In this document: positions 1 to 64,000 of the stretch, one piece after another
Position numbering within the stretch: position 1 is the stretch's first letter
Layout: each line of letters starts with the position of its first letter
From: an uncultured Curtobacterium sp.
GTDB lineage: Bacteria; Actinomycetota; Actinomycetes; Actinomycetales; Microbacteriaceae
DNA: 64,000 nt
Reading direction: 5' to 3'
Assembly: GCA_913778205.1 (NCBI GenBank)
Contig: CAJYUW010000044.1
Coordinates: forward strand, 1-64,000
Position numbers and translations under genes: made by a program
The notes under the pieces: generated by a model
The model's input: the letters and a program-made list of their open reading frames with translations, nothing else
Database searches by the model: none
Told to the model about the DNA's origin: nothing

Positions 1-384
1 CTCCACCTGCCCGCCGGGCACCCACCGCGAACCCAGCACCAGGTCGTTGGTGTCGGCCAGTTCGAGCATCCAGGGCAGGTACTCGGGGTGGTGGGAGCCG
101 TCCGCGTCCATCTCCACGAGCTTGTCGTAGCCGTGCTCGAGCCCCCACGCGAACCCGGCCAGGTACGCCCCGCCCAGGCCGTCCTTCACGGTGCGGTGCA
201 GCACGTGCACCCGGTCGGTCTCCGCCGCGAGCTGCTCAGCGATCTGCCCGGTCCCGTCGGGCGAGTTGTCGTCCACGACCAGCACGTGCACCGTGTCATC
301 GGTCGCGGCCAACGTGCGCGCCACGATCGGACGGATGTTCTCCGCCTCGTCGTACGTCGGGATGATCACCAGCGAATCGGTCAT
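1..384 (-). CDS. Polyprenol monophosphomannose synthase, partial
   Basis: This is the N-terminal 128 residues of a family 2 glycosyltransferase; the rest lies beyond the left edge. The N-terminus reads [11 protein letters not shown], followed by [11 protein letters not shown] and the nucleotide-sugar/metal motif [14 protein letters not shown]. This order is typical of dolichol/polyprenol-phosphate mannosyltransferases (DPM1/Ppm1), which transfer mannose from GDP-mannose to polyprenyl phosphate at the inner membrane face for lipoglycan and glycoprotein synthesis. The ATG is preceded by AAGGAG five bases upstream, a good ribosome binding site. Assignment to the DPM1-like subgroup is confident; the lipid acceptor is inferred from the family. 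Confidence 0.9.
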
Positions 385-664
385 GCTGCTCCTTGCTCGG
401 CGACCCACGCTACCGGTCCGCTCGTGGGCGGGGCCCGCGACACCGCTTCGAAGCCGGACAGGTTGCCTTTGTGTCGCCTGTCCGCTCCCTGGGAGCGGGC
501 AGGCACCCGCGCGTCGACGCGCACCACCGCGCGCACCCGCGCGCACCCGCGCGTCGAAGCGCACCACCGCGCGCGCCCCCGCGCACCCGCGCGCAGCCGG
601 ACGGACGACGGGAGGCACGGCGCGGAACCCGCACCGTGCCTCCCGGCAGTGACTCAGCCGACGA
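385..664. repeat. Intergenic GC-rich repeats and terminator hairpin
   Basis: No gene is visible. Positions 500-600 are low-complexity, alternating CGCGCACC-type units with two near-copies of a block containing CGCGTCGA and GCGCACCACCGCGCG. Positions 609-645 form a hairpin, CGGGAGGCACGG pairing with CCGTGCCTCCCG, one member of a palindrome family seen repeatedly in this window. It lies just past the stop of the aldo/keto reductase on the minus strand and could terminate that transcript. Confidence 0.7.
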
Positions 665-1669
665 TCACGCGGGACGCGAGGCGGGCGACACCGTCTTCGC
701 GACGTCGCGCTCCGGGATGTCCCCGAGGGCCTGGTCGATCGCGGCGAGGGCGTCCGCGTCGAGCCGCACCCCGGACGCCTTGACGTTGTCCGTGACCTGC
801 TCCGGACGCGACGCACCCACGATGGCCGACGCGACGTTCTCGTTCTGGAGCGTCCACGCGATCGCGAGCTGCGCGAGGGTGAGCCCCGCCTCGTCCGCGA
901 CGGGCTGGAGGCGCTGCACGGCCTCGAGGACCTCGTCGCGCATGAACCGCTTGATCATGTCGGCGCCGCCCTTCTCGTCGGTGGCGCGCGAGCCCTCGGG
1001 CAGCGGCTGACCCGGCTTGTACTTGCCGGTCAGCACGCCCTGCGCGATCGGCGACCAGACGATCTGCGACAGTCCGAGCTGCTTCGAGGCCGGCACGACC
1101 TCGCCCTCGATGACCCGCCACAGCATCGAGTACTGCGGCTGGTTCGAGATGAGCTGGAAGCCGAGTTCCTTCGCGAGCGCCGCGCCGGCACGGATCTGTT
1201 CGGCGTTCCACTCGCTGACGCCGATGTAGAGCGCCTTGCCCTGGCGGACGACGTCGGCGAAGGCCTGCATGGTCTCCTCGAGGGGCGTCTCGTGGTCGTA
1301 GCGGTGCGCCTGGTAGAGGTCCACGTAGTCGGTCTGGAGGCGCTCGAGCGAGCCGTCGATCGACTCCATGATGTGCTTGCGGCTGAGCCCGGTGTCGTTG
1401 TGCCCCTTCGGCCCGGTCGGCCAGTAGACCTTCGTGAAGATCTCGAGGGACTGGCGGCGCTCGGCCTTGAGCGCCTCGCCGAGCACCGTCTCGGCGGCGG
1501 TGTTCGCGTAGGTGTCCGCGGTGTCGAACGTGGTGATGCCGGCGTCGAGCGCAGCCCGCACGCACTGCGAGGCGACGTCGTTCTCGACCTGCGAGCCGTG
1601 CGTCAGCCAGTTGCCGTAGGTGATCTCGGAGATCTTGAGTCCGGAGTTGCCCAGGTACCTGAATTCCAT
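665..1669 (-). CDS. Aldo/keto reductase (Kv-beta-like)
   Basis: A 334-residue NADPH-dependent aldo/keto reductase with the usual (beta/alpha)8 layout. It starts [16 protein letters not shown] and carries the catalytic tetrad: Asp and Tyr in [11 protein letters not shown], Lys in IFTKVYW and His in YQAHRYD. A C-terminal [12 protein letters not shown] segment binds the cofactor. The sequence is closest in style to the AKR group that includes potassium-channel beta subunits and bacterial YghZ-like reductases. An upstream in-frame start at 1768 would add 33 non-family residues and overlap the promoter of the divergent YceI gene, so I prefer the ATG at 1669. Its physiological substrate is unknown. 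Confidence 0.9.
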
Positions 1670-1752
1670 GACCCCGACGCTACTGGTCCGCGCGTTGCCC
1701 AGAGGGGCAGTGGCGGTACCCGTGAGTCGCTCTCCGGACTGTTCGCCCGCAA

Positions 1753-1785
1753 TTGGTTGACGCTTCAACCAAACGGGTGCACAAT
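1753..1785 (+). promoter_or_regulatory. Promoter with MarR-type palindromic operator
   Basis: TTGGTTGA, four bases, TCAACCAA (1753-1772) is a perfect 8-bp inverted repeat, the size and TTGA/TCAA character of MarR-family operators. It covers a TTGACG -35 box at 1757-1762; a CACAAT -10 box lies 17 bases downstream at 1780-1785. The promoter faces the YceI gene, and the operator is also within about 100 bases of the divergent reductase start. No MarR gene is next to it, so the regulator is encoded elsewhere. Confidence 0.65.
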
Positions 1786-1866
1786 GGCGTACAGTTCAAG
1801 TCGATGCAGGCGCATGGAACATCCCGCGCCCGCTCGGGACCGCAGCCACCGTTCGAAGGAATCACC

Positions 1867-2427
1867 ATGACGCTCACCGCTTCCGCCATCCCCGGCTACC
1901 AGACCGGCACCTGGAAGATCGACCCGACGCACTCCGAGGTCACCTTCTCGGTCCGCCACCTCGCCATCAGCAAGGTCAAGGGCTCGTTCGAGCGCTTCGA
2001 CGCCACGCTCGTGACCGCCGAGAACCCCCTCGACTCGACCCTCGAGGCCTCGATCGACGTCGCCAGCGTGAACACCAACCAGCAGCAGCGCGACCAGCAC
2101 CTCGCGACCGGCGACTTCTTCCTCGCCGAGGAGCACCCGCAGATGACCTTCAAGTCGACCGGCATCCGCGAGGACGGCGACGACATGCTCATCGACGGCG
2201 AGCTCTCGCTCCGCGGCGTCACCAAGAACGTCACTCTCAAGACCGAGTTCGGCGGCGTCACCACCGACGGCTACGGCCAGGTCAAGCTCGGTGCCGAGGC
2301 GACCACCAAGATCGACCGCACCGAGTTCGGCGTCAACTGGAACGCCGCCCTCGAGGCCGGTGGGTTCACGCTCGGCAACGACGTGACCATCAACCTCGAC
2401 GTGCAGTTCGTCCTCCAGGCGGCCTGA
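1867..2427 (+). CDS. YceI family lipid-binding protein
   Basis: A 186-residue YceI-domain protein. YceI proteins fold as a lipocalin-like beta barrel that binds polyprenoid or other long-chain lipids. The domain spans nearly the whole chain: WKIDPTHSEVTFSVRHLAIS near the start, GSFERFDATL, the DFFLAEEHPQMTFKS block, and a closing FGVNWNAALEAGGF. There is no signal peptide, so this copy is probably cytoplasmic, as is usual in actinobacteria. The ATG at 1867 follows GAAGGA at good spacing. It is transcribed from a promoter covered by a MarR-type operator, suggesting induction by a small hydrophobic or oxidising compound; this is inferred. Confidence 0.93.
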   Translation: MTLTASAIPGYQTGTWKIDPTHSEVTFSVRHLAISKVKGSFERFDATLVTAENPLDSTLEASIDVASVNTNQQQRDQHLATGDFFLAEEHPQMTFKSTGIREDGDDMLIDGELSLRGVTKNVTLKTEFGGVTTDGYGQVKLGAEATTKIDRTEFGVNWNAALEAGGFTLGNDVTINLDVQFVLQAA

Positions 2428-2801
2428 CCACCGAGGACAGCCGCGACGCCGACCCGTCCGGCGACCAGGTCCTGAGGTCCGCGCCGAGCCGCGCGGCCCG
2501 AGGACACCGAACAGCAGCACTGCAGTACCCGCTTCGACGCCCCGACTCCTCCCCCACGGAGCCGGGGCGTCGTCGCGTCCACAGGCGTCCCGCGGGACGG
2601 GGCACGACACCCACCGGCGCAGTAGCGTGTGCAGCGCGGGAATCGTCCGGCCGGTGAGCGGGTTCGGACGCGGTGCGGGGTCCGGACGGGCACCGCCGGC
2701 CGGCCGACGACGCTGACCGCCCGCACCCGGACGGCACCCGCCCGCGGGCCCGCGCACACACCGGACCGCGCCGCACACGCACCACCGACAGGAGCACCTC
2801 C
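2428..2801. other. Intergenic region with YceI terminator
   Basis: A 374-base gap without a gene. A hairpin at 2535-2572 (CGACGCCCCG pairing with CGGGGCGTCG) is a plausible terminator for the YceI gene, although no U-tract follows. Downstream, TAGCGT near 2620 could be a weak -10 box for the next operon. The rest is GC-rich with no codon-like pattern that I trust. Confidence 0.45.
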
Positions 2802-3368
2802 ATGGCCACCGACTGGATCGCACTGCAGGCACTCGCAGCCGCCGAGTTCGGCCGCCGCGTCGAGGCCGTCACCGACTGGGACGCGCCGACGCCGGATTCG
2901 GAGTGGACCACGCGCGACCTCGTGACCCACGTGGTGGACGAGCAGCGGTGGATCCCGCTGCTGCTCACCGGCCAGGCGTACGACCAGGCCGAGGCCGACC
3001 TCGAGCCGATCGGCGACGACCTCGCCGCCGCGTGGACCGAGCACGCGACCCGGGCGACGGCAGCGTGGCGCGACGTCCCCGCCGACGTCTCCGTCCACCT
3101 CAGCACCGACGTCGTGCCGGCGCACGAGTACCTCGCCGAGCAGACCAGCGACATCACCATCCACACCTGGGACCTCGCACGTGCGACCGGCACGGACGAA
3201 TCGCTCCCCGACGAGCTCGTCGAGGCCGTCTGGCACCGGTTCGAGCCGAAGATCGAAGACCTCGCCGCCACCGGCCTGTACGCCCCGCCGGTCGACGTCC
3301 CCGACGACGCTCCCCTGCAGGTCCGTCTCCTCGCGGTCACAGGCCGCGATGCCAGGGTGGACGCATGA
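2802..3368 (+). CDS. TIGR03086-type DinB-like protein
   Basis: A 188-residue member of the actinobacterial TIGR03086/TIGR03083 group, related to mycothiol-dependent maleylpyruvate isomerase and DinB four-helix bundles. It shows the DLVTHVVDEQRW segment, whose His is one expected metal ligand, and the conserved ITIHTWDLARATG segment with a second His. Members are presumed metal-dependent enzymes that may use mycothiol, but substrates are mostly unknown. The ATG at 2802 has GGAG upstream. Its stop overlaps the start of the next aldo/keto reductase, so the two are almost certainly one translationally coupled operon. Confidence 0.82.
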   Translation: MATDWIALQALAAAEFGRRVEAVTDWDAPTPDSEWTTRDLVTHVVDEQRWIPLLLTGQAYDQAEADLEPIGDDLAAAWTEHATRATAAWRDVPADVSVHLSTDVVPAHEYLAEQTSDITIHTWDLARATGTDESLPDELVEAVWHRFEPKIEDLAATGLYAPPVDVPDDAPLQVRLLAVTGRDARVDA

Positions 3369-4354
3369 CCACCGCCACCACACGACTCGGCAGCACCGGC
3401 CTCGAGATCAGCAGCGTCATCCTCGGGATGATGTCCTACGGCGACCCGTCGAAGGGCTCCCACGAGTGGAGCGTCGGCATCGACGACGCCCGCCCGTTCG
3501 TGCGCCGTGCGTTCGAGGCCGGCATCACGACGTTCGACACGGCGAACGTGTACTCCGACGGCAGCAGCGAGGAGATCACCGGACAGCTCCTCAAGGAGCT
3601 CGCCCCGCGCGAGGACGTCCAGGTCTTCACCAAGGTCTTCAACCGCATGCGCCCGGGCCGCAACGGCGCCGGACTCTCCCGTGCTGCGATCATGCACGAG
3701 ATCGACGCCTCCCTGACCCGGCTCGGCACCGACTACGTCGACCTCTACCAGATCCACCGCTTCGACCCGCACACGCCGGTCGAGGAGACTATGGAGGCAC
3801 TGCACGACGTCGTCAAGGCGGGCAAGGCGCGGTACATCGGCGCGAGCAGCATGTGGGCGTGGCAGTTCGCCGAGATGCAGCACGTCGCCGAGCGGCACGG
3901 CTGGACGCGGTTCGTCGCCATGCAGGACCAGTACAACCTCCTCGAGCGCGAGGAAGAGCGCGAGATGCACCCCTACTGCGCCCACACCGGGGTCGGCGTC
4001 ATCCCGTGGAGTCCCCTCGCCCGCGGACGCCTCACCCGCCCCTGGGACGCGCAGGGTTCCGGGTCCCGTGCGGACACCGACGAGTTCGGCAAGACCCTCT
4101 ACCGCCAAGACGAGGACGCGAACCGCGCGATCGTCGACGCGGTCGCGCAGGTCGCCGACGACCGCGGGGTGCCGATGGCGCAGGTCGCGCTGGCGTGGGC
4201 TGCCGGCAAGTCGGTCGTCAGCGCACCGATCGTCGGCGCGACGAAGGAGCACCACATCGACGACGCGGTCGCCGCATCGTCGCTCGAGCTCACCGCTGAC
4301 GAGGTCGCACGACTCGAGCAGGCGTACACGCCGCGGGAGCCGTCGGGCTTCTGA
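3365..4354 (+). CDS. Aldo/keto reductase
   Basis: A 329-residue aldo/keto reductase starting MTTATTRLGSTGLEIS, with TTFDTANVYSDG (catalytic Asp and Tyr), VFTKVFN (Lys) and YQIHRFD (His). The cofactor segment SAPIVGATKEHHIDDAV lies near the C-terminus. The GWTRFVAMQDQYNLL and GVGVIPWSPLARGRL blocks resemble the AKR group often annotated as L-glyceraldehyde 3-phosphate reductase-like or aryl-alcohol dehydrogenase-like. It overlaps the preceding DinB-like gene by an ATGA junction. A shared role in detoxifying a reactive carbonyl is possible but is only an inference from context. Confidence 0.9.
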   Translation: MTTATTRLGSTGLEISSVILGMMSYGDPSKGSHEWSVGIDDARPFVRRAFEAGITTFDTANVYSDGSSEEITGQLLKELAPREDVQVFTKVFNRMRPGRNGAGLSRAAIMHEIDASLTRLGTDYVDLYQIHRFDPHTPVEETMEALHDVVKAGKARYIGASSMWAWQFAEMQHVAERHGWTRFVAMQDQYNLLEREEEREMHPYCAHTGVGVIPWSPLARGRLTRPWDAQGSGSRADTDEFGKTLYRQDEDANRAIVDAVAQVADDRGVPMAQVALAWAAGKSVVSAPIVGATKEHHIDDAVAASSLELTADEVARLEQAYTPREPSGF

Positions 4355-4358
4355 GGCA

Positions 4359-4500
4359 CCCGCCACGCACCGGGGGTCGGACCGGCAGGCGCGGCGCACG
4401 CCCGCCACGCACCCGGGCCGGACCGGGAGGCGCGGCGCACGCCCGCCACGCACCGGGGCCCGGACCGGGAGGCGCGGCGCACGCCCGCCACGCACTTCCC
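4359..4500. repeat. Tandem repeat, about 42 bp, four copies
   Basis: The block CCCGCCACGCAC recurs at 4359, 4401, 4442 and 4484, separated by GGACCGGGAGGCGCGGCGCACG-like spacer, giving three full units of 41-43 bases and one partial. The first copy begins five bases after the aldo/keto reductase stop codon, and the array fills the gap between the two convergent genes. It contains half-sites of the GGGAGGC palindrome family. Confidence 0.85.
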
Positions 4501-4512
4501 GGCTCCGAGGGG

Positions 4513-5454
4513 TCAGGACGCGGCAGCCTCCGGATCCGCCCCCGCACCCTCTGCCGCGAGCCGCGCGATGCGCCGCCGCGCTGCCGTCTCGGTGTCCGGC
4601 CGCCCACCGAGCACACCGGTCATCCCCTCGATGACGAGCCCGGCCGCACGCCGCGAGGGGAACTCGAGCGGCCCGACGCTCGGCACCCGGAGCTCGAGCA
4701 TCTCCCGGTGGCGCGGGTCGAGCGTCGACACCGCCCCGGCGAAGAGCGCTCGGTACCCGGGCCGCAGCAGCCGGGCCAGTGGCGGGTCCTTGATGAACCG
4801 GACGACCTCGTGGGTCCGCGCCGTGGCGACGAGTTCGCCCCGCTCGAGGTAGCCGTCCATCTGCGCCCGCAGCTCGGCCTCGGACTCGGGCGCGTCCGAC
4901 ACCCCCATGAGGTGCCCGGCGGTCGCCCACTCCCGCACGTACGCGTCCGCGCCACCGGGGATCGGCTCGCCCCACGTCTGCGCGCTGCGGAGGAAGGCGT
5001 CCGTGAACGCGAGGTGCACCCAGCGCGCGAGGTCCGGGTCATTCGCGGCGTACGGCCTGGTCACGCCGTGCCCGTCGACGTACTCGCCGCGGACCTTCTC
5101 GTGCAGCCGCACCACCCAGGCGCTGGCGTGCTCCGCAGCCGCACGGTCGCCGTGCGACACCGTGTAGATCCACCGGATGGTACCGGCGAGGCGTCCGAAC
5201 GGGTCCTCACGGTAGCGGGAGTGGTCGGCGACGCCGGCGAGCGCCCCGGGGTGCAGCGCCTGGACGAGCAGGGCCCGGACGCCGGCGAGCACGGTCTGGC
5301 GGCCGCCGTGCACGCTCCAGGTCGCGGATCCCGGGCCGAAGAAGCCGGCGTCGGAGCCCTGTTCGAGGGCGTCGATCCACTCGGGACGGCCGGGGGATCC
5401 CCCGGTGAAGGTGTCGTCGAGCCGGGAACGGAAGGCATTCGAGAGCGAGGCCAT
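4513..5454 (-). CDS. DUF2236 (MpaB-type oxygenase) family protein
   Basis: A 313-residue protein of the DUF2236 family, typified by the rubber oxygenase Lcp and fungal MpaB, which bind haem through conserved histidines. The characteristic segment is present: LLVQALHPGALAGVADHSRYREDPFGRL, then RWIYTVSHGD and later WVHLAFTDAFLRSAQ. Members oxidise hydrophobic substrates, but the substrate here is unknown. I chose the ATG at 5454. Another in-frame ATG at 5562 would overlap the divergent ligase start by a few bases. The gene faces away from the acyl-CoA ligase, so the two may share a promoter region and possibly a lipid-related role. Confidence 0.8.
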   Translation of the reverse strand: MASLSNAFRSRLDDTFTGGSPGRPEWIDALEQGSDAGFFGPGSATWSVHGGRQTVLAGVRALLVQALHPGALAGVADHSRYREDPFGRLAGTIRWIYTVSHGDRAAAEHASAWVVRLHEKVRGEYVDGHGVTRPYAANDPDLARWVHLAFTDAFLRSAQTWGEPIPGGADAYVREWATAGHLMGVSDAPESEAELRAQMDGYLERGELVATARTHEVVRFIKDPPLARLLRPGYRALFAGAVSTLDPRHREMLELRVPSVGPLEFPSRRAAGLVIEGMTGVLGGRPDTETAARRRIARLAAEGAGADPEAAAS

Positions 5455-5554
5455 ACGTGCATGTTCCGGCAGCCCCCTGACATCCCGCCGAACGTCATGC
5501 ACCCGGCGCGTGACCTCCCAGACGGCCGAGGGGTCGGCCGCTAGGTTGGAGCGC

Positions 5555-7240
5555 GTGAGCATCGACACGCCTCGTCCCTGGCTTGCCTCGTACGCCCCGG
5601 GGGTCCCGCACGACATCGAGGAGCCGACGGGCTCCCTGTTCGACCTGGTCGAGGAGTCCGCCCGGCGGTTCCCGAAACGCGTCGCCCTCGAGTTCTTCGG
5701 GCGGACGACGACCTACGCAGACCTCGAGGACCAGGTGCTCCGCGCCGCGAAGGGCCTCCGCAAGGCGGGCGTGACCGCCGGGGACCGGGTCGCGATCGTC
5801 CTGCCCAACTGCCCGCAGCACGTCGTCGCGTTCTACGCCGTGCTCCGCCTGGGCGCGATCGTCGTCGAGCACAACCCGCTGTACACCCCGCGAGAGCTGC
5901 GGCACCAGTTCGAGGACCACGGCGCGAAGGTCGCGATCGTCTGGGACAAGTCCGTCGCCACCGTGCAGGACTTCCCCGCCGACGTCGCGCTCGACACCAT
6001 CGTCTCGGTCGACCTCACCCGGGCGATGCCGCGCAGCACGCGGCTGGCCCTGTCGCTGCCGGTCGCGAAGGCCCGCGAGAGCCGCGCGAAGCTCACGACC
6101 AAGGTCCGCGGCACCACGAAGTGGGATGACCTCGTCGGCAACCGGAAGCTGTCGAAGCGACACCAGCGGCCGTCGACCGACGCCGTCGCGCTCATCCAGT
6201 ACACCTCCGGGACGACGGGCACGCCGAAGGGGGCGGTGCTCACGCACGGCAACCTCATCGCGAACGCGGCACAGGCGCGGGCCTGGGTCCCGCAGATCCG
6301 CCGCGGCGACAACACCGTGTACGCCGTGCTGCCGATGTTCCACGCCTACGGGCTGACGCTCTGCCTGACCTTCGCGATGAGCATGGCGTCCCGCCTCGTG
6401 CTCTTCCCGGCGTTCGAGCCCGCCCTCGTGCTCAAGGCAATGCGGAAGCACCCGCCGACGTTCCTGCCGGCGGTGCCGCCGATCTACGCCCGGCTCCAGC
6501 ACGCCGCCGACTCCGCGAAGGTCTCGCTGGCGGGGATCGAGATCGGCATCTCGGGTGCCATGCCGCTGTCGCAGGACGTCGTCGAGCCGTGGGAGGCGCG
6601 CACCGGCGGATACCTCGTCGAGGGCTACGGGCTGTCCGAGTGCTCGCCGGTGCTCATGGCGAACCCGGTCTCGTCGGAGCGTCGCCTCGGCTCGATCGGC
6701 CTGCCGCTGTCGTCCACGGAGGCACGCGTCGCGGACCCGGACGACCCCACGACGGTGCTCGGGCCCGGGGAGTCCGGCGAGCTGCAGGTCCGTGGACCGC
6801 AGGTGTTCCGGGGCTACTGGGGCAAAGCCGAGGCCACCGACGAGGTCTTCACCGCCGACGGCTGGTTCCGCACGGGCGACATCGTGGCGATCGACGACGA
6901 CGGGTACGTGCGCATCGTCGACCGGCTCAAGGAACTCATCATCACCGGCGGGTTCAACGTCTCGCCGTCCGAGGTCGAGGACACCCTCATGCGCCATCCG
7001 AGCGTGCGGGAGGTCGCGGTCGTCGGCATCACGCAGGGCGGCAACGAGCAGGTCGTCGCCGCGGTCGTGCCGAAGGACCGAGCCGCGTTCGACGCCGACG
7101 CACTGCGCGCCTGGTCGCGCGAGCAGCTCACGCCGTACAAGGTGCCCCGTCGCATCGTCGTGGTCGACGACCTGCCCCGTTCCATGATCGGCAAGGTCCT
7201 CCGCCGCAAGGTGCGCGACCAGATCACCGGGGGCTCCTGA
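5555..7240 (+). CDS. Long-chain fatty acid-CoA ligase
   Basis: A 561-residue AMP-forming acyl-CoA synthetase, of usual length for FadD-type ligases, which activate fatty acids through an acyl-adenylate. Motifs appear in order: the phosphate-binding loop YTSGTTGTPKGAVLTHGN, the adenine-binding motif VEGYGLSECSPV, GWFRTGDIVAIDDDGYVRI with the hinge segment RLKELIITGGFNVSP, and the C-terminal catalytic Lys in GKVLRRKVR. The start is a GTG at 5555 with GGAG five bases upstream; the open frame extends further back but without family similarity. The gene is divergent from the DUF2236 gene. Confidence 0.93.
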   Translation: MSIDTPRPWLASYAPGVPHDIEEPTGSLFDLVEESARRFPKRVALEFFGRTTTYADLEDQVLRAAKGLRKAGVTAGDRVAIVLPNCPQHVVAFYAVLRLGAIVVEHNPLYTPRELRHQFEDHGAKVAIVWDKSVATVQDFPADVALDTIVSVDLTRAMPRSTRLALSLPVAKARESRAKLTTKVRGTTKWDDLVGNRKLSKRHQRPSTDAVALIQYTSGTTGTPKGAVLTHGNLIANAAQARAWVPQIRRGDNTVYAVLPMFHAYGLTLCLTFAMSMASRLVLFPAFEPALVLKAMRKHPPTFLPAVPPIYARLQHAADSAKVSLAGIEIGISGAMPLSQDVVEPWEARTGGYLVEGYGLSECSPVLMANPVSSERRLGSIGLPLSSTEARVADPDDPTTVLGPGESGELQVRGPQVFRGYWGKAEATDEVFTADGWFRTGDIVAIDDDGYVRIVDRLKELIITGGFNVSPSEVEDTLMRHPSVREVAVVGITQGGNEQVVAAVVPKDRAAFDADALRAWSREQLTPYKVPRRIVVVDDLPRSMIGKVLRRKVRDQITGGS

Positions 7241-7252
7241 CCCGACCCGCGT

Positions 7253-7300
7253 GACGGACGGGAGGCCCGTGGCGGCGTCGCCACGGTCCTCCCGTCCGTC
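7253..7300. terminator. Bidirectional hairpin terminator
   Basis: GACGGACGGGAGG at 7253-7265 pairs with CCTCCCGTCCGTC at 7288-7300, with an inner CGTGGCG/CGCCACG stem. It sits between convergent genes (acyl-CoA ligase and APC permease) and can serve both. It belongs to the GGGAGGC palindrome family of this genome. The remaining bases up to 7481 are low-complexity GCGCGC-rich sequence with repeats of GGCCACGCCGTGTGGCCACG type. Confidence 0.7.
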
Positions 7301-7481
7301 GTTCGGTTCCGTCGACGGCACGCACGATCGCGCGGACCGCACCCGTCGCCGCCGCGCGCACTGCCGCAGCGCGCGCGGTGGCCGCGCGCGCTGCCGCCGC
7401 GCTGCACCCAGTCGTGGCCAGGCCGTGTCCGGTCGTGGCCACGCCGTGTGGCCACGTTCCGTGACTGCGCCGTTTCCGGCG

Positions 7482-9440
7482 TCAGGACACGTGCACCGTC
7501 GGCCGTCGGTGGACGTCGGGCTCGGCCTCGCGCAGCACCTCGCGCGTCACCGGGGCGACGTCCCCGACGCCGGTGAACACGAAGCGGAGCGCGTTCTGGA
7601 TCGGGCTGCCCTCGTTCCACTCGAAGTAGATGCTCGGGACGACCCCCGCGAGGTCGCGGATCGCGAGGAGCGTCGACGCGATCGTGTTGGGCACGTTGCC
7701 GGACCGCACCCGCAGGACGCGGTGGCCGTGCACGACGTGCCCCTCGACGACGAGGTCCTCCTCGAAGTCGGACGAGTCGGCGGGCAGGACCTCGAGGAAC
7801 ATCGTCGGCACGCGCGCGGGGATGCCGGAGTCGCGACGCTCCTCGCGTCCCTTCGACCGGTAGGCCTCCGCGGTGCCGGCGCCGGGCTCGTTCGCGATGA
7901 TGCAGACCGAGCTGAACTGATCGGCGTCCGCCTCGACGAACTGCCGGGCGACGGCATCGAGCTCGATCGACGACGCGCGGAGCTCGAACGAGCGGCGCAC
8001 CCGGGAGACGAGCGACACGACCACGATCGCGATGATGAACACCGCGGCGATCCGGACGCCGTCCGGACGCTCGATGACGTTCGCGACCGTCGTGTAGACG
8101 AACACCACGGTGATGACGCCGAAGCCGATCGTGCGCTTCCGCTGCCCCTTGCGGCGCGCCGAGAGCGTCACCGCGACCGCCGCGCTCGTGATGAGCACGA
8201 GGACACCGGTGGCGTAGGCGCCGCCCTGTGCGTCGACGTTGGCCTGGAACAGGATCGTGATCGCGAAGGCGATGAGCGTGAAGATCACGACGAGCGGCCG
8301 TGTCGCACGGGCCCACTGCGGGGCCATCCCGTAGCGCGGCAGGAAGCGGGGCACGAGGTTGAGGAGCCCGGCCATCGCGCTCGCGCCGGCGAACCAGAGG
8401 ATCGCGACGGTGGAGAAGTCGTACACCGACCCGAACACGCCGCCGAGGTACTCGTGCGCGAGGTAGGCGAGCGCGCGTCCGTTCGCCTGCCCGCCCGGCT
8501 GGAACTCGCGCTGCGGGATGAGGAACGTCGTGACGATCGACGAGGTGATGAGGAAGCTGCTCATGATGATCGCCGCGACCGTGAGCAGACGCTTGGTCCC
8601 GCGGATGCGACCCTCGGGACGCGCCGCTCCGGAATCGGTGGCGTCGCCACGCACCTGGGGCATCACGGCGACACCGGTCTCGAACCCGGACAGGCCGAGC
8701 GCGAGCTTCGGGAACACGACGAGCGCGATGCCGATCATGACGAGCGGGTTGCTGTGCTGCGCAGTGAGGCCGCTCCACCAGTCCCCCGCGACCGTCGGGT
8801 GCTCGAACACGTGCCAGAGCGCGACCACGACCACGACGGCGTTCAGGGCGAGGTAGACGGCGACGAGGCCGACCGCGATGCCGATGGCCTCCTTGAACCC
8901 GCGGAGGAACACCACCCCGAGCAGGAGCAGGAGCGCCAGGGTCAGCGGCACCGGGATCTCGGTGAACCAGTGCGGCGTGAAGGGGTTCTCCGCGATGTGC
9001 GCCGTCGCGTCCGCCGCGGACAGGGTCATCGTGATCATGAAGTCGGTCACCGCGAAGCCGAGCAGCACGAGCACGAACAGCTTGCCCGCCCACCAGGGCA
9101 GGAGCTTCTCGAGCATCATGATCGACCCCGCGCCGCGGAAGCTGTCCTGCGCGACCCGGCGGTACACCGGCAGGGCGCCGAAGAGGGTCACCAGGACCAG
9201 GACGATCGTCGCGATGGGCGAGAGGAGGCCCGCGGCGAGCGCGGCGATGGCGGGCTGGTACCCGAGCGTCGAGAAGTAGTCGACGCCCGTCAGGCACATG
9301 ACGCGCCACCACGAGTGCGTCTTCTCGACCTCGACCTGGTGCGGGCCCTGGTGCGACGCCCCACGGTCGGTGCCCTCGAGCATCCAGCGCTTGAGTCGGC
9401 CGCCGCGGTCGGGGAGGCGTCGGGGTTCGGTCGCGGTCAC
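7482..9440 (-). CDS. APC superfamily permease
   Basis: A 652-residue membrane protein with about 12 hydrophobic helices over residues 50-480 and a C-terminal hydrophilic domain of about 170 residues. The helices show APC-type features, including [20 protein letters not shown] in helix 1 and a [18 protein letters not shown] segment with adjacent charged loop. The long cytoplasmic tail is shared with the potassium-transporting and amino acid permease subgroups of this superfamily. Substrate cannot be decided from sequence; amino acid or potassium are the main candidates. It stands alone, between a hairpin terminator and the DrrAB-like operon. Confidence 0.8.
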
Positions 9441-9471
9441 GAGGGAAATGGTAAGCGGTCCCGCGCCCCGG

Positions 9472-10320
9472 TCACTTCGCGCTGATCCTCGTGTACTTGT
9501 TCACCGCCCACGGAACGAAGACCACGAGCATCACGGCGATGCCGACGAGCACCGTCACGACCGGGTGCTGCATGGTCCAGACGTCCGGCACGGGTGCCGA
9601 CCCGACGTTGCCGAACAGCTCGCGAGCGGCCTGGACGAGCGAGGACACCGGGTTCCACTCCGCGAAGACCCGCAGGACGAGCGGCAGGGTGTCGCTCGGT
9701 ACGAACGCGTTCGAGATGAAGGTCAGCGGGAACAGGATCATGAAGGACGCGTTGTTGATGACCTCGGGCGTCTTCACACTCATGCCGAGCAACGCCATCA
9801 CCCAGCTGAAGGCGTAGCTGAACAGCAGCAGCAGCGCCACGCCGGCGACGAACTCGCCCGGCGAGGAGTTCACCCGCCAGCCGACCGCGAGGCCGGTCCC
9901 CATCATGATCACCATCGAGATGCCGTTGAGGACGAGGTCGGAGTTCGTCCGGCCGATGAGCACCGCGGACGCCGACATCGGCAGGGTGCGGAAGCGGTCG
10001 ATCAGGCCCTCCTTGAGGTCCTGCGCCATCGCCGACCCGGAGAACGTCGCGCCGAACACGACCGTCTGGGCGAAGATGCCCGCCATGAGGAACTGCGTGT
10101 AGTCGGTGCCGCGCACGTCGATCGCGCCGCCGTAGACCTGGCTGAAGAGCAGGACGAACATGATCGGCTGCAGGACCGCGAAGACGAGCATGTCCGGGGA
10201 CCGCTTGATCTTCGTGAGGTTCCGCTTGGTGACGGTCCAGCCGTCCTCGAACCACACCGCGAGCGGCGCGGTGACGACGACGGGGAGCGCCCGGTTCGGG
10301 GCGGTGGTGGTGGCGGTCAT
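9472..10320 (-). CDS. ABC-2 type exporter permease (DrrB-like)
   Basis: A 282-residue ABC-2 membrane subunit with six hydrophobic segments. Typical DrrB-type motifs are [20 protein letters not shown] in the first helix, the [21 protein letters not shown] loop that contacts the ATPase, and an [16 protein letters not shown] segment near the C-terminus. Such permeases export drugs, lipids or other hydrophobic compounds. Its ATG overlaps the stop codon of the ATPase gene by an ATGA junction, so both subunits are made together in a two-gene operon. Confidence 0.9.
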
Positions 10321-11342
10321 CGCGCTGCCTCCTGCTGCTTCGTGCGACCACGCCCGGCGCGCGCACCGGACTGCTCGTCGTCGGCCTCGGCCTCCGTCGC
10401 GGCGTGGCCGGTGAGCCGGAGGAACACGTCGTCGAGGGTGGGGCGGCGCATGCCCGCGTCGTGCAGGTCGATCCCGGCGTCGCCGAGGTCGGCCAGGACC
10501 CGCTGCAGGGCGGACGGACCGGCGTCGACGGCGATCGCGAGCGTGCGCCCGTCGCCGGAGGTCTCGACCTCGCCGACGCCGTACCGACGGAGCGCCGTGG
10601 TGGCCGCCGCCGCGTCGGCGGCGTCGACCAGGGTCACGACGACGCGGTGCCCGCCGACCTGGGCCTTGAGCTCGTCGGCGGTGCCCTCGGCGATGACGGT
10701 CCCGCCGTCGATCACCGCGATGTCGTCGGCCAGGCGATCGGCCTCCTCCAGGTACTGCGTGGTGAGGAGCACGGTCGCGCCGTCGGCGACCAGCCCCTCG
10801 ATGATGTCCCAGAGCGCCAGACGGCTCCGGGGGTCGAGCCCCGTGGTGGGTTCGTCGAGGAAGAGCACGCGCGGGTTCATCACGAGGGCGCCGGCGAGGT
10901 CGATCCGGCGCCGCATGCCGCCGGAGAACCCCTTCACGGGCCGGTCCCCCGCCTCGGACAGGTCGAACACGTCGATGAGCTCGCGGGCCCGCTCGCGCGC
11001 GGTCCGCCGACCGAGGTGGTACAGCCGGCCGATCATCTCGAGGTTCTCGAACCCGGTGAGGTTCTCGTCGACGGCGGCGTACTGCCCCGACACGCCGATG
11101 GAGCGCCGCGTCGCCTGCGGGTCGCGGACGACGTCGATCCCGTCGATGCTGGCGCTGCCGCTGTCCGGGGTGATGAGCGTGGTGAGGACCTTGACGGTGG
11201 TGGTCTTGCCGGCACCGTTCGGCCCGAGGAGCGCCTGGACGGTCCCCTCGGGCACCGTGAGGTCGAGACCGGCCAGCGCGTGCACCGGCCCGGACTTCGA
11301 CTGGTACGTCTTGGTGAGGCCGGTCGCCTCGATGATGGCCAT
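10317..11342 (-). CDS. ABC exporter ATPase (DrrA-like)
   Basis: A 341-residue ATPase of the daunorubicin-resistance DrrA type. Walker A is GPNGAGKTTT, the signature is VKGFSGGMRRRIDLA, Walker B is PRVLFLDEPTTGLD, and the switch His is in TQYLEEADRL context. The long C-terminal part with RPTLDDVFLRLTGH is the regulatory domain typical of DrrA. The ATG is preceded by GAAGGAG. A 14-base palindrome lies just upstream and probably controls expression. Substrate is unknown. Confidence 0.93.
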   Translation of the reverse strand: MAIIEATGLTKTYQSKSGPVHALAGLDLTVPEGTVQALLGPNGAGKTTTVKVLTTLITPDSGSASIDGIDVVRDPQATRRSIGVSGQYAAVDENLTGFENLEMIGRLYHLGRRTARERARELIDVFDLSEAGDRPVKGFSGGMRRRIDLAGALVMNPRVLFLDEPTTGLDPRSRLALWDIIEGLVADGATVLLTTQYLEEADRLADDIAVIDGGTVIAEGTADELKAQVGGHRVVVTLVDAADAAAATTALRRYGVGEVETSGDGRTLAIAVDAGPSALQRVLADLGDAGIDLHDAGMRRPTLDDVFLRLTGHAATEAEADDEQSGARAGRGRTKQQEAAR

Positions 11343-11365
11343 GTCGCTCCTTCGTCGGTGGAGGA

Positions 11366-11379
11366 GAATACCAGTATTC
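11366..11379. promoter_or_regulatory. Candidate operator of the DrrAB-like exporter
   Basis: GAATACCAGTATTC is an inverted repeat with 6-bp arms around CA, located 23-37 bases upstream of the ATPase start. Read on the minus strand, TATTCT inside it could be the -10 box. It is the only AT-rich segment in the area. The size and symmetry suit a TetR or PadR repressor, the usual regulators of drug exporters, but none is encoded beside it. Confidence 0.5.
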
Positions 11380-11405
11380 CAGTGTGCGGCGACCGGCCGG
11401 CTGGG

Positions 11406-12125
11406 TCAGATGTCGAAGCCGCCGCCGAGGTCGCCACCGAGGTCGTCGCCGAACCCGCCGCCCCAGTCGGAGCCGCCGTCCGCCGATGCCTCGTCGTAGC
11501 CACCACCAGTGTCGCCCGCGCCACCGTCATCCGCAGCGTCGGTACCGCCGTCGAACGATCCGGGGTCCGGCAGGAACGCGCTCATGATCGCCGAACCGAT
11601 CACGTACCCGGCGACCGTGCCGAGGATCGAGGCCCCGACCATGCGCCCGAACGACGGGCCCTGGCGCTGGCCGGCGCCGCCACCCATGCCGCCGAGGGAG
11701 CGCTCCATGAAGCCGGGCTGCCGGATCTCCGAGCGCGTGGCCGCCTGGGCGAGGGACCGCGGGTCGTCACCGCGGGGAGCCTCACCGGCGGGAGCGCTCC
11801 GGGTGAACTCGTCGTAGACCATCCGCCGCTGCTCGGGCGTGAGGGTCGCGAAGGCCTCGGCGTGCACCTCCTCGATGCGCTCCGGCGGTGCGGTGCGGAG
11901 CAGGTACCGGTAGCGCTCGACGGCGCGCTCGTCCTCGGTCGAGCCGGATCCTGGAGCCCCGGCCGGGGCCGCGGACGGGGTGCCGGCGCCCCACTGGGGT
12001 GCACCCGTCGGCACCTGGTAGGACTGCTGCCCGTACCGGTACCCCTGCTCCTGGGGCCGGCCCCACTGGTTCTGGTCCTGCTGCGGGCGCTCGGGGCGGC
12101 CGAGCAGTCGGTCGAGGAAACCCAT
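11406..12125 (-). CDS. Uncharacterised protein, Gly/Asp-rich C-terminus
   Basis: A 239-residue protein that I do not recognise by name. Residues 1-60 are Gln/Gly/Tyr/Pro-rich (GYRYGQQSYQVPTGAPQWG). Residues 65-120 form a predicted helical region containing ERYRYLLRTAPPERIEEVHA and FATLTPEQRRMVYDEF. A short hydrophobic segment, GASILGTVAGYVIGSAIM, is followed by an acidic, Gly/Asp-rich tail ending GGDLGGGFDI. The layout suggests a membrane-associated protein with disordered ends. GAAGGAG precedes the ATG at good spacing. It is a separate transcription unit between the exporter and the inositol-phosphatase gene. Confidence 0.75.
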   Translation of the reverse strand: MGFLDRLLGRPERPQQDQNQWGRPQEQGYRYGQQSYQVPTGAPQWGAGTPSAAPAGAPGSGSTEDERAVERYRYLLRTAPPERIEEVHAEAFATLTPEQRRMVYDEFTRSAPAGEAPRGDDPRSLAQAATRSEIRQPGFMERSLGGMGGGAGQRQGPSFGRMVGASILGTVAGYVIGSAIMSAFLPDPGSFDGGTDAADDGGAGDTGGGYDEASADGGSDWGGGFGDDLGGDLGGGFDI

Positions 12126-12206
12126 GGTCCGTGCTCCTTCGGGAGGTCGTGGGGTGCTGGGATGCCGAGCCTACGAGCGCCGTGCGCCCGCTCCCTGTAC
12201 GCGGAC

Positions 12207-13772
12207 TCAGAGAACGCCGAGTGCACCCGTCCACACGGCGTGCAGCTCGTCCGCGGCGCCGGGGTGGGCGACGAGGAACGGCTCCCCGACCGCCGGGAAC
12301 CCGTCGACGGGACCGCTGCGGGTGAGCACGACCCCGCCGGCCTCGTGCACGAGCAGCACCGCGGCGCCGTGGTCGACCGGGTCGAACGCCGGGACGCAGC
12401 CACCGATCCCCCGCCCCGCCGCGACCTGCGCGATGGTGAGCGTGCCGGAGCCCTGCACCCGGAGCGTGCACGAGCGGTCGGCGAGCGCCTCGAGGAACGC
12501 TCCGAACCCCGACCACGGACGGTGCCCGTCGAGCTCGGTCCCGACGACGGCTCCCGCGAGCGGCCGCGGTTCGTCGCCGAGTCGGAGGGCCCGGTCCCGG
12601 AGGACGGCACCGCGGCCGCGACGGGCCTCGAGCACCTCGCCCCGCCACGGGTCCGCGACGACGCCGACCACGGGACGCCCGTTCCGGGTGAGGCAGAGCG
12701 ACATCGACGTCCACGGCACGCCGTTGGCCAGGTTGGTGGTCCCGTCGACGGGGTCGAGGTACCACCGGTGTCGGTCGCCCGGCGCCTCGCCGAACTCCTC
12801 GCCGGTGAAGCCGTGCGTCGGGAACGCCGCCCGCACCCGGCCGCGGACGTGGCGCTCGACCAGGCGGTCGACGTCCGTGACGAGGTCCGCCGCGTGCGCC
12901 TTCGTCGCGACGGTGCCGACGGGGTGCTCGCGGGTGAACGCGATGACCTCGTGCGCGACGCGGTGCGCGAGTGCCTGGGCCCTGGTGGCGACCTCGGCCT
13001 CGGTCGGCTCGTGGGTCGGCAGCGGCCAGCCGTCGCGCTCGGCGGTCGCGAACGCGCCGGCGATGGTCGCGAGGTCGTCCGTGGTCACGGAGTCCGCGCC
13101 GACGTGGGCGGCCCAGACGGCGAGCCCCGGGTCGTCGACCGTCCGCACGGACACCCGCAGCCCGAGCTCGTGCGCGGCCCGGACGACCGCGGGCGTGAGG
13201 AACGCGACGTCGAGGTCGAGGGTGCTCGGGGCGAGCGCGTCGATGTCCGCCGCGGTGGGCGGGTCGAGGGACTCCCACGCGAGCCAGACGTCGGCGTCGG
13301 GCAGCACCGTCCGGACCGCGGCCACGGCGACCGGCGCACCGCACCACGCGACCGGGGTCCTGGACGTCGACGCGGCCACGGTCTGCGCCGCGACGACCGC
13401 GTCGAGCGGGTCGGCGAGGGCGACGAGCAGGGAGGACCGGCACCCGTCGAGCCGTTCCAGGACGGCGTCGAGCCGCGGGATGCGGTCCAGGCCGTTCCCG
13501 AGCCGCGCGACCTCGCACCACGGGACCTCGTCGACGCGGCGGGCGTCGCCCCACATCCGCCCGAGCGTCTCGTCGTGGAGGAGGACCGCGACGCCGTCCG
13601 ACGTGCGCCGGACGTCGACCGCGACCGTGCCGGCCCCGAGCGCCTCGGCGACCGCGACGGCGGGCACCGTGTTCTCCCGGCGGACGCGCGGCGCACCGCC
13701 GCGGGCGACCAGCGCCGGACGGGTCAGCGGCCGCACCCGGGCAGTCGTCGGTGCGTGGTCGAGCGTCGTCAT
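12207..13772 (-). CDS. Degenerate GDPD-inositol monophosphatase fusion
   Basis: A 521-residue two-domain protein. Residues 17-235 look like a glycerophosphodiester phosphodiesterase barrel: ENTVPAVAVAEALGAG, then VDVRRTSDGVAVLLHDETLGR. Residues 260-521 are an inositol monophosphatase-like domain with GEE (324-326), the metal motif DPVDGTTN (340-347) and FDPVDHGAAVLLVHEAGG near the C-terminus. The phosphatase motifs are intact. The GDPD part has ARGG where the family has AHRG, and VAVDV where it has an IELDV-type Glu, so two catalytic positions are lost while HD (66-67) remains. A binding or regulatory role for the first domain is an inference. The ATG at 13772 has only a weak ribosome binding site. 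Confidence 0.85.
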   Translation of the reverse strand: MTTLDHAPTTARVRPLTRPALVARGGAPRVRRENTVPAVAVAEALGAGTVAVDVRRTSDGVAVLLHDETLGRMWGDARRVDEVPWCEVARLGNGLDRIPRLDAVLERLDGCRSSLLVALADPLDAVVAAQTVAASTSRTPVAWCGAPVAVAAVRTVLPDADVWLAWESLDPPTAADIDALAPSTLDLDVAFLTPAVVRAAHELGLRVSVRTVDDPGLAVWAAHVGADSVTTDDLATIAGAFATAERDGWPLPTHEPTEAEVATRAQALAHRVAHEVIAFTREHPVGTVATKAHAADLVTDVDRLVERHVRGRVRAAFPTHGFTGEEFGEAPGDRHRWYLDPVDGTTNLANGVPWTSMSLCLTRNGRPVVGVVADPWRGEVLEARRGRGAVLRDRALRLGDEPRPLAGAVVGTELDGHRPWSGFGAFLEALADRSCTLRVQGSGTLTIAQVAAGRGIGGCVPAFDPVDHGAAVLLVHEAGGVVLTRSGPVDGFPAVGEPFLVAHPGAADELHAVWTGALGVL

Positions 13773-13872
13773 CCCGGCATCGTGCCGCCGCCGGGCGAAC
13801 CCACGGTGACGCGCCGGTGAACGACCGTCGGCGGCGGCGCGCCCCGAGCGCCAGCGCCGCCACCCCCGGACC

Positions 13873-13923
13873 GTCAGTGCGCCGCCGTCGTCCCGACGGT
13901 CAGTGCGCCGCCGTCGTCCCGAC
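13873..13923. repeat. Tandem 26-bp duplication across a stop codon
   Basis: GTCAGTGCGCCGCCGTCGTC followed by CCGACG occurs at 13873-13898 and again, with only the last base changed, from 13899 to 13923. The second copy contains the stop codon and last codons of the DUF3054 gene, so its 3-prime end is exactly duplicated downstream. Confidence 0.9.
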
Positions 13924-14313
13924 CGAGCGTCGCTGCCGCCGGGCGACGAGCGGACCCGCGACGAGACGCCACCCCAGCAGGAAGACCGCGAGGACGATGG
14001 TCGCGACGATGACGAACGACACCGGCAGCGGGTTCCCGTCCACGACGCCCTGCCCGGTCTCGACACGGATCGCCATCCCGATGAACACCGTCAGGACCCA
14101 CACGACGACCCCGGTCGGCCAGAGGCGGAGCGGCCGGCCCCACGCACCGCTCGACACGTAGCCGATCGCCCAGCCGGCGAGGAACGGGTACGCGGTGGTC
14201 CAGAGTCCGAGCGGGGAGAACGCCTCGGCGTGGGAGGACCGTCCGATCGCGGCGAACGCGACGATGAGGACGATGTCGACGACGGCTGCGAGCCAGCCCC
14301 AGGTGCGAGTCAC
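13900..14313 (-). CDS. DUF3054 family membrane protein
   Basis: A 137-residue membrane protein with four predicted helices: WGWLAAVVDIVLIVAFAAIG, a segment around TTAYPFLAGWAIGYV, PTGVVVWVLTVFIGMAI and SFVIVATIVLAVFLLGW. The conserved DUF3054 signature is present as AAIGRSSHAE after the first helix, with RVETGQG later. Function is unknown. Families of this kind are widespread in actinobacteria and haloarchaea. The C-terminal coding sequence with stop codon is duplicated just downstream. Confidence 0.85.
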   Translation of the reverse strand: MTRTWGWLAAVVDIVLIVAFAAIGRSSHAEAFSPLGLWTTAYPFLAGWAIGYVSSGAWGRPLRLWPTGVVVWVLTVFIGMAIRVETGQGVVDGNPLPVSFVIVATIVLAVFLLGWRLVAGPLVARRQRRSVGTTAAH

Positions 14314-14367
14314 ACGTCCATTGTCCCGCGGCGTCCGCCCCGCGCCCGACTGGCAGGTCGGTCGCGC

Positions 14368-15021
14368 TCAGAACAGCCCGTCGCGTCGGTCCTCGCCGGG
14401 TCCGTCGAACCCACGGAACATGTCGGACACGAGCGCCTCGATCTGCGGCTCGACCAGTCGTTCGACGGCCTCGGCGATCCGCGGCCGGTGCTCGACGAGC
14501 GCCAGGCACACCGCCGTCCCGGTGGCGCGGGCGCACTCGTCGGAGAGCTCGATCTCGTGCCGGAGCGCGGCCTTCGCCTCGTCGGACAGCGGTTCGCGCG
14601 GCGTCTGCTCCCCCGCCCCGGTACCGGTCATCTCGCCGAGGGTGAACAGGAACGGCGACCCGGGCGAGGGCTCCGGGTCGACGTCGAGGCCCTGGAACTC
14701 GGGCGAGAGCCCCTCCGTCGGTTGGTAGCCCGCGTGCCGCTTGCGTGCGGCCGCACGTTCGAGTTCGCGGTGCAGCAGCGGCAGGTTCTTGGCCGTGTAG
14801 TCGTCGACGGCGTCCTCGATGATCGTCGAGATCCGGCCGATCAGGGCGTGCTGGACCGCGTGCGGCACGTCCGGCCCGAACCCGGCGGCACGCGCGATCG
14901 GCGACCCGGTGCACTTCCGGCAGATGCGGGTACGAGGGCGGGCGGTGCCGATCTGCCACCGCGGCAACCACCGCAGCCACACGTCGACGGCACTCCGTAC
15001 GCGACCGTCGATGCCGTCCAT
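14368..15021 (-). CDS. Conserved hypothetical protein with CxxC
   Basis: A 217-residue soluble protein that I do not recognise. It starts MDGIDGRVRSAVDVWLRWLP and soon has RICRKCTGSP, a CxxC that could bind metal or be redox-active. The middle is helical and charged (LLHRELERAAARKRHAGYQ), with a later helical segment ending MFRGFDGPGEDRRDGLF. The ATG at 15021 was chosen because the upstream extension is not protein-like; TACTGT eight bases before it resembles a -10 box, so the message may be leaderless. It lies between DUF3054 and DUF3097 genes on the same strand. Confidence 0.7.
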   Translation of the reverse strand: MDGIDGRVRSAVDVWLRWLPRWQIGTARPRTRICRKCTGSPIARAAGFGPDVPHAVQHALIGRISTIIEDAVDDYTAKNLPLLHRELERAAARKRHAGYQPTEGLSPEFQGLDVDPEPSPGSPFLFTLGEMTGTGAGEQTPREPLSDEAKAALRHEIELSDECARATGTAVCLALVEHRPRIAEAVERLVEPQIEALVSDMFRGFDGPGEDRRDGLF

Positions 15022-15091
15022 CCTGCAACAGTAGGCCGGGAGGCCCGGATCGCCCCGCCATCCCGCGCGCGTGGACGAAACGGTCAGCTCG

Positions 15092-16039
15092 TCAGCCCTG
15101 CGGCTCGGTGACGAAGTCGATGAGCTCCTCGACACGTCCGAGGAGCTGCGGCTCGAGGTCGGCGAACGTCCGCACCTGCCCGAGGATCCGCTGCCAGGCC
15201 CGCGCGATGTCCGCCTGCTCGGCGTGCGGCCAGCCGAGGTGCTGGCAGATCCCCTGCTTCCACTCGATCGAGCGCGGGATGGTGGGCCACGCCTCGAGGC
15301 CGAGCCGCGCCGGCTTGACCGACTGCCAGACGTCGACGAACGGGTGCCCGACGACGAGCACGTGCGCGCCCCACTTCCCGCGCATCACGGCATCGGCGAA
15401 GCGCGACTCCTTCGAGCCGGGCACGAGGTGGTCCACGAGGACGCCCACCCGACGCTCGCGGGTCGGCCGGAACTCGTCGAGCACGTCGGCGAGGTTGTCG
15501 ACCCCGGAGAGCTCCTCGACGACGACGCCCTCGACGCGGAGGTCCGCTCCCCACACCTTCTCGACGAGCTCGGCGTCGTGCTTGCCCTCGACCATGATCC
15601 GCGACGGCAGCGCCACACGCGCGCGCTGCTGCTCGACCGCGAACGAACCGGACGCGGTGCGGAGGCGACCGCCGTCGGTCGCGTGCCGCACGGCGGGCGC
15701 GACCCCGGGCCTCCCGACCGGAGGCGCAGCAGCGGCGGCAGACCGCCCGGGCGACGCGGTCCCACGGGGGCCGCGCCCCACCGGCGCCTGGGGCCGGCCC
15801 AACGTCACGAGCTCGCCCTCGAGCAGGAACTGCCCCGAGAACGGGAACGAGCGCGTCCGGCCCTTCCAGTCCTCCAGCTCGACGTTGCCCGCCTCGAGCC
15901 GCACCACGGCGCCGGCCCAGCCGGTCACGGGGTCCTCGAGCACCATGCCGCGCTCGAGGGGCACCTGGCGCACCCTCTGCACGCCCCGCGAGCGCCAGTC
16001 GCCCGAGAGGACGTCACTGCCGTACCGGTCGTCGTCCAC
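15092..16039 (-). CDS. DUF3097 family protein
   Basis: A 315-residue actinobacterial DUF3097 protein. The N-terminal part (RYGSDVLSGDWRSRGVQ, GMVLEDPVTGWAGAVVRLE) looks like a small beta domain. A Pro/Ala/Gly-rich linker around residues 100-135 contains a half-site of the GGAGGC palindrome family. The C-terminal part starts IMVEGKHDAELVEKVWG and includes VLVDHLVPGSKESRF and HVLVVGHPFVDVWQ. The EGKHDAEL and DHL segments resemble the Toprim fold seen in primases and OLD-type nucleases, so nucleic-acid chemistry is possible but unproven. The GTG at 16039 is my choice of start; no clear ribosome binding site precedes it. Confidence 0.8.
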   Translation of the reverse strand: MDDDRYGSDVLSGDWRSRGVQRVRQVPLERGMVLEDPVTGWAGAVVRLEAGNVELEDWKGRTRSFPFSGQFLLEGELVTLGRPQAPVGRGPRGTASPGRSAAAAAPPVGRPGVAPAVRHATDGGRLRTASGSFAVEQQRARVALPSRIMVEGKHDAELVEKVWGADLRVEGVVVEELSGVDNLADVLDEFRPTRERRVGVLVDHLVPGSKESRFADAVMRGKWGAHVLVVGHPFVDVWQSVKPARLGLEAWPTIPRSIEWKQGICQHLGWPHAEQADIARAWQRILGQVRTFADLEPQLLGRVEELIDFVTEPQG

Positions 16040-16117
16040 CCGCAGGAGCGTAGTGTCGATGCGGCCCCGGACGACGTCGACCGGCCGAACACCCCACCAT
16101 CCGACGGAAGGCAACCC

Positions 16118-17167
16118 GTGCGCGCAGCCATCATCCACGCCCCCAACGACATCCGCGTCGAGGACCGTGACCAGCCGACGATCATCACCCCGGAGGACGT
16201 CGTCGTCCGGGTCGTCGCGGCCTGTGTCTGCGGCTCCGACCTGTGGCCGTACCGCGGCGTGACCGGGACGAAGGAGCCGCACGGCATCGGCCACGAGCTC
16301 GTCGGCACCGTCGTGGCGGTCGGCGACGACGTGACCGACCTCAACGAGGGCGACTTCGTCATCTCCCCGTTCACCATGAACGACGGCACCTGCCAGGCCT
16401 GCCGACACGGCATGACCACGGGCTGCGAGCACCTCTCCGGCTTCGGCGGCACCGACGCGTACGGCCACCCGGTCGGCGGTGCGCAGGCCGAGTACGTCCG
16501 GATCCCGGACGCCGCGGCGACGCTCGTGCGGGTGCCGGGCCCGGTCGACGAGGCCCTCGTCCCCTCGCTCCTGACCCTGGCCGACGTGTTCTCGACGGGG
16601 CACCACGCCGCCGTGTCGGCGCAGGTCGGCCCGGGTCGCACCGTCGTGGTGGTCGGCGACGGCGCCGTCGGTCTGTCGGCGGTGCTCGCGTCGAAGCGCC
16701 TCGGTGCGGACCGCATCATCGCGATGAGCCGGCACGCGGACCGGCAGGCCCTCGCGCGCGAGTTCGGGGCGACCGACGTCGTCGCCGAGCGCGGCGAGGA
16801 GGGCGTGGCCGCGATCCGTGCCCTGCTCGGCGGTGACCTGGCGGACAGCGCGGTCGAGGCCGTCGGTACCGAGGAGAGCATGGACCAGGCACTGCACTCG
16901 GTGCGGCCCGGCGGCGCGCTCGGCTTCGTCGGCGTCCCGCACGGGGTGCCGACCATCGGCACGCGGTACCTCTTCGACACGAACATCTCCGTCGCGGGTG
17001 GCATGGCGCCGGCGCGGAAGTACATCCCCGAGCTGCTGCCCGACGTGCTCTCGGGTGCGATCGAGCCCGGCCGCGTGTTCGACCTGGAGCTGCCGCTCGA
17101 CGAGGCCGCAGAGGCGTACCGCGCCATGGACGAGCGGCGCGCCATCAAGGTGCTGCTGCGCCCGTAG
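16118..17167 (+). CDS. Zinc-dependent alcohol dehydrogenase
   Basis: A 349-residue medium-chain dehydrogenase/reductase. The catalytic zinc site has Cys in CVCGSDLWPY and His-Glu in GIGHELVG. The structural zinc lobe shows closely spaced Cys residues in GTCQACRHGMTTGCEH. The Rossmann fold begins TVVVVGDGAVGLSAVLASK. The GTG start at 16118 follows GGAAGG. It probably oxidises an alcohol or reduces an aldehyde with NAD(P); the substrate is not determinable. It is divergent from the DUF3097 gene across a short promoter region. Confidence 0.9.
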   Translation: MRAAIIHAPNDIRVEDRDQPTIITPEDVVVRVVAACVCGSDLWPYRGVTGTKEPHGIGHELVGTVVAVGDDVTDLNEGDFVISPFTMNDGTCQACRHGMTTGCEHLSGFGGTDAYGHPVGGAQAEYVRIPDAAATLVRVPGPVDEALVPSLLTLADVFSTGHHAAVSAQVGPGRTVVVVGDGAVGLSAVLASKRLGADRIIAMSRHADRQALAREFGATDVVAERGEEGVAAIRALLGGDLADSAVEAVGTEESMDQALHSVRPGGALGFVGVPHGVPTIGTRYLFDTNISVAGGMAPARKYIPELLPDVLSGAIEPGRVFDLELPLDEAAEAYRAMDERRAIKVLLRP

Positions 17168-17226
17168 GACGGGTCGCGTCCGGTCGGCCGGCCACGCGAC
17201 CGGCGGGCCCGCGGGGTGCGGAGCGC

Positions 17227-17256
17227 GTTCTGTCGCTCTCGCGAGAGCGACAGAAC
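17227..17256. repeat. Perfect 30-bp palindrome
   Basis: GTTCTGTCGCTCT, CGCG, AGAGCGACAGAAC is a perfect inverted repeat. The half-site TGTCGCTNNCGCG recurs twice in the next 90 bases, at about 17280 and 17320. It could terminate the dehydrogenase transcript. The repeated half-sites without partners also fit a protein-binding cluster. Confidence 0.75.
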
Positions 17257-17340
17257 GGTGCGCTGCGTACGGGGAACACTGTCGCTCCCGCGCACCGGAC
17301 GAATCGACGATCCGGCACCGTGTCGCTTCCGCGACCGCGT

Positions 17341-17386
17341 GCGGACGGGAGGCGCGGGTCGGGCCCGCACCGTGCCTCCCGTCCGC
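17341..17386. terminator. GGGAGGC-family hairpin
   Basis: GCGGACGGGAGGC (17341-17353) pairs with GCCTCCCGTCCGC (17374-17386), with a further GCGGG/CCCGC inner stem. It follows the alcohol dehydrogenase and precedes the ROK promoter, so it may stop read-through into the sugar locus. Confidence 0.6.
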
Positions 17387-17433
17387 CGGTCACGCACGTT
17401 CCCCATGACGGAACCCGTGTTACGGATCTGTGA

Positions 17434-17476
17434 ACAAACCTTTCAGTAAAGAAGGTTGTCCGTTACAGTCACTCCA
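17434..17476 (+). promoter_or_regulatory. ROK gene promoter and possible operator
   Basis: TACAGT at 17464-17469 is a plausible -10 box placed so that transcription would begin at or next to the ATG at 17476, giving a leaderless message; no ribosome binding site is present. Upstream, ACAAACCTTTC and GAAGGTTGT (17434-17459) form an imperfect inverted repeat in an otherwise rare AT-rich patch. This would suit autoregulation by the ROK repressor. Confidence 0.5.
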
Positions 17477-18729
17477 TGACCACACGCGGACGCACCCCCG
17501 GCCAACCCGGCCTGTTGCGCGTGCTCAACGACCGCGCGGCGCTCGAGCTCCTCCTTGACGACGGACCGCTCACCCGCAACGAGATCGCGGGGCGCACCGG
17601 CCTCAGCAAGCCCACCGCGGCCGAGATCATCCGTCGTCTCGAGACCGCCGACCTGATCCGGCCCGCGGGCACATCGGCGCAGGCCGGCCGTCGTGGGCCG
17701 AACGCCCTCGTGTACGAACCGATCACGGAGCGCGACCTCGCCGTCGCCGTCGACGTGCAGCTCGTCGACGTCCGCTCCACCGTCGTCGACGCGGTCGGCC
17801 GCGCCTACCCCGTCGCCACGCACACCATGTCCCCGGACGAGGTGCGCGCTCCCGGAGCCGACATCGTCGCGGCCGCGATCTCCCGCGCCGCCGCCGCAGC
17901 CGACGTCGACCCCGAACTCGTCACGGCGGTGGCCGTCGGGGTGCAGGCCTCGGTCGACCACACCACCGACACCCTGATCTTCACGGACGGCCTCCCCGGC
18001 TGGCCACGCGACCGTGTGGCGGCGACGCTCTCCGCCGAGCTGGGCGTGCACGTCGTGGTCGAGAACGACGCCAACCTCGCCGCCATCGCCGAACGGAGCA
18101 TGGGAGCCGGTCGCACCGTCGGCTCGTTCGCCCTGCTCTGGATGGCGGAGGGCCTCGGCATGGCGCTCGACCTCGACGGGCGCCTGCACACCGGGGCCTC
18201 CGGTGCCGCCGGCGAGATCGGCTACCTCGGTGTCCCGATCGACGCCCGCCCCATCGACCCGGCTGCCACGATCATCGCGGACCTCATCTCCGAGTCCGCG
18301 ATCACGTCGTTGGCCGCCGAACACGGGATCACCGCATCGGACGGCTCTCCCGCCTGCTGGCGCGACGTGCTCCCGCAACTGCCCGGACTCCCCGAGCAGC
18401 ACCCCTTCACGACCGCCCTCGGCGAGCGCATCGGGCACAACGTGCTCCCTGCGCTCGCCGTCGCCGACCCCGAGACGGTCGTGCTGCACGGCCCGACCGG
18501 GATCGCGGGCGGCCCCGCCCTGGCCGCCGCCGTCACCGCCTGGCTCCGGACCCGCACGCGCTGGTCCACCGCCGTCGTCGCACCCGGCGTCCCCGACACC
18601 CCCGTCCTGCACGGGGCGCGTCACGTCCTCATCGACGTGGTGCGCTCCGCGCTCGCCGCCCGGATCGACCGCATCAGCGACGATGCGTCGGTCCCGGCGA
18701 GCGCTCCCGAACCGCACCTGCGCGCCTGA
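17476..18729 (+). CDS. ROK family transcriptional repressor
   Basis: A 417-residue ROK (NagC/XylR-type) regulator. Residues 15-65 form a winged helix-turn-helix: LLLDDGPLTRNEIAGRTGLS then KPTAAEIIRRLE. The C-terminal sugar-kinase-like domain includes VVENDANLAAIAERSMG, LLWMAEGLGMALDLDGRLH and GASGAAGEIGYLG. The canonical ROK cysteine zinc motif is not obvious, as in many actinobacterial regulators. It precedes the ABC sugar transporter and glycosidase genes on the same strand and most likely represses them until a sugar or sugar phosphate binds. Confidence 0.9.
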   Translation: MTTRGRTPGQPGLLRVLNDRAALELLLDDGPLTRNEIAGRTGLSKPTAAEIIRRLETADLIRPAGTSAQAGRRGPNALVYEPITERDLAVAVDVQLVDVRSTVVDAVGRAYPVATHTMSPDEVRAPGADIVAAAISRAAAAADVDPELVTAVAVGVQASVDHTTDTLIFTDGLPGWPRDRVAATLSAELGVHVVVENDANLAAIAERSMGAGRTVGSFALLWMAEGLGMALDLDGRLHTGASGAAGEIGYLGVPIDARPIDPAATIIADLISESAITSLAAEHGITASDGSPACWRDVLPQLPGLPEQHPFTTALGERIGHNVLPALAVADPETVVLHGPTGIAGGPALAAAVTAWLRTRTRWSTAVVAPGVPDTPVLHGARHVLIDVVRSALAARIDRISDDASVPASAPEPHLRA

Positions 18730-18742
18730 TCCGCGCAGGTGC
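18714..18742 (+). terminator. Hairpin spanning the ROK stop codon
   Basis: GCACCTGCGCG (18714-18724) pairs with CGCGCAGGTGC (18732-18742) around a 7-base loop that contains the ROK stop codon. It could attenuate transcription between the regulator and the transporter operon. No U-tract follows. Confidence 0.45.
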
Positions 18743-18901
18743 CCGACCGGCACCACGCCACCCACCCGCACCACTCGAGGCACCATCACCCAGCCCTGAC
18801 CGAGGGCTCTTCGTCGCGCCAGGGAACGGGCGACCACGGTCCACCGACCGCGGCCGTCGCGCGTCCGGCGCACCGGAGCGAGAGCAGAGAGCGAGTCCCA
18901 C

Positions 18902-20242
18902 ATGTCACTCCCCAGTCCGAAGTCCCGGCGGATCGTCGCCGCCGCGGCCGTCGCCGTCTCCGGTGCGCTGGTCATCGCCGGCTGCAGTTCCGGGTCGAGC
19001 GCCGAGAGCATCGACAAGACCGCCCCGAAGAAGCTCACGGGCACCGTGTCCCTGTGGCACTTCTTCACCGGTCGTGAGGCCGGCGTCGTGCAGAGCGCGG
19101 TCGCGGGCTTCGAGAAGGCCAATCCCGGCGTCACGGTCGACATCCACGCCGGTCAGGACGACGAGAAGCTGCAGAAGGCGATCTCATCGGGGCAGAACAT
19201 CGACGTCGGTCTGTCCTACTCGACCGCGATCGTCGGGAGCTTCTGCTCGTCCGGTGCCTTCCGCGACCTCACCCCGTACATCGACCGGGACGAGGTCGAC
19301 CTGTCCGACATCCCGAAGGCGGTGCGCTCGTACACCGAGTACAAGGGCAAGCGCTGCACGCTCCCGGCCCTCGCCGACGTGAGTGCCCTGATGTACAACA
19401 AGCCGCTGCTCGAGAAGGCCGGCATCGCAGCGCCGCCGAAGACCCTCGACGAGCTGAAGACCGACGCGCTCAAGCTCACGACCTACAACGCCGACGGCTC
19501 GATCAAGCAGCTCGGCTTCAACCCACTGATCGACTTCTACGAGAACTCCCCCGAGCACTGGGCGCCGATGATCGACGGGTCGTGGCTCGACAGCACGGGC
19601 AACAGCGAGATCGGGACGTCGTCCGCCTGGAAGAAGCTCATCACCTGGCAGAAGGGCTTCGTCGACGAGATCGGCTACGACAAGCTCAAGGCGTTCACGT
19701 CGGGACTCGGGCAGGAGTTCGCCGCCGACAACGCGTTCCAGACCGGCCAGGTCGCGATGCAGATCGACGGAGAGTACCGCACGGCGTTCATCAAGGACCA
19801 GAAGCCCGACCTCGACTACGGCACGGCCCCCACCCCGGTGATGCCGGGCCTCGGGAACTACGGCTCGACGTACATCGCGGGCAACGTCGCGGGCATCGCG
19901 AAGGGCTCGAAGCACCCCGAGCTCGCGTGGGCGCTGCTGAAGTACCTCTCGACGGACACCGACGCGCAGGTCACGATGGCGAACGGGCTGAAGAACATCC
20001 CGACGATCACCTCGGCGCTCGAGTCGCCGAAGCTCGAGGTCGACGAGAACTACAAGACCTTCGTCGACGTCGCGGGCAACAAGGACACGATGACGTCCCC
20101 CGGCACCGCCGACGGTGCCGCCTACATCGGCACGTTCACGAAGTTCTGGCAGGCGTACCAGGAGAACGGCGGGAACCTGGACCAGAAGCTGAAGCAGCTC
20201 GACGAGGACATCGACAACGCCAACCAGCTGGCGGGTCCGTGA
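18902..20242 (+). CDS. ABC sugar transporter binding lipoprotein
   Basis: A 446-residue extracellular solute-binding protein (family 1). The first 28 residues are a lipoprotein signal peptide: basic MSLPSPKSRR, a hydrophobic stretch, and the lipobox VIAGC with the lipid-modified Cys at 28. The mature protein begins SSGSSAES and has SLWHFFTGREAGVVQSAV, typical of maltose/multiple-sugar binding proteins. It would sit on the outer face of the membrane and deliver a sugar to the two permeases encoded next. Its stop overlaps the permease start by one base. The start has only a weak GAG-rich upstream site. Confidence 0.92.
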   Translation: MSLPSPKSRRIVAAAAVAVSGALVIAGCSSGSSAESIDKTAPKKLTGTVSLWHFFTGREAGVVQSAVAGFEKANPGVTVDIHAGQDDEKLQKAISSGQNIDVGLSYSTAIVGSFCSSGAFRDLTPYIDRDEVDLSDIPKAVRSYTEYKGKRCTLPALADVSALMYNKPLLEKAGIAAPPKTLDELKTDALKLTTYNADGSIKQLGFNPLIDFYENSPEHWAPMIDGSWLDSTGNSEIGTSSAWKKLITWQKGFVDEIGYDKLKAFTSGLGQEFAADNAFQTGQVAMQIDGEYRTAFIKDQKPDLDYGTAPTPVMPGLGNYGSTYIAGNVAGIAKGSKHPELAWALLKYLSTDTDAQVTMANGLKNIPTITSALESPKLEVDENYKTFVDVAGNKDTMTSPGTADGAAYIGTFTKFWQAYQENGGNLDQKLKQLDEDIDNANQLAGP

Positions 20243-21312
20243 TGACCGACGTCACAACCCCCGGAACGGACAGCCTGGAGGCGCGGCCCACCCGCGCCTC
20301 CAGGCCGACCTCCCTGAAGGGGTCGTCTCCCGACCCCACCGGCAGCACCACGCGCTCGTCGCGCGGGAGCGGGCCGGGTCGGCGACGCAGCGCCGAGTCG
20401 CGGCGCCGCGTCGTCGCCCTGACGATGCTCGCGCCGGCGCTGCTCGGACTCGTCGTCTTCTTCGCCTACCCGCTCGTCGCGTCGATCGTCTACTCGTTCA
20501 CGCGGTACAACCAGCTGCAGGAGCCGCAGTTCGTCGGGCTGCTCAACTACCGGTTCCTGTTCACGCAGGACCCGCAGATCGGTGCCGCGGTGGTGAACAC
20601 GATCTGGTTCGTGGTGATCCTGGTGCCGGTGCGGATCGTGTGCGCGCTGCTCGTCGCCGGGCTGCTCAGCCGGGCGAAGGCGGCGAGCGGGTTCTGGCGG
20701 ACGCTGTTCTACCTGCCGGCCCTCGTGCCGCCGGTGGCGAGCGTCGTCGCGTTCGTCTTCCTGTTCAACCCCGGCACCGGGCCGGTGAACCAGATCCTGC
20801 GGGTCTTCGGCATCGACGGCCCGCTGTGGTTCAACGACCCGGCGTGGTCGAAGCCGTCGCTCGTGATCATGGGCGTCTGGGTCATGGGCGACATCATGAT
20901 CATCTTCCTCGCGGCCCTGCTCGACGTCCCACGGGACCTGTACGAGGCCGCCTCGCTCGACGGGGCGAACGGTCCCCAGCAGGTGCGGCACATCACCCTG
21001 CCGACCATCTCGCCGGTGATCGGCTTCGCGGTCGTCACCGGAGTGATCGCCGCGCTGCAGTACTTCACCGAGGCGGCGGTCGCGTCCGGGGTCGCGTCCG
21101 GCAAGGCGACGATCGGCGGTGGGACGGCGGCGCAGCTCGGGTACCCGGGCACCTCGCTGCTCACCTACACCGAGCTGCTGTACCAGCACGGGTTCGCCAA
21201 CTTCCAGTTCGGCTACGCCTCCGCCATGGCCGTGGTGCTGTTCGTGGTCACCGCGATCGTCCTCGTGTTCACGATGCGCCGGATCAGTGTGTTCCGACCG
21301 GAGGAGTCCTGA
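20242..21312 (+). CDS. ABC sugar permease (MalF-like)
   Basis: A 356-residue binding-protein-dependent permease. Residues 1-55 are a basic, Ser/Arg-rich cytoplasmic extension; six transmembrane helices follow, starting VVALTMLAPALLGLVVFF. The EAA loop that docks the ATPase is LYEAASLDGANGPQQVRHIT. The extension is partly encoded by a perfect 13-bp stem palindrome (20274-20304) of a family found between genes elsewhere in the window. The start overlaps the upstream stop (TGATG), and the stop overlaps the next start the same way. Confidence 0.92.
   Translation: MTDVTTPGTDSLEARPTRASRPTSLKGSSPDPTGSTTRSSRGSGPGRRRSAESRRRVVALTMLAPALLGLVVFFAYPLVASIVYSFTRYNQLQEPQFVGLLNYRFLFTQDPQIGAAVVNTIWFVVILVPVRIVCALLVAGLLSRAKAASGFWRTLFYLPALVPPVASVVAFVFLFNPGTGPVNQILRVFGIDGPLWFNDPAWSKPSLVIMGVWVMGDIMIIFLAALLDVPRDLYEAASLDGANGPQQVRHITLPTISPVIGFAVVTGVIAALQYFTEAAVASGVASGKATIGGGTAAQLGYPGTSLLTYTELLYQHGFANFQFGYASAMAVVLFVVTAIVLVFTMRRISVFRPEES
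20274..20304. repeat. Palindrome inside a coding region
   Basis: CCTGGAGGCGCGG and CCGCGCCTCCAGG are separated by five bases, a perfect 13-bp stem within codons 11-21 of the sugar permease. Half-sites of the same sequence occur at about 30640, 38995 and 63604. It encodes part of a non-conserved cytoplasmic N-terminal tail. Confidence 0.85.
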
Positions 21313-22220
21313 TGACCGCCGTCTCCCAGTCGCCGCTCGCGCGGGCGCCCCGCGGAGCGGCCCCCGGTGGTACCGTGCCGGGCTCCGCCCGTGGGCCGCG
21401 TCGGGGCCTGCTCGTGTGGATCGCCGAGCACGCCGCGCTCGTGGCCCTCGGGGTGATCACCATCGCCCCGATCGTGTTCGTCGTGCTGACGTCGCTCATG
21501 TCGAGCAACCAGGCCCTGACGGCGTCGATCATCCCGAAGCCCTTCGACTTCGCGAACTACGGGCGGGTCTTCACCGAGCTGCCTCTCGCGCAGTGGTTCG
21601 GCAACTCCGCGCTGTACGCCGTGCTCGCCACCGCGTTCATGCTCGTCAGCTCCGTGCCGGCGGCGTACGCCCTGGCCCAGATCCGGTTCCGGGGCGCCAA
21701 CGCGATCTTCACGATCATCATCGTGGCGATGCTCCTGCCCCCGCAGGTCACCGCGGTGCCGGTGTACGTCATGTGGTCCGAACTGCACCTCACCGGGACG
21801 CTCTGGCCGTTGATCCTGCCGAACCTGCTCGGCGACGCGTTCAGCATCTTCCTGCTCCGCCAGTTCTTCCTGACGATCCCGAAGGAGTACGGCGACGCGG
21901 CCCGCATGGACGGCTGCAGCGAGTGGGGCGTCCTCGCGCGGGTCGTGGTGCCGATGGCCCGGCCGGGCATCGCGTCGGCGGCGATCTTCATGTTCTTCCA
22001 CTCGTGGAACGACTATTACGGACCGCTCCTCTACGCGTCCGAGAACCAGGCGGCATGGCCCGTGGCGTACGGCCTCGCCACGTTCCGCGGCCAGCACGGT
22101 ACCGACTGGTCGATGACGATGGCGATGACCGTCGTCGTCATGGTCCCCGTCGTCGTCATCTTCTTCTTCGCACAGAAGGCATTCGTCGAGGGCATCGCGC
22201 TCACCGGCGTGAAGGGATAG
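21312..22220 (+). CDS. ABC sugar permease (MalG-like)
   Basis: A 302-residue second permease subunit with six helices, the first starting LVALGVITIAPIVFVVLTSL. The EAA loop reads EYGDAARMDGCSEWGVLARV followed by VVPMARPG. No ATPase gene is in the operon; in actinobacteria a shared ATPase such as MsiK encoded elsewhere usually energises these importers. It is translationally coupled to the first permease. Confidence 0.92.
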   Translation: MTAVSQSPLARAPRGAAPGGTVPGSARGPRRGLLVWIAEHAALVALGVITIAPIVFVVLTSLMSSNQALTASIIPKPFDFANYGRVFTELPLAQWFGNSALYAVLATAFMLVSSVPAAYALAQIRFRGANAIFTIIIVAMLLPPQVTAVPVYVMWSELHLTGTLWPLILPNLLGDAFSIFLLRQFFLTIPKEYGDAARMDGCSEWGVLARVVVPMARPGIASAAIFMFFHSWNDYYGPLLYASENQAAWPVAYGLATFRGQHGTDWSMTMAMTVVVMVPVVVIFFFAQKAFVEGIALTGVKG

Positions 22221-22227
22221 CACCACA

Positions 22228-23571
22228 GTGAAACTCACGGTCATCGGTGGCGGATCCACCTACACCCCCGAACTCGTGGACGGCTTCGCCCGGCTCCGCG
22301 ACCAGCTCCCGATCGACGAACTCTGGCTCGTCGACCCCGACCCCGAGCGACGGCGCCTGGTGGGCGGTGTCGCACAGCGGATGTTCGCGCACGCCGGGCA
22401 CCCGGGCACCGTCCACGTCACGGACGACGTGGTCGCGGGGGTGTCGGACGCCGACGCCGTCATGTTCCAGCTCCGCATCGGCGGCCAGTCGGCACGGCAG
22501 CAGGACGAGACCTGGCCGCACGAGGCGTGCTGCATCGGGCAGGAGACCACGGGGCCCGGCGGGTTCGCCAAGGCGCTCCGGACGGTGCCCGTCGTCCTCG
22601 AGTACGCCGACCTGGTGCGGAAGCACGCCAAGCCCGACGCCTGGATCGTGGACTTCACGAACCCCGTCGGCATCGTCACCCGGGCGCTGCTCGAGGCGGG
22701 CCACCGCGCGGTCGGGCTCTGCAACGTCGCGATCGGGTTCCAGCGCCGGTTCGCCCGCGAGTTCGACGTCGCGCCCGAGGCGGTCCGGCTCGACCACGTC
22801 GGTCTCAACCACCTGACGTGGGAGCGCGGGGTGCACGTCCGGTCCGCCGACGGGACGGAGCGGGACGTCCTGCCCGAGCTGCTCGCCGCCGGCACCGGGG
22901 CCCTCGACCGGATGGCGGAGAGCGTGCAAGTGCCCGCCGACCTCATCCGGCTGCAACACGCCGTGCCGTCCTACTACCTCCGCTACTTCTACGCCCACGA
23001 CGTCGTGCTCGAGGAGCAGCTCCACGAGCGCACCCGCGCCGAGGCCGTCATGGACACCGAGCGCGCCCTGCTGACGAAGTACGCGGACGAGTCCGTCGTG
23101 ACGAAGCCCGCAGAGCTCGCGCAGCGTGGCGGGGCCTACTACTCCGAGGCCGCGATCGACGTGCTGTCCTCGATCCTCGGCGACCGCGGGGACGTGCAGG
23201 TCCTCAACGTGCGGAACGACGGCACGTTCCCGTTCCTCCCCGACGACCACGTCATCGAGGTCCCCGCGCGTGTCACCCGACAGGCGATCACCCCGCTTCC
23301 GGTAGCACCGCTCGCCCCGGACATGGCCGGACTCGTGGCGCACGTCGCCGGGTACGAGCGGCTCGCGCTCGAGGCCGCGGTGCGCGGCGGACGCGACCGT
23401 GTCCTCCGCGCGATGTGGGCGCACCCGCTCGTCGGACAGGTCGACCGGGCCGAACGCCTCACGGACCTGCTCCTCGCGGCGAACGCGGACCTCATCCCGT
23501 GGGCACGCGACGGAGCGGTCCGCACCCGCGGCGCTGCGGCACACGGTGCCGTCGCCACGGAGGCACGGTGA
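22228..23571 (+). CDS. GH4 6-phospho-beta-glucosidase-type enzyme
   Basis: A 447-residue family 4 glycosidase, which needs NAD and Mn2+ and acts by an oxidation-elimination mechanism. The NAD-binding loop is LTVIGGGSTYTPELV at the N-terminus. The metal ligands are Cys165 in LCNVAIGFQRRF and His195 in VGLNHLTWERG; the GPGGFAKALRTVP segment is also typical. The family includes phospho-beta-glucosidases (CelF/LicH-like) and some enzymes using unphosphorylated sugars. The GTG start is preceded by GAAGGG inside the end of the permease gene. Context with an ABC importer suggests that a beta-glucoside or related disaccharide is the substrate. Confidence 0.88.
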   Translation: MKLTVIGGGSTYTPELVDGFARLRDQLPIDELWLVDPDPERRRLVGGVAQRMFAHAGHPGTVHVTDDVVAGVSDADAVMFQLRIGGQSARQQDETWPHEACCIGQETTGPGGFAKALRTVPVVLEYADLVRKHAKPDAWIVDFTNPVGIVTRALLEAGHRAVGLCNVAIGFQRRFAREFDVAPEAVRLDHVGLNHLTWERGVHVRSADGTERDVLPELLAAGTGALDRMAESVQVPADLIRLQHAVPSYYLRYFYAHDVVLEEQLHERTRAEAVMDTERALLTKYADESVVTKPAELAQRGGAYYSEAAIDVLSSILGDRGDVQVLNVRNDGTFPFLPDDHVIEVPARVTRQAITPLPVAPLAPDMAGLVAHVAGYERLALEAAVRGGRDRVLRAMWAHPLVGQVDRAERLTDLLLAANADLIPWARDGAVRTRGAAAHGAVATEAR

Positions 23572-24758
23572 CCACCGCGGACGACGTGGTCCGCGAGACC
23601 CGGACGGCAGACGCTGCGACCGGCACGGCGAACGCACGGTCCGGCACCGCGGGCCCACCGGCCGGCACGGCGGAGCGCCACGGGCCGTCGGGCCGGGGCG
23701 GCGCCCTGCGCGCCCGCGGCGGTGCGCGCGCGGACGGCAGCGGCCACGCGGACGCCGTCGTGCTCGCGGTCGACGGGGGCGGGAGCAAGACCGACGTCGT
23801 GGCGATCGGCCTCGACGGGTCCCTCGTCGCCCATGCCCGCGGTCCGGGGACGAACCCGCAGTCCCGGGGCTGGTCCGCCACCGGGCCGGTGCTCGACGAG
23901 GTCCGCGCCCGGGTGCTCGCCGAGATCGGCACCCGGGAGGTCCGGACCACCCACGTCTACCTCGCCGGACTCGACCTGGACGACGAGCTCGTCGCGGCCC
24001 AGGCGGCACTCGCGCACTGGGCCGAGGACGGCGGCGCGCCGAGCGTGCTCGACAACGACCTCTTCGCGCTGCTGCGGGCGGGGACGCTCTCGCCGGACGC
24101 GGCAGCCGTCGTGTGCGGCACCGGCATCAACGCCCTCGCGGTCCGTGCCGACGGTGCGACGGTGCGGTACCCGGCGATCGGGGACGTCTCCGGCGACTGG
24201 GGCGGTGGCGCCTACCTGGGGAACCGGGCGCTCTGGTACGCCGCCCGGGCCGAGGACGGCCGCGGCTCGACGACGGCGCTCGAGGACGCGGTCCCGCGGT
24301 CGCTCGGGTTCCGGTCGGTCCGTGAGGTCACCGAGGCCCTGCACTTCGGTCGGCTCGACCCCGGCGCGGTCGGACGGCTCTGCCCGGTGTTGTTCGACGT
24401 CGCGGGGGCCGGGGACGACGTCGCCCGGTCCGTGGTCGAGCGCCAGGCGGAGGAGATCGTCGTGATGGCCTCGGTCGCCCTGGAGCGGCTCGACCTCGGT
24501 GGAGCGGGCTCGGCGGTGCCGGTGGTCCTCGGCGGGGGTGTCCTCGCCGCCCGGCACCCGCTCCTGGTGGACCCGGTCGTCGCCGGGTTCGCGGCGCGTG
24601 TGCCCGGAGCGGTGCCGACGTGGGTCACCGATCCCCCGGTGCTCGGTGCCGGCCTCGCAGCGCTCGAGTCCGTCGGTGCCGGGCCGGAGGCTCTCGACCG
24701 GTACCGCGCAGCGGTCAGGGCACGCGAGTTCGCCTCGACGGCCGCGCCGATCACCTGA
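23568..24758 (+). CDS. BadF/BcrA-type sugar kinase
   Basis: A 396-residue ATPase of the BadF/BadG/BcrA/BcrD family, which includes N-acetylglucosamine kinases. The phosphate-1 loop is VVLAVDGGGSKTDVVAIG (residues 63-80), followed by GTNPQSRGW, a VCGTGINALAV segment and IGDVSGDWGGGAYLG. Residues 1-60 are a low-complexity Ala/Gly/Arg/Thr extension with no family counterpart. Translation may begin at the GTG overlapping the glycosidase stop (GTGA) or at a later codon. It probably phosphorylates the imported sugar or the sugar released by the GH4 enzyme. Confidence 0.85.
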   Translation: MTTADDVVRETRTADAATGTANARSGTAGPPAGTAERHGPSGRGGALRARGGARADGSGHADAVVLAVDGGGSKTDVVAIGLDGSLVAHARGPGTNPQSRGWSATGPVLDEVRARVLAEIGTREVRTTHVYLAGLDLDDELVAAQAALAHWAEDGGAPSVLDNDLFALLRAGTLSPDAAAVVCGTGINALAVRADGATVRYPAIGDVSGDWGGGAYLGNRALWYAARAEDGRGSTTALEDAVPRSLGFRSVREVTEALHFGRLDPGAVGRLCPVLFDVAGAGDDVARSVVERQAEEIVVMASVALERLDLGGAGSAVPVVLGGGVLAARHPLLVDPVVAGFAARVPGAVPTWVTDPPVLGAGLAALESVGAGPEALDRYRAAVRAREFASTAAPIT

Positions 24759-24770
24759 CTGCAGCACACG

Positions 24771-24814
24771 CGGACCGGAGGCCCGTGGCGGCGCCGCCAC
24801 GGGCCTCCCGTCCG
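24771..24814. terminator. Strong bidirectional hairpin terminator
   Basis: GAGGCCCGTGGCGGC and GCCGCCACGGGCCTC (24778-24807) form a perfect 30-base palindrome with no loop, extended by a CGGAC/GTCCG-type outer stem. It lies between the convergent kinase and methyltransferase genes and belongs to the GGAGGCCCG palindrome family. Confidence 0.75.
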
Positions 24815-24882
24815 TCGCGGGACCGCGCCGCGCGCTCCTCCCGACCCCGCGCACGATCCGCCGAGCGCCGGAGGTGAGCCGG

Positions 24883-25602
24883 TCAGGCGTCGCGCACGGC
24901 GAGCACCCGGTGCGGGGCGACCGCCTCGGCGATCCAGCCCGCGGGCAGCACGCGCCGCAGCTCCTCCACCGTGTAGCTGCGCCGGATCGAACGGAGGCCG
25001 TCGACGCGCACGAAGGTCCCCGCCGCCACCAGGGGCGACGCGAGCGCGTACGACCGGTAGGCACCGCGGGACCGACGGATGTCGGAGTGCACGACCCTGC
25101 TCGTGGCGAGGCGCGCGGAGTCGGCCAGGAAGCCCGGACGGTCGTCCTCGGCGAGGTGGTGGAGCACGTGGTTCGACACGACCACGTCGAACTCATCGCC
25201 CGCTGCGACCAGGTCGGCGCTCGACCGCTCCCGGAACGTCGCGCCCCCGGCACGTGCCCGGGTGGCCGCGGCGATCGCTCGCGGGTCCGGGTCGATGCCG
25301 ACGACCTCGACCTCGAACCCGTCGCTCGCGGCCCAGCGCACGAGTGCGCGGGCGAGGTCGCCGCCACCGCAGCCGAGGTCGAGGACACGCCCGCGACCCG
25401 TCGCCGGCAGCGCGGGCATCACGTGGGTGCGCCAGACGGTCCGCCACCCGCTCACGAGGGCGTTCACGACCGCGAAGCGTCGGAACGTGCGGTCGAGGAC
25501 ACGCGGGTCGCAGTCGGGGTCGTCCATGCGCTCCCGCAGGGCGAGGTCGCGTACCGACAGGTCGACCGGGAGGCGCGGTGCGGCCCCGTCGCGGCGGCTC
25601 AC
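24883..25602 (-). CDS. Class I SAM-dependent methyltransferase
   Basis: A 239-residue methyltransferase. Motif I is VLDLGCGGGDLARALV, motif II VVGIDPDPRAIAAA, and a post-I region FDVVVSNHVLHHLAEDD. The GTG start overlaps the stop of the type III polyketide synthase gene (GTGA), so the two are co-translated. Such pairs O- or C-methylate alkylresorcinol or pyrone products of the synthase. The usual third partner, a FAD oxidoreductase or UbiA-like enzyme, is not seen here. The chosen start lies far downstream of the frame's first possible start, whose extra sequence is an antisense image of the synthase's repetitive tail. Confidence 0.88.
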   Translation of the reverse strand: MSRRDGAAPRLPVDLSVRDLALRERMDDPDCDPRVLDRTFRRFAVVNALVSGWRTVWRTHVMPALPATGRGRVLDLGCGGGDLARALVRWAASDGFEVEVVGIDPDPRAIAAATRARAGGATFRERSSADLVAAGDEFDVVVSNHVLHHLAEDDRPGFLADSARLATSRVVHSDIRRSRGAYRSYALASPLVAAGTFVRVDGLRSIRRSYTVEELRRVLPAGWIAEAVAPHRVLAVRDA

Positions 25603-26885
25603 GGCAGTCCCGTGGCCGCGGCCGGGCACGGTGCGGCCCCGGCGGCCAGGTTGGCAGCGCCGGCGTCGTCGGCACCAGCGGCCTCGTCGGTCCCGACGGT
25701 CCCGACGGTCCCGTCGACTCCGTCGGCTCCGTCGGCAGCGCTGGCTCCGTCGGCAGCGCCGGCTCCGTCGGCAGCGCTGGCTCCATCCGCAGCGCCGACT
25801 CCGTCGGCCCCGGCGACGGTGAGGCGCGCGCACTCGACGGTGAGTCCGGGGCCGAAGGCGAGCGCGACGACCGGGGCGCCGTCACCCAGCCCGCGCCGGA
25901 GGGCTTCGGCGAGCACGAACAGGACCGTCGCGCTCGACATGTTCCCGTGCTCCCGCAGCACCGCGCGGCTCGCGGCGAGGGCGTCGTCGGGCAGCCCGAG
26001 TGCCTCCTGCGTGCGGTCGAGGATCGCCCGGCCGCCGGGGTGCACGGCCCAGGTCGGCACGGAGGTCGCAGGCGCGTCGCCGAGCAGCGGAGCGACAGCT
26101 GCCCCGGCGTGCTGCCCGATGAGCTTCGGGACCGCCGTGGAGAGCACCATCTCGAAGCCCTCGTCGCCGATGTTCCACGCCATGTCGCCGGCGCCCTCGG
26201 GCACGACGGTCGTCGCGAAGTCGTCGATCCGGAGCCCCGGTCCGCCGGCGGCGACCACGGCCGCCGCCGCGCCGTCGCCGAACACGCTGTTCGACACGAT
26301 CTGGTCCGGGTCGTCCGAGGTCCGGACGTGCAGGGTGCAGAGCTCCGCGCACACCACGAGGACGACCGCCCCCGGGTCGGCGTCCACGAACGCAGCGGCG
26401 ATCCGGAGCGCGGGGAACGCGGCGCAGCACCCCATGAAGCCGATGTGCTGCCGGAAGACGTCCGGCCGGAGCCCGACCTGCCCGACGACCTCGAGGTCGG
26501 GCCCGGGCTGCGTGAAGCCCGTGCACGACACCGTCACGAGGTGGGTGACGGCGTCGGCGGGCGTCCCCGAGCGGCTCAGGGCATCGCGCGCCGATGCGAC
26601 GAACAACGGCGGAGCGAGCACGCGGTAGGCGTCGTTCCGTGAACGGGTGGACGGGGACACGAGCGCGCCGCGCGCATCACGGAAGTCGCCCGCGTCGGCC
26701 GCCGGGTCGAGTTCGGGCAGGACCGTGTGCCGGGTGTCGACGGCCGACCCGTCGAACGCGGCGCCGATCAACCGCTGCGCGAGCCGGGAGGTACCGGTCT
26801 GCGTCCGGAAGAGCTCCCGGACCGCGGGCTGTCCGATGGTCGTCTGCGGGACGGCGGTACCGATGGCGCGGATCGTTGCGGACAC
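25599..26885 (-). CDS. Type III polyketide synthase
   Basis: A 428-residue chalcone-synthase-like enzyme that makes alkylresorcinols, pyrones or similar lipids from acyl-CoA starters and malonyl-CoA. The catalytic triad is Cys153 in HIGFMGCCAAFPALR, His282 in WAVHPGGRAIL and Asn315 in REHGNMSSATVLF. The gatekeeping region GFTQPGPDLEVVGQVGLRP is typical of bacterial alkylresorcinol synthases. Residues 358-428 are an unusual Ala/Gly/Asp-rich tail made of [16 protein letters not shown] repeats, absent from most family members. The GTG start follows AGGA. Confidence 0.92.
   Translation of the reverse strand: MSATIRAIGTAVPQTTIGQPAVRELFRTQTGTSRLAQRLIGAAFDGSAVDTRHTVLPELDPAADAGDFRDARGALVSPSTRSRNDAYRVLAPPLFVASARDALSRSGTPADAVTHLVTVSCTGFTQPGPDLEVVGQVGLRPDVFRQHIGFMGCCAAFPALRIAAAFVDADPGAVVLVVCAELCTLHVRTSDDPDQIVSNSVFGDGAAAAVVAAGGPGLRIDDFATTVVPEGAGDMAWNIGDEGFEMVLSTAVPKLIGQHAGAAVAPLLGDAPATSVPTWAVHPGGRAILDRTQEALGLPDDALAASRAVLREHGNMSSATVLFVLAEALRRGLGDGAPVVALAFGPGLTVECARLTVAGADGVGAADGASAADGAGAADGASAADGADGVDGTVGTVGTDEAAGADDAGAANLAAGAAPCPAAATGLP
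25690..25810. repeat. In-frame repeats in the polyketide synthase tail
   Basis: Units related to GTCGGCAGCGCTGGCTCC (18 bases) repeat here, with shorter GTCCCGACG copies on the lower-coordinate side. Both keep the reading frame and encode the Ala/Gly/Asp-rich C-terminal extension of the type III polyketide synthase, so length variation between strains would not disrupt the gene. Confidence 0.75.
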
Positions 26886-26997
26886 GACTCATCCTGTCAC
26901 CGCGTCGCTGACGCATCCCCAGGTTGCATCGCCCACCGTGTCGCAGTCGTCGGTGTCGACGCCGGCACGACATCGGGTCGACACAGCATCGCGGAAC

Positions 26998-27033
26998 GGA
27001 CACAGCACCGTGGAGGACCACGGTGCTGTGTCC
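26998..27033 (-). terminator. Terminator of the gatCAB operon
   Basis: GGACACAGCACCGTGG (26998-27013) pairs perfectly with CCACGGTGCTGTGTCC (27018-27033) over a 4-base loop. It lies 50 bases past the gatB stop on the minus strand. A second small inverted repeat, GGAACC/GGTTCC, is adjacent. Confidence 0.7.
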
Positions 27034-27082
27034 GGAACCTGGTTCCGCCGGGTTCGTCGCGCGGGGTGCGGCGCTCGGTACG

Positions 27083-28588
27083 TCAGCCCTGCTGCGCGCG
27101 CTCGAGCACGAGCTCACGGACGCGCGCGGCGTCGGCCTGGCCCTGCATCGCCTTCATGACGGCGCCGATGATCGCGCCGGCGGCCTGGACCTTGCCGTCC
27201 TTGATCTTCGCGAGGACGTCGGGCTGCGCGGCGAGGGCCTGGTCCACAGCGGCGGTGAGGGCCGAGTCGTCCGAGACGACCTTGAGCCCGCGGGACTCGA
27301 CGACCTGCGCCGGCGAGCCCTCGCCCGCGATGACGCCCTCGAGCACCTGACGGGCCAGCCGGTCGGTCAGGTCGCCGGACTCGACGAGCTGGATGAGCTC
27401 GGCGACGTGCTGCGGCGACACGAGCTCTCCGGCTGCGGCGTCCTGCGCGTTGGCGACGCGGGTGATCTCGCCGGTCCACCACTTGCGCGCGGCCTGCGGG
27501 GCGGCCCCCGCCGCGACGGTGCCCTCGACCTCGTCGAGCAGCCCGCCGTTGACGACGTCCTGGAACTCGAGGTCGGCGAAGCCCCACTCGCCCTTGAGTC
27601 GGCGACGGCGGGCGACCGGGGCCTCCGGCAGCGCGGCGCGGAGCTCCTCGACGAGCGCCGGGTCCGGCACCACGGGGAGCAGGTCCGGCTCGGGGAAGTA
27701 GCGGTAGTCGTCCGCGTCCGACTTGGGTCGACCGGCCGACGTGCGACCGGTGTCCTCGTGCCAGTGCCGGGTCTCCTGGGTGATCGTGCCGCCGGCTGCG
27801 AGGATCGCCGCCTGCCGCTGGATCTCGTACCGGATCGCGCGCTCGACCGACCGGAAGGAGTTGACGTTCTTCGTCTCGGTGCGGGTTCCGAGCTTCTCCT
27901 GTCCGCGGGGGCGCAGGGAGATGTTCGCGTCGCAGCGGAGGTTGCCGCGTTCCATGCGTGCCTCGGACACCCCGAGCGCCCGGACGAGGTCGCGGATGAC
28001 CTGCACGTACGCCGCGCCGAGCTCCGGCGCACGGTGCTCGGCCCCGAAGATGGGCTTGGTGACGATCTCGACGAGCGGGACGCCCGCGCGGTTGTAGTCG
28101 ACCAGCGAGTACTCGGCGCCCTGGATGCGACCGGTGGCCCCGCCGACGTGCGTGAGCTTGCCGGCGTCCTCCTCCATGTGGGCGCGCTCGATCGGCACCT
28201 GGAAGATCGTGCCGTCGGCGAGCTCGACCTCGACCTCGCCCTCGTACGCGATCGGCTCGTCGTACTGCGAGATCTGGTAGTTCTTCGGGTTGTCCGGGTA
28301 GAAGTAGTTCTTCCGCGCGAACCGGGACGACTCGGCGATCGAGCAGCCCAGCGCGAGTCCGAGGCTGATCGAGTACCGGACGGCCTGCTCGTTCACGACC
28401 GGCAGCGACCCGGGCAGGCCGAGGTCGACGGGCGTGACGTTCGTGTTCGGCTCCCCACCGAAGAAGTTCGGCGCGTCCGAGAACATCTTGGTCTTGGTGC
28501 CGAGCTCGACGTGCACCTCGAAGCCGAGCACCGGCTCGTAGCGTTCGAGGGCCTCGTCGAAGTCCATCAGGGCTTCCTTCTGCGCCAT
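27083..28588 (-). CDS. gatB: Asp/Glu-tRNA(Asn/Gln) amidotransferase subunit B
   Basis: A 501-residue GatB, the tRNA-binding kinase subunit of the amidotransferase that converts Glu-tRNA(Gln) and Asp-tRNA(Asn) to their amide forms. Signature segments are [20 protein letters not shown] at the N-terminus, [36 protein letters not shown] and [19 protein letters not shown]. The C-terminal part is the YqeY-like tail ([20 protein letters not shown]). The ATG at 28588 overlaps the gatA stop by one base. Confidence 0.97.
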
Positions 28589-30132
28589 CAGATCACGCCT
28601 TCCTGCGCGGCCGACTGCTGGGAGGCGTCCAGGTCGGGGATTCGGTCGATGAGCGGGCCACCCCACTGCTGCTCGAGCAGGCGCTCGAGGGCGGCGCCGT
28701 AGCGGTAGAGCCGGGCGTCCTCGCGCTGGGGCGCCATGAGCTGGACGCCGGTCGGCAGCGAGTCCTCCGGCGCGAGCCCGTTCGGGATGCTCATGCCGGG
28801 CACGCCGGCGAGGTTCGCCGGGATCGTGGTGAGGTCGTTGAGGTACATCGCGAGCGGGTCGTCCATGCGGTCACCGAAGGGCAGCGCGGTGGTCGGTGCG
28901 GAGGGGCTGAGCAGCAGGTCGACCTGGTCGAACGCGGCCGCGAAGTCGCGCTGGACGAGTGTGCGGACCTTCTGCGCCGATCCGTAGTACGCGTCGTAGT
29001 ACCCGGCGCTCAGGGCGTAGGTGCCGAGGATGATGCGGCGCTTGACCTCGGGGCCGAAGCCGACCTCGCGCGTGGCTGCCATGACGTCCTCGACCGTCGC
29101 ACCGCCCTCTGGCGTGACGCGCAGGCCGAAGCGCACGGAGTCGAACTTCGCCAGGTTCGAGGAGGCCTCGGCCGGGAGGATCAGGTAGTACGCGCTGATC
29201 GCGTACGCGAAGGACGGCGCGTCGATCTCGACGACCTCGGCACCCGCGGACTCGAGGAGCGCCACGGTCTCCCGGAAGCGCTGGGTCACGCCGGCCTGGA
29301 AGCCCTCACCGCCGGCGAGTTCCTTGACGACACCGACCCGGAGGCCGCGGAGCGTGTCGGACTGCAGTCCGGCGCGGGCGGCGTCGGCCATCGACGGCCA
29401 CTCCCCCGGGATGGACGTGGAGTCGCGCGGGTCGTGCCCGCCGATGACGTCGTGCAGGAGCGCCGCGTCGAGGACGGTCCGGGACACCGGCCCGATCTGG
29501 TCGAGCGACGACGCGAGCGCGATCGCCCCGTACCGGCTCACGCCGCCGTACGTCGGCTTGACGCCGACGGTCCCGGTGAAGGCACCGGGCTGCCGGATCG
29601 AGCCTCCGGTGTCGGAGCCGAGCGCGAACGGCGCCTCGTACGCCGCCACCGCCGCGGCCGAGCCACCGCCGGAGCCGCCGGGCACGCGGTCGAGGTCCCA
29701 CGGGTTGTGCGTCGGGCCGTAGGCGGAGAACTGCGTGGTCGAGCCCATCGCGAACTCGTCCATGTTGGTCTTGCCGATCGGCACGAGACCGGCGGCGCGC
29801 AGCTTCGCGACGGGCGTGGCGTCGTACGGCGGTCGCCAGCCCTCGAGGATCTTCGAGCCGGACGTCGTCGGCATGTCCTGGGTGCACAGGACGTCCTTGA
29901 CCGCCACCGGGACGCCCGCGAGGGGGCCGAGCTCGTCCCCCGCGGCACGGCGGGAGTCGACGGACTTGGCGACCGTCAGGGCGTTCTCGTTGACGTGGAG
30001 GAAGGCGTGCACGTCGCCGTCGACGGCGGCGATGCGGTCGAGGTGGGCCTGCGTGGCCTCGACGCTCGAGACGTCGCGGGCGACGAGGGCGTCGGCGAGC
30101 GCTGCGGCGCTCAGCTTGGTGATGTCGGTCAC
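28588..30132 (-). CDS. gatA: Asp/Glu-tRNA(Asn/Gln) amidotransferase subunit A
   Basis: A 514-residue GatA, the glutaminase/amidase subunit that supplies ammonia to GatB. The amidase Ser-cisSer-Lys triad is visible: Lys in [19 protein letters not shown], then [20 protein letters not shown] and [17 protein letters not shown] chose the GTG at 30132 ([16 protein letters not shown]), which follows AAGGGG, over an upstream frame opening that would overlap gatC. It is 13 bases from the gatC stop. Confidence 0.96.
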
Positions 30133-30145
30133 GGTGGTGGTCCCC

Positions 30146-30445
30146 TTACTGCTCTTCGCCGAGGATCGCGGTGACGCGGAACCGCTCACCGTCGGAGTCG
30201 GGCGCGCCGGACAGCGCCTGCTCCTGCGTGAGGGTCGCGCCGACCTCGTCCGGGCGGGTGACGTTCTCGAGCGGGACCGGGTGGCTCGTCGCCGGGACGT
30301 CGGGCGTCGCGACCTCGGTGACCTTGGCGACGCTCTCGACGATGTGCGAGAGCTCCCCGGTCATCTTCTCGATCTCGTCGGGCGTGAGTGCGATACGCGC
30401 GAGGCTCGCCAGGTGGGCGACCTGCTCGCTCGTGATGTCAGGCAT
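30146..30445 (-). CDS. gatC: Asp/Glu-tRNA(Asn/Gln) amidotransferase subunit C
   Basis: A 99-residue GatC, the small stabilising subunit that wraps around GatA and GatB. It begins [20 protein letters not shown], typical of the family, and continues with a helical [19 protein letters not shown] segment. The ATG follows CGGAG. It is the first gene of the gatCAB operon. Confidence 0.95.
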
Positions 30446-30503
30446 GGTGCTCCGTCGATTGCGTTCGTGGGATGCACACCAGTCTATTGCGGACACTCGA
30501 CGG

Positions 30504-30610
30504 GCCCGCCCGCCGGGCGACGACCGTGGAGAACGCCCGCCCACCGGGCGGCGACCGTTGGAGGGCGCCCGCGCCCGCCCACCGGGCGGCGACCGTGGAG
30601 GACGCCCCCA
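30504..30610. repeat. Tandem repeat, about 31 bp, three copies
   Basis: Three units built on GCCCGCCCACCGGGCGGCGA then CCGTGGAG follow each other with one 6-base insertion. Each unit contains a CCCGCC-GGGCGG inverted repeat. They lie upstream of gatC and downstream of the PBP gene. A half-site CCGCGCCTCCAGG follows at about 30640. Confidence 0.8.
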
Positions 30611-30660
30611 CCCGCACGACCGGTGCCGGGACGGCGGGTCCGAGCCGCGCCTCCAGGCCG

Positions 30661-33045
30661 TCAGCCGCCGGCGGCCCCGCTCCCGCTGCCCTTCCCGGCG
30701 GGCTTCCCGGCGGGGGCGACGGGCGCACCCGTCTGCTGCTGGCCGGGCTGCTGGGCGCCGGTCGAGGCCGCACCGCCTGGCGTGGCCGCGGCGCCGGGGG
30801 TCCCCGAGCCGTTCCCGGACTGCCCGCCCGCGGACCCGGACGAGGCGCCGGACGATCCGGACGGCGCGTCCGAGGCAGCGGACGACGAGGACGACGACGC
30901 CCCGCCGTTCCCGATCATCGACGGGTCCGGCGTCGGGAGCGCGTCGCCGCCGTAGTGCGCGTCGAGGTAGGTCATCATCTGCTTCCCGACGCCGAACTTC
31001 GCGCTGTACCCGGTCGTCCCCTGCAGGAACGGCCAGTTCGCCAGGCCGACGTTGCCCTGGACGTTGCCGATCCAGGTCACGTTGGTGTACTTCGTGCTCG
31101 ATGCGGCGAGCCAGTTCTGGACGTCGCTGTCGGTCGTGCCCGTCTTCGCGAACTTCGGCGTCGAGTCGCCCGGGTTCGCGCTCGCCGCCGTGCCGTTGCC
31201 GGTCAGGACGCCCTGGAGCGCGTAGTCGACCGTGCCGGCGACGGCCGGGTCGACGCCCTGCGTGCAGGACGACTTCGTCGGCGTGATCGTCGAGCCGTCC
31301 GCCTCGGTCACGGAGTCGATGGCCGTCGGGGTGCACACGACGCCGCCGTTGGCGAAGCCCGCGTACGCCTCGGCGAGGTCGACCGGCGACAGGTTGTTCG
31401 TGCCGAGGATCATGGACGGCACGGAGCTGATCTTCCCGCCGTCGGCGAGGTGGATCCCCATCTTCGCGGCGAGGTTCGCGATGGCGCACAGGTCGAGCTG
31501 CTTGCCCATCGCGCCGAACGCGGTGTTGATCGACTCGCTCGTCGCGGCCTGCACCGACATCGAGGCCGGGACCTGCTCGGCGTTGGCGACCGACCAGTTC
31601 GGTCCGGCGATGTTCGCGCAGGAGTTCGTGAACTCGGCGGTCGGGAACGAGTGCTCGGTCGTGCTGACGCTGTCGCTCAGGGTGTGACCGGTGGCGAGCC
31701 ACTCGGCGAGCGTGAAGACCTTGAACGTCGAGCCGGTCTGGAAGCCGCCCGAGTTGCCGTACGCCGTGTCCGCGCTGTAGTTCACCGCGGTCGTGCCGGG
31801 AGCGCTGCTGTCGCCCTGGGTGTACGCGGTGTTCTGCACCATCGAGAGGATGCGCCCGGTGCCCGGCTGGACGGTGACGTTCGACCCGCCGACGTCGACC
31901 CCCGCCATCGAGGACGGGACGTACGCGGAGAGGACCGACTGCCCCTGGGCCTGGAGGTCGAGGTCGAGCGACGTGTGGATCTGCAGGCCCTTCGTGTCGA
32001 GGGTCGCGATGCGCTCGGCGGCGGTCTTGCCGAACGCCGGGTCCTGCAGCACCTCGTCGCGCACGTAGTCGCAGAAGTACCCCGCGTCGAAGCCCGACGC
32101 CGCCGTCGAGCAGCCGTTCGCCGTCGCGGTGATCCTCGGCTGGACCGGCGTCGCGACGGCCGCCGTCATCTGCGCCTTCGTGATCGAGTGGTGCGCCTCC
32201 ATCCGCCGGAGCACGTAGTCGCGGCGCTCCTTCGTGAGCGCGTACCCGTTCGCCGTGCCGTTCGCCTTGTTCGAGGGCTGGTCGATGCGCAGGTTCGACG
32301 GGTTGTTGAGGATTGCCACGAGCGTCGCGGACTGGACGAGCGACAGGTCCTTCGCGTGCACGCCGAAGTAGTACTCCGCACCCGCCTCGGCACCGTAGAC
32401 GCGTCCGCCGAGCCCGACGATGTTGAGGTACCCGGTGAGGATCTGGTCCTTCGAGTACTTCTTGTTCACGGCGATCGCGTAGCGCATCTCCTGCAGCTTC
32501 CGCTGCGGGGTGACCCCGGCCGCGTCGGCGTAGCAGGCGTCGACCTTCTTCTGCGTGTCGGCCGCGTCCTTGCCGGTGAGGGACTCGCACTGCTGCACGA
32601 GGACGTTCTTCACGTACTGCTGGGTGATGCTCGAGCCGCCCTGCACGTCGCCGCCGACCGCGGTCGCTGCAGCTCCACGAAGGGTGCCGATGACGTCGAT
32701 GCCGCCCTCGTCGTAGAAGCGGGGGTCCTCGGTGTCGATGGCGGCCTCCTTGAGCGAGTCGGCCATCTGTGCGCTCGTCACGTTGGTCCGGTTCTCGGCG
32801 TAGAACGACGCGATCTTGACCTGCTGGCCACCCTTCGTCGCGTAGACCGCGGACACCTGCTGAGGCGTCTGGATGTCCAGGTAGTCGGGCAGGTCCTCGA
32901 AGAACGAGACGGCGCCGGACGCCCCCTCGCCGACCACGGCCACGGCGGGCGTGACGGCGACGGTCACGAGCATGCCCGCGAGGACGGACATGCCGAGGAA
33001 GGTCAGGAGGGCCGCCGGCCACCGGATCACACGCATGCCGAGCAC
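30661..33045 (-). CDS. Bifunctional penicillin-binding protein (PBP1-type)
   Basis: A 794-residue class A PBP that polymerises and cross-links peptidoglycan outside the membrane. A membrane anchor (residues 5-40) is followed by the GT51 glycosyltransferase domain: EAAIDTEDPRFYDEGGID, GGSSITQQYVKNVL, RKLQEMRYAIAVNKKYSKDQ and NIVGLGGRVYG. The transpeptidase domain has the active-site Ser in TGSTFKVFTLAEW, SESINTAFG as the SxN motif and KTGTT. The last 130 residues are a Ser/Gly/Pro/Gln-rich disordered tail. The GT51 motif 1 has EDPRFYDEGG where EDxxFxxHxG is usual, as in many actinobacterial members. Confidence 0.95.
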   Translation of the reverse strand: MLGMRVIRWPAALLTFLGMSVLAGMLVTVAVTPAVAVVGEGASGAVSFFEDLPDYLDIQTPQQVSAVYATKGGQQVKIASFYAENRTNVTSAQMADSLKEAAIDTEDPRFYDEGGIDVIGTLRGAAATAVGGDVQGGSSITQQYVKNVLVQQCESLTGKDAADTQKKVDACYADAAGVTPQRKLQEMRYAIAVNKKYSKDQILTGYLNIVGLGGRVYGAEAGAEYYFGVHAKDLSLVQSATLVAILNNPSNLRIDQPSNKANGTANGYALTKERRDYVLRRMEAHHSITKAQMTAAVATPVQPRITATANGCSTAASGFDAGYFCDYVRDEVLQDPAFGKTAAERIATLDTKGLQIHTSLDLDLQAQGQSVLSAYVPSSMAGVDVGGSNVTVQPGTGRILSMVQNTAYTQGDSSAPGTTAVNYSADTAYGNSGGFQTGSTFKVFTLAEWLATGHTLSDSVSTTEHSFPTAEFTNSCANIAGPNWSVANAEQVPASMSVQAATSESINTAFGAMGKQLDLCAIANLAAKMGIHLADGGKISSVPSMILGTNNLSPVDLAEAYAGFANGGVVCTPTAIDSVTEADGSTITPTKSSCTQGVDPAVAGTVDYALQGVLTGNGTAASANPGDSTPKFAKTGTTDSDVQNWLAASSTKYTNVTWIGNVQGNVGLANWPFLQGTTGYSAKFGVGKQMMTYLDAHYGGDALPTPDPSMIGNGGASSSSSSAASDAPSGSSGASSGSAGGQSGNGSGTPGAAATPGGAASTGAQQPGQQQTGAPVAPAGKPAGKGSGSGAAGG

Positions 33046-33239
33046 GGTAGGTGGGCGCCCTGGATCGGTTCTGGCGCGGAACCACCGCAGACTGCGCCGT
33101 CGCTCAGGTTCTCACCCAGCCAGCCCGTCCCGCGGCGCGCGGTCCGCACGGGGCTGCGGATCCGGCCGGGAGGCACGGTGCGCCTCCCACGGGTCGGCCG
33201 GCGGTCACGATCCGGTCACGACGCGCCACCGGCCCCGGG
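33046..33239. other. Intergenic region with partial palindrome
   Basis: No gene. GGCCGGGAGGCACGGTGC followed by GCCTCCCACGG and GGCC (about 33164-33200) is a GGGAGGC-family hairpin that probably terminates the downstream-facing DUF1023 gene. The rest is GC-rich and featureless, with the PBP promoter presumably near 33050-33110. Confidence 0.5.
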
Positions 33240-34601
33240 TCAGTCGCGCTGCTGGACGTCCTGCGGGCGGACGAGGTACATGTCCGGCGTGCCCGGCACG
33301 CCGCTGCCACCGTCGTCCTCGCCCCGCCGGAGCTGATCCCGGACCAGGTCGCCGCGACCCAAGGCGATGAGGGCGACGTCGTGCAGGGACGCCGTCCCGG
33401 GCTTGAGGTAGTCGTTGTGCCCGGACGGGCGCCGGAACACGTCGCCGGCTGCTCCCGTGTCCCCGCTGGCCGCCAGGTCGAGCAGCGTGGAGCCGAAGGA
33501 CGCGGAGCCGGGGTCGGTCCCGAAGTAGCCGGACCCGGCGATCGGGTCGCTGTGGGCCCCGCCGACGAAGACCGCACCGGACGGCACCGCGAGCTGCGAG
33601 GCGTGCCGCACCGAGCTCCCGGGCGAGCCGAGCACGGTGAGGCTGTCGGCCCGCATCCGCCCGGAGGCGAGCGCCATGAGCGCGGTGGTCGAACCGTACG
33701 AGTGCGCGACGACGTTCAGGCGCGGCTGCTCGGTCCCGCGGATCTCCCGGAGCCCGGCCACGGTGCGCTCCAGGCGCTCGGCACCGGTCCGCGCGAGTGC
33801 GAGCGACAGGATGTTCGTCAGGTCCGGCGTGCGGTACCCCATCCACGCCACGACCGCGACACCGTGCCCGCGGCCGGCGACGGCGACCGGGGCGAGCGTC
33901 GCCTGCTCCGTGGCGAGGTCGTTCGCGGTGTCCGTGAAGTCCCGCATCTGCCCGGTGACGGTGAAGAACATCCCCGGGACGACCACCGTGACGTCGGCCG
34001 CGGTGTCGAGGTCCCCGATGGCGATCGCGGCCCGTCCCGCCCCCCGGGTGTCCAGCGCGATGAGCGACCGCCGCGGGTCGCCGGGCTCCGACTCGAGCGA
34101 GCGGCGGACCTGACCCAGCATCGCGGTCTCGGCGGCCGGGGTGTCCGGGTCGACCAGGGCAGCCGTCATCGTGACGCGGTTCGCCCGGTCCCGTACGGCG
34201 TAGGGCACGCCCTCGAGGTTGCCGACGACGGTGGGCGCGAGCGTCTGGAGCACCTGGCGTTCGTCGTCGTCGAGTCCGGCCCACCAGGTGGCGACGAGGC
34301 GCGCGGTCGGCGGATCGTCCTGCACGGTGGCGAGGATCGCCGGGTCCGCGGCCGCTCGACGGAGTTCGGCCGTCGGCATCGTCACGAGGTCGTCGAGGAA
34401 CGCGTCCGCCGGCGCCTGGGCGACATCAGCGAGGTCGATCCGCCCGCCGTTGGTCGCGACCGGGGCCACCGACGGGTCCGTGAGGACCCGCCCGGCCGTC
34501 TGCGCTACGACGTGCGGCGACGGGCCGGGCACAGCGGGGGCCTCGACCACTCCCAGCGAGTGCATCGAGGCGGTGAGCAGAGCCGCGGCGACGAGCAGCA
34601 A
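33240..34601 (-). CDS. DUF1023 alpha/beta hydrolase
   Basis: A 453-residue protein with an alpha/beta-hydrolase core of the DUF1023 family, common in actinobacteria. The nucleophile elbow is LNVVAHSYGSTTALMAL, and a late His occurs in RRPSGHNDYLKPG. A hydrophobic N-terminus (LLLVAAALLTASMHSLGVV) suggests membrane insertion or export. The start is a TTG at 34601 with GGGGGAG at correct spacing. TACACT upstream, near 34667, with TTCCAG 16 bases before it, is a plausible promoter. Substrate is unknown; these proteins are usually annotated as esterase-like. Confidence 0.85.
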   Translation of the reverse strand: MLLVAAALLTASMHSLGVVEAPAVPGPSPHVVAQTAGRVLTDPSVAPVATNGGRIDLADVAQAPADAFLDDLVTMPTAELRRAAADPAILATVQDDPPTARLVATWWAGLDDDERQVLQTLAPTVVGNLEGVPYAVRDRANRVTMTAALVDPDTPAAETAMLGQVRRSLESEPGDPRRSLIALDTRGAGRAAIAIGDLDTAADVTVVVPGMFFTVTGQMRDFTDTANDLATEQATLAPVAVAGRGHGVAVVAWMGYRTPDLTNILSLALARTGAERLERTVAGLREIRGTEQPRLNVVAHSYGSTTALMALASGRMRADSLTVLGSPGSSVRHASQLAVPSGAVFVGGAHSDPIAGSGYFGTDPGSASFGSTLLDLAASGDTGAAGDVFRRPSGHNDYLKPGTASLHDVALIALGRGDLVRDQLRRGEDDGGSGVPGTPDMYLVRPQDVQQRD

Positions 34602-34783
34602 TCGGGTCTCCCCCGGGAAGGCCGTCCCGACGTCCCCCTGCAGACGTCGGGTGATGCGCTACCGAGTGTAAGGAAAACCGCGTGCGCTGGAACATGCGGG
34701 TTGCAACTTGGCCCCACAACTGGGTGCACGGAGCGGTGTGCCGCTGCGCTCGGAGTCCGCTAGGCCGTGCTCCTGGGTCGGGG

Positions 34784-37126
<2,343 letters not shown>

Positions 37127-37247
37127 TCAGTTCTACCGGCTGCCACCGACCCGGCGCGCAGCCGGCACCCCGCCCGGGAGCGGCGACGGTACCGACGACC
37201 GGATGCGCGGCCGGCAATGCGCCCGGGAGCGCCGCCCGCACCGCCGC

Positions 37248-38354
37248 TCAGGCGCCGACCGGCACCGCCGACACCGTCGCGTCGATCGTGCACTGCCCGA
37301 GCACCCGCGTCCCGACGTAGACCACCGCGGTCTGCCCGGGCGCGACGCCGGACAGCGGCTCGTCCACGTCGATCACGAGCTGCCCGTCCGCCACCCGCGC
37401 GGTCGCCGGCACCGGGTCGGCATGCGCACGGATCTGCACGTCGCAGGCGAACGGCGCCGCGGGGTCGGCCGGGGCCGTGCCCGCCCACGTGAACCGCGAG
37501 CCGGACATCGAGGTGACGTCGAGCGCCTCCTTCGGACCCACCACGACGGTGTTCTCCTTCGGGCGGATCTCGAGCACGAACCGCGGCTTGCCGTCCGGCG
37601 CCGGTCGGCCGAGGTGCAGGCCCCGACGCTGCCCGACGGTGTAGCCCGCAGCGCCCTGGTGCTCCCCCACGACCGTGCCGTCGCGCTCGACGACGTCGCC
37701 GGGTGCGGTGCCCACCCGGTCGGCCAGCCAGCCGCGGGTGTCGCCGTCGGGGATGAAGCAGATGTCGTACGAGTCGGGCTTCTGCGCCACGGTCAACCCG
37801 CGGGCGGCGGCCTCGGCCCGGACCTCGTCCTTCGAGGGCGTGGCACCGAGCGGGAACATCGCGTGCTGGAGCTGCTCGGCCGTCAGGACCCCGAGCACGT
37901 AGGACTGGTCCTTCGCCCACGCCGCGGCGCGGTGGAGCTCGCGGGAGCCGTCCGGCCCGGTCACGATCGAGGCGTAGTGCCCCGTGGCGACCGCGTCGAA
38001 CCCGAGCGCGAGCGCCTTCTCGAGGAGCGCCGCGAACTTGATGCGTTCGTTGCACCGCATGCACGGGTTGGGGGTGCGACCGGCCTGGTACTCGGCCACG
38101 AAGTCGTCGACGACGTCCTCCTTGAACCGCGCCGAGAAGTCCCACACGTAGTACGGGATGCCGAGCACCGAGGCCGCGCGCTGGGCGTCCATCGAGTCCT
38201 CGATCGTGCAGCAGCCGCGGCTCCCGGTCCGCAGCGTGCCGGGCATCCGGCTGAGGGCGAGGTGCACCCCGACCACGTCGTGTCCGGCGTCGACGGCCCG
38301 TGCCGCCGCGACCGCCGAGTCGACGCCACCGCTCATCGCTGCCAGTACTCGCAT
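37248..38354 (-). CDS. mnmA: tRNA 2-thiouridylase
   Basis: A 368-residue MnmA, which thiolates U34 of tRNAs for Lys, Glu and Gln using sulfur from a cysteine desulfurase relay. The ATP-pyrophosphatase loop is [15 protein letters not shown] at the very N-terminus. Catalytic Cys regions are [13 protein letters not shown] and [11 protein letters not shown]. The C-terminal beta-barrel includes [18 protein letters not shown]. The 124-base gap to ligA contains two near-copies of a GCGCGGCCGGCA/CGCCCGGGAGCG sequence and no gene. Confidence 0.96.
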
Positions 38355-38392
38355 GCCTCCAGGGTAAGCACCGGCGTACCGTTGTGCGAACG

Positions 38393-39694
38393 ATGCCTGC
38401 CGAGACCCCCGCCTTCGACCTCCGGGCGGTCGTCCTGTCCGGCTTCCTCCCCGCAGCCCTGTTCGCGATCGGCGAGGGGGCGATCATCCCGATCATCCCG
38501 ATCGCCGCCGACTCCCTCGGCGCAGGGCTCGCGTTCGCCGGTTTCGTCGCGTCGCTCATCCTCGTCGGCGAGCTGATCGGCGACGTGCCGTCGGGGGTGG
38601 TCGTCGGGCGCATCGGCGAGCGGAACGCGATGATCGGCGCGGCCGGGGTCTCCGTCCTCGGCCTGCTCGTCTGCACCTGGTCGCCGAACCCCTGGGTGCT
38701 CGCCGTCGGGGTCTTCCTCGTCGGCGTCTCGACCGCCGTCTTCGCGCTCGCCCGGCACGCGTACATGACGACCGCGATCCCGGTGCACGTCCGGGCCCGC
38801 GCGCTGTCCAGCCTCGGCGGGGTCTTCCGTTTCGGCTACTTCGTCGGGCCGTTCATCGCTGCCGGGGTCGTCCACCTGACGGGCGCGACACAGAGCGCGT
38901 TCTGGATCCACATCACCTGCTGCCTGCTCGCGGCCGTCGTGCTCCTCGTCATCCGCGACCCCGCGACGGGCGCACGCGGCTTCCGGAAGCCGCACCGCGC
39001 CTCCAGGCCGACCGCGCCGGACGTGACCACAGCGACCGCCGCGACCGAGCCGCCCACCGACACCGGCGCGCAGTTCGTGCAGGACGAAGCGCACGGCCTC
39101 TTCCGCACGATCCGCACGCACCGGAGCGTGCTGCTCCGCCTCGGCAGCGGCGCCGGCCTGATCGGCGCGCTCCGCGCCGGACGGCAGGTCATCCTGCCGC
39201 TGTGGGCCGTGAGCGTCGGCCTCGACGACGCGACCGCCGCCCTCGTCATCGGCATCGCCGGGGCCGTCGACTTCGCGCTCTTCTACACGAGCGGGCAGAT
39301 CATGGACCGCTGGGGTCGGCTCGCGAGCGCGCTGCCGTGCATGCTCGGCCTGGCGGTCAGTTACTTCCTCCTCGCCTGGTCCGGGCACCTCGACACCCGG
39401 GTCGGCTGGTTCGTCGGCATCGCGATCGGGATGTCGCTCGCGAACGGCGTCGGCTCCGGCATCCTCATGACGCTCGGCGCCGACCTGGCACCACGGGACC
39501 ACCCGGCGCCGTTCCTCGGAGCGTGGCGCTTCACGGGCGACTTCGGGCAGGCCGCGGCACCCCTCGTCATCTCGGGGGTGACCGCCGTCGCGTCGATCGC
39601 GGTGGCGAGCGGGGTGATGGGTGTGCTCGGACTCGTCGGCGCCGGGGTGCTCCTGCGCTACGTCCCCCGGTACCTGCCCCGTCGGCTGCGCTGA
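38393..39694 (+). CDS. MFS transporter
   Basis: A 433-residue major facilitator with 12 hydrophobic helices. The cytoplasmic loop between helices 2 and 3 carries the MFS motif in [20 protein letters not shown], and the second half repeats it as [13 protein letters not shown]. The central loop (about residues 195-235) is charged and low-complexity and contains the encoded half-site [10 protein letters not shown] of the CCTGGAGGCGCGG palindrome. Substrate is unknown; drug efflux is common for this type. No clear ribosome binding site precedes the ATG, so it may be leaderless. Confidence 0.85.
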
Positions 39695-39802
39695 CGCGCG
39701 CTGCGCTGCGCACCGTCGGTCCGTCGGCGCGTCAGTCCGTCGGTCCGTCGGTCCAGCCGTCCGGGAGGCCCGGTGCGAGTCCGCCCCGCCCGTCGCGCTC
39801 GG

Positions 39803-39808
39803 TAGACT
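39803..39808 (+). promoter_or_regulatory. Possible -10 box of tRNA-Leu
   Basis: TAGACT lies 11 bases before the tRNA, the usual position for a tRNA -10 box in actinobacteria. The -35 region is not recognisable. Confidence 0.4.
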
Positions 39809-39818
39809 GCCGCTGCTC

Positions 39819-39898
39819 GCGGGAGTGGTGGAATTGGTAGACACGCAGGATTTAGGTTCCTGTGCCCCGGCGTGAGGGTTCGAGTCCCTCCTTCCGCA
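39819..39898 (+). tRNA. tRNA-Leu (TAG anticodon)
   Basis: The acceptor GCGGGAG pairs with CTTCCGC, with A as discriminator base. The anticodon stem CAGGA/TCCTG carries loop TTTAGGT with anticodon TAG. The variable arm TGCCCCGGCGTG is long, as expected for a class II Leu tRNA, and the T-arm GGTTCGAGTCC is canonical. CCA is not encoded and must be added enzymatically. Confidence 0.95.
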
Positions 39899-39966
39899 CG
39901 ACAGACGGCACTCCGCACGACGGACGGGCCCTGCGCAGCATGGCCGGCACTCCGCACGACGGACGG
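39893..39966. repeat. Reiterated 3-prime end of tRNA-Leu
   Basis: TCCGCACGACAGACGG, which includes the last six bases of the tRNA, is followed by two near-identical copies at 39912-39927 and 39951-39966 (one base differs). This resembles the 3-prime-end reiterations seen at protein genes in this window. No integrase or attachment partner is nearby. Confidence 0.8.
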
Positions 39967-40092
39967 TTCTCCGCAGGATCCGCGCGATGTCCGGGAACTC
40001 ATACGGACGGCGGATGGGCAGGACACCCCGGGGCGGTACCCTCGACCCAGCGGGGACCTCCTCGTGTCCACGCCCGCCCGACCGGAAGAACC

Positions 40093-40785
40093 ATGCACTC
40101 CGTCGCACTCGCCCTGATCCCCTGGCTGGATCCGCAGTACATCCTCGACCACTTCGGGGCCGTCGCCGTGCTCGTCGTCTGCGCGATCATCTTCGCGGAG
40201 ACCGGCCTGCTCGTCGGCTTCATCTTCCCGGGCGACAGCCTCCTCGTCATCACCGGCCTGTTCGCCTTCGACCGCGGCGGTGCGATCGGCGGGATCCCGG
40301 TCTGGGTCGCCGCCCTGATGATCGCCGCGTCCGCGTTCCTCGGCGGTGAGCTCGGCTACTACATCGGCAAGAAGGCCGGTCCCCCGATCTTCGAGCGCAA
40401 GGAGAGCGGCCTGTTCTCCAAGGCGAACGTCGACCGCACGTACTCCTTCTTCGACCGCTTCGGCCCGCTCGCCGTGATCCTCGCCCGGTTCGTGCCGGTC
40501 GTCCGGACCTTCCTGCCGATCGCCGCGGGCGTGGGGCGGATGAACTACCGGAAGTACTCGCTCTACAACGCGGTGGGTGCGCTCGTGTGGGGTGTCGGCG
40601 TGACGTTCCTCGGGTACGTGCTCGGGTTCGTCCCGGTCGTCGGCGACCTCGTGCGCAACTACATCGACGTGATCCTGCTCCTCGCCGTGGTCGTGACGGT
40701 CGTCCCCGTGGCGCTCACCGTGCTCCGCAACCAGCGCAAGGCCAAGCGGGACGCCGAGGCCGAGACCGAGGTCGAGCGCCCGTAG
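40093..40785 (+). CDS. DedA family membrane protein
   Basis: A 230-residue DedA/VTT-domain protein with about five membrane segments. Typical motifs are FAETGLLVGFIFPGDSLL, GGELGYYIGKKAGP, the conserved FDRFGPLAVILARFVPVVRT with catalytic-type Arg residues, and PIAAGVGRMNYRKY. DedA proteins help recycle polyprenyl phosphate or phospholipids across the membrane and affect proton balance; which applies here is unknown. The ATG follows GGAAG. Confidence 0.92.
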   Translation: MHSVALALIPWLDPQYILDHFGAVAVLVVCAIIFAETGLLVGFIFPGDSLLVITGLFAFDRGGAIGGIPVWVAALMIAASAFLGGELGYYIGKKAGPPIFERKESGLFSKANVDRTYSFFDRFGPLAVILARFVPVVRTFLPIAAGVGRMNYRKYSLYNAVGALVWGVGVTFLGYVLGFVPVVGDLVRNYIDVILLLAVVVTVVPVALTVLRNQRKAKRDAEAETEVERP

Positions 40786-40852
40786 CGCCAACGGCCGCAG
40801 CCGCGCGCACGTCGGCGCACGCGCGTTCGCGTCCGCGCGCGACTTCGCGTTG

Positions 40853-40912
40853 GCACAACCAAAGACGCTCCGCACCACGTCATCCCGTGGTGCGGAGCGT
40901 CTTTGGTTGTGC
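40853..40912. terminator. Perfect 27-bp bidirectional terminator
   Basis: Positions 40853-40879 pair without a mismatch with 40886-40912 across the loop TCATCC. The stem begins GCACAACCAAAGACG and closes CACCACG, so each strand ends with a T-rich CTTTGGTTGTGC. It lies between convergent dedA-type and rdgB genes and should stop transcription from both sides. It is the clearest intrinsic terminator in the window. Confidence 0.9.
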
Positions 40913-40980
40913 GGCAGCATCCGGCGCCGGCCGCCCGACGACCTCGACGCTGGGCGCCCCGCGGTGCCTCGCAGCGCCTC

Positions 40981-41577
40981 CTACTCGGCGCTGCAGTACT
41001 CCCGCACGATCGGCGCGATCCCCCGGAACGCCTTCGACCGGTGGCTCAGGGCGTTCTTCTCGTCGCGGGTGAGCTCCGCCGAGGTCCGGTCGGCGTCGTC
41101 GGGCCGGAACACCGGGTCGTAGCCGTGTCCACCGGTTCCGATCGGCTCCGTCGTGACCTCACCGTTCCACACCGCCTCGAACACGTGCTCGGTGCCGTCC
41201 GGCGTGACGAACGCTGCGGCGCACACGAACGCGGCGGTGCGCTCGACGACGCCCTCGAGGTTCCGCAGCAGCAGCGCGATGTTGTCCGCGTCGACCCGGG
41301 TGCCCGCGTACCGGGCCGAGTGGATGCCCGGCGCACCGTCGAGCGCGTCGACCGCGATGCCGGAGTCGTCGGCGAGCGCCGGGAGCCCGGTGTGCTCGAC
41401 CGCGGCCCGCGCCTTGATGAGGGCGTTCGCGGCGTAGGAGTCGCCGTCCTCGACGGGCTCCGGGCCGTCGTACCCGACGAGCTCGACGCCGTCCCCGAGG
41501 GCGTCGCCGAGGATGTCCCGGAGCTCGACGAGCTTGCCGGCGTTGTGACTGGCGAGGACGACGCGCCGCTCGGTCAC
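40981..41577 (-). CDS. rdgB: dITP/XTP pyrophosphatase
   Basis: A 198-residue RdgB/HAM1 protein that hydrolyses dITP and XTP to keep non-canonical purines out of DNA. Family motifs are [14 protein letters not shown] at the N-terminus, [38 protein letters not shown] and LSHRSKAFR. The GTG start overlaps the rph stop (GTGA), making it the last gene of the murI-rph-rdgB operon. Confidence 0.96.
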
Positions 41578-42308
41578 GAGGACTGCCCCAGCACCTCGCG
41601 CTGGATCGCCGCGAGCGAGGCGTTGCCCGCGAGACCCAGGTCGAGCAGCGTGTTCAGCTCGTCGCGGTCGAACGGCGCGTGCTCGGCCGTGCCCTGGACC
41701 TCGATGAACTTGCCGGACCCGGTGGTCACGATGTTCATGTCGGTGTCGGCCGCCGAGTCCTCGGTGTAGGCGAGGTCGAGCATCGGCTCCCCCTTGACGA
41801 TCCCGACCGAGATCGCCTGCACGCTGTCGAGCAGCGGAGTCGCCTTCTTCCCGACGAAACCGCGCTCGCGGCCCCACTCGATCGCGTCGACCATCGCGAC
41901 GTAGGCGCCCGTGATCGATGCCGTGCGCGTGCCGCCGTCGGCCTGGAGCACGTCGCAGTCGATCACGAGGGTGTTCTCGCCGAGCCCCTTGGTGTCGACG
42001 ACCGCACGGAGCGAGCGTCCGATCAGCCGCGAGATCTCGTGCGTCCGTCCCCCGACGCGGCCCTTGATCGACTCGCGCTGCATGCGCTCGTTCGTCGAGC
42101 GGGGCAGCATCGAGTACTCCGCCGTGACCCAGCCGGTGCCCTTGCCCGCGAGCCAGCGCGGGACCCCGTTCGTGAAGCTCGCGGTGCACAGCACCCTGGT
42201 GTTCCCGAACGAGATGAGCGCGCTGCCCTCGGCCTGCGTGCTCCACCCCCGCTCGATCGTGACGGGACGGTGGTCGGTCGCGGTGCGGCCGTCGATGCGG
42301 GTGCTCAT
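41574..42308 (-). CDS. rph: Ribonuclease PH
   Basis: A 244-residue RNase PH, the phosphorolytic 3-prime exoribonuclease that matures tRNA ends. Motifs include [46 protein letters not shown]-type [14 protein letters not shown], and the metal and phosphate-site block [20 protein letters not shown]. The ATG overlaps the murI stop. Confidence 0.97.
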
Positions 42309-43150
42309 GGCGTCCTTTCGGTGTGGGGCAGCAGGATCGCCCCGGTCTGGAGGTGTCCGACGCTCGAGACCTCGGGGCCGAGGAAGCGTCGGGCGAGTCG
42401 GATGAAGCCGTTCTTGTCGTCGCCGGTCGCCTCGAACGCGTACGTCGGCGGCTCCGGCGTCGTCCGCTCGAGACCGTGCTCGACGAGCCGTCGGTAGACG
42501 TCGTTGGCGGTCTCCTCGGCGCTCGACACGAGGGTCACATCCGGCCCCATCACGTACTGGATCGCGGCGGACATGAGCGGGTAGTGGGTGCAGCCGAGGA
42601 CGAGCGTGTCGACGTCGGCGTCCCGGATCGGCGCGAGGTACTGGTCGGCGACGGCGCGGAGCGCGGGCGACGACGTGTCCCCGGCCTCGACGAACTCGAC
42701 GAACCGCGGGCAGGCGGCGAGCGACAGGGTGACGTCCGCGGCGACGGCGAAGGCGTCCTCGTACGCGCGGGAGGCGATCGTGCCGACCGTGCCGATCACG
42801 CCGATGCGGCCGGTCCGGGTCTGCTTGACGGCGGCACGGGCAGCGGGCTGGATGACCTCGACGACCGGGATGCCGTACGCCTGCTCGTACCGTTCCCGGG
42901 CGTCGCGGAGCACGGCCGACGAGGCGGTGTTGCACGCGATCACGAGCGCCTTGACGCCCTGTTCGACGAGGTCGTCCATCACCTCGAGCGCGTACCGACG
43001 CACGTCCGCGATGCGCTTCGGGCCGTACGGCGAGTGCACGGTGTCCCCGACGTACCGGATGCTCTCCCGCGGCAGCTGGTCGATGATCGCCCGCGCCACC
43101 GTGAGCCCGCCGACGCCGCTGTCGAAGACTCCGATCGGTGCATCCGTCAC
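42305..43150 (-). CDS. murI: Glutamate racemase
   Basis: A 281-residue MurI that makes D-glutamate for peptidoglycan. The N-terminus [18 protein letters not shown] and the two catalytic Cys regions, [12 protein letters not shown] and LGCTHYPLM, are present, with [18 protein letters not shown]. The start could be the GTG at 43150 or another GTG two codons upstream. It leads the murI-rph-rdgB operon and is divergent from the nicotinate phosphoribosyltransferase gene. The 170-base gap holds small CCCCGCCGCAGCG repeats. Confidence 0.96.
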
Positions 43151-43327
43151 GGTCACCAGCGTACCGACCGCACGACGCGACCCGACCGCTCGACGCGACC
43201 CGGGCCTCCCGGCCGGACATTGCCGGAGCGTCGCGCCCGCCGCAGCCCCGCGCCCCGCCGCAGCGCCGAACCCCGCCGCAGCGTCGCGGCCTGCCGGAGC
43301 ACCTGGCCCTGCCGTAGTGTCGGGGAG

Positions 43328-44617
43328 GTGACCAGCGCGCTCCTCACGGACCAGTACGAACTCACGATGGTGGACGCCGCCCTGAAGGACGGCACCGCCG
43401 ACCGGCGGTGCGTCTTCGAGGTGTTCGCCCGCCGACTGCCGGACGGACGCCGCTACGGCGTCGCGGCCGGGCTCGGCCGGTTCCTCACGGCGCTCGGCGA
43501 CTTCCGGTTCGGCGACGAGGAGATCGGCTTCCTCCGCGACCGCGGCGTCATCGACGCCGGCACCGCCACGTGGCTCGCCGACTACCGGTTCACCGGGAAC
43601 GTCCGCGCGTACCGCGAGGGCGAGGTCTTCTTCCCGAACTCCCCCGTCCTCCAGGTCGAGGGCACCTTCGCCGAGGCGGTCGTCCTCGAGACCCTCGCGC
43701 TGAGCATCTTCAACGCCGACTCCGCGATCGCGAGCGCCGCCGCGCGCATGGTGTCCGCCGCCGACCACCGCCCCCTCGCCGAGATGGGCTCCCGGCGCAC
43801 GGGCGAGTGGAACGCGGTCGCCGCCGCCCGCGCCGCCTACATCGCCGGGTTCGGTGCGACGAGCAACCTCGAGGCCGGTCGCACGTGGGGCATCCCGACG
43901 ATGGGCACCGCCGCGCACGCCTTCACGCTGCTGCACGACTCGGAGGAAGCGGCGTTCCGGTCGCAGATCGACGCCCTCGGCACCGGCACGACCCTGCTCG
44001 TCGACACCTACGACATCGAGGCCGCGGTGGAGACCGCCGTCCGCCTCACCGACGGGAAGCTCGGCGCGGTGCGCATCGACTCCGGCGACCTGCCGTCGGT
44101 CGTCGCGGCGGTCCGGGCGCAGCTCGACCGCCTCGGCGCCACCGGAACGCGGATCACGGTCACGAACGACCTCGACGAGTACACCATCGCCGCGCTCCGG
44201 GCCGCCCCGGTGGACTCCTACGGGGTCGGCACGTCGGTCGTGTCCGGGTCCGGGCACCCGGCGGCCGGCATGGTGTTCAAGCTCGTGGCCCACCGGGACG
44301 CCGCCGACGAGGCGTGGGTGCCGGTCGCGAAGAAGTCCGCCGACAAGGCCTCGACCGGCGGCCGGAAGGAGGCCGGGCGGCGCCTGCGGAACGGCATCGC
44401 GACCGCCGAGGTCGTCCTCACCCAGGGCGCCGTCGGGCCGGACGAGCGCCCGCTGCTCGTCCCCGTGGTGACCGAGGGCGAGATCGACCCCGCGTTCCTC
44501 GGCAGTACGGGGGTCGAGGCCGCCCGCCGCCACCACACGATGGCGAAGGCCGAGCTGCCCGTCGACGCATCACGCATCGGTCGGGGCGACCCGGCCATCC
44601 CCACGCTCGTCATCTGA
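43328..44617 (+). CDS. pncB: Nicotinate phosphoribosyltransferase
   Basis: A 429-residue nicotinate phosphoribosyltransferase that makes nicotinate mononucleotide for NAD salvage. Conserved features are TDQYELTM at the N-terminus, [20 protein letters not shown], the phosphorylated-His region [31 protein letters not shown] and [24 protein letters not shown] start at 43328 gives the expected N-terminus. GGGGAG abuts it too closely for normal use, and TAGTGT at 43315-43320 would place the transcript start at the GTG, so a leaderless message is likely. Confidence 0.94.
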
Positions 44618-44642
44618 GCGTGTCACCCGCACGTCGGCGGCG

Positions 44643-44903
44643 TCACTCCGCCTTCATGCGCTCGTAGATCTTCTTGCAGTCGGGGCAGACCGGGAACTTC
44701 TCCGGGTCGCGCCCGGGGATCCACTTCTTCCCGCAGAGCGCCTTGACGGGCTTGCCGCTGAGCGCCGACTCGAGGATCTTGTCCTTCTTCACGTAGTGCG
44801 AGAACCGCTCGTGATCACCGGGCTCGATCGCCTCGTCCTCGAGGAGCTTCTCGAGCTCGCGGTCCATCACGTCGAGGCCGCCACCGGGTTCCGTCATGCT
44901 CAT
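44643..44903 (-). CDS. DUF3039 family protein
   Basis: An 86-residue DUF3039 protein, a small family restricted to actinobacteria. It has DRELEKLLEDEAIEPGDHER, HYVKKDKI, ALCGKKWIPGRDPEKFPVCP and a final CPDCKKIYERM. The Cys residues (CGKKW and CPDC) suggest a zinc ribbon, so nucleic acid or protein binding is possible. Function is unknown. An internal ATG at 44897 is an alternative start. It is convergent with pncB, 25 bases away. Confidence 0.9.
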   Translation of the reverse strand: MSMTEPGGGLDVMDRELEKLLEDEAIEPGDHERFSHYVKKDKILESALSGKPVKALCGKKWIPGRDPEKFPVCPDCKKIYERMKAE

Positions 44904-45224
44904 GCGTCCAGGGTACGACGCGCACGGCCGGGTGGCGACGGCCGGGAGGCGCGGTGCGGGCCCGCCACGGGCCTCCCGGCCAGCGAGGTGGCGACGATCG
45001 GGAGGCGCGGTACCGGCCCGCCACGGGCCTCCCGGATGCTCCGGTGGCGGCGATGCGCCGGCGGCGACACGACGGTCGGTCAGAGGGACGGATCGGACGG
45101 CCGGATGGCCGCGCCCCGCCGGACGGTGCAACGACGACGGTGGGTGACGAGCCGCTCGGCGCGGCACACGGCTGCGACGCGCGCCGCTCCGCGGACCGTA
45201 CGCCGTCGAGGCGCGCGGACGCGG
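44904..45224. repeat. Intergenic GGGAGGC palindrome pair
   Basis: A 321-base region without a gene. Two successive units, about 44935-44988 and 44990-45046, each read GG-GACG-CGGGAGGCGCGGT, a short spacer, then CCCGCCACGGGCCTCCCGG, forming tandem hairpins. Beyond 45050 I see only GC-rich sequence with a CGACGACGGTGGGTGACGAG patch and nothing gene-like. Confidence 0.7.
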
Positions 45225-46796
45225 TCAGTTGCGCTGCGCTGCAGCGAGGAGGTCCGGACCCCGTCGGTCGAACGCACGCCCGCCGACCACGACACCCGCG
45301 ACCAGGACGACCACGCCGACCACGGCACCGACGACCAGCGTCGCGGTCGCCCACGGCTCCGCGCCGTCGCGGAACGCCAGCACGGCGAGCCACACGGCCG
45401 GCACCGAGCAGAGCACGGTCCCGAGCACCATCACCGACTGCGCGACCGTCGCCGTGACGCCCGCGGCCTGCGGCTGCTGGAAGGGGTGGTCGCCGGGACG
45501 CACCGTCGGGTACGGCAGCAGCACCGAGACGACGCTCGACAGCCCGAGTCCGGACAGCAGCGCCGATGCGCCGATGCCGATCAGCACCGGGAACGCGGTC
45601 CAGTCGCCGAAGAGCCGCGCGGAGACCGCGGCCCCGGCGACGAGGAGGGGCACCCCGACGACGAGGAGCGGCACGACCCGGCCGAGCCGGTCGCTCCACC
45701 CCGGAGCCCCCGACGCGACGTGCAGCCACACGGCGGTGTTGTCGTAGGAGACGTCGTTGTGCGGCAGGAAGCCGGCGATGAGGGCCATCAGCGGCAGGGG
45801 CACGAGCGCCGTCCAGTGCCACGGGACCCCGGCGACCCCGAGCGGGACCACGACGATCGGCACGAAGACGAGCACGAGGTAGGACGTCCGGTAGCGGGGG
45901 TCGCGACCCCAGTACGTCAGCGCCCGCGCGGCGACGGCAGCGACGGGCGCGGAACCGAGGCGGTCGAACCAGCCGAGGCCGCGGTACCGACGACTGCGCC
46001 GCCGAGGCTCGGCGGTCTCCAGCGCGTGCCCGACCTGCGCCCACCAGGCCCAGCCGAGGAGGGCGACCGTGACCAGTGCCACCAGGAGCTGGAGCACACC
46101 GGTGCCGACGTCACCGACCGCGACGTCCGCCGGGACGGCCCAGGCGGCACCCCACGGCGTCCACCCGGCGATGCCCGCGACGCGCTGCGTCTCGGCTCCC
46201 GCCGGGTCGATCCAGCCGCTGCCCAGCAGGAGCGAGACGGTGGGGACGGCGAGGGCGACGATCACGAGCGCGACGAGCCAGCCGGCGTCACGCGTCCGGT
46301 GCTGCCCGATCAGGCGCGAGCCCGCCGTGCCCGCGACGCGGACGAGCAGTGCGCACGTCGCGATGGCGAGCAGTCCGCCGACCACGCCGAGGACGGCCGT
46401 CCCACCGCCGCGCATCCACGTGACGGACTGCCCGACGGCGACGATCGCGACCGCGACCACGGGCACGCCCACCAGCCCGGCGACGAGGAGCCCGACCGCG
46501 AGGTCCTTCCGGCCGATCCCGAACACGGTGAACCGCCGCGGGTCGAACTGGTCCGCGTGCCCCGCGACGAGCGGGACGACGGTGAAGCCGAACGTGACGA
46601 GGGTGCCGACCGGGACGATGATCGCGCGTGCCGATCCGGCGTCGACCGTGCGGAGGCCCGCGGCGACGACGGCGATCGCCACCGCGGCGACGAGTCCGAC
46701 GAGGCTGGCGAGGACGACCAGGACGGAGCGACGGGCACTCCCCCGGACCGCGCCCGCGAGCACGTCGACCCTCAGCCGGAGAAGCTGTGCAACCAT
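45225..46796 (-). CDS. ABC transporter membrane protein
   Basis: A 523-residue polytopic protein with roughly 12 hydrophobic segments, consistent with a fused or large ABC-2-like permease. Hydrophobic stretches include SVLVVLASLVGLVAAVAIAV and YLVLVFVPIVVVPLGVAGV; a loop reads FLPHNDVSYDNTAVWLHVAS. Its start lies 25 bases inside the 3-prime end of the ATPase gene, so it is co-translated with it. The substrate cannot be read from sequence. Confidence 0.85.
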   Translation of the reverse strand: MVAQLLRLRVDVLAGAVRGSARRSVLVVLASLVGLVAAVAIAVVAAGLRTVDAGSARAIIVPVGTLVTFGFTVVPLVAGHADQFDPRRFTVFGIGRKDLAVGLLVAGLVGVPVVAVAIVAVGQSVTWMRGGGTAVLGVVGGLLAIATCALLVRVAGTAGSRLIGQHRTRDAGWLVALVIVALAVPTVSLLLGSGWIDPAGAETQRVAGIAGWTPWGAAWAVPADVAVGDVGTGVLQLLVALVTVALLGWAWWAQVGHALETAEPRRRSRRYRGLGWFDRLGSAPVAAVAARALTYWGRDPRYRTSYLVLVFVPIVVVPLGVAGVPWHWTALVPLPLMALIAGFLPHNDVSYDNTAVWLHVASGAPGWSDRLGRVVPLLVVGVPLLVAGAAVSARLFGDWTAFPVLIGIGASALLSGLGLSSVVSVLLPYPTVRPGDHPFQQPQAAGVTATVAQSVMVLGTVLCSVPAVWLAVLAFRDGAEPWATATLVVGAVVGVVVLVAGVVVGGRAFDRRGPDLLAAAQRN

Positions 46797-48073
46797 TCCA
46801 TGCTCTCTGCCACGACGCGGCCGCCCGCGAGCTCGACGAACTTGTCCTCGAGGCTCTTGCGCCCACGGACCTGCGCCATCGTCCCCGAGGCGAGGACCTT
46901 GCCGCCGACGATGATCGCGACGGAGTCGCACGTCCGCTGCACCAGCTCCATCGAGTGGCTGGAGAGCACGACCGTGCCCCCGCCCGCGGTGTACCGGCGC
47001 AGGATCTCGGTGATCGTCGCGGAGCTGACCGGGTCCACCGACTCGAACGGTTCGTCGAGGACGAGGACCCGCGGAGAGTGGATGAGCGTCGCGGCGAGGG
47101 CGATCTTCTTCGCCATGCCCACCGAGTAGTCCGCGACCTGGCGCCCGAGCGCCTCGCCGAGACCGAACGCCTCGGCGAGGTCGGCGCTGCGGTCGCGCGC
47201 GGTGGCGCCGTCGAGGCCGCGGAGCGTGGCGGAGTAGTAGAGCAGCTGGGCGCCGGTCAGGCGGTCGAACAGCCGCAGCCGGTCGGGCAGGACGCCGAGG
47301 CTGCGCTTGGCCGCGGTCGGGTCGGCCCAGACGTCGTGGTCGAGCACGGTGACGGTGCCGGCGTCCGGACGCAGCAGGCCGGTGACCATCGAGAGCGTCG
47401 TCGTCTTGCCCGCTCCGTTCGGACCGACGACGCCGAAGATCGAGCCCTGCCGGATCTCGAGGTCGACCTCGTCCACCGCGAGCGTCTGGCCGTACCGCTT
47501 GACGAGCCCTTCGGCGCGGAGCACCACGGGCTGCTTCGGGGCCTGCTTCGTGGCCTGCGGCCGCTTCGCGTTCGCGCGGGGGGCCCGCTTCTCCTGGCGG
47601 TCGGCCCGGTCGGACGAAGCCGTGGTGACCGCCGGTTCCGCAGCTGCGGGACCGGCCGCTGCCGACTGCGCCGGGGCGCCCTTCGCCGGTGCGCCGGCCG
47701 GGCGCTTCACGCGACCCTTCGTGCGCTGCTTCGCCGGACGTGCGCTCGACGTGGTCCGGTCGGCGGCGGGTGCAGCCGGACCGACGGCCCCGTCAGTGCC
47801 CGTCCGGGCGCCGCTCGCCGGGTCGGCGCTCCGGTCGGCGCTCGTCCGGTCTGCGCTCGTCCGCGTGTCGGACGCGGTACCGCGCGTGTCGACGTCCTCC
47901 GTCGCGGTGTCGCCCGCGACCGTCCGGGCGTCGATCGTCGTCGTGTCGTCGGTCATCTCGTCACCAGCGGGCGCATCGAGCGCATCCCCGTCCCCCATGT
48001 CGTCCCCGGCCTCGGTCAGCCAGGCAGCGTCGGACGTCGCGTACACGTCCTCGTCGTCTGCTCCTGCGGCCAT
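46772..48073 (-). CDS. ABC ATPase with long disordered N-terminus
   Basis: A 433-residue protein. Residues 183-433 are a normal exporter-type ATPase: Walker A GPNGAGKTTT (217-226), signature YSVGMAKKIALAATL in place of the usual SGG form, Walker B PRVLVLDEPFESVDP, and switch His in VLSSHSMELVQRTC. Residues 1-182 are unlike ABC proteins: first acidic and Thr/Asp-rich, then basic and Lys/Arg/Ala/Pro-rich. Translation could begin later, for example at the ATG at 47956, but that still leaves a long tail. TACGGT 12 bases before the first ATG would give a leaderless transcript. Confidence 0.87.
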   Translation of the reverse strand: MAAGADDEDVYATSDAAWLTEAGDDMGDGDALDAPAGDEMTDDTTTIDARTVAGDTATEDVDTRGTASDTRTSADRTSADRSADPASGARTGTDGAVGPAAPAADRTTSSARPAKQRTKGRVKRPAGAPAKGAPAQSAAAGPAAAEPAVTTASSDRADRQEKRAPRANAKRPQATKQAPKQPVVLRAEGLVKRYGQTLAVDEVDLEIRQGSIFGVVGPNGAGKTTTLSMVTGLLRPDAGTVTVLDHDVWADPTAAKRSLGVLPDRLRLFDRLTGAQLLYYSATLRGLDGATARDRSADLAEAFGLGEALGRQVADYSVGMAKKIALAATLIHSPRVLVLDEPFESVDPVSSATITEILRRYTAGGGTVVLSSHSMELVQRTCDSVAIIVGGKVLASGTMAQVRGRKSLEDKFVELAGGRVVAESMEWLHSFSG

Positions 48074-48395
48074 CGCTCAACCGTACCAACGGCGCGACGA
48101 CCGGAGGCGACCGTGACCGGACCGTCACCGAGTCCACGGGGCGCGGGTCACGAATCGAGAACGAAGCGCGCGCGGGTGTACCCCGAACGGGCTCGCGTTC
48201 CGTATCATTCACCAGGACACGCCGCAGTGTTCACCACTTGGAAACCCGCTCGGGTGACCGACGTGATGCAGCCCACGCCAGGACGTCCATCCGGGAAGCG
48301 CAGGGCTCACGGCGGATCCGGACCTTGCGGGAGCAGACTCGACCAGGCCCGCCCGTGCCCCACCGGCGCGCGGGCGGACACCAGAAGGGACCAGC
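48074..48395. other. Divergent promoter region
   Basis: A 322-base gap between the divergent ABC ATPase and cell-wall cluster genes. TATCAT at 48203-48208 is a plausible -10 box for the wall cluster, giving a leader of about 180 bases, but the -35 region is not convincing. I see no riboswitch-like folding that I can defend. AAGGGA before 48396 is the ribosome binding site of the first gene. Confidence 0.45.
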
Positions 48396-49091
48396 ATGAC
48401 CACGCAGATCGTCATCCTCGCCGCGGGGATGGGCAGCCGCCTCGGGCGCAGCCTGCCGAAGCCGCTGACGGAGCTCTCCGACGGCCGCACCATCATGCAG
48501 CAGCAGTTCGACAACATCCGGGCCGCCTTCGGCTCGAGTGCCCGCGTGACGATCGTGGTCGGCTACAAGTCGGAGCACATCGTCGAGGCCTTCCCGCAGG
48601 CGAACTTCGTCTACAACGAGTCCTACGACTCGACGAACACCTCGAAGAGCCTGCTCCGTGCTCTCAAGGCCACCGGCAAGAGCGGCGTGCTCTGGATGAA
48701 CGGCGACGTCGTCTTCGACCCGCGTGCCCTGGTGCGTGCCGCCGACATGATCGACGAGGACCGCTCGTTCGTGAGCGTCAACACCGACAAGGTCTCCGAC
48801 GAGGAGGTCAAGTACACGGTCGACGCCGAGGGCTTCATCGAGAAGCTCTCGAAGCAGGTCGTCGGTGGACTCGGTGAAGCCGTCGGCATCAACTACGTCT
48901 CCGCCGCCGACAAGCAGGCACTCGTCCGCCAGCTCGGCCGGGTCGACGACCAGGAGTACTTCGAAGGCGGCATCGAGGCGGCCATCGCCGAGGACGGGCT
49001 ACGCTGGTCGCCGGTCGACATCTCGGACCTCTACGCGGTCGAGATCGACTTCGCCGAGGACCTCGAGCGCGCGAACAACCTGTTCGCCTGA
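48396..49091 (+). CDS. LicC-like nucleotidyltransferase
   Basis: A 231-residue NTP-transferase of the phosphocholine cytidylyltransferase group. The nucleotide-binding motif is ILAAGMGSRLGRSLPKPL, followed by VVGYKSEHIVEAF, YDSTNTSKSLLRAL and the metal-binding LWMNGDVVFD. A C-terminal YAVEIDFAEDLERAN closes the active site. Such enzymes activate a phosphorylated alcohol with CTP. Standing first in a wall-polymer cluster with a CDP-alcohol phosphotransferase-like protein, it could make the CDP-linked substrate used later. The actual alcohol is unknown. Confidence 0.85.
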   Translation: MTTQIVILAAGMGSRLGRSLPKPLTELSDGRTIMQQQFDNIRAAFGSSARVTIVVGYKSEHIVEAFPQANFVYNESYDSTNTSKSLLRALKATGKSGVLWMNGDVVFDPRALVRAADMIDEDRSFVSVNTDKVSDEEVKYTVDAEGFIEKLSKQVVGGLGEAVGINYVSAADKQALVRQLGRVDDQEYFEGGIEAAIAEDGLRWSPVDISDLYAVEIDFAEDLERANNLFA

Positions 49092-49132
49092 CCGGACCCC
49101 ACCCCCTCGGCGGTTCCGCCCGGAGGGAAACC

Positions 49133-49957
49133 GTGACCACAGCGAGTGCGCCGACCGTGCCCGCGGCTGCTGCCCAGACGGCCAGCCGCAGTGCCGGTCG
49201 GCGCTATCGTCATGCGCTCTGGCTGCTGACGGTCCGCGACCTCCGGGTCCGCTACTCCACCTCGGCGCTCGGCTACCTCTGGTCCATCCTCGACCCCCTG
49301 GTGATGTCGGCCATCTACTGGTTCGTGTTCACGCAGGTGTTCCACCGCGGCAAGGTGGGCGAGGAGCCGTACATCGTCTTCCTCCTGTCCGCGCTCCTGC
49401 CGTGGATGTGGTTCACGGGAGCGGTCTCGGACTCGACCCGTGCCTTCACGAGCGAGGCGAAGCTCATCCGGTCGACGACCATCCCGCGCAGCATCTGGGT
49501 CGCCCGGATCGACGCGTCCAAGGGCATCGAGTTCGTCCTGAGCCTGCCCGTGCTCGCGATCTTCGTGCTCGCGACCGGTGCGCACCTGCACTGGGAGATC
49601 CTGCTCTACCCGATCGCGATCGTGCTGCAGTGCGCGCTGATCTACGGCCTCGGACTCATCGTCGCGCCGCTCGTGGTCTTCTTCCGCGACCTCGAGCGCG
49701 CCGTGAAGCTGGTCCTGCGCTTCCTGTTCTACGCATCGCCGATCATCTACGGCACCTCCGCGCTTCCGGAGCGCTTCCGCGACCTCATGGCGCTGAACCC
49801 GCTCTCCGGGATCATCGGCATCTACCGCTCGGCCTTCTTCCCGAGCCAACTGCAGTGGCACGAGGTGATCGGTTCGACGGTCGTGACGATCATCGTCGTC
49901 GTCGTCGGCACGCTGGTCTTCAAGCGGAGCGAGCACCGGGTCCTGAAGGAGTTGTGA
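49133..49957 (+). CDS. Wall polymer ABC exporter permease (TagG/Wzm-like)
   Basis: A 274-residue ABC-2 permease with six helices. LLTVRDLRVRYSTSALGYLW near the N-terminus is the hallmark amphipathic region of polysaccharide/teichoic acid exporters (TagG, Wzm, RfbA). FFRDLERAVKLVLRFLFYAS and LNPLSGIIGIYRSAFF are further typical blocks. It would flip a lipid-linked polymer to the outer face. The GTG start follows GGAGGG, and the stop overlaps the ATPase start (TGATG). Confidence 0.93.
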   Translation: MTTASAPTVPAAAAQTASRSAGRRYRHALWLLTVRDLRVRYSTSALGYLWSILDPLVMSAIYWFVFTQVFHRGKVGEEPYIVFLLSALLPWMWFTGAVSDSTRAFTSEAKLIRSTTIPRSIWVARIDASKGIEFVLSLPVLAIFVLATGAHLHWEILLYPIAIVLQCALIYGLGLIVAPLVVFFRDLERAVKLVLRFLFYASPIIYGTSALPERFRDLMALNPLSGIIGIYRSAFFPSQLQWHEVIGSTVVTIIVVVVGTLVFKRSEHRVLKEL

Positions 49958-50727
49958 TGACGACCACCGACGCGTCCCGACGCAGCACGACCACGACGCC
50001 GGTCATCAGCGTGCGCGGGGCCGGTATCCGGTTCAAGCGGAACCGCCGCGCGAGCCGCAGCTTCAAGGACCTCTTCGCGGGCCGCGACCGCCGGAAGCGC
50101 GGCGACGAGTTCTGGGCGCTCCGCGACGTCTCGTTCGACGTGCAACCCGGCGAGGCGATCGGGGTCGTCGGGCGGAACGGACAGGGGAAGTCCACGCTCC
50201 TCAAGCTCGTCGCCCAGGTGATGCTCCCCGACGAGGGCCAGGTCCGCGTCGGGGCCGGGGTCGCTCCCCTGATCGAGATCACCGGCGGGTTCGTCGGGGA
50301 CCTCACCGTGCGGGACAACGTCTACCTCACCGCAGGCCTGCACGGGATGTCGCGCGCGGAGATCCGGGACGCCTTCGACGAGATCATCGAGTTCGCCGAG
50401 ATCGGTGACTTCGTGGACACCCCCTACAAGCACCTGTCGAGCGGCATGAAGGTCCGCATCGCGTTCTCGGTGATCTCCCGCCTCGACGAGCCGGTGCTGC
50501 TCGTCGACGAAGTCCTCGCGGTGGGCGACAAGGGGTTCCGGGAGAAGTGCTACAAGCGCATCGACGAGCTGCTCGCCGGTGGGCGCACGCTGTTCTTCGT
50601 GTCCCACAGCGATAAGGACCTGCGACGGTTCTGCGACCGTGGGCTCTACCTCGACAAGGGGAACCTGCAGTTCGACGGCCCGATCGACGAGGCGCTCGCG
50701 CGCTACAGCGCCGACTACACGTCCTGA
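49957..50727 (+). CDS. Wall polymer ABC exporter ATPase (TagH/Wzt-like)
   Basis: A 256-residue ATPase. Walker A is GRNGQGKSTLLK, the signature is HLSSGMKVRIAFS, and Walker B is PVLLVDEVLAVGD, all in the forms found in teichoic acid and O-antigen exporters. The RASRSFKDLFAGRDRRK insert before the core is typical. There is no C-terminal carbohydrate-binding domain as in long Wzt proteins, so it probably does not recognise a modified chain end. The coding sequence of its last seven codons is reiterated downstream. Confidence 0.93.
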   Translation: MTTTDASRRSTTTTPVISVRGAGIRFKRNRRASRSFKDLFAGRDRRKRGDEFWALRDVSFDVQPGEAIGVVGRNGQGKSTLLKLVAQVMLPDEGQVRVGAGVAPLIEITGGFVGDLTVRDNVYLTAGLHGMSRAEIRDAFDEIIEFAEIGDFVDTPYKHLSSGMKVRIAFSVISRLDEPVLLVDEVLAVGDKGFREKCYKRIDELLAGGRTLFFVSHSDKDLRRFCDRGLYLDKGNLQFDGPIDEALARYSADYTS

Positions 50728-50870
50728 GCGGGATCGGCAGCGCCGACCCCGCGTCCTGACCGGGGCGGGCAGCGCCGACCCCGCGTCCTGACCGGGACCG
50801 GCAGCGCCGTCCCTCCGCCCCGACACGGCCGGTCGGCAGCGCCGACCGCGGGTCCCGATCGGGACTTCGA
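50706..50870. repeat. 32-bp tandem repeats including the gene's stop
   Basis: Three consecutive 32-base units start at 50706, 50738 and 50770, each beginning CAGCGCCGAC and containing CGTCCTGA. The first unit is the real end of the TagH-like gene (codons Ser-Ala-Asp-Tyr-Thr-Ser-stop); the next two read Ser-Ala-Asp-Pro-Ala-Ser-stop in shifted frames. Degenerate copies follow at 50802 and 50837. The remaining bases up to 50972 carry no gene. Confidence 0.9.
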
Positions 50871-50972
50871 CGCCCTCCACAACGGTCGCCGCGCCGGCTC
50901 CCTCCACAGCACAGGAGGCCGGAGCGCTCCCCGGTGGCCCCGGCGTCGGTGCCCCCACCTACCGTCGACCAC

Positions 50973-51275
50973 ATGCACCCCAGCGCCACCGCCTACCGCG
51001 TCCCGTTCCACCTCGACCGCAGCGCAGCCCCGCGTCGGTACACGCTCGTCAACACCGGCCATGAGCCGGTGGACGGCCTCACCCTCACCCACCTCGGGAC
51101 GGGGTACGCGCCTCCTCTGGCGGTCCGTCGGCTCGAGCCCGGCCGCGGCCTGACGATCGCCGTGTTCGGTGCCCCGGCGGAGGAGACCGGCGTGGTCGTC
51201 CTCCGCTGGCGCCGCCCGGACCGCAGCGAGTACCTCTGGCACGTGCCGCTGGCGGCCGACGCCCCGTGCCGCTGA
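50973..51275 (+). CDS. Small uncharacterised protein
   Basis: A 100-residue protein beginning MHPSATAYRVPFHLDRSAAP. The pattern of alternating hydrophobic residues in RRYTLVNTGHEPVDGLTLTH and LTIAVFGAPAEETGVVVLRW suggests a small all-beta fold, such as an Ig-like or beta-sandwich domain. There is no signal peptide. I do not recognise the family. It sits at the junction of convergent wall-polymer genes, and its 3-prime end is reiterated. Base composition and codon pattern look like a true gene. Confidence 0.6.
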   Translation: MHPSATAYRVPFHLDRSAAPRRYTLVNTGHEPVDGLTLTHLGTGYAPPLAVRRLEPGRGLTIAVFGAPAEETGVVVLRWRRPDRSEYLWHVPLAADAPCR

Positions 51276-51310
51276 CGGCCGGAACCACGTGCCGCTGACG
51301 ACCGACGCAC
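51238..51310. repeat. 23-24 bp repeats across a stop codon
   Basis: CGTGCCGCTGGCGGCCGACG, then CGTGCCGCTGACGGCCGGAA, then CGTGCCGCTGACGACCGACG follow at 23-24 base intervals. The middle copy contains the stop of the small beta protein; the third lies beyond it. Confidence 0.8.
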
Positions 51311-51382
51311 CGGCTGTCGACCCGGCCAGCAACCGTCGCCTCCCGGCCCGGCCCCGGCAGCAGTCGCCGCCGGGACGGCCGG

Positions 51383-52612
51383 TCAGACGTCGCGCTGTGC
51401 GGCGAACGTCCGCCAACGCTCGAGCAGGTGCTCGACGGCGGCGTGGAACCGCGCGGTCGCCGCCCCCGGCGTCGTGTCGCCGAAGTACCGCTCGACCCAG
51501 TGCTGCAGCCGGGCGAGCTCCTCCGCGTCGTGCGCCGCGGCGTCCACCCGCGCGACCACGTCCGCCGCTTCGGTCGCCCGCAGCCAGTTCGCGTCGCCGA
51601 GGTACCCGCGTTCGTCGACGTCGGCGTCCGGGGAGACCGGCCGGGTCACGATGAGCGGCTTGCCCACCGCGAGCCGGTCGTAGATCATCGCGGAGATGTC
51701 GGTGATGGCGACGTCGGCACCGGCGATCTGCCACCCGAGCGTCGGGCCGTCGTCGTACACGTGGTGGGCGGTCGGGTCGGCGGCGTTGGCGGCCGCGATC
51801 GCAGCGACGATCCCCTCGTGCGCGGCCTTGTACGTCGCGTCGAGCACGCCGGAGCGGGGGTGCGGGCGGTAGACGAGCCGGTGGGCCGGGGACGCGAGCA
51901 GCCGTTCGGCGATGGTCGTGCCGTGGCTGGCGATCGACCCGTACGCCGCCGCGGCCCGGTCGCCCTCCCACGTCGGCGCGTAGAGCACGACGGTCCGGCC
52001 GTCGTCGGGCCACGGGACGTCCCCGGCGAAGTGGTCCGCCTGAGGCCGGCCGATGGCGATCGTCCTCGCGTCCAGGTCGTAGTCCCACAGCGCGTCGGCC
52101 AGCCGTTCCCGAGCGGCGTCCCCGGCGATCAGGGCGTGGTCGTACGCCTTGAACTGGTTCGTCGTCATGTACATCTTGTCGCTCTCGCCGTGGTTCACGA
52201 AGACGTGCCACATGCGCCCGTACCGCATCATCTGGAAGTTGCGGGCGTTCTGGTTGACGTAGAGGACGATCTTGGGCGACTGCTCGTCGACGAAGCGTTC
52301 GAGGTCGACGACCTGCCGGGCGTAGACCACGGGCACGGGCGACTCGTCGAGCAGGGCGAGCATGGTGCCGGGGCTGCGCGAGATGATCGCGACGGGGTGC
52401 TCGGCGTGCAGCTCGGCCAGGGGCGCGTACCACTGGCGCACCTGGTACAGGTTCACGGGGCCGTCGGCGAAGTAGACCGCGATCTCGGCCGAGCCCGGCG
52501 CGAGCCGGGGCTGGGTCCGGAGTCGGCGGGCGAGGGCGTTCCGGCTCCGTCGCGACTTCAGGAGTCGCGCTGCGAGTCGGAACGCCGTGCGCAGGTCGCT
52601 GGTGATCGCCAC
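51383..52612 (-). CDS. CDP-glycerol glycerophosphotransferase family protein
   Basis: A 409-residue glycerophosphotransferase of the TagB/TagF group, which adds glycerol phosphate (or a similar polyol phosphate) from a CDP donor to a lipid-linked acceptor at the inner membrane face. Seen are VVLYAPTWEGDR, RLVYRPHPRSGVLD and the C-terminal nucleotide-binding DVAITDISAMIYDRLAVGKP. The N-terminal basic amphipathic stretch (AARLLKSRRSRNALARRLR) may attach it to the membrane. The GTG at 52612 has GAGGAG at ideal spacing. It follows the GT2 gene by 20 bases. Confidence 0.9.
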   Translation of the reverse strand: MAITSDLRTAFRLAARLLKSRRSRNALARRLRTQPRLAPGSAEIAVYFADGPVNLYQVRQWYAPLAELHAEHPVAIISRSPGTMLALLDESPVPVVYARQVVDLERFVDEQSPKIVLYVNQNARNFQMMRYGRMWHVFVNHGESDKMYMTTNQFKAYDHALIAGDAARERLADALWDYDLDARTIAIGRPQADHFAGDVPWPDDGRTVVLYAPTWEGDRAAAAYGSIASHGTTIAERLLASPAHRLVYRPHPRSGVLDATYKAAHEGIVAAIAAANAADPTAHHVYDDGPTLGWQIAGADVAITDISAMIYDRLAVGKPLIVTRPVSPDADVDERGYLGDANWLRATEAADVVARVDAAAHDAEELARLQHWVERYFGDTTPGAATARFHAAVEHLLERWRTFAAQRDV

Positions 52613-52632
52613 GGGTCTCCTCAGGTGATCGG

Positions 52633-53541
52633 TCAGATGATCGGGGGTCGGCCGGCGAGCGTCATCCGCCCGATGGTCAGCCATCCCATGGTCGAGACGG
52701 GTCCGCAGTCGGTCGCCCATCCCTCACGGACGCCGGCGAACCAGGTCGCCAGACGGCGCGGGTGCCGCCACCAGCGGGCGAGTTGGACCACCGCCCACGA
52801 CCCGACGTACAGCGGCCGGAGCACGGCGGGCAGGTTGCGACGGGCGAGCCAGACGCGATTGCGGGCGTTGAGGCGGTAGTACTCGCGGTGCCGCGCGGGG
52901 TCGATCGCGGGGTGGTGCGCGACGAGGTCGCCGGCGTACCAGGTGCGGCGGCCCGCGTCCCACACCCGCCAGGCCAGTTCGATGCCCTCGTGCGCGTAGA
53001 AGTACGGAGCACCCCAGCCGCCGACCGCCCGGTACACGTCCATCGGCAGCACGACCGCGCCCTCCCACACGGAGAAGACCGGCGACGACACCGACGCCGA
53101 CCCCTTGCGGATCCGCGGGGTCCACCGCGTCGGGCTGGCGGCGCCCGTCGGGTCGACCACACGCGGCTGCACGAGACCGAGCGACGGGTCGTGCTCGAAG
53201 AGGGCGATCGCGTCACGCAGGAAGGTCGGAGACGGCACCGAGGCGTCGTCGTCGAGGAAGAACACGTAGTCGCCGTCGACGACGTCGGCGCCCGCGTTGC
53301 GCCCGGCCGGGATGCCGACGTTCCCGGGGAGCGCGAGCGTGCGGACGCCCTCGGGCAGTCCGGTGGGGTCCCAGCCGTTGCCGACGCAGACCACGTCGAG
53401 TTCGACGTCCTGCTGTGCGAGCACGCTCTCGAGCCCGCGGCGCAGGTCATCCGGGCGCGTGCCCTGCGACAGGCTGACCACGGCGACGCGCGGCCGTTCC
53501 CGGTGCGGCACCGCGTCGCGACGGAGGGTCCCGGGCGTCAC
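52633..53541 (-). CDS. Family 2 glycosyltransferase (rhamnosyl-type)
   Basis: A 302-residue GT2 enzyme. It has VAVVSLSQGTRPDDLRRGLE, the nucleotide and metal region GDYVFFLDDDASVPSP with a DDD motif, and a WEGAVVLPMDVYRAVGGWG acceptor region followed by HEGIELAWRVWDAG. The overall organisation resembles WbbL/rhamnosyltransferase-like enzymes. There is no strong transmembrane segment. The GTG start overlaps the stop of the upstream CDP-alcohol phosphotransferase-like gene. Confidence 0.88.
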   Translation of the reverse strand: MTPGTLRRDAVPHRERPRVAVVSLSQGTRPDDLRRGLESVLAQQDVELDVVCVGNGWDPTGLPEGVRTLALPGNVGIPAGRNAGADVVDGDYVFFLDDDASVPSPTFLRDAIALFEHDPSLGLVQPRVVDPTGAASPTRWTPRIRKGSASVSSPVFSVWEGAVVLPMDVYRAVGGWGAPYFYAHEGIELAWRVWDAGRRTWYAGDLVAHHPAIDPARHREYYRLNARNRVWLARRNLPAVLRPLYVGSWAVVQLARWWRHPRRLATWFAGVREGWATDCGPVSTMGWLTIGRMTLAGRPPII

Positions 53542-54365
53542 GCGCGGACCCGCTTCGACGCGATGATGGCCAGGAAGTGCCCGGCGGTGGCGAGGACCGC
53601 GAGCGGGAGGAGGGCGCCGACGAGGACGCGCGACGCGAGCGTGTCGCCGACGACGAGGCCGACGAGCGCGAACACGAACGCCAGGATGCTCAGCTCGACG
53701 GAGTGGTAGAGCCGGTGGAACGGCAGGAACCGCGCTGCCTTGCGGAGCGTCGCGAGCCGCCGACCGGACGGTGCGGTCGAGGCGTCACGTCGGTCGACGA
53801 GCTTCTCGAGGCCGGCGTTCGCGCGTGCGACGTGCACCATGTCGTTGAGCGCCTTGTTGAGGACGATCACGAGTCCGAGCGCGCAGCCGATCGTCGTCCA
53901 CATCCAGTCGGCACCGTGGATCGGCCAGGTCGCCGCGCGGATGCCGAGGGCGATCGGGATGAGCCCCTCGGTCGTGTAGTGCCCGACCTTGTCGAGGAAC
54001 ACACCGGCCGGCGAGTGGGTGCCGCGCCATCGGGCGACCTCGCCGTCGCTGCAGTCGACGAGCATCTGCAGCTGCCCGAGCACGAGCGCGAGCGCGGCAC
54101 CCCAGATGCCCGGGATGAGCAGCGCCGCGGCGACGCTCCACCCGACGAGGATCATGAGGCCCGTCACCTGGTTCGCGCTCACCCGGGTCTTCAGCAGCAC
54201 CCACGTCAGGTACGGCGAGACGTCCCGCAGGTACAGCGAAGCGGTCCAGTGCTCGGCGTTCGCCCGCATCCGGACCGCGTCCGGCTGCGCGATCGCGCGG
54301 AGTTCGGCGATCGAGGTCGGCCGCGCGGCGCGTCCCGTGGTGGCGTCGTCGGTCATGTCGGTCAC
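53538..54365 (-). CDS. CDP-alcohol phosphotransferase-like membrane protein
   Basis: A 275-residue protein with about six membrane segments. The family signature is present as LVDCSDGEVARWRGTHSPAG followed by VFLDKVGHY. The canonical pattern is DxxDGxxAR-G-DxxxD; here the first three Asp are kept, but the fourth, normally the catalytic base, is His. Members join a CDP-activated alcohol to an acceptor alcohol. It may act on the product of the LicC-like enzyme, or be a variant subfamily. The GTG at 54365 overlaps the previous stop (GTGA); an ATG three codons later is an alternative. Confidence 0.85.
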   Translation of the reverse strand: MTDMTDDATTGRAARPTSIAELRAIAQPDAVRMRANAEHWTASLYLRDVSPYLTWVLLKTRVSANQVTGLMILVGWSVAAALLIPGIWGAALALVLGQLQMLVDCSDGEVARWRGTHSPAGVFLDKVGHYTTEGLIPIALGIRAATWPIHGADWMWTTIGCALGLVIVLNKALNDMVHVARANAGLEKLVDRRDASTAPSGRRLATLRKAARFLPFHRLYHSVELSILAFVFALVGLVVGDTLASRVLVGALLPLAVLATAGHFLAIIASKRVRA

Positions 54366-55405
54366 CGTCCCGTGTGCGTCGTCAGCTCGGACGTCCTGGT
54401 CAGGAAGCCGATGATGAACCCGATCCCCCAGCCGACGTGGATGCACGGCAGGACGACGAGGAGCCAGAGGAGCGTCGCCGCCCCGGATCGCCGCGCGACG
54501 GCGACCGCGCCGACCACGACGAAGACGAGGTAGACGGCGGGGACGACGAACCCGAGCAGCGCCCAGACCGCGCCGGTGCCGGTCGCCGCACCGATGATCC
54601 CGACGACGCCGGCGAGGATGCCGACGGCCATCGCCGCGACCATCGCCGGGGGCACGAAGTACCGCAGGCCGTTGTTCGCCGGGAAGCGCCGGGCGAGCTC
54701 GCCACGCCACAGCCCGGTCGCGACGAACTGCCGCACCAGGCGCTTCAGGCTCGGGCGCGGCCGGTACGTCACGACCAGCTCGGGTGTGAACCACACCGTG
54801 CCGCCGGTCTGCCGCAGCCGCCGGTTGAGCTCCCAGTCCTGCCCGCGCTTGATGCCCTCGTCGAAGAGCCCCACCTCGAACAGGCGGTCACGGCGGAACA
54901 CGCCGAGGTACGCCGTCTCAGCCGGACCGGCCTGGCCCCCGACGTGGTGCGGTGTGCCGCCGAGGCCGACCCGGCTGCCGTAGGCGAGCGCGACGGCCCG
55001 TTCGAACGGCGTGCGTCCCTCGGCGTGCATGATCCCGCCGACGTTGTCTGCACCCGACTCCTGCAGGACGCGGACCGCGATGCGCGTGTAGTCGCGCGGC
55101 AGGACGGAGTGGGCGTCGACCCGGACGACCACGGGGTGCTCGGACGCACGGATCGCCACGTTCAGGCCGGCGGGCGTCGACCCCACCGGGTTCTCGATCG
55201 CCCGGATGCGCGGGTCCGCGGCGCTCATCTCCGCGACGAGCTCGTTCGTCCCGTCGATCGACGGCCCGAGCGCCAGGATGACCTCGAACGGGCCGGCGTA
55301 GTCCTGGTCGAGCAGGCTCTGCACGGCGGCACGCACCTCGGTGACCTCGTTGAGCACGGGCATCACGTACGAGACGCCCGGCAGGCGCTGTCCGTCTGGC
55401 TGCAT
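54362..55405 (-). CDS. Family 2 glycosyltransferase with membrane tail
   Basis: A 347-residue GT2 enzyme. The catalytic domain (residues 1-235) has VSYVMPVLNEVTEVRAAVQS, VVVRVDAHSVLPRDY (metal motif), and GIKRGQDWELNRRLRQTGG, the region corresponding to (Q/R)xxRW-like acceptor sites. Two or three C-terminal hydrophobic segments (PPAMVAAMAVGILAGVVGII, AVYLVFVVVGAVAVA, WLLVVLPCIHVGWGIGFIIG) anchor it in the membrane. It resembles succinoglycan ExoA-like transferases. The ATG follows GAGGGA. It is the first gene of the four-gene minus-strand wall operon. Confidence 0.88.
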   Translation of the reverse strand: MQPDGQRLPGVSYVMPVLNEVTEVRAAVQSLLDQDYAGPFEVILALGPSIDGTNELVAEMSAADPRIRAIENPVGSTPAGLNVAIRASEHPVVVRVDAHSVLPRDYTRIAVRVLQESGADNVGGIMHAEGRTPFERAVALAYGSRVGLGGTPHHVGGQAGPAETAYLGVFRRDRLFEVGLFDEGIKRGQDWELNRRLRQTGGTVWFTPELVVTYRPRPSLKRLVRQFVATGLWRGELARRFPANNGLRYFVPPAMVAAMAVGILAGVVGIIGAATGTGAVWALLGFVVPAVYLVFVVVGAVAVARRSGAATLLWLLVVLPCIHVGWGIGFIIGFLTRTSELTTHTGR

Positions 55406-55495
55406 GCGTCCCTCGGTCGGTGGCTGGGTGCGCGGGGCGCACCGCGAGCGGTGCCGCCCCGCAGAGCGACCATGAGCCTATCAAGCCGGGCACCG

Positions 55496-55552
55496 CCAGG
55501 ACGGACGGGAGGCCCGGCACACGTCGTGCACCGGGCCTCCCGTCCGTCCTGG
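55496..55552. terminator. 21-bp hairpin downstream of HtrA
   Basis: CCAGGACGGACGGGAGGCCC (starting 55496) pairs with GGGCCTCCCGTCCGTCCTGG (ending 55552) around CACACGTCGTGCA. It lies eight bases past the HtrA stop on the minus strand and separates it from the wall operon. It is a large member of the GGGAGGC palindrome family. Confidence 0.8.
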
Positions 55553-55559
55553 GGTCGCG

Positions 55560-57641
<2,082 letters not shown>

Positions 57642-57823
57642 GCTGGACGTGCTCCTTTCAAGCTCGTGCAGTCTGTCGCACACACCTGAGCGCCGGTCCT
57701 GGCCCGGCTGCACGCGACCTATGGCGATCTTATGCGTGCGCTGAAGAACGGTCCTCGGCAGCCCTGCAGCGCCCCGCTAGGTTGGTGTCGACCGGCACGA
57801 CGACCGACGGCGGAGGGACCACC

Positions 57824-59026
57824 ATGCGACTCGAGGGCCCCTGGCTGCGCGCGGCGGAGGGAGCGATGCTCCTCGGTCCGGACGGTGTCCCCGCCCCCAC
57901 GGTGTTCGCGGAGATGAGTGCGCTGGCCGCCGCGACGGGAGCGATCAACCTCGGGCAGGGCTTCCCCGACGAGGACGGCCCGCAGGAGGTCCTCGACGCC
58001 GCCGTGCAGGCCGTCCGGGACGGCGCGAACCAGTACCCGCCCGGTCGGGGCACCGCGGACCTGCGCGCCGCGATCGCCGAGCACCAGGCGCGCTGGTACG
58101 GCCTCGAGGTCGACCCCGACCGCGAGGTCCTCGTCACCGCAGGGGCGACGGAAGCCCTCGCCGCGACACTCCTCGCCCTCGTCGAGCCCGGCGACGAGGT
58201 GGTCACGTTCGAGCCGTTCTACGACGCCTACGGAGCCCTGATCCGGCTCGCCGGCGGCACGCACGTCACCGTCCCGCTCACCGCGCCGGACTTCCTGCCG
58301 GACGAGACGACGCTCCGCGCAGCGTTCTCGGACCGCACCCGGGTCGTCCTCGTGAACACGCCGCACAACCCGACCGGTCGCGTCCTCCCGGTCGAGGTCC
58401 TGCGGACGATCGTCGAGCTCGCCGAACGCCACGACGCGGTGATCCTCACCGACGAGGTGTACGAGCACCTGACGTTCGCGATCCCGCACGTCCCGATCGC
58501 GACGCTGCCGGGCGCCCGCGACCGCACCGTGACGGTGTCGAGCGCCGGGAAGACCTTCAGCACCACCGGCTGGAAGATCGGTTGGCTCACCGCCCCCCCG
58601 GCGCTGGTCGACGCGATCACGACCGTCAAGCAGTTCCTGACGTACGTGAACGGCGCGCCGTTCCAGCCCGCGGTGGCGGCTGGACTCCGTCTGCCGGCCG
58701 AGGTCTTCACGGGCATCGCGTCCACCCTGGCCGCGAAGCACGAGCTCCTCGCCGAGGGACTCCGGACGGCCGGCTTCGACGTCCTGCACCCCGACGGCGG
58801 GTACTTCGTGATCGCGGACGCCGCGCCGCTCGGCTTCGACGACGCCCGTGCGCTCTGCCTGGCGTTGCCCGAGCGCGCCGGGGTCGTCGGAGTCCCGGTG
58901 TCGGCCTTCGTCCGCCCCGAGCACGCCGGCGGGTACCGGTCGCTCGTCCGGTTCGCGTTCTGCAAGCGCCGGTCTGTGCTCGACGAAGCCGTGTCCCGCC
59001 TCTCGACGCTCGTGCCGAGCGTCTGA
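57824..59026 (+). CDS. PLP-dependent class I/II aminotransferase
   Basis: A 400-residue aminotransferase of the fold type I group related to methionine or kynurenine aminotransferases (YbdL-like). It has INLGQGFPDEDGPQEVLDA, VLVTAGATEALAATLLAL, LVNTPHNPTGRVL, ILTDEVYEHLTF and the PLP-lysine region VSSAGKTFSTTGWKIGW, with the final Arg region YRSLVRFAFCK. It probably transfers the amino group of an aromatic or sulfur amino acid to a keto acid. The ATG follows GGAGGG. A TAGGTT -10-like box at 57778 is plausible. Confidence 0.92.
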   Translation: MRLEGPWLRAAEGAMLLGPDGVPAPTVFAEMSALAAATGAINLGQGFPDEDGPQEVLDAAVQAVRDGANQYPPGRGTADLRAAIAEHQARWYGLEVDPDREVLVTAGATEALAATLLALVEPGDEVVTFEPFYDAYGALIRLAGGTHVTVPLTAPDFLPDETTLRAAFSDRTRVVLVNTPHNPTGRVLPVEVLRTIVELAERHDAVILTDEVYEHLTFAIPHVPIATLPGARDRTVTVSSAGKTFSTTGWKIGWLTAPPALVDAITTVKQFLTYVNGAPFQPAVAAGLRLPAEVFTGIASTLAAKHELLAEGLRTAGFDVLHPDGGYFVIADAAPLGFDDARALCLALPERAGVVGVPVSAFVRPEHAGGYRSLVRFAFCKRRSVLDEAVSRLSTLVPSV

Positions 59027-59130
59027 CCGCCCGCGCCGACCACTCGCGCCCGATCTGGCCGTCCGGCTGACGGTCCGCGCACGCCATGGCCGTCCGGCTG
59101 ACGGCCCGCGCCCGCTCTGACCGTCCGCGC
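59010..59130. repeat. Tandem repeats across the aminotransferase stop
   Basis: GAGCGTCTGACCGCCCGCGC contains the gene's stop. It is followed by GTCCGGCTGACGGTCCGCGC, GTCCGGCTGACGGCCCGCGC and a shorter CGCTCTGACCGTCCGCGC copy. The copies are spaced 20-40 bases apart and all retain CTGAC. Confidence 0.7.
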
Positions 59131-59176
59131 ACGGATTGGGCGATGCGCCTTCGTGGGGGATGCTGCCGGATCGCCC

Positions 59177-59992
59177 TCAGGAGCGCGGGACCACCTCGTA
59201 GCGGCGCAGTGACAGGGACGGGTTGACGGACCGGACCGCGGCGATCGTGTCGGTGTCCACGGTCGCGACGAGCAGTCCCGGCGCGGCGCCCGCTGCCCCG
59301 ACCACGACGCCGGCGGGGTCCACGACGACCGACCCGCCGATGCCGATCGGCGGTGTCTGCCCGACCCCCACCACCCACAGCGTGTTCTCGATGGCACGCG
59401 CGGTGAGCAGCGTGCGCCAGTGGTGTTCCTTGCCGGGGCCGCGGACCCACTCCGCGGGCAGCACGACGACGTCGACCGCGCCGTGCTCCGCAGCAGCCAG
59501 CCGACGGGTGACCTCCGGGAACCGGAGGTCGTAACAGGTCTCGAGGCCGATCCGCACGCCGTCCAGCTCGAAGACGGGCAGTTGCTCCGGGTCGCCGGCG
59601 TCGATGCGGTCCGACTCCCGCGACCCGAACGCGTCGTAGAGGTGCACCTTGCGGTAGGTCGTGTCGACCGTGCCGTCCGGCCGGATCGCCACGAGGGTGT
59701 TCCGGAACCGAGACCGGTCGTCGGCGGTCTCCGCGACACCGACGACGAGCGCGATCCCGGTCGCCTCAGCGATGCGGCACAGGCCCTCGACGAAGGGTCC
59801 GTCGAGCGGCTGCGCGGCGGCGACGAAGCGGTCGTCGATGTCCGGCGTGAAGTACGAGCTGTACTCGGGCGTGACGAGGAGTCGCGCCCCGCGGGCTGCC
59901 GCCTGCTCGGCGGAGGACCGGATCGTCACGAGGTTGGCCGCGGGGTCGTCCACGGGCGCGAACTGCGCTGCGGCGATCGTCAGGGAACCCAT
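59177..59992 (-). CDS. Nitrilase-superfamily carbon-nitrogen hydrolase
   Basis: A 271-residue amidohydrolase of the nitrilase superfamily. The Glu-Lys-Cys triad is visible: Glu in LLVTPEYSSYF, Lys in TYRKVHLYDAFGSRES and Cys in GLETCYDLRFPEV. The AEWVRGPGKEHHWRTLLTARAIEN region matches the omega-amidase/Nit1-like branch, which cleaves alpha-keto acid amides. This fits the neighbouring aminotransferase, since glutamine or methionine transaminases produce such amides, but the link is an inference. The ATG at 59992 lacks a ribosome binding site; TACGCT 12 bases upstream would give a leaderless message. Confidence 0.9.
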   Translation of the reverse strand: MGSLTIAAAQFAPVDDPAANLVTIRSSAEQAAARGARLLVTPEYSSYFTPDIDDRFVAAAQPLDGPFVEGLCRIAEATGIALVVGVAETADDRSRFRNTLVAIRPDGTVDTTYRKVHLYDAFGSRESDRIDAGDPEQLPVFELDGVRIGLETCYDLRFPEVTRRLAAAEHGAVDVVVLPAEWVRGPGKEHHWRTLLTARAIENTLWVVGVGQTPPIGIGGSVVVDPAGVVVGAAGAAPGLLVATVDTDTIAAVRSVNPSLSLRRYEVVPRS

Positions 59993-60027
59993 GGCGCGAG
60001 CGTACCGCCGCCGTCGGCCGGACTCCC

Positions 60028-60115
60028 GGACCGGCCAGGAGAACGGGACCGGCCAGGACAACGGGACCGGCCGGGACAACGGGACCGGCCAGGACAACGG
60101 GACCGGCCAGAGCGG
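60028..60115. repeat. 18-bp tandem repeat, five copies
   Basis: GGACCGGCCAGGACAACG and near-identical units begin at 60028, 60046, 60064, 60082 and 60100 (last copy partial). They lie 36 bases upstream of the nitrilase-family start, where a promoter would be expected, and between that gene and the tRNA terminator. Confidence 0.9.
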
Positions 60116-60209
60116 TACGACCGCCCGGAGCGACGTCACCGAAGAACCCGTCCGACCGGCGGCATCCGACCGGCGCGGCGGCGGGACCGCACCGCCCGCG
60201 AGAACGACG

Positions 60210-60238
60210 AAGGCCCCGGTCCGATGGACCGGGGCCTT
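60210..60238 (-). terminator. Terminator of initiator tRNA
   Basis: AAGGCCCCGGTCC (60210-60222) pairs perfectly with GGACCGGGGCCTT (60226-60238). On the minus strand it follows the tRNA by nine bases and is followed by a T-rich TTCGTCGTTCT, a good intrinsic terminator. Confidence 0.8.
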
Positions 60239-60246
60239 GCGCCACT

Positions 60247-60323
60247 TGGTTGCGGGGGCAGGATTTGAACCTACGACCTCTGGGTTATGAGCCCAGCGAG
60301 CTACCGAACTGCTCCACCCCGCG
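60247..60323 (-). tRNA. Initiator tRNA-fMet (CAT anticodon)
   Basis: The sequence starts CGCGGGGTGGAGCAGTTCGG and folds as a class I tRNA with anticodon CAT. The first acceptor pair is the C1-A72 mismatch, and the anticodon stem has three consecutive G-C pairs (GGG/CCC), both marks of the bacterial initiator. CCA is encoded at 60247-60249, unlike the tRNA-Leu in this window. Confidence 0.96.
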
Positions 60324-60334
60324 GCACGTTGAAC

Positions 60335-60363
60335 AGCCTAGCGGGGCCCACGGCGGGGTGCAA
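60335..60363 (-). promoter_or_regulatory. Promoter of initiator tRNA
   Basis: On the minus strand, TTGCAC (60358-60363) and TAGGCT (60335-60340) are separated by exactly 17 bases, close to consensus for the housekeeping sigma factor. The tRNA begins 11 bases after the -10 box. Confidence 0.75.
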
Positions 60364-60386
60364 ATCGAGCACCCCGCCGCGGCGTG

Positions 60387-63300
60387 TCAGTTGCCGCTCT
60401 CGGCCTTCGTCGCGGCCTCGATCGCGTCCTGCAGGCGCTGGTCGGCCTCGGCCGCCGCGACGAGGTCGTTCTTCGCGTAGGCCGCCTGGCGGTCGGAGAG
60501 CGCCTGCTTCGCCTCGTCGAGCGCCTTCTGCAGCGCGCTGTTGTCCGTGCTGCCCGAGCTCGACCCCGAAGATCCCGAGCTCGAGGAACCCGAACCCGTC
60601 GACGAGGAACCGGAACCGCTGCCCGACGACCCCGATCCACTGCTCGACGATCCGGACCCGGAACTCGACGACCCGTCGGACACGCCCTGGTCACCGGCGT
60701 TCGCACCGGAGTTGCCGCCGAAGAGCGTGTCGAGCGCCTGGTCGAGGGTGTCCTCGAACGCGATCTTGTCGCCGAACGCCACGAGCACCTTCTGAAGCAG
60801 CGGGTACGAACCGCTCGACGTCGACTGGACGTACACGGGCTGGACGTAGAGGAACCCGCCACCGACCGGGAGCGTGAGCAGGTTGCCCTGCTTCACCGTC
60901 GAGTTGCCGCGCTTCAGGATGTTCAGCTCGGCCGACACGTTGGTGTCCGAGTTGAACAGGTTCTGCACCTGCAGCGGACCGGGGATGTTGTCCGTCTTCG
61001 GCATCGTCAGCAGCGTGAGCTTGCCGTAGCCGGACGCCTTCTCGCCCTTGCCGGCGCCCCCGGCGTCCGAGTCGACCGCGAGGTACCCGGTCAGGACGTT
61101 CCGGCTGTCCGCGCCCCGACCCGACTGCTGCGGGATGTAGGTCGTGTAGAGCGAGTACTTCGTGTCGGACCCCGGCACCTTCATCGTCAGGTAGTAGGGG
61201 TCCTGCAGGTCGTCGGCGTTGGTCGTCGTCGTGGTCTGCGTGCCCAGGCCGTTCGTGGTCGTGTTGGTGATCGCGGCCGAGCCGGAGGACGAGTCGCTGT
61301 TGGCTTCCTTCGTCGGTTCCTGCGGCGTCTGCCACGCGTCGTCACCCGAGTAGAACGAGTTCGCGTCGGTGACGTGGTACGTCGCGAGGATCGAGCGCTG
61401 CACCTTGAACAGGTCGGTCGGGTACCGCACGTGGTCGAGGAGCTCCGCGCTCATCGCGGACACCGGCTCGAGCGTGCTCGGGAAGATCTTCTGCCAGGTC
61501 TTGAGGATCGGGTCCGTCGTGTCCCACGCGTAGAGCGTCACCTTGCCGGTGTAGGCGTCGACCGTGGCCTTCACCGAGTTCCGGATGTAGTTCACCTGGT
61601 CCGTGCTGTACGCCGACGACTCCGCGCCGCTGATGCTCGCCTGCAGGCTCGCACTCTGCGAGTACGGGTACGCGTTGGTGGTCGTGTAGCCGTCGACCAC
61701 CCACACGATCCGGTGGTCCACGATCGCCGGGTAGGCGTCCTGGTCGGTCTGCAGGTACGGCGCGACCTTCTGGACCCGCTGGATCGGGTTGCGGTCGTAG
61801 AGGATCTGCGAGTCGGCGTTCACACGCTGCGACAGCAGGATCTGCTCCGACTGGAACTTCGCGGCGTACACGAGCCGGTTGAAGAAGTTGCCGATGCTCG
61901 GTCCGCCGTCCGCGGCGTACGTCGTCGTCGCGTTCCCGCCGTTGCTGGCGTCGTCGCTCTCCTCCGAGCCGGACGGGTAGTCGAGCTCGATGTTCTTCGA
62001 GCCCTTCGGGGCGCCCACGATCGAGTACTGCGGCGAGTTCTCCCCGAAGTACACGCGCTGCTGGAAGTCGCCGAGGGCACCGCTGGACGGGATGCCGGAC
62101 TCGAGGAACACCGGTTTGCCGTCGCTCGCGCGCTGGTTGCCGTACGCCGCGGCCACACCGTAGCCGTGCGTGTAGACGAACGTCCGGTTGTACTGCGTGT
62201 TCGTCTTGGCGCTCAGCCCGTCGAGGTTGATGTCACGGACCGCGATCACCGTGTCCTCGGTCTGCCCCTTGATGTCGTACCGGTCGACGTCGAGGGTGTC
62301 CGGGAACTTGTAGTACTGGCGGTACTGCTGGAGCTGGCTGAAGGTGTCCGAGACGATCTTCGGGTCGATGAGGCGGATGTTCGCCGTCGTCTGCGCATCC
62401 GACGCCAGGGCCCCCGAGGACGCGCTCGTCTTCGCGTCGTAGTTCTGTTCCTCGGTCGACGCGACCCCGTAGGCGTCACGCGTCGCGTCGATGTTCCGCT
62501 GGATGTAGGCCGACTCGTACGAGCCCTCGGAGGGCTTCACCTGGAGCCGCTGGACGATCCACGGGTAGATGCCGCCGACGACGATCGCGGCGACGAGGAG
62601 CAGCCCCGTGCCCACGATCGAGATGCGCCAGCGACCGACGACCGCCGTCACGATGAAGAGGATCGCGACGATCGCGGCGATGCCCGCCATGATCTCGCGG
62701 CCGGGGATGACCGCGTTGACGTCGGTGTACTGCGCACCCGTGATGAGCGAGTTGTTCTTCGCGAGGGTCGCGTACTGGTCGAGCCAGAGGCTGACTGCCT
62801 GCAGCGCGATGTAGACGGCGGCCGTGACCGCGAGCTGCACGCGGGCCGCGCGGGAGATGCGGATCTCGCGGCCACCGAAGCGCATCGCGCCGTAGAGGTA
62901 CAGGGCGGCGAGCGCCGCGAGCCCGGCGATCAGCACGACCGCCGAGGCGTACGCGACGATCGAGCGCCAGAACGGCAGCTCGAAGACGTAGAACGCGATG
63001 TCGAGGCCGAACTGCGGGTCCTTCTTGCCGAACGAGGTCCGGTTGAAGTACTCGAGGACCGTGCTCCACCGGCCGGAGGTCGACAGGCCCGCGAAGACGC
63101 CGAGGACGACCGGGACACCGATCATGACCGCGCGGCGCAGCGGCTCGATGACCTGCTGGTAGCGGTCGAGTTGCGAGTTGAGCTTCGCGTAGACGGGACG
63201 GAACCGGAACGCGAACGCGATGCTCAGGTAGACCGGCACCGCCATGCCGAGGAACCCGGCGACGAACATCGACGTCCCCGCGATCCACCGCGTGGTCAGG

Positions 63301-63470
63301 ACCTGCTGGAACCCGAGCTGCGCGAACCACGCGTAGTCCGTGTAGAGGCTCGCGAAGATGAAGAAGGCGATCACCAGTGCAGCCAGCACGATGATCGTGA
63401 CCACGATCGGGACCCGCGGCGAACGCCGCCCAGAGGAGGATGGACCCGAGGTGGACGAGGTGGTCGTCAC
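60387..63470 (-). CDS. UPF0182 family membrane protein
   Basis: A 1027-residue UPF0182 (COG1615) protein. Seven hydrophobic helices occupy roughly residues 20-310, beginning VPIVVTIIVLAALVIAFFIF, followed by LYTDYAWFAQLGFQQVLTTR, a conserved family block. The large C-terminal part (about 320-930) is predicted extracellular. It ends in a Ser/Gly-rich linker and a final helical, coiled-coil-like segment (LQKALDEAKQALSDRQAAYA). Function is unknown; the family is conserved in actinobacteria beside YlbL-type proteases, as here. The GTG at 63470 follows GGAG at slightly long spacing. Confidence 0.93.
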   Translation of the reverse strand: MTTTSSTSGPSSSGRRSPRVPIVVTIIVLAALVIAFFIFASLYTDYAWFAQLGFQQVLTTRWIAGTSMFVAGFLGMAVPVYLSIAFAFRFRPVYAKLNSQLDRYQQVIEPLRRAVMIGVPVVLGVFAGLSTSGRWSTVLEYFNRTSFGKKDPQFGLDIAFYVFELPFWRSIVAYASAVVLIAGLAALAALYLYGAMRFGGREIRISRAARVQLAVTAAVYIALQAVSLWLDQYATLAKNNSLITGAQYTDVNAVIPGREIMAGIAAIVAILFIVTAVVGRWRISIVGTGLLLVAAIVVGGIYPWIVQRLQVKPSEGSYESAYIQRNIDATRDAYGVASTEEQNYDAKTSASSGALASDAQTTANIRLIDPKIVSDTFSQLQQYRQYYKFPDTLDVDRYDIKGQTEDTVIAVRDINLDGLSAKTNTQYNRTFVYTHGYGVAAAYGNQRASDGKPVFLESGIPSSGALGDFQQRVYFGENSPQYSIVGAPKGSKNIELDYPSGSEESDDASNGGNATTTYAADGGPSIGNFFNRLVYAAKFQSEQILLSQRVNADSQILYDRNPIQRVQKVAPYLQTDQDAYPAIVDHRIVWVVDGYTTTNAYPYSQSASLQASISGAESSAYSTDQVNYIRNSVKATVDAYTGKVTLYAWDTTDPILKTWQKIFPSTLEPVSAMSAELLDHVRYPTDLFKVQRSILATYHVTDANSFYSGDDAWQTPQEPTKEANSDSSSGSAAITNTTTNGLGTQTTTTTNADDLQDPYYLTMKVPGSDTKYSLYTTYIPQQSGRGADSRNVLTGYLAVDSDAGGAGKGEKASGYGKLTLLTMPKTDNIPGPLQVQNLFNSDTNVSAELNILKRGNSTVKQGNLLTLPVGGGFLYVQPVYVQSTSSGSYPLLQKVLVAFGDKIAFEDTLDQALDTLFGGNSGANAGDQGVSDGSSSSGSGSSSSGSGSSGSGSGSSSTGSGSSSSGSSGSSSGSTDNSALQKALDEAKQALSDRQAAYAKNDLVAAAEADQRLQDAIEAATKAESGN

Positions 63471-63658
63471 TTGATGTGCTCCAGACGTGTCGGACCGGCG
63501 GGCCCGGCGCGGCGGGCCGTCAGTGCGTCGATCCTATTGGTCGCCGCCGACAGTGAAACTGTACGGGGACTCAGGAAGGTGATCCGGGCCTCCCGGCAGA
63601 CCGCCTGGAGGCGCGGATCGCGACGTGCGCGCACGTCGCGTGGCGCGCGTGGCCGGTC

Positions 63659-64000
63659 CTACGACGTGCAGCGTGCGAGCTTCGCGGTGCTCTTCCCGGA
63701 GGCGATGGTCTGCAGGTCGGTGACCGCCTGGTCGAGCGTTGCCACCTTGTAGACGTCGAGCCCGTCCGGGACGTGCCCGACGACCTCGCCGCAGTTGTCC
63801 GCCGGCGCGAGGAAGATCGTCGCCCCGGCGTCCTTGGCGCCGTACATCTTCTGCCGGATGCCGCCGATCGCACCGACCTCGCCCTGCGCGGTGATCGTGC
63901 CGGTGCCGGCGACGTGCTTCCCGCCGTTCAGCTTGCCGGGGGTGATCTCGTCGATGATCCCCAGCGCGAACATCATGCCGGCGGAGGGCCCGCCGACGTC
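63659..64000 (-). CDS. YlbL-type PDZ/Lon-domain protease, partial
   Basis: The C-terminal 113 residues of a Lon-like (S16) peptidase; the N-terminus lies beyond the right edge. The catalytic Ser is in DVGGPSAGMMFALGIID and the Lys in GAIGGIRQKMYGAKDAG, the dyad of the Lon family. The intervening KHVAGTGTITAQGEVG is typical. In actinobacteria such membrane-anchored PDZ-S16 proteins neighbour UPF0182 genes. The final Cys in KLARCTS is conserved in some members. The 190 bases between this gene and UPF0182 contain a CCTGGAGGCGCGG half-site at about 63604. Confidence 0.9.
   Translation of the reverse strand, partial: DVGGPSAGMMFALGIIDEITPGKLNGGKHVAGTGTITAQGEVGAIGGIRQKMYGAKDAGATIFLAPADNCGEVVGHVPDGLDVYKVATLDQAVTDLQTIASGKSTAKLARCTS

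Follow-up and report, generated by a model that had tools for sequence, protein, structure and literature searches.

Bacterial minisatellites, or VNTR loci, are formed by slippage and consist of imperfect units repeated head to tail, mostly in intergenic DNA. More specialised repeat systems have also been described. Tandem repeats of the archaeal Borgs are reported to be fast evolving and independently born, with units whose length is a multiple of three within ORFs but not in the DNA between ORFs (PMC9879509). In Mycobacterium, MIRUs are described as apparently mobile repeat units that occur at 41 scattered places (PMC2734929, PMC12548453), and the MIRU-VNTR (ETR-F) region upstream of Mtb-fpg1 is reported to begin 40 bases past the rnc stop codon (PMC2734929). 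In Beggiatoaceae, TAACTGA direct repeats are stated to overlap the stop codon of the upstream gene in 13 ORFs (PMC4679880). Among surveys, one reports a weak enrichment of short tandem repeats upstream and downstream of genes in bacteria and archaea (PMC12699852), and an older one describes longer-unit tandem repeats as normally represented in most prokaryotes (PMC4060949). A literature search naming Curtobacterium returned nothing on intergenic arrays, a statement about that search and not a wider claim of absence from print.

In this study, we analysed tandem arrays at gene ends in a 64,000-nucleotide stretch of DNA (the window) from an uncultured Curtobacterium sp. and in its source genome and relatives. 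The sequence-only reading of the window had held that gene ends reiterated with their stop codon match no described system, which is too strong for the pattern, given minisatellites, the Beggiatoaceae TAACTGA repeats, MIRU-VNTR and the repeat surveys. The Curtobacterium arrays resemble minisatellites in having head-to-tail imperfect units, in being mostly intergenic and rarely common to relatives, and in their edge microhomology; unlike these, they are dense in the genus, and a subset spans the stop codon with the last codons of the gene as the first copy. Like the Borg repeats as reported, they evolve fast, are independently born and follow the same unit-length rule in ORFs, whereas the Borg repeats are described as perfect, A-rich and extrachromosomal and those of Curtobacterium are GC-rich, often degenerate and apparently chromosomal. 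With MIRUs and MIRU-VNTR, as described in those reports, they share intergenic tandem units near gene ends in an actinobacterium; unlike MIRUs, each stop locus here has its own separate unit taken from the local gene end. No single family dispersed through the genome was found, and only the unit at an aldo/keto reductase gene resembles dispersed sequence. Like the TAACTGA repeats, some of the arrays are short tandem repeats containing stop codons, but the TAACTGA repeats are described as one heptamer family lying mainly just upstream of starts, on the opposite side of genes.

One stop-spanning array lies at the end of a gene for a TagH-like ABC transporter ATPase (49957-50727, forward strand; codon-usage gene call; Pfam ABC_tran PF00005, E 2.9e-19). 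The proposal that 32-base units repeat the end of this gene together with its stop codon was borne out, and the array is longer than had been noted: a repeat search and TRF gave five tandem copies at 50702-50863 on the forward strand. The repeat search placed the copies at 50702-50732, 50734-50764, 50766-50796, 50798-50828 and 50833-50863, with spacings of 32, 32, 32 and 35 bases, and TRF reported 50706-50865 with scores of 167 (period 32) and 185 (period 64). The copies are degenerate; the remaining four match the reference copy at 74-94% identity. Identity between copies 2 and 3 is 94%, and degeneration has gone further in copies 4 and 5. The first copy is coding, comprising the last 22-26 bases of the CDS with the real stop at 50725-50727, and TGA is retained in copies 1-3 (50757-50759 in copy 2, 50789-50791 in copy 3).

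The TagH-like protein is 95% identical to two C. luteum records and at most 90% identical to the other loci among the best 80 of 227, and the 32-base array was not seen in any of the 43 relatives compared at this locus. Two relatives carry unrelated repeats at the stop of the same gene, namely a 16-base TGA-bearing array (G019) and a weak 18-base duplication (L025). Folding of the array was not clearly better than that of shuffled sequence (z -1.54; 14 of 200 shuffles equal it), and no inverted repeat of at least 10 bases was found in it; shorter ones are readable, for example in copy 5. An Rfam search returned no family at this or the other arrays, and a structured RNA was ruled out on that result together with the weak folding z. 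A dispersed mobile repeat was likewise ruled out for the TagH array, its units being locus-specific.

The array was probably produced by replication slippage between short matches, and was likely tolerated since the first copy keeps its own stop. As we picture it, slippage seeded by microhomology would copy a gene end head to tail, and the duplication would be tolerated, since termination would still occur at the gene's original stop in the first copy. Duplications may arise at a broadly similar rate everywhere; selection would then remove most of those inside genes and around starts, and duplications would survive in the 3-prime flank, where overlap with the stop codon would be the natural edge of a permissive zone. 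More generally, stop-spanning arrays are probably a tolerated accident rather than the product of a new process at transcript ends.

The sequence-only reading had listed five further loci at which a gene end is reiterated. Taken over all six, three arrays carry the stop codon and one carries an RNA 3-prime end, but two lie just downstream of the gene; the units of the six loci differ, in agreement with the view that the sequences are independent. A 26-base array of 2.2 copies (13869-13925, reverse strand; TRF, period 26) crosses the stop of a DUF3054 gene (13900-14313, reverse strand; Pfam) as had been proposed. In a species-level comparison, TGA-bearing copies at this stop occur in the source genome, G010 and G004 with differing units and numbers; those in G004 and G010 are related in sequence and have units of about 22 bases. 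Likewise, about three copies of a 23-base unit (51242-51312, forward strand; TRF, period 23) do span the stop of a gene for a 100-residue protein (50973-51275, forward strand), and L045 has a different, 20-base stop-crossing duplication at the stop of this gene. At the tRNA-Leu gene (39819-39899), a degenerate array called by TRF (39893-39975, forward strand) takes in the last bases of the tRNA, also as claimed.

The two remaining loci fit the proposal in part. At the aminotransferase gene (57785-59026, forward strand), units bearing CTGAC, which resembles the stop context, are indeed present downstream, but the called 31-base array (59056-59127, forward strand; TRF) begins 29 bases after the stop, in the convergent spacer, and leaves the stop outside. 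In this spacer (59027-59176), different arrays or sequence were seen in L012, L014, L028, L031, L033 and L047, among many relatives. At the aldo/keto reductase gene (3365-4354, forward strand), a 42-base array (4359-4495, forward strand; TRF) begins just past the stop in a convergent spacer, as described, but does not carry the stop. Its unit resembles a dispersed terminator-like sequence, and similar sequence was matched at many places in the genus. Another TRF array, of about two copies of a 56-base unit with the inverted repeat CGGGAGGC / GCCTCCCG, lies at 44927-45054 (unstranded) in the spacer downstream of gene 45225-46763 (reverse strand). Units of the arrays at 4359-4495 and 44927-45054 share the CGGGAGGC arm, with similar sequence at many places across the genus. 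Separately, the gene at 55560-57641 (reverse strand) contains a long internal repeat (56994-57363) with periods of 9 and 42 bases among others.

For the wider comparison, the source genome, a 56-contig draft, was sampled as 66 stretches (1.26 Mb), and the single-contig genomes G010 and G019 were also sampled. The best 80 of 227 related loci comprise 41 Curtobacterium loci, which represent one homologous region and therefore give counts that are not independent, and 39 other loci, mostly from other Microbacteriaceae but including two named Curtobacterium (L051, L058). Gene starts and stops were taken from our own codon-usage caller rather than published annotation, and missed genes and small RNAs are possible. 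A TRF score cut-off of 50 was used for array densities, stop and start crossing, and unit lengths, and one of 60 for spacer-class counts, birth densities and the hairpin comparison.

Arrays are abundant in this genus. Concatenated intergenic DNA of the source genome holds 1.16 arrays per kb (score at least 50), as compared with 0.03-0.06 in three order-3 Markov simulations; since simulated intergenic DNA gives about 30-fold fewer, the arrays are more than compositional noise. Noncoding DNA carries 1.21 arrays per kb in the source genome, 1.23 in the 41 Curtobacterium loci and 0.63 in the 39 other loci, with 0.84 and 0.51 in the samples of G019 and G010. Thus, intergenic arrays are common in Curtobacterium and not special to the source genome. 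Nor is the window clearly unusual within its genome: a 20-mer spanning the stop is repeated in 3 of its 51 genes versus 30 of 1363 elsewhere (binomial P 0.10). A separate family of tandem units in the source genome, of about 73 bases (163 bases in L116) and related to the palindrome GTCGTACGAC, lies mostly in convergent spacers (L004 12152-12401, L140 7940-8169, L115 16337-16556, L088 9212-9380, L095 10395-10577 and L116 3938-4297); in the source-genome sample, the palindrome was counted 25 times in noncoding DNA and 3 times in coding DNA, whereas the noncoding DNA of the 41 Curtobacterium loci has none.

An enrichment of repeats at stop codons over random placement had been suggested as a check, and no excess was seen in the source genome: with each array placed at random in noncoding space, 26 stop-crossing arrays were observed in the source genome against 29.5 expected. 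The corresponding values were 10 against 5.4 in G019, 4 against 3.0 in G010, 15 against 19.3 in the 41 Curtobacterium loci and 9 against 5.5 in the 39 other loci. The surplus in G019 fell from z 2.1 at score 50 to 0.7 at score 80, and that in the 39 other loci from 1.6 to 1.1. Start-crossing arrays numbered 4 against 32.6 expected in the source genome, 1 against 5.8 in G019, 0 against 3.4 in G010, 2 against 27.0 in the 41 Curtobacterium loci and 1 against 8.6 in the 39 other loci. Over the five sets, then, arrays are strongly depleted at starts and near random expectation at stops.

The same was seen with a TRF-free test, which asks whether the 20-mer spanning a site (stops, starts or pseudo-sites) recurs downstream. 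In the source genome, the stop-spanning 20-mer is repeated in 33 of 1414 genes (2.3%) and the start-spanning one in 3 of 1441, and the figure at a site 90 bases inside the gene is 1.06%. At pseudo-sites 15, 30 and 45 bases past the stop it reaches 5.9%, 8.2% and 7.4%, which is 2.5-3.5 times more than at the stop itself; in the other four sets these pseudo-sites exceed the stop 1.1-2.7 times, G010 having 2.0% at the stop and 2.3-2.8% beyond it. The stop is the shoulder of a plateau, not a peak. The claim that the repeats hold a common position relative to the gene therefore stands in so far as arrays favour 3-prime flanks, especially convergent ones, but they have no peak at stops or terminators.

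What does change at the stop is the rule on unit length. Units divisible by three make up 872 of the 948 arrays inside CDSs but only 25 of the 82 stop-crossing arrays that reach at least 0.7 unit past the stop (Fisher P 7e-37), the latter being no different from one third. Wholly intergenic arrays lie above one third (181 of 435, 42%), perhaps from missed genes. Among exact duplications in the source-genome sample, lengths are multiples of three in 61 of 63 coding and 32 of 94 noncoding cases, and the stop-crossing arrays of the window have units of 32, 26 and 23 bases. A duplication across the stop, of any length, does not alter the protein, which is terminated within the first copy, and the freedom of stop-crossing units from the multiple-of-three rule is as expected if the stop of the first copy lifts the frame constraint. 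This shows that the frame filter ends at the stop; passage across it is a matter of geometry, which the counts of survivors follow.

Slippage as the source of the copies was addressed with a population of duplications to which the TagH array itself does not belong. In 81 exact two-copy noncoding duplications from the source-genome sample, microhomology had a median of 4 bases and reached at least 5 bases in 49%, versus a median of 1 and 0.9% in a blunt-join simulation on the same genome (451 joins). Medians in the other four sets (12, 5, 35 and 12 duplications) were 6.5, 6, 3 and 3.5 bases. Edge microhomology therefore speaks for slippage or template switching between short matches. As in VNTR loci, the arrays here are head-to-tail copies of a 10-100 base unit, and at the population level they are born at short direct repeats; in both respects the Curtobacterium arrays behave like minisatellites. 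When the orthologous spacer with 60 bases of flank was searched, a similar unit turned up in G010 for 2 of 20 source-genome arrays, one of which is the DUF3054 array. In G019 the count was 0 of 12, and in G004 it was 1 of 6, again the DUF3054 array. Array turnover is thus fast, with units that differ between species.

The distribution of arrays among spacers mostly follows sequence constraint. In the source genome, an array is present in 67 of 188 convergent, 84 of 533 tandem and 17 of 224 divergent spacers. Median spacer identity to G010 is 0.46 for convergent (n=9), 0.63 for tandem (n=36) and 0.80 for divergent spacers (n=18), with relative length differences of 0.40, 0.21 and 0.02, and identity to G019 is 0.40 (n=9), 0.54 (n=24) and 0.65 (n=10), respectively; the shuffled baseline of 0.57 was obtained with pairs of equal length, so that these values cannot strictly be compared with it. 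For G004, with 2 convergent, 6 tandem and 2 divergent spacers, divergent spacers were no more conserved than tandem ones. Within spacers, conservation is lower in the 40 bases following a stop than in the 40 preceding a start, both to G010 (0.69 vs 0.85; 16 spacers) and to G019 (0.57 vs 0.71; 10 spacers). Because divergence follows the same order as array frequency, arrays coincide with the weakest constraint, which is for the most part that on the 3-prime flank.

The principal alternative is that the tandem duplications are made by a mutational process at transcript ends, with slippage or template switching at sites of RNA polymerase termination or collision. We regard this as unlikely, although part of the evidence speaks for it. 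Array births in the source genome amount to 3.15 per kb in convergent spacers, 2.48 in tandem 3-prime flanks and 0.52 in divergent spacers, and local repeats have a broad maximum 40-50 bases past the stop. The convergent-to-divergent difference favours such a process, but the similarity of convergent and tandem 3-prime flanks means that collision of RNA polymerases is not needed. In tandem spacers of the source genome, G019 and G010, after exclusion of DNA closer than 100 bases to the next start, 54 births fall within 100 bases of the stop (24.3 kb) and 14 deeper (13.6 kb), an approximately twofold excess. The two zones do not differ clearly in conservation, their identities being 0.55 near the stop vs 0.51 deeper to G010 and 0.47 vs 0.57 to G019, and a transcript-end process could still explain the excess. 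Avoidance of starts was considered as the whole explanation and found incomplete, because convergent spacers are dense in arrays and divergent interiors nearly empty (2 arrays in 9.2 kb) far from starts; conservation of divergent interiors could be checked in only 2 spacers per relative, and divergent bases 50-99 from the start have an identity to G019 of 0.55, little above the convergent 0.47.

One recurrent stop also favours a transcript-end process. Gene 45225-46763 (reverse strand; gene call) has no Pfam family and encodes a protein with a hydrophobic N-terminal stretch that ends in AAAQRN. Its stop lies inside arrays in 6 of 40 relatives (L013, L018, L025, L037, L045 and L162). The 19 further gene ends in the comparison together gave 10 of 739 cases, and of all 20 ends that of gene 45225-46763 showed the strongest recurrence; the source genome itself has no array at this stop. 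The units are 17, 30, 34, 35 and other lengths, and L045, L037 and L025 carry about three to five identical or nearly identical repeats of the last codons with TGA. Pre-existing 6-base repeats in the coding end, for which this gene ranked third of 20, were weakly supported as the cause. This stop is the best place to seek a local mutational cause.

Several results weigh against the transcript-end process. There is no peak on stops, ordinary sequence divergence mostly matches the array map, and coding duplications exist but are filtered by frame. Strong hairpins (stem of at least 8) are not enriched in arrayed 3-prime flanks, being present in 19% of 140 such flanks and 26% of 537 without arrays; terminator-driven slippage was ruled out since they are rarer in the arrayed flanks. 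The process put forward in the sequence-only reading is thus unneeded for most of the signal, which lacks a stop peak, has fewer hairpins and follows constraint, but it could still explain the twofold residue and the one hot stop. In its fuller form, Curtobacterium transcript ends would be duplication hot zones in which template switching is triggered by termination or release of RNA polymerase, at up to about 100 bases from the stop, some stops being hit again across species; we give this only a small chance. If it were true, gene ends and stops would be repeatedly copied, and the 3-prime flank would be a nursery of new repeats.

Selection of the copies for reinforcing terminators, stabilising mRNA or providing spare stop codons seems very unlikely. 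Some units do have terminator-like inverted repeats, as at 44927-45054, and in several relatives the position of the aldo/keto reductase array, downstream of the gene, is occupied by a single terminator-like hairpin. However, few arrays are common to sister species, the folding of the TagH array is not clearly above shuffled sequence, arrayed flanks are not enriched in strong hairpins, and units not divisible by three put the later stops out of frame. An assembly artefact or compositional chance is less probable still: at least three of the listed arrays start at or near contig ends of the draft genome, but the single-contig genomes also carry arrays, including stop-crossing ones, and the shortfall in simulated sequence argues against chance. 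Least probable of all is a MIRU-like mobile repeat that inserts at stop codons: the units carry stops and sit between genes, but no common unit exists among the stop loci, the TagH region has only two weak partial matches in the rest of its genome, the TagH array, unlike a MIRU with its inner ORF coupled to the start of the following gene, stops 107 bases short of the next called start and has a unit not divisible by three, and nothing need have been inserted because the first copy is the gene's own end.

In summary, tolerated slippage gives a simple rule for a striking pattern: the first stop switches off the frame filter, and the 3-prime end of a gene is the coding place where duplications of any length pass. 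Curtobacterium stands out for intergenic minisatellites that are dense, turn over quickly and might serve as strain markers, and the small but measurable residue near stops offers a handle for the study of transcription-linked duplication.
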